Shown: one piece after another, positions 1-10,990 of the stretch
Layout: each line of letters begins with the position of its first letter
Position numbering within the stretch: position 1 is the first letter of the stretch
Source: Deltaproteobacteria bacterium
Lineage (GTDB): Bacteria; Desulfobacterota; Desulfobaccia; Desulfobaccales; 0-14-0-80-60-11
NCBI GenBank assembly: GCA_023381945.1
Contig: JAMCQY010000016.1
Coordinates: 1 to 10,990 of the forward strand
Length of the DNA: 10,990 nucleotides
Direction of reading: 5' to 3'
Notes under the pieces: generated by a model
Seen by the model: only the letters and a program-made list of their open reading frames with translations
Told to the model about the DNA's origin: nothing
Database searches by the model: none
Position numbers and translations under genes: made by a program

Positions 1-652
1 CGTTCAGATAAGTCAGGCCGGAGGGCACCCGGGGGTCGTCGGCAAAGTCAATATAGGCCTCATCCAGGACCACGGTGACTTCGGCCGGCAGGGCAGCCAA
101 AAACGCCTCCCATTCCTCCCGGTAAAACACGGTGCCAGTGGGGTTATTGGGATTGTTCAGGATAATCAGCCGGGTTTGGGAATTGACGGCCTGGGCCACG
201 GCTGCAAGGTTCACCCGTAAATTCTTCAGAGGCACCGGGCGGAAAATGCCGCCCACGGCCTTGGTGATCAGGCCGTACATCAAAAAGGTGTGGGTGGTGC
301 TGAGCACCTCGCCGCCGGCGGGCACCAGGGCCCGGACCAGCAGGTCCAGGATCTCGTCGGACCCGTTGCCCAAGATGAGTTGCTGCGGGGAGAGCTCCAA
401 TTGGGCGGCGAGGTCCCTTTTCAGGTAATAGGCGTGGCTGTCGGGGTAACGGTGCAGGCTGGAAAGACCCGCCTGTACGGCGGACAGGGCCTTGGGGGAC
501 GGCCCCAGGGGATTTTCGTTGGAGGCCAGCTTGATGGCGTCGGTGATGCCTAATTCACGTTCCAGTTCTTCCAACGGCTTGCCGGCCTGGTAGGGCGTCA
601 GTTGCGAAAGGTGCGGCAGAAGCTGACAGATGAGAGGTTTGCTGGCTGCCAT
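1..652 (-). CDS. hisC: Histidinol-phosphate aminotransferase, N-terminal part (runs off window start)
   Basis: PLP-dependent class I/II aminotransferase that converts imidazole-acetol phosphate and glutamate to histidinol phosphate in histidine biosynthesis (cytosolic). I translated 217 codons from the ATG at 652-650. Visible hallmarks are the N-terminal LASNENPLGPSP (about residues 42-53), HRYPD (67-71), GNGSDE (95-100), the NNPNNPTG cofactor/substrate loop (166-173) and LDEAYIDF (196-203) carrying the Asp and Tyr that contact PLP. The catalytic lysine normally follows about 25 residues later, so it lies outside the window. The frame stays open upstream of this ATG and no clear Shine-Dalgarno precedes it, but the N-terminus matches the usual HisC start. 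It is transcribed divergently from the gene at 1071. The assignment is by motif recall. Very close relatives such as other HisC-like aminotransferases cannot be excluded from a partial sequence. Confidence 0.93.
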   Translation of the reverse strand, partial: MAASKPLICQLLPHLSQLTPYQAGKPLEELERELGITDAIKLASNENPLGPSPKALSAVQAGLSSLHRYPDSHAYYLKRDLAAQLELSPQQLILGNGSDEILDLLVRALVPAGGEVLSTTHTFLMYGLITKAVGGIFRPVPLKNLRVNLAAVAQAVNSQTRLIILNNPNNPTGTVFYREEWEAFLAALPAEVTVVLDEAYIDFADDPRVPSGLTYLN

Positions 653-1070
653 AGGGTTAAGACCAAGGGCTTCCGGGGCCGGAAGGGCAGGGGCAAAAGG
701 AGATATGGGGTGAGCGGTTAGTTTTTGCGGTGAAAAAGACCGAAAAGTTGAGCCAAACCTGCATCCCCGCTATCCTGATTATGTCGTGCGGGGATTGCTC
801 CTTTACCCTGTTTTGCTAGTTAATTAAGCCGGTTATCCTTGGGAAGAACTCCTTTATTACCAGGGCGCGCCTGGCCTGCAAGTTAATTTAATGATTTTTA
901 CAGCAAAATGATAAAAAAAGCAAGCCTTCTCTTTAAGTTATAGGTCTGAGGTCAGGAAAAATCTAGCGGCAAGGTTAAGAATTGATTAATGGCAACCAAC
1001 TGCTGCCTGTTGTTGACCCGCAGCGCCGTTCCTGTTAGTCTGACGAGAGACTTCGCCATCGGGGGCTCCC
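653..1070. other. Divergent intergenic region between hisC and the CFeSP-like gene
   Basis: These 418 bases contain no convincing gene. They are more AT-rich than the flanking genes, mainly at 820-980, as expected of a divergent promoter region. There is an inverted repeat ATCCCCGC (763-770) / GCGGGGAT (788-795) with a 17-base loop, and a small palindrome CCAGG-GCGCG-CCTGG at 860-874. Neither has a proper terminator U-tract. Short reading frames across 952-1183 on both strands lack family resemblance and overlap the real gene start. Confidence 0.6.
1013..1041 (+). promoter_or_regulatory. Weak candidate promoter for the CFeSP-like gene
   Basis: TTGACC (1013-1018) is followed after 17 bases by TAGTCT (1036-1041), which ends 29 bases before the ATG at 1071. 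The -35 match is good but the -10 match is only 3 of 6, so this is a weak call made mostly from position. Confidence 0.25.
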
Positions 1071-1697
1071 ATGCTTTATGCCAATCTATATATCGACCGG
1101 ATCGAGCTCGCTCCGTACCTGAGCCCGGAGGACTGCCGGGGCGCCGGGATGGCGAATGCCGCCCAACTGGCGGCAAAGTTTAAGAAGGGCGCCCTCCGCC
1201 TGGATGGTTGCCCCGGCCTTTCGACTGCCAAGCGCGCCGCCCTGGACCTGGCCCTGCGAGCCGAAGAGGTCCTGCCCAAGGTGCAGTCCCTGGAGTTTCC
1301 CCGGCCGCTGAACCCCTCGCTTTTCGAACTTAACGATCCCGGCCCGGACGCCCCGCTGCTGGTCACCGGCAACAGCGAATTCACCCTGACGGTGCTCACC
1401 GGGTTGCTGTCCCTGACCGTCAGCCCCTTTTTCCTGCTGCAGGTGGATACCCGGGGGGACACCGCCGACATGTCCATGATTTACCGCAGCTTCACCCCCC
1501 AGCGCCTGGACCAGGCCCTGGAAACGCAGAAACTGGCCGAACGGCTCAGCCACCGGGAGCTGATAATCCCCGGGGTGCTGGCCCCGATGAAGGAAGAACT
1601 GGCCGGCTACTTAGCCTCCTGGACCATCCGGCCGGGTCCCATCTGCGCCGCGGAATTGCCCCTGTTCCTGGGGGATAAATGGCAGGCGCTGCCGTAG
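1071..1697 (+). CDS. CFeSP large-subunit-like protein (AcsC/CdhE-related) without the barrel domain
   Basis: 208-residue protein resembling the two ends of the corrinoid iron-sulfur protein large subunit of the acetyl-CoA (Wood-Ljungdahl) pathway. Residues 13-55 look like the N-terminal cluster domain, whose usual pattern is Cys-x2-Cys-x4-Cys followed by a distal Cys-Pro. Here C22 and C47-P48 are kept, but the two middle positions are A25 and A30. Residues 94-205 resemble the C-terminal corrinoid-facing domain: LLVTGNSEFTLTV (95-107), a D-T-x-x-x-x-x-M-S segment near 126-136, LSHRELIIPG (159-168) and a terminal GP...LPLFLG. The roughly 200-residue TIM barrel of the full subunit (about 440 residues) is missing. 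No signal peptide or membrane segment is seen, so it is probably cytosolic. It may bind or guard a corrinoid protein, but it may equally be a paralogue with a new role. Only a weak G-rich Shine-Dalgarno precedes the ATG. Hairpins at its stop codon suggest a single-gene transcript. Confidence 0.7.
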   Translation: MLYANLYIDRIELAPYLSPEDCRGAGMANAAQLAAKFKKGALRLDGCPGLSTAKRAALDLALRAEEVLPKVQSLEFPRPLNPSLFELNDPGPDAPLLVTGNSEFTLTVLTGLLSLTVSPFFLLQVDTRGDTADMSMIYRSFTPQRLDQALETQKLAERLSHRELIIPGVLAPMKEELAGYLASWTIRPGPICAAELPLFLGDKWQALP

Positions 1698-1768
1698 GGG
1701 GGGACCCATGTGTCCCCCCCTTTGAGGGCGCACACGCGGGTGCGCCCCTACGCTTGCTCACTTTTTTT
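1697..1768 (+). terminator. Two tandem GC hairpins followed by a T-tract
   Basis: The first hairpin pairs GGGGGGGAC (1697-1705, starting in the stop codon) with GTCCCCCCC (1712-1720) around a 6-base loop. The second pairs GGGCGCAC (1726-1733) with GTGCGCCC (1740-1747), also with a 6-base loop. Seven T residues lie at 1762-1768, 14 bases after the second stem. That spacing is longer than a textbook intrinsic terminator, so the pair may be a dispersed repeat of the TAGGGGCG...CGCCCCTA type that also serves as a transcript end. Confidence 0.6.
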
Positions 1769-1779
1769 ACATCTTGCGC

Positions 1780-1808
1780 TTGCCCCCGGCCCCTTTAGAG
1801 CCTATATA
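1780..1808 (+). promoter_or_regulatory. Candidate promoter for the receiver-glgC operon
   Basis: TTGCCC (1780-1785), a 17-base spacer and TATATA (1803-1808), each matching the sigma-70 consensus at 4 of 6 positions. It lies 43 bases before the receiver start and just after the preceding terminator region, which is the expected place for it. Confidence 0.4.
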
Positions 1809-1851
1809 TTAGAACGATCACTAATTCTGTAATATCCTGGAGCAGTTGCCG

Positions 1852-2205
1852 ATGAAAACTATTCTGGTGGTGGATGACGACGAGCCTATCCGCATACTGT
1901 TGCAGGAGGAGTTGCAAGACGCGGGGTATAATGTCCTTACGGCCACTAATGCCCGGGACGCCTTGAAAATGGTGCAGGAGGAGGTCCTGGATCTGGTCAT
2001 CCTCGATATCCGGATGCCCGGCATGGACGGCCTGGAGGCCCTGCCCCGAATTTTGGGCCTGAAAGAGGGCCTGCCGGTGATCCTCAATACCGCCTATACC
2101 CAATATCAGGAAAGCTTCATGAGTTGGGCGGCCGACGCCTATGTGGTGAAATCCTCGGATCTCACCGAACTCAAGGCCAAAGTCAAAGAATTGCTCAAGG
2201 AATAG
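1852..2205 (+). CDS. Stand-alone response-regulator receiver (CheY-like)
   Basis: 117-residue phosphoacceptor domain with no output domain. It has the acidic pair D8/D9 (VVDDDEP), the phosphorylation site D52 in VILDIRMPGMDG, the switch Thr at T80 (LNTAY) and the invariant Lys K100 (YVVKSSDL), so the active site is complete. The ATG at 1852 is preferred over an in-frame TTG at 1846 because GGAG at 1839-1842 sits 9 bases before the ATG but only 3 before the TTG. The stop TAG at 2203-2205 touches the ATG of glgC, so the two are almost certainly co-transcribed and probably translationally coupled. Single-domain receivers act by protein-protein contact or as phosphorelay intermediates. The sensor kinase and the target are not in this window. 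A link to glycogen metabolism is inferred from position only. Confidence 0.93.
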   Translation: MKTILVVDDDEPIRILLQEELQDAGYNVLTATNARDALKMVQEEVLDLVILDIRMPGMDGLEALPRILGLKEGLPVILNTAYTQYQESFMSWAADAYVVKSSDLTELKAKVKELLKE

Positions 2206-3417
2206 ATGGACGTCCTGAAGAAACTCACTACCATCATCATGGCGGGCGGCAAGGGCGAGCGCCTCTTTCCCCTGACCCGGGACAAGGCCAAGCCGGCCAT
2301 CACCTTCGGCGGCCTCTACAAAATCATCGATTTCACCCTGTCCAACTGTGTCAATTCCGGCATTCGCCGCGTCTATGTCCTCACCCAGTACGGCAGTTTT
2401 TCCCTGGACCAGCACCTCCGGGTCGCCTGGGACATCATGCATCTGGACCTGGGGGAGTTCATCTATTCTATGCCCCCCCAGCAGATTATGGTAAACCGCT
2501 GGTACCGGGGCACCGCGGATTCCATCTACCAAAACCTCACCTTGCTGGAGCAGGAGCGCCCCGAACAGGTCCTGATCCTTTCCGGCGACCATGTCTATAA
2601 AATGAACTACCGGCGGATGCTGGACTTTCACCTTTCCTGCAACGCCGACATGACCGTGGCCGCAGTGCCGGTGCCCAGGGGCGAGGCCAGTTCCTTCGGC
2701 ATCCTCAAGGTGGATGACAAGGGCGCGGTGGAAAATTTCCTGGAAAAACCGGCCAACCCCCCGGGCATGCCCGGCTCGCCGGATTATTCCCTGTCCTCCA
2801 TGGGGGTTTATATCTTCCGGGCCCGGACCCTGGTGGAGGAGGTCATCAAGGACGCCAAGAAGAAGACCAGCAAACACGACTTCGGCGCGGATATCATTCC
2901 GCAGGCAGTGGGACGCAAACGGGTTTTTGCCTATAATTTCGCCGACGCCCAGGGGACGCCGCTCTACTGGCGGGATATCGGCCTGCTGGACGCCTATTTC
3001 AAGGCCCACAGCGACCTGCTGGGGGCCAACCCCACCTTTGAACTTTTCGACCCTGATTGGCCCATGCGCTGCCGGCCGCAGCTCCTGCCCCCCAGCAAAT
3101 ACATTACCAATGGCAAATGCCTGGCCGTGGGCGATTCCCTCATCTCCTCGGGCTGCATCATCGAGGGCACCGTGGATCACGCCGTGATCTCCCCCCGCGT
3201 GAAGGTAGGCCGCGGCGCCGCCGTTGAAGCCGCCGTCCTTTGGGACGGGGTGGAGGTCGGCCCCGGCGCCACCGTCAAAAACGCCATCATCGAAGACGGC
3301 GTCAAAATCCCCGCAGGCTTCCACATCGGTCTCAACCTCAAGCAAGATGCCAAACGCTTCCACGTCACCGAAAACGGCATCGTGGTCGTCCCTAATAATG
3401 TTATCTTAGAAGAGTAG
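2206..3417 (+). CDS. glgC: Glucose-1-phosphate adenylyltransferase (ADP-glucose pyrophosphorylase)
   Basis: 403 residues, within the normal range for bacterial GlgC. It makes ADP-glucose from ATP and glucose-1-phosphate, the committed step of glycogen synthesis in the cytosol. The nucleotidyltransferase domain shows MAGGKGERLFPLTRDKAKPA (12-31) with the pyrophosphorylase signature, DFTLSNCVNSGIRRV (about 44-58), WYRGTADS, LSGDHVYKMNY (125-135, with the catalytic-metal Asp D128) and FLEKP (178-182). The C-terminal part (from about 290) has the hexapeptide-like repeats of a left-handed beta-helix, for example the segment with GCIIEGTVDHAVISP. The start at 2206 directly follows the receiver stop. 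AAGGA at 2197-2201 is only 4 bases away, consistent with coupled translation. Other glycogen genes are not seen. There is no strong terminator before the low-GC gene at 3450. Confidence 0.95.
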   Translation: MDVLKKLTTIIMAGGKGERLFPLTRDKAKPAITFGGLYKIIDFTLSNCVNSGIRRVYVLTQYGSFSLDQHLRVAWDIMHLDLGEFIYSMPPQQIMVNRWYRGTADSIYQNLTLLEQERPEQVLILSGDHVYKMNYRRMLDFHLSCNADMTVAAVPVPRGEASSFGILKVDDKGAVENFLEKPANPPGMPGSPDYSLSSMGVYIFRARTLVEEVIKDAKKKTSKHDFGADIIPQAVGRKRVFAYNFADAQGTPLYWRDIGLLDAYFKAHSDLLGANPTFELFDPDWPMRCRPQLLPPSKYITNGKCLAVGDSLISSGCIIEGTVDHAVISPRVKVGRGAAVEAAVLWDGVEVGPGATVKNAIIEDGVKIPAGFHIGLNLKQDAKRFHVTENGIVVVPNNVILEE

Positions 3418-3449
3418 AAAAATAGGGATTCCCCTTAATAGAAATCCGC

Positions 3450-4835
3450 ATGGCTATTTTTTCAAGAAGAATTATCCAACGTCTAATAAACAAAAACGCT
3501 GAGTTCCTCCTTAAATCGCAAATACAAGGTCATGTGAATCATCTAAATATCATGGCAAAAGAACTGACACTTGCTTATGAGTGGGAAGTTTTGTTGCTTT
3601 ATACTTTTAGTATAGTAGGTAAAGTTGTTCATGAGAAAGATTTTGGCGGCAGAAGAAAGGTCGACATTTACTTTGAAACCTATGAGGACCCAAAATACAA
3701 TTTTGTGGCAGAAATAACTACTATTTCTGATAAAGGACTAGATCAAAATAATCCAATCGAAGCTTTTTCGAATGAAGTATATAAAATTGTAGGCGAGTAT
3801 GGCCTGAGTGGGAATTCCTTTCATATTCAAGTTGGAGGTAGAAAAGGCCCTACCTGTAAGGGGGAGCACAAAGTAGAGCTTAAACTTCCAGGGCGTGCAA
3901 GATTCTCCCAAACTATTTTGAATAAAGGCTTTAGGGATTTTCTTAAAGAAGTTATAAACAGCCCTAATTCGCTTCATCATTATAATGTTAATTCACCCGA
4001 TGCTGCTGTAATGATAAAATACGATCCTAATCAAAGATTTGCTTCAGGAAACTATCCAAGTTATAAGGAAATGATTATATTAACTGAAAATCCTATATAT
4101 GATGCTCTGAATAGTAAAGTTTCCCAATTAATAGATTCCAACTTTAATGGCCATCTTGGAATTTTTCTCTGTGACGGTGGCAGTGAGTTATTTGCCAAAA
4201 AACCCGCTCCCTGGTTTTCATACTCAATTGGTGAGGTTATAAATCATTTTTTATCTAACAACGAAGCAGTAAAATTTGTAGTAACTTTTACAACAAAACC
4301 AAGACAACAATTGTCAACATTTTCCTCAAAACATGATTATGTGATGAATGTAATTCTTTATGAGGGATTGAAATTCGATGAAATAACGTTTGATATTCGT
4401 GAGATTTTGAAAAAAGTTATTAAGGCATTTCCAAAGCCTGAAACTTTTCCACTAGGGGCATTAAAGTTCCTTGAATGGAAAGGGAATTTAAATAAAGGAA
4501 GGTCACATTTTGGAGGCATGGAATTGGGCGCATCAAAAGAAAGAACAAGGGTTAAAGTTTCAGCCAGAGCATTGCTTGAGTTACTTGCAGGAGACGTTGA
4601 TCAGAAGAAATTTTTCCAGGAACATGGGTTTATTCCTTCGGAATTTGACCATAGTAGTCTCTTTAACCCCTTCAGCGCTGCCCTAAAAAGAGGGGAGCTA
4701 ATTAAGAATATTATATTAGAGGAGTCTGACTCACAAGATGATGACTGGATTACATTTGAATTGAAAGGTCCTGATCCAGCGATCTCACCTTATGTGGTTC
4801 CAACTACTAATAAAAAACTTATTAGGCGAAAGTAA
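3450..4835 (+). CDS. Unknown 461-residue protein, possible PD-(D/E)XK-type nuclease fold, in a low-GC island
   Basis: I do not recognise the family with certainty. The N-terminal half is suggestive of a divergent PD-(D/E)XK nuclease core: an acidic helix EWEVLLLY (44-51), a glycine-rich turn then RKVDIYFE (69-76, D72), and a second strand FVAEITT (85-91, E88) in which the usual Lys of ExK is Thr, as in some diverged members. A later segment HLGIFLCDGGSELF (235-248) followed by WFSYSIGEVINHFLSN (255-270) looks like a second folded unit. The C-terminal end is charged (EESDSQDDD, then KKLIRRK). There is no signal peptide or membrane helix. The gene is AT-rich (18 G/C of 60 at 4021-4080) next to a GC-rich glgC (41 of 60 at 2941-3000), which suggests horizontal acquisition. 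The Shine-Dalgarno before the ATG is poor, and a promoter is not evident in the 32 bases after glgC. A defence or restriction-like role is speculation. Confidence 0.72.
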   Translation: MAIFSRRIIQRLINKNAEFLLKSQIQGHVNHLNIMAKELTLAYEWEVLLLYTFSIVGKVVHEKDFGGRRKVDIYFETYEDPKYNFVAEITTISDKGLDQNNPIEAFSNEVYKIVGEYGLSGNSFHIQVGGRKGPTCKGEHKVELKLPGRARFSQTILNKGFRDFLKEVINSPNSLHHYNVNSPDAAVMIKYDPNQRFASGNYPSYKEMIILTENPIYDALNSKVSQLIDSNFNGHLGIFLCDGGSELFAKKPAPWFSYSIGEVINHFLSNNEAVKFVVTFTTKPRQQLSTFSSKHDYVMNVILYEGLKFDEITFDIREILKKVIKAFPKPETFPLGALKFLEWKGNLNKGRSHFGGMELGASKERTRVKVSARALLELLAGDVDQKKFFQEHGFIPSEFDHSSLFNPFSAALKRGELIKNIILEESDSQDDDWITFELKGPDPAISPYVVPTTNKKLIRRK

Positions 4836-4888
4836 AGCCCGTAGCCCGTAGCCCGTAGGGCGGGAAAGCGCAGCGCATCCCGCCTTTT
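4836..4888 (+). repeat. Triple 7-base repeat followed by a terminator-like hairpin
   Basis: Immediately after the TAA of the preceding gene, AGCCCGT occurs three times in tandem (4836-4842, 4843-4849, 4850-4856). It is followed by GGCGGGA (4859-4865) pairing with TCCCGCC (4878-4884) around a 12-base loop, then TTTT (4885-4888). The GC-rich element contrasts with the AT-rich gene before it. It looks like a dispersed repeat that may also end the transcript. Confidence 0.7.
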
Positions 4889-5153
4889 GCATATTCCGTC
4901 TTCAGTTTTTGAACTTGTTTCAACTGCTCCCCATCAATCTTTTCTTTTTCAGACGGCCCTTGAAAAATTCTTTTGCCTTACCAGGCTCTAGCTTGGTAAC
5001 GTATTTCCTCCCTTAAGCTTCGTTTGTGGATTCTTTAGGATGATGGCCAACTTGCAATTGCAAGGATTTAACAAAGCTGGAGCTTTGCGGTAAAAAATCT
5101 TGCATGAACAAAAATTCACAAAGGGCGGGAATGCTTTTTTTCCCAGGTTAAAC
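4889..5153. other. Non-coding low-GC stretch with short palindromes
   Basis: No gene is supported here. A 64-codon minus-strand frame (5182-4988) crosses the palindromes and has no Shine-Dalgarno or recognisable family. Three palindromes lie in this stretch: TTACCAGGCT (4978-4987) with AGCTTGGTAA (4990-4999), 10 pairs including one G-T, loop CT; the perfect palindrome CTTGCAATTGCAAG (5051-5064); and CAAAGCT/AGCTTTG (5072-5078 / 5081-5087). They share the core of a GTTCCCAAGCT..AGCTTGGGAAC-like dispersed element and may be decayed copies of it. Confidence 0.55.
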
Positions 5154-5183
5154 TTGACAATCATTTTCGTTCCCAAGTACAAT
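5154..5183 (+). promoter_or_regulatory. Distal sigma-70-like promoter of the 71-residue ORF
   Basis: A perfect TTGACA (5154-5159), an 18-base spacer and TACAAT (5178-5183), the latter matching the -10 consensus at 5 of 6 positions. It is the best promoter match in the window by eye. Confidence 0.6.
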
Positions 5184-5211
5184 TCGTAAGTGATTTTAAA
5201 AGGAACTGAGT

Positions 5212-5241
5212 TTGTCAGTCATTTTCGTTCCCCAGTACAAC
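5212..5241 (+). promoter_or_regulatory. Proximal duplicated promoter of the 71-residue ORF
   Basis: TTGTCA (5212-5217), an 18-base spacer and TACAAC (5236-5241). It occupies the same place in the second repeat unit as the distal promoter does in the first, with slightly poorer boxes. The -10 lies 34 bases before the ATG at 5276. Confidence 0.5.
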
Positions 5242-5275
5242 TCAGGGACGAGTTGAAAAAGGAGACCAATGTTTT

Positions 5276-5491
5276 ATGTCAACTAAAAAAGAATTACATT
5301 TGGAAGAGTATATTAAGAAGCTGCAAGAAGCGGCATGGAAAATAGTGGACGAGCGGAATGTGATAAACAATAAAGTAATTTATCTTTCAGCGGATAATGC
5401 CGCCTTTACCGGCGAAGGCGAGCAATTAGGCATATTCAAAGAAGCACTTTCGAGAGTAAATGAAGAATATGAGCTGAAAGCTGAAGCTTAA
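5276..5491 (+). CDS. Small unknown protein, 71 residues
   Basis: I do not recognise this protein. It is hydrophilic and acidic overall, with a charged helical start (KKELHLEEYIKKLQEAAWKI, about residues 4-23), a central stretch NNKVIYLSADNAAFTGEGEQ (31-50) and a helical end rich in Glu. It has no Cys, signal peptide or membrane segment. The reasons for believing it is coding are a GGAG at 5261-5264 upstream of the ATG (11-base spacing), the duplicated promoter in front, and a stop that overlaps the next start (TAATG). An earlier ATG at 5269 gives only MFYVN before a stop. The DNA is low in GC (20 of 60 at 5281-5340), unlike the next gene, so the gene belongs to the same compositional island as 3450-4835. 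Its role is unknown. Confidence 0.65.
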   Translation: MSTKKELHLEEYIKKLQEAAWKIVDERNVINNKVIYLSADNAAFTGEGEQLGIFKEALSRVNEEYELKAEA

Positions 5492-6138
5492 TGCGTTTCC
5501 AGGCCCAACGCGCCAAAGGCTTGCTCACTGCCACCCGGCTCTACCTGGTGCGCCATGGCCGGGTGGCCGACGGCCACACCGACCGCTACCATGGCCACAA
5601 CGATATCGGCCTTTCGCCCCAGGGTATTCAGCAGTTTGAAGACCTGGCGGTCCAGCTCGCCGCCGCGCCCCTGGCGGGAGTCTATTCCTCGGACCTCACC
5701 CGTACCATTGCCGGCGCCGAAATCATCAGCCGGGGCCGGGACCTCACCCCCCTGGCCATTCCGGAATTCCGCGAAGTCAACTTCGGCTCCTGGGAGGGGC
5801 TCACTTTCGCCGAAATCATGGCGCAGTACCCCGCCGAACTGGAGGAGCGCTTTAGGGACCTGGCTAACTTCCGCATCCCCGGCGGCGAAAGCTTAAAAGA
5901 CGTCAAGGCCCGGGCCCTGCCCAAACTCCGGGAATTACTCGGCCGCCATGCCAATGAATCCTTCCTGCTGGTGGCTCACGCCGGCATTAACCGGGTCATC
6001 CTGAGCGAGGCCATGGGCCTGCCCCTGGACCGCCTCTTCCGCCTGGACCAAAATTACGGCTGTCTCAACGTTATCGACTATTTCCCGGACCTGGCGGTGG
6101 TACGCCTGCTGAACGGCGGGGTGAACGGCGCGACCTGA
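5491..6138 (+). CDS. Histidine phosphatase superfamily protein (CobC/GpmB-like)
   Basis: 215-residue member of the phosphoglycerate-mutase-like phosphatases, likely cytosolic. It shows the catalytic LVRHG (19-23, phosphohistidine H22), the second phosphate-binding Arg in SSDLTRT (R71), the acid donor region REVNFGSWEG (94-103, E95) and the second catalytic His in VAHAGINR (161-168, H163). The pattern and length fit alpha-ribazole phosphatase (CobC), which acts late in cobalamin synthesis. Broad-specificity phosphatases of the GpmB type look the same at this level, so no symbol is given. The ATG overlaps the stop of the preceding 71-residue ORF by one base. The 15 or so residues before the RHG strand are a little long for the family, so a later start is possible. 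The gene is GC-rich (43 of 60 at 5521-5580), so the compositional boundary falls exactly at its start. A hairpin at 6216-6234 follows it. Confidence 0.9.
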   Translation: MRFQAQRAKGLLTATRLYLVRHGRVADGHTDRYHGHNDIGLSPQGIQQFEDLAVQLAAAPLAGVYSSDLTRTIAGAEIISRGRDLTPLAIPEFREVNFGSWEGLTFAEIMAQYPAELEERFRDLANFRIPGGESLKDVKARALPKLRELLGRHANESFLLVAHAGINRVILSEAMGLPLDRLFRLDQNYGCLNVIDYFPDLAVVRLLNGGVNGAT

Positions 6139-6158
6139 CAAGTGAAAGATAGAGGCTG

Positions 6159-6202
6159 AACCACAAAGAACACCAAGAGCACCAAGAAAAGATTCACCAA
6201 GG
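6159..6202. repeat. CACCAAG-type repeat, left inverted copy
   Basis: This stretch consists of AACCACAAAGAACACCAAGA, then GCACCAAGAAAAGATTCACC and AAGG: CACCAAG or a close variant four times at about 10-13 base spacing. AGAAAAGATT (6185-6194) occurs in reverse orientation at 6855-6864. I associate such ACCAAGRCACCAAG strings with dispersed repeats of Desulfobacterota-like genomes, from memory. Confidence 0.65.
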
Positions 6203-6215
6203 AAAAAATGATATA

Positions 6216-6234
6216 GGCTGCGCCTAGCGCAGCC
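6216..6234 (-). terminator. Strong hairpin, terminator for the minus-strand block
   Basis: GGCTGCGC (6216-6223) pairs perfectly with GCGCAGCC (6227-6234) around a 3-base loop. Read on the minus strand the stem is followed by TATATCATTTTTT, an adequate U-tract, so it should terminate the minus-strand genes that end at 6259. On the plus strand no T-run follows, although the hairpin may still protect the 3' end of the phosphatase mRNA. Confidence 0.75.
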
Positions 6235-6258
6235 CAGCTTCCCTTAGTGACTCTCAGT

Positions 6259-6805
6259 TCAACTGTTTGCGGCTTTCCTTTTCTTGGCCTTGAGTAACCG
6301 GAAGTAAAGAAATGCCATTGAACCACAGTAGATGATTATGAAAACCGCGCCAAATAAAAGCGTGGGATTCAGCTTTTTGAAGGCAATTGCACAAATTCCA
6401 AATACAACCATGCCAATACAATAAATTACTCTTAACCGTAACTCGAGTAAGCTATTTTTGTGAACAAGTTCAGCGAATTTTTCGTTATTTTCAAGTCGCT
6501 CTTCGGCTCTCTCCAGATGGCGGCATTGACCATAAGTCCATAGCGCAAAAGGAACTATTCCCAGGAACATAAAAATGGGATGAACAAACCAGCCAATAAT
6601 TCCAAGCCACGCAAGGACGTATATAATCGCGGATACATAAGCAATCTTTAGCTTTTTCGATAATTCCTGGTACATCCTCGGAAGGGATGATATAACCGCG
6701 ACCAAAATGCACCCAGGGATAAAAGACCTTGCGGCCATCTTTAGCCTTGCCAAAAAAGCCATCCTCCAAAGCCTCCCAAAAACCCTTCTGCCCACTTTTT
6801 TCCAT
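6259..6805 (-). pseudogene. Four-helix membrane protein of unknown function, split by a frameshift
   Basis: Two overlapping minus-strand frames make one sensible protein of about 181 residues. The first (ATG at 6805-6803, G-rich Shine-Dalgarno just upstream) encodes a soluble head with KDGRKVFYPW (22-31) and GRGYIIPSE (35-43), a motif I associate with uncharacterised small membrane proteins. After the GAG codon at 6679-6677 the frame must move by one base (at about 6676) to continue as MYQELSKKLKIAY and then predicted membrane helices at about 54-74, 76-91, 125-142 and 147-170, ending in a basic tail (KAKKRK). Between helices 2 and 3 is a charged segment with ERAEERLENN. The longer frame starting near 6822 without the shift has an implausible basic N-terminus. 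The break may be a true mutation, an assembly error or, less likely, programmed frameshifting. The gene sits between inverted CACCAAG repeats. Confidence 0.75.
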
Positions 6806-6833
6806 ATAGACCCCCCGGACAATTAATCTAAAT

Positions 6834-6864
6834 GGTCTTGGTGCCTTGGTGGTTAATCTTTTCT
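6834..6864. repeat. CACCAAG-type repeat, right inverted copy
   Basis: On the minus strand this reads AGAAAAGATTAACCACCAAG, then GCACCAAGACC. It is an inverted, shorter counterpart of the copy at 6159-6202, sharing the exact AGAAAAGATT (6864-6855) and the CACCAAGG that follows. It includes the stop codon of the CoA-transferase gene (6855-6853). Confidence 0.65.
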
Positions 6865-7662
6865 CTGAAACACATTCTTTTGCAGATACTCCTCCCAGGC
6901 TGCCGGGTCTTTGGCGCTTTTCAGGTATAGTCCAATCTGCTCTTCGTCTTGGTCGTAGTAACCGGGATAGCCGGTGGGCGCCGCACCATTGGGGCAAGCC
7001 ACCAGGGCGTTGAGGTGAATGGCCGGGACCAGGCGCCAGTCCGCCTCTTCCTTTAAGGGTCCCGCCACCCTCTCCTCCACCGTGGCAATGACGGTCTGCG
7101 ATGCCCTGATAGCCAGGGGCCAATCCGCCAACCGGGGAATGAGGATATTGCCCGACTCGTCTCCTTTACTGCCGTGCACCAAGGTGACGTCCGGCTTCAG
7201 GGCCTTGACCACCACCATCTCTTCGCCGCTGAACGGGTCCGGAATGATCTGGAAATCAGCGTTGACTTCCGGGTAAATCGACCCCAAAATCCCCCGCACC
7301 GGCAGAAACGGTGCGCCCATGCCCCCCGCCTGGAGGGCCCGCAGCAAAGCACCTCAGGGATACTCCCGGCAGGACAATCTCCCCTGTTCCACCGCCCGGC
7401 GGAAGTGGGGCGCCATGCCGTATTCATCCAGGACTACCTGGGCGAAATGAATCCGGTCGGCAAGACCCCCGCCCACGGCCAGGTCGACGTTGAGGCCGCC
7501 GGTGGGCGCCGTCACCAATCCCAGGTACTGCCGCCCTTGCCGGATAAGTTCCCGGATCAGGGCCATGGGCGCGGCCTTGGTGTGGCCCGACAGGGCCACC
7601 AGGTCGCCGTCTTTTACCAGGGCCGCAGCCGCGGCCAACTCAGTCCAGACAGGTGGCATCAT
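6853..7662 (-). pseudogene. Class I CoA-transferase alpha subunit, interrupted by an in-frame TGA
   Basis: Codons 1-102 (start 7662 or the adjacent ATG at 7659, the latter 6 bases after GGGAG) and the frame from 7353 to 6853 are the same reading frame separated by one TGA at 7356-7354. Together they give about 269 residues, a normal length for a glutaconate/3-oxoacid CoA-transferase alpha-type subunit. Recognisable parts are VKDGDLVALSGHTKAAP (16-32), TAPTGGLNVDLAVGGGLADR (51-70), LDEYGMAPHFRRAVEQGRL (78-96), then after the TGA the segment GMGAPFLPVRGILGS, the DPFSGEE motif, and LVHGSKGDESGN. This subunit binds CoA while the catalytic Glu resides on the beta subunit, which would normally follow immediately. 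Here the gene ends in a repeat and the next gene is unrelated. Its start overlaps the end of the Nudix gene by 23 bases, so they share a transcript. Most likely a decaying gene. Readthrough or assembly error are alternatives. Confidence 0.85.
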
Positions 7663-8248
7663 GGTCTCCCGGTATGGGGTGCTGGCCCAGGAAGGCCAGG
7701 AGGTGCAAAAGAATGCGGGCGGTGGCGCCCCAGATCACTTCGTGATTAAAGCGCCAATAGCAAACCCGGGTGATCTGCCCCTGGTAGCGGTAATTGCCGC
7801 TGCTCCAGCGCGAAGCCTCGTAAAAGCCCTCCAGGGGCAGAAGCAGCAGCTTTTTAACCTCCCGGGGATTGGGGTGAAAATCGTAGGGGTGGGGGATCAG
7901 GCCCACAAACGGGGTAATGCGGTAACCGGTGATGGTAGCCACTATCGGGAGGGCGCCAAGCACCTCCACTGCCTCTGGTTCCAGGCCGATCTCTTCCCGG
8001 GTCTCCCTGAGGGCCGTGGCCAGCAAATCAGGGTCTTCGGCATCCTTCACCCCCCCGGGAAAGGAGATCTGCCCCCGATGGTCCCTTACCGTAAAGGTGC
8101 GCTGGGTAAAGAGCAGTTGAGCCTTCCCCTCTTTAAAGAACAGCGGCGCCAGGACCCCGGCAGGCACCAGGCCGGACCCGGCCGGCTGGGCCGGGTTCGA
8201 AATCAGGTGGGCTTTGAGCAGGGAGACCAAGGGTTGGCTCATGACCAT
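7640..8248 (-). CDS. Nudix hydrolase, CoA pyrophosphatase-like (NudL family)
   Basis: 202 residues from the ATG at 8248 (an upstream in-frame TTG at 8287 and an ATG at 8242 are alternatives; none has a clear Shine-Dalgarno). The NudL-type signature is plain: LLFTQRTFTVRDHRGQISFP (45-64) leading into the Nudix box GGVKDAEDPDLLATALRETR (65-84) and EEIGL (85-89), with the metal-binding R81-E82-x2-E85-E86 intact. Downstream, ITPFVGLIPHPYDF (111-124) and the EVKKLLLLPL segment match the family's fold. Characterised relatives cleave CoA or acyl-CoA to a phosphopantetheine part and 3',5'-ADP. That substrate is inferred from the subfamily. The gene overlaps the following CoA-transferase gene by 23 bases, making a CoA-themed operon whose second gene is broken. 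It is divergent from the rubrerythrin-like gene. Confidence 0.9.
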   Translation of the reverse strand: MVMSQPLVSLLKAHLISNPAQPAGSGLVPAGVLAPLFFKEGKAQLLFTQRTFTVRDHRGQISFPGGVKDAEDPDLLATALRETREEIGLEPEAVEVLGALPIVATITGYRITPFVGLIPHPYDFHPNPREVKKLLLLPLEGFYEASRWSSGNYRYQGQITRVCYWRFNHEVIWGATARILLHLLAFLGQHPIPGDHDATCLD

Positions 8249-8367
8249 TTTTACCACGGATGTCCTACTCAGACAAGCAAAGGGCAAGACTTTTCAGCTT
8301 TATCCTTGGGGGCGTCTCGCCTGTCAACCAGCACCGTGGAGACGCCTGCGCTGAACAGCCAGGCTGA

Positions 8368-8396
8368 TTGACAAGGGGGGCGGTGAAACTTATGTT
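8368..8396 (+). promoter_or_regulatory. Sigma-70-type promoter of the rubrerythrin-like gene
   Basis: A perfect TTGACA (8368-8373), a 17-base spacer and TATGTT (8391-8396). Transcription would begin near 8403, leaving a leader of about 65 bases that contains a small hairpin (GCCGG 8405-8409 / CCGGC 8417-8421) and the GGGAG Shine-Dalgarno (8456-8460). Confidence 0.65.
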
Positions 8397-8470
8397 GAGG
8401 TAGTGCCGGGAAAAATCCGGCCTGAGGCACGCGGTTCCGTCTTTAACATTGATAAGGGAGAACACCTGTC

Positions 8471-8995
8471 ATGAAAGTCCACGAATACATGCTCCAGGCC
8501 CTGAAGGACGCGGTACAGATGGAATTGGAGGGGCGGCAATTTTATCTCCAGGCCGCCAAGAAAGTGCAAAATGCCGGAGTGCGCCAGATCTTTGAATACC
8601 TGGCGGAATCGGAAAAATACCATATCGAAAAGTTCAATGAAATCTACCGCGACTTGGAGAAAGATCCGACCTGGACCGCGCCCATGGCCACCTTCAGTCC
8701 TCCGAAGCATGAGCCTTACGTCTGTGTCATGGCCATGACCCAGGCGGACCAGGGCGCCGGCGGCAAGGATGATCTCCAAGCCCTGCGCACCGGACTCAAG
8801 ATGGAGGATTGCTCGATCGACTACTACACCAAGTTGGCCCGGGAGACCAAGAATCCCTTGGCCCGGCGCTTCTTTATGAGCGTGGCCCACGAAGAGCGGT
8901 CGCATTACCTCACGCTGCTGGATATGCACAACTATCTGACCCTGCCGGAGGACTGGTTCTACGTCAAGCAGATGAGCAATGTAGACGGAGCATAA
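8471..8995 (+). CDS. Rubrerythrin-like diiron protein (ferritin-like domain, no rubredoxin domain)
   Basis: 174-residue four-helix-bundle protein of the rubrerythrin/ferritin-like group, cytosolic. Likely diiron ligands are all present: E20 (MELEGRQFY), E48 and H51 (ESEKYHIEKF), E112 (KMEDCSIDYY), and E142 and H145 (HEERSHY). Rubrerythrins in anaerobes usually reduce hydrogen peroxide. This protein lacks the C-terminal Cys-rich rubredoxin domain, so it would need an external electron donor, or it may have another role such as iron handling. GGGAG lies 10 bases before the ATG. Upstream is a good promoter (8368-8396), and the next gene in the same direction starts 61 bases after the stop with no terminator visible, so the two may be co-transcribed. 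The linker (about 64-104, with several Pro and Gly) is longer than in minimal rubrerythrin domains. Confidence 0.9.
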   Translation: MKVHEYMLQALKDAVQMELEGRQFYLQAAKKVQNAGVRQIFEYLAESEKYHIEKFNEIYRDLEKDPTWTAPMATFSPPKHEPYVCVMAMTQADQGAGGKDDLQALRTGLKMEDCSIDYYTKLARETKNPLARRFFMSVAHEERSHYLTLLDMHNYLTLPEDWFYVKQMSNVDGA

Positions 8996-9056
8996 AAGAA
9001 GGGCGAAGGGCTAAAGGCGAAAAGATCACGACTCTCTTCTGCGCGGGAAATATTCA

Positions 9057-9812
9057 ATGGAATTGATTGTGGTAGGTTCAGGAACCGGCGTCCCTTCTTT
9101 AAACCGGGGCTCCCCCTGTCTGGCGGTCAAGGCCGCCGGCCGGTTGATTGTGCTGGATCTGGGGGCCGGCAGCCTGCGAGCCATGCTGCAGTGGGGCCTT
9201 AACTTTAACCAGATCGACATCCTGGGCTTGAGCCACCGCCATCCCGACCACGTGGGAGACCTGGTCCCCTTCTTATTCGCCACGCGTTATGCGCTGGGCT
9301 ACACCCGGCAGGAGCCTTTCTGGCTGCTGGCGGCGCAAGGCTTTGCCGGATTTTTGGGCCATCTTCAGGAAGCCTTTGGACGATGGGTCGAGCCCCCTGA
9401 GGGCCTGATGCAACTCCGGGAACTTGCTCCCGGGGATACTGATACAGTGGAGTGGCAGGGTTTAACCATAAAAAGCGCGCCCACCGCTCATACCGAGGGC
9501 AGCCTGGCCTTCCGGATCGAGGCTGGTTCACAGTCCCTGGTCTACTCCGGAGATACGGACGTCAGCGACTCCCTGGCGGCCTTGGCCCAAGGGGCCGACT
9601 TGCTGGTGCTGGAGTCAGCCAACCCGTTTAAGGCGCCGGGACATTTGACCCCCGGCGAGGCCGGCAAACTCGCGGCCCGCGCCGGGGCGCGGCGGCTGCT
9701 CCTGACCCACTTCTATCCGCCGTGCGATGAAGTGGACGTGGCGGCCCTGGCGAAACAGGAATTTAGCGGCGAGATCATCAAGGCCAAGGATGGCTTGCAA
9801 TATAGTTTTTAG
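9057..9812 (+). CDS. MBL-fold metallohydrolase, RNase Z-like group
   Basis: 251 residues with a complete two-metal site of the metallo-beta-lactamase fold: HRHPDH (60-65, giving H60, H62, D64 and H65), H145 (APTAHTEGS), D166 (YSGDTD) and H218 (LLTHFYPP). The start GSGTGVPSLNRGSPCLAV (7-24) and the LDLGAGSLRAML segment match the RNase Z/arylsulfatase-like branch. However, it is shorter than tRNase Z (about 300 residues) and shows no obvious flexible arm, so it is more likely a general phosphodiesterase-like or other hydrolase of unknown substrate. No signal peptide, so cytosolic. The Shine-Dalgarno is weak (GCGGGAAA, about 7 bases from the ATG). It follows the rubrerythrin-like gene on the same strand. 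An 18-base tandem repeat spans its stop. Confidence 0.9.
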   Translation: MELIVVGSGTGVPSLNRGSPCLAVKAAGRLIVLDLGAGSLRAMLQWGLNFNQIDILGLSHRHPDHVGDLVPFLFATRYALGYTRQEPFWLLAAQGFAGFLGHLQEAFGRWVEPPEGLMQLRELAPGDTDTVEWQGLTIKSAPTAHTEGSLAFRIEAGSQSLVYSGDTDVSDSLAALAQGADLLVLESANPFKAPGHLTPGEAGKLAARAGARRLLLTHFYPPCDEVDVAALAKQEFSGEIIKAKDGLQYSF

Positions 9813-9830
9813 TTGCAATATTGATTTTCA
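9795..9830 (+). repeat. 18-base tandem duplication across the stop codon
   Basis: Two units beginning TTGCAATAT (9795-9812 and 9813-9830) match at about 14 of 18 positions. The first encodes LQYSF and the stop, and the second repeats LQY and another stop in the same frame. It probably arose by slippage and may have no function. Confidence 0.5.
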
Positions 9831-9875
9831 GATAAGCCCCATAAAGGCCATCGACGTGAAAGTGAGGATGAGATC

Positions 9876-10256
9876 ATGAAGCCGCGGACTGGTGAAAAAA
9901 TTGCTATTTTTCTGGCGCTATCTCTGACCGCCATGCTGGTGCTGGGGGGGTGCGCCACCACTACCGGCACTAAGCCCGAGCCGGTATCGGTGACGCAAAT
10001 AGTCGAAATGTCTAAATCTAAGGTGCCGCCTCAGGATATCATCAATCAGATCAAAACTTCGGGGACGGTTTACCGGCTCGACGCCAGCCAATTGGCGGAC
10101 CTGCGGCAGGCCGGGGTTTCTGACCAAGTGATTAATTATATGCAGCAGACGTACCTGGAGGCGGTGCGCCGGAACCAGGAGAGGCTTGATTGGTACTACT
10201 GGAGCCCCGGTGTCGGCGGCTACTGGTACGGCGGCGTCCCGTATGGGTGGCGGTGA
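9876..10256 (+). CDS. Small lipoprotein of unknown function
   Basis: 126 residues. The N-terminus is a lipoprotein signal: basic MKPRTGEK, hydrophobic 9-23 and the lipobox LGGC with the lipidated C26. A Thr-rich linker follows. The body (40-100) has the pattern ITQIVEMSKSKVPPQDIINQ and then TVYRLDASQLADLRQAGV with NYMQQTYLEAVR, which I have seen in uncharacterised lipoproteins of Gram-negative anaerobes and which predicts a compact helical domain. The tail is unusually rich in Tyr, Trp and Gly (DWYYWSPGVGGYWYGGVPYG, 105-124), a low-complexity surface-type tail. GAGG (9864-9867) is 8 bases before the ATG. The next lipoprotein gene begins 3 bases after its stop, so the two form an operon. Placement in the outer-membrane inner leaflet is plausible because Ala rather than Asp follows the Cys. 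Confidence 0.88.
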   Translation: MKPRTGEKIAIFLALSLTAMLVLGGCATTTGTKPEPVSVTQIVEMSKSKVPPQDIINQIKTSGTVYRLDASQLADLRQAGVSDQVINYMQQTYLEAVRRNQERLDWYYWSPGVGGYWYGGVPYGWR

Positions 10257-10259
10257 TCT

Positions 10260-10571
10260 ATGAGACCCTGTTTAAAGCTTGTTGAATTGCGATTAGTGTG
10301 CCTGGTGCTGGTGGCGGTCCTTTTGGGCGCGGGCTTAACCGGTTGCACCCGTTCCAAGGTCAACAAGGACAATTTCGATAAGATTAAATTGAGCATGACT
10401 CAGGAAGAAGTGCAGAAAATCCTGGGGCCGCCCACTGAAGCCAGCGGTCTCGAGATTCCGGTGTTTTCGGGGACTACCGCCAAGTGGATCCAGGGGGACA
10501 CTATCATCACCGTTCAGTTTATCAACGGCAAGGTGGTGGCCAAGGAATTCTCCAAGCAACCCAAGCAATAA
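10260..10571 (+). CDS. Small lipoprotein, BamE/SmpA- or DUF3862-like
   Basis: 103 residues. The lipoprotein signal has an uncharged hydrophobic core at 12-26 and the lipobox LTGC, with C29 lipidated and Thr next. The mature part begins with NKDNFDKIKLSMTQEEVQKI (35-54) and LGPPTEAS, then KWIQGD and the strand pair ITVQFINGKVVAKEF. This is the two-helix, three-strand pattern of BamE/SmpA-like domains and the related DUF3862 lipoproteins. BamE proper assists outer-membrane protein assembly, but this family is wide and the copy here cannot be assigned that job. The start lies 3 bases after the preceding lipoprotein's stop, with GGTGG just upstream serving as a modest Shine-Dalgarno. Either an ancillary envelope protein or a structural partner of its neighbour. 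Confidence 0.85.
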   Translation: MRPCLKLVELRLVCLVLVAVLLGAGLTGCTRSKVNKDNFDKIKLSMTQEEVQKILGPPTEASGLEIPVFSGTTAKWIQGDTIITVQFINGKVVAKEFSKQPKQ

Positions 10572-10594
10572 ACCGGTATCCGGGAACTGGCGAA

Positions 10595-10634
10595 GTGCAT
10601 CAAAAAGAATTACATTCATAAAAATGCAATGCAC
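10595..10634. repeat. Inverted repeat GTGCAT / ATGCAC
   Basis: GTGCAT (10595-10600) and ATGCAC (10629-10634) flank 28 AT-rich bases between the lipoprotein pair and the kinase-like gene. Six pairs over this distance can occur by chance. It could be an operator or part of a transcript end, but there is no supporting U-tract. Confidence 0.25.
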
Positions 10635-10677
10635 ATCCTGATTAAATATCGCTAAGGCACGCGGAGGAGAAAGCCAC

Positions 10678-10990
10678 ATGTCGATCATCACCATTTCCCG
10701 GGGATCGTATAGTCGCGGCAAGGAGGTGGCGGAAAAACTGGCCCAGTCCCTGGGTTATGAATGTCTGTCCCGAGACATCCTGCTGGAGGCCTCGGAGCGC
10801 TACAATATCCCGGAAATCAAGCTGATCCGGGCCATTCATGACGCCCCTTCCATCCTCGAACGCTTCACCTACAACAAGGAGCAGTACGTCGCCTATATCC
10901 GGGCGGCGTTGCTGAGGCATGTCCAGAAGGACAATGTGGTCTACCATGGTTTGGCAGGGCATTTCATGCTGCAAGGCATCCCCCATGCCC
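10678..10990 (+). CDS. Cytidylate kinase-like protein (PF13189 type), N-terminal part (runs off window end)
   Basis: 104 residues visible. The start SIITISRGSYSRGKEVAEKL (2-21) is a P-loop of the cytidylate kinase-like family: G9-x4-G14-K15, with Glu instead of the usual Ser/Thr after the Lys. It is followed by LGYECLSRDILLEASERYNI and RAIHDAPSILERFTY, and then NVVYHGLAGHFMLQ (90-103), which in this family carries the region after the nucleotide-binding fold. The family binds ATP and is presumed to phosphorylate a small molecule. Many members are uncharacterised and some are fused to regulatory domains, so CMP as substrate is not assured. The ATG at 10678 has a strong Shine-Dalgarno, GGAGGA (10663-10668), 9 bases upstream. 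An antisense frame across the gene is a shadow. The C-terminal part lies beyond the window. Confidence 0.88.
   Translation, partial: MSIITISRGSYSRGKEVAEKLAQSLGYECLSRDILLEASERYNIPEIKLIRAIHDAPSILERFTYNKEQYVAYIRAALLRHVQKDNVVYHGLAGHFMLQGIPHA

Follow-up and report, generated by a model that had tools for sequence, protein, structure and literature searches.

The AT-rich interval between glgC and a histidine phosphatase gene in the 10,990 nucleotides analysed here (contig JAMCQY010000016.1 of assembly GCA_023381945.1, a deltaproteobacterium; in the following, the window) is close to certain to be acquired DNA at a hotspot of gene turnover. We consider it probable that the interval is an occupied cargo slot, the contents of which are swapped by recombination at the flanks, and that it now holds p461, a stand-alone anti-phage protein. 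Because related genomes mostly carry different foreign genes at this position, the junction has the appearance of a slot whose genes can be exchanged and may act against viruses.

The interval (3418-5490) is bordered on the left by glgC (glucose-1-phosphate adenylyltransferase; 2206..3417, plus strand; NTP_transferase, E 6.5e-59) and on the right by the histidine phosphatase gene (5491..6138, plus strand; His_Phos_1, E 7e-53). It contains the genes for p461 (3450..4835, plus strand), a candidate PD-(D/E)XK-like nuclease of 461 residues, and for p71 (5276..5491, plus strand), a protein of 71 residues, the stop codon of which overlaps the phosphatase start codon. The low-GC island of the original prediction was borne out. 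The G+C content of the interval was 37.4%, compared to 52-65% in eleven other genes of the window, and 300-base sliding windows yielded 32-44% within the interval and about 54-66% beside it. Analysis of codon usage, which had been proposed as a check, also set both interval genes apart: GC3 was 0.28 for p461 and 0.36 for p71, versus 0.68-0.83 for the eleven other genes, and the mean log-odds per codon were -0.53 and -0.25, versus +0.06 to +0.38.

The edges were located by comparison with L001, a deltaproteobacterial MAG with the nearest locus that was reached via the phosphatase (phosphatase 90% and GlgC 85% identical). Identity to L001 was 82% across the final 300 nt of glgC and 27% across the 60 nt past its stop codon. 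At the other side, it was 32% in the 60 nt upstream of the phosphatase ATG and 85% in the 300 nt downstream. Judged by this collapse of identity, the foreign stretch runs from the glgC stop codon to the phosphatase start codon, exactly the boundaries that had been predicted. Also as predicted, ARAGORN found no tRNA in the window, and neither an integrase nor a transposase was seen among the window ORFs (the Pfam scan covered eight window proteins). The listed repeat families contained no direct repeat common to both edges, and thus neither of the two marks of an integrative element, an integrase inside the interval and edge repeats, was seen. Since no integrase, tRNA or transposase was seen in the interval, we infer that the cargo is likely to be swapped by homologous recombination at the flanks.

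The corresponding site was then compared in 29 genomes of the order of L001, in which the phosphatase was found 25 times and GlgC 27 times. The uninterrupted junction that an insertion presupposes was present in 16 genomes; ten sites were occupied, and three were unreadable (G009, G010, and G023). In 13 of the 16 abutting cases the glgC stop codon overlapped the phosphatase ATG (11 were scored as -1 automatically, and two were taken from the sequence where the automatic value was -7), and the remaining three had spacers of 2, 5, and 76 nt. In G001-G005, 0.9-2.4 kb separated the two genes on a single contig each. For G016-G020, occupation was deduced from the 373-2494 bases that followed glgC up to the contig end and did not contain a phosphatase gene. 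Foreign composition and the uninterrupted junction in relatives together support the predicted acquisition. Relatives with the same genes and matching composition at the site would have spoken against it, and the p461 family was found in 0 of the 29 genomes, as was the p71 family.

In a midpoint-rooted tree of GlgC and phosphatase (28 taxa), the window and all ten occupied genomes fell into one clade, which also included the tight genomes G006 and G021 and the unread G009; the separation of this clade from the remaining tight genomes had an ultrafast bootstrap value of 100. Under this root, the simplest history is a single opening that was followed by turnover and by two closures, although the junction of the clade may have opened separately more than once. 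As the site is mostly occupied in this clade, the p461 gene is more likely to have displaced older cargo than to have filled a vacant junction. Neighbouring gene pairs at 17 loci served as controls. Gaps above 400 nt were found at 5 of 11 glgC-phosphatase junctions, at 0 of 11 between the response regulator gene and glgC, and at 1 of 10 for the preceding pair.

The cargo differed between the ten occupied relatives, which is what defines a hotspot. The interval genes were mostly AT-rich and had the same direction as glgC. G001 contained a SieB-like ORF and an ORF of 150 aa, G002 contained ORFs of 182 aa and of 195 aa, the latter with a weak HEPN match, and the interval of G003 held only a lipoprotein-like ORF of 84 aa. 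A 269-aa ORF in G004 matched the phage DNA-binding family phrog_1305 (5.7e-07) and, weakly, PD-T7-4; G005 had a PIN-like ORF under the Pfam cut-off. In G016 the ORF was cut by the contig end, in G017 an ORF of 222 aa gave matches below threshold, and in G018 the ORF was about 320 aa long, with an uncertain start. G019 had a cut, probably membrane ORF and, on the contig of the phosphatase side, an AbiEii-like gene; G020 had a DUF3800 gene that also matched the PADLOC model PDC-M04A at 1.7e-06. Among the 18 interval proteins, BLAST revealed only two recurring families, an alpha/beta-hydrolase and the small lipoprotein-like ORF. Directly after glgC, the G+C content of the cargo was 0.33-0.53; it was 0.62 for the AbiEii-like gene and 0.61 for the recurring hydrolase genes.

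The database searches left the description of p461 and p71 as unrecognised proteins only partly intact. Neither had a family in Pfam, NCBIfam or PADLOC, and neither matched any model of PADLOC-DB 2.0.0 at E <= 10. However, 158 proteins related to p461 were found, and p461 matched phrog_33687 (PHROGs v4) with an E value of 8.3e-49 over residues 45-450 (profile positions 2-398 of 401). For p71, a known small protein was sought in Pfam, NCBIfam, PADLOC, and PHROGs in vain, and its relatives numbered seven proteins, itself included. The p461 family occurred in 2 of 395 genomes of a phylum sample and the p71 family in 0 of 395, the p71 searches in order and phylum having been run without a positive control.

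The full-length model of p461 had a pLDDT of 92. Residues 1-331 (3450..4442, plus strand) were modelled as a nuclease-like core with an insertion (pLDDT 93, pTM 0.87; VIA matches), and the model resembled PD-(D/E)XK nucleases, though not cleanly. Conservation was analysed in 77 family members and pointed to a putative active site encoded by the plus-strand codons for E46 (3585-3587), D72 (3663-3665), and E88 (3711-3713). E46, which lies in a helix, and D72 were invariant (77/77), and residue 88 was Asp in 69 and Glu in 8 members. D72 and residue 88 thus supply the acidic residues that a PD-(D/E)XK enzyme is expected to conserve in its core strands. In contrast to PD-(D/E)XK nucleases such as the CdiA-CT nuclease domain, BsmI, EndoMS/NucS, and BsoBI, the family mostly has another residue at the lysine position, which is expected two residues past the second acidic one (residue 90 is Thr in 49 and Ala in 19 of 77), and p461 has a large insertion and a C-terminal part with a DDDW motif. 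K223, which might take the place of this lysine, was kept in 76 of 77 members. The DDDW motif (residues 430-433; 4737..4748, plus strand) was conserved in 77, 76, 72, and 64 of 77 members for D430, D431, D432, and W433, respectively. A search with the C-terminal part yielded 30 matches, all of 316-462 residues, of which 26 were known from the full-length search; a module shared with other proteins was not found among proteins of 0.55-1.75 times the query length. An assignment to HMA_2 was discarded, because its E value of 0.083 was below the cut-off and only one of the 77 members matched it. The p461 profile had one match to PDB sequences, with an E value of 0.26, and searches of phage records with three queries yielded nothing. 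On balance, p461 would be an anti-phage nuclease.

Relatives of p461 were found on five plasmid records, four of which were typed as conjugative, and on two viral contigs; in addition, the searches gave five weak matches on Bradyrhizobium plasmids. On the viral contig L109, the relative lies between P2-type replication and portal genes and adjoins a DUF2254-like gene, with terminase, scaffold, and major capsid genes further out. On the other viral contig, L110, which also has an endolysin gene, it adjoins a NACHT-like ATPase gene (E 0.0012, below the cut-off). The relative in L111 is located next to Bro-N and SNF2 helicase genes, and the one in L112 in a stretch of 35-40% G+C with KAP NTPase and Fic genes. 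On two rhizobial plasmids the relatives are close to SIR2 and DUF262 genes, and on a Sphingobium plasmid the relative adjoins PIN-domain and IS256 genes. Two near-identical contexts on Sinorhizobium plasmids contained recombinase, MobC, DUF4238, and phage-like genes and no clear defence neighbour. In total, seven of nine contexts were judged to lean towards defence, in a count for this family alone. The relative in L111 (4952-6280; G088) carries one in-frame TAG.

These contexts also bear on whether the slot is real and p461 is nevertheless a nuclease or DNA-processing protein of a mobile element, a remnant of a degraded element that would have served plasmid or phage maintenance or counter-defence. 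The plasmid and viral locations are consistent with such a role, as are the Sinorhizobium contexts. However, the SieB-, DUF3800-, and AbiEii-like genes among the other slot cargo argue against it, as do the several relatives that lie near SIR2, DUF262, KAP or Fic genes or within the P2 gpA-gpQ interval, and we regard it as unlikely. Still less probable, in our estimate, is that the slot is filled by an element, site-specific or transposon-like, the recombinase of which acts from elsewhere. The codon-exact edges of the interval would fit this mechanism, and L001 (9124-9180) and L005 (9629-9703) each contain, past the cargo, a truncated 5' copy of the phosphatase gene that could be a trace of the attachment site. 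A GC-rich repeat common to the two loci adjoins each copy (91% over 100 nt); the copies were identical to each other at 50 of 57 positions and to the phosphatase gene of their own host at 49 of 61 and 51 of 61 positions. Against this, no truncated copy was found in the four further intervals that were compared, among them that of the window, and no recombinase was seen in the intervals listed. Old vertical inheritance, with drifted composition and loss in many relatives, is very improbable. The alpha/beta-hydrolase and the lipoprotein-like ORF were indeed found repeatedly within part of the clade, yet the hydrolase genes have the G+C content of the flanks, unlike most of the variable cargo, the outer genomes are tight, and p461 is as rare in order and phylum as described above.

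A further reading extends the cargo slot of this clade to one dedicated to expression: whichever gene is inserted would be driven by a promoter-like leader that is conserved downstream of glgC. In this reading, p461 would also represent a new family of stand-alone anti-phage nucleases, the catalytic motif of which is altered and which travels between chromosomes, plasmids, and P2-like phages. In about 60 nt past the glgC stop codon, nine of the ten occupied genomes were more alike than any of 200 shuffles, and a promoter in this leader is suggested by hexamers that several genomes have there, like TTGATT and either TTTAAT or TTGAAT. The likeness was absent from G005 and from the window, in which the left junction between the glgC stop and the p461 start (3418..3449, plus strand) lacks the common leader, and shared ancestry alone could account for part of it. 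These two points lower the odds of this reading a little, and we put it forward only tentatively, as possible but somewhat doubtful.

The predicted duplicated promoter was better explained otherwise. The two copies (5154-5185 and 5212-5243; span 5154..5243, plus strand) are 88% alike and resemble a dispersed repeat with the core GTTCCCAAGTACAACTTG, which was present in 21 of 29 related genomes, with as many as 21 exact copies in one of them; a reversed-pattern control was found in 0 of 29. A dedicated regulator was therefore not favoured. Promoter-like sites numbered 8, compared to 5.8 (sd 2.4) in shuffles, and the site at 5154 fits 11 of 12 bases. The predicted palindromic repeats did not qualify as structured RNA: their folding was barely above that of shuffles (z -1.26 and -1.24), and Rfam gave no match within the interval, the sole match up to E 1 being at chance level and outside of it. 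A GC-rich hairpin directly behind p461 (4859-4884) adjoins GCCCGTA repeats, and its folding was not significant versus shuffles.

Taken as a cargo slot, the interval would represent one occupied state of a chromosomal site, the usual state of which is shown by the comparison to be the abutting, mostly overlapping gene pair, open in one clade. Incoming DNA with the conserved genes of the two flanks would recombine homologously with the chromosome and thereby exchange the cargo. The PD-(D/E)XK-like core of p461 would cut nucleic acid once an infection has been sensed, whereas sensing or assembly would fall to the insertion and the C-terminal part. Searches of the open-licence PMC literature did not retrieve a description of the glgC-phosphatase slot or of the phrog_33687 family. 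Hotspots of gene transfer include some without mobile elements, as described by Oliveira et al. 2017 (PMC5635113); there too, a conserved gene pair encloses genes that turn over although no mobile element is recognisable, and the likely swapping by recombination at the flanks would be in line with them. Here, in contrast, a tight gene pair is open in a single clade, the bacteria of which are mostly uncultured, and the intervals that could be read through span only 0.9-2.4 kb. The core defence hotspots cDHS1 and cDHS2 of Pseudomonas aeruginosa (PMC10250203) similarly have fixed core flanks and changing defence cargo, much of it of unknown function. The present slot is far smaller and was compared across species, not strains, and any defence role of its cargo is putative. 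In P2-like phages, the gpA-gpQ interval is a hotspot of anti-phage systems, according to PMC9122126; the p461 relative in L109 sits between genes of these two kinds, whereas p461 itself is in a different, chromosomal slot. In a group of bacteria that are mostly uncultured, the site provides a compact location with sharp limits, at which the gene differs between most occupied genomes; several of these genes resemble defence genes, and several belong to no named family. For phrog_33687, which has no recorded function, the predicted fold, the conserved residues, and the neighbours are added here, and fold, conserved acidic residues, and neighbours jointly put it forward as a candidate anti-phage nuclease.

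The far side of the phosphatase gene is variable too, because the gap to the CoA transferase gene exceeded 400 nt in 4 of 8 loci; for the next three pairs the counts were 1 of 8, 1 of 8, and 1 of 6. In the window, an ORF of 187 aa (6259-6822, minus strand) sits between the phosphatase gene and a CoA-transferase-like gene. It is the twelfth gene besides the interval genes and a compositional outlier too (G+C 0.43, GC3 0.46, log-odds -0.36). As the gap is 182 nt in L001 and above 400 nt in those four relatives, this ORF may mark a second variable slot. L001 has a gap of 1830 nt between its nudix and rubrerythrin genes, compared to 113-252 nt in seven other loci, perhaps a further insertion.
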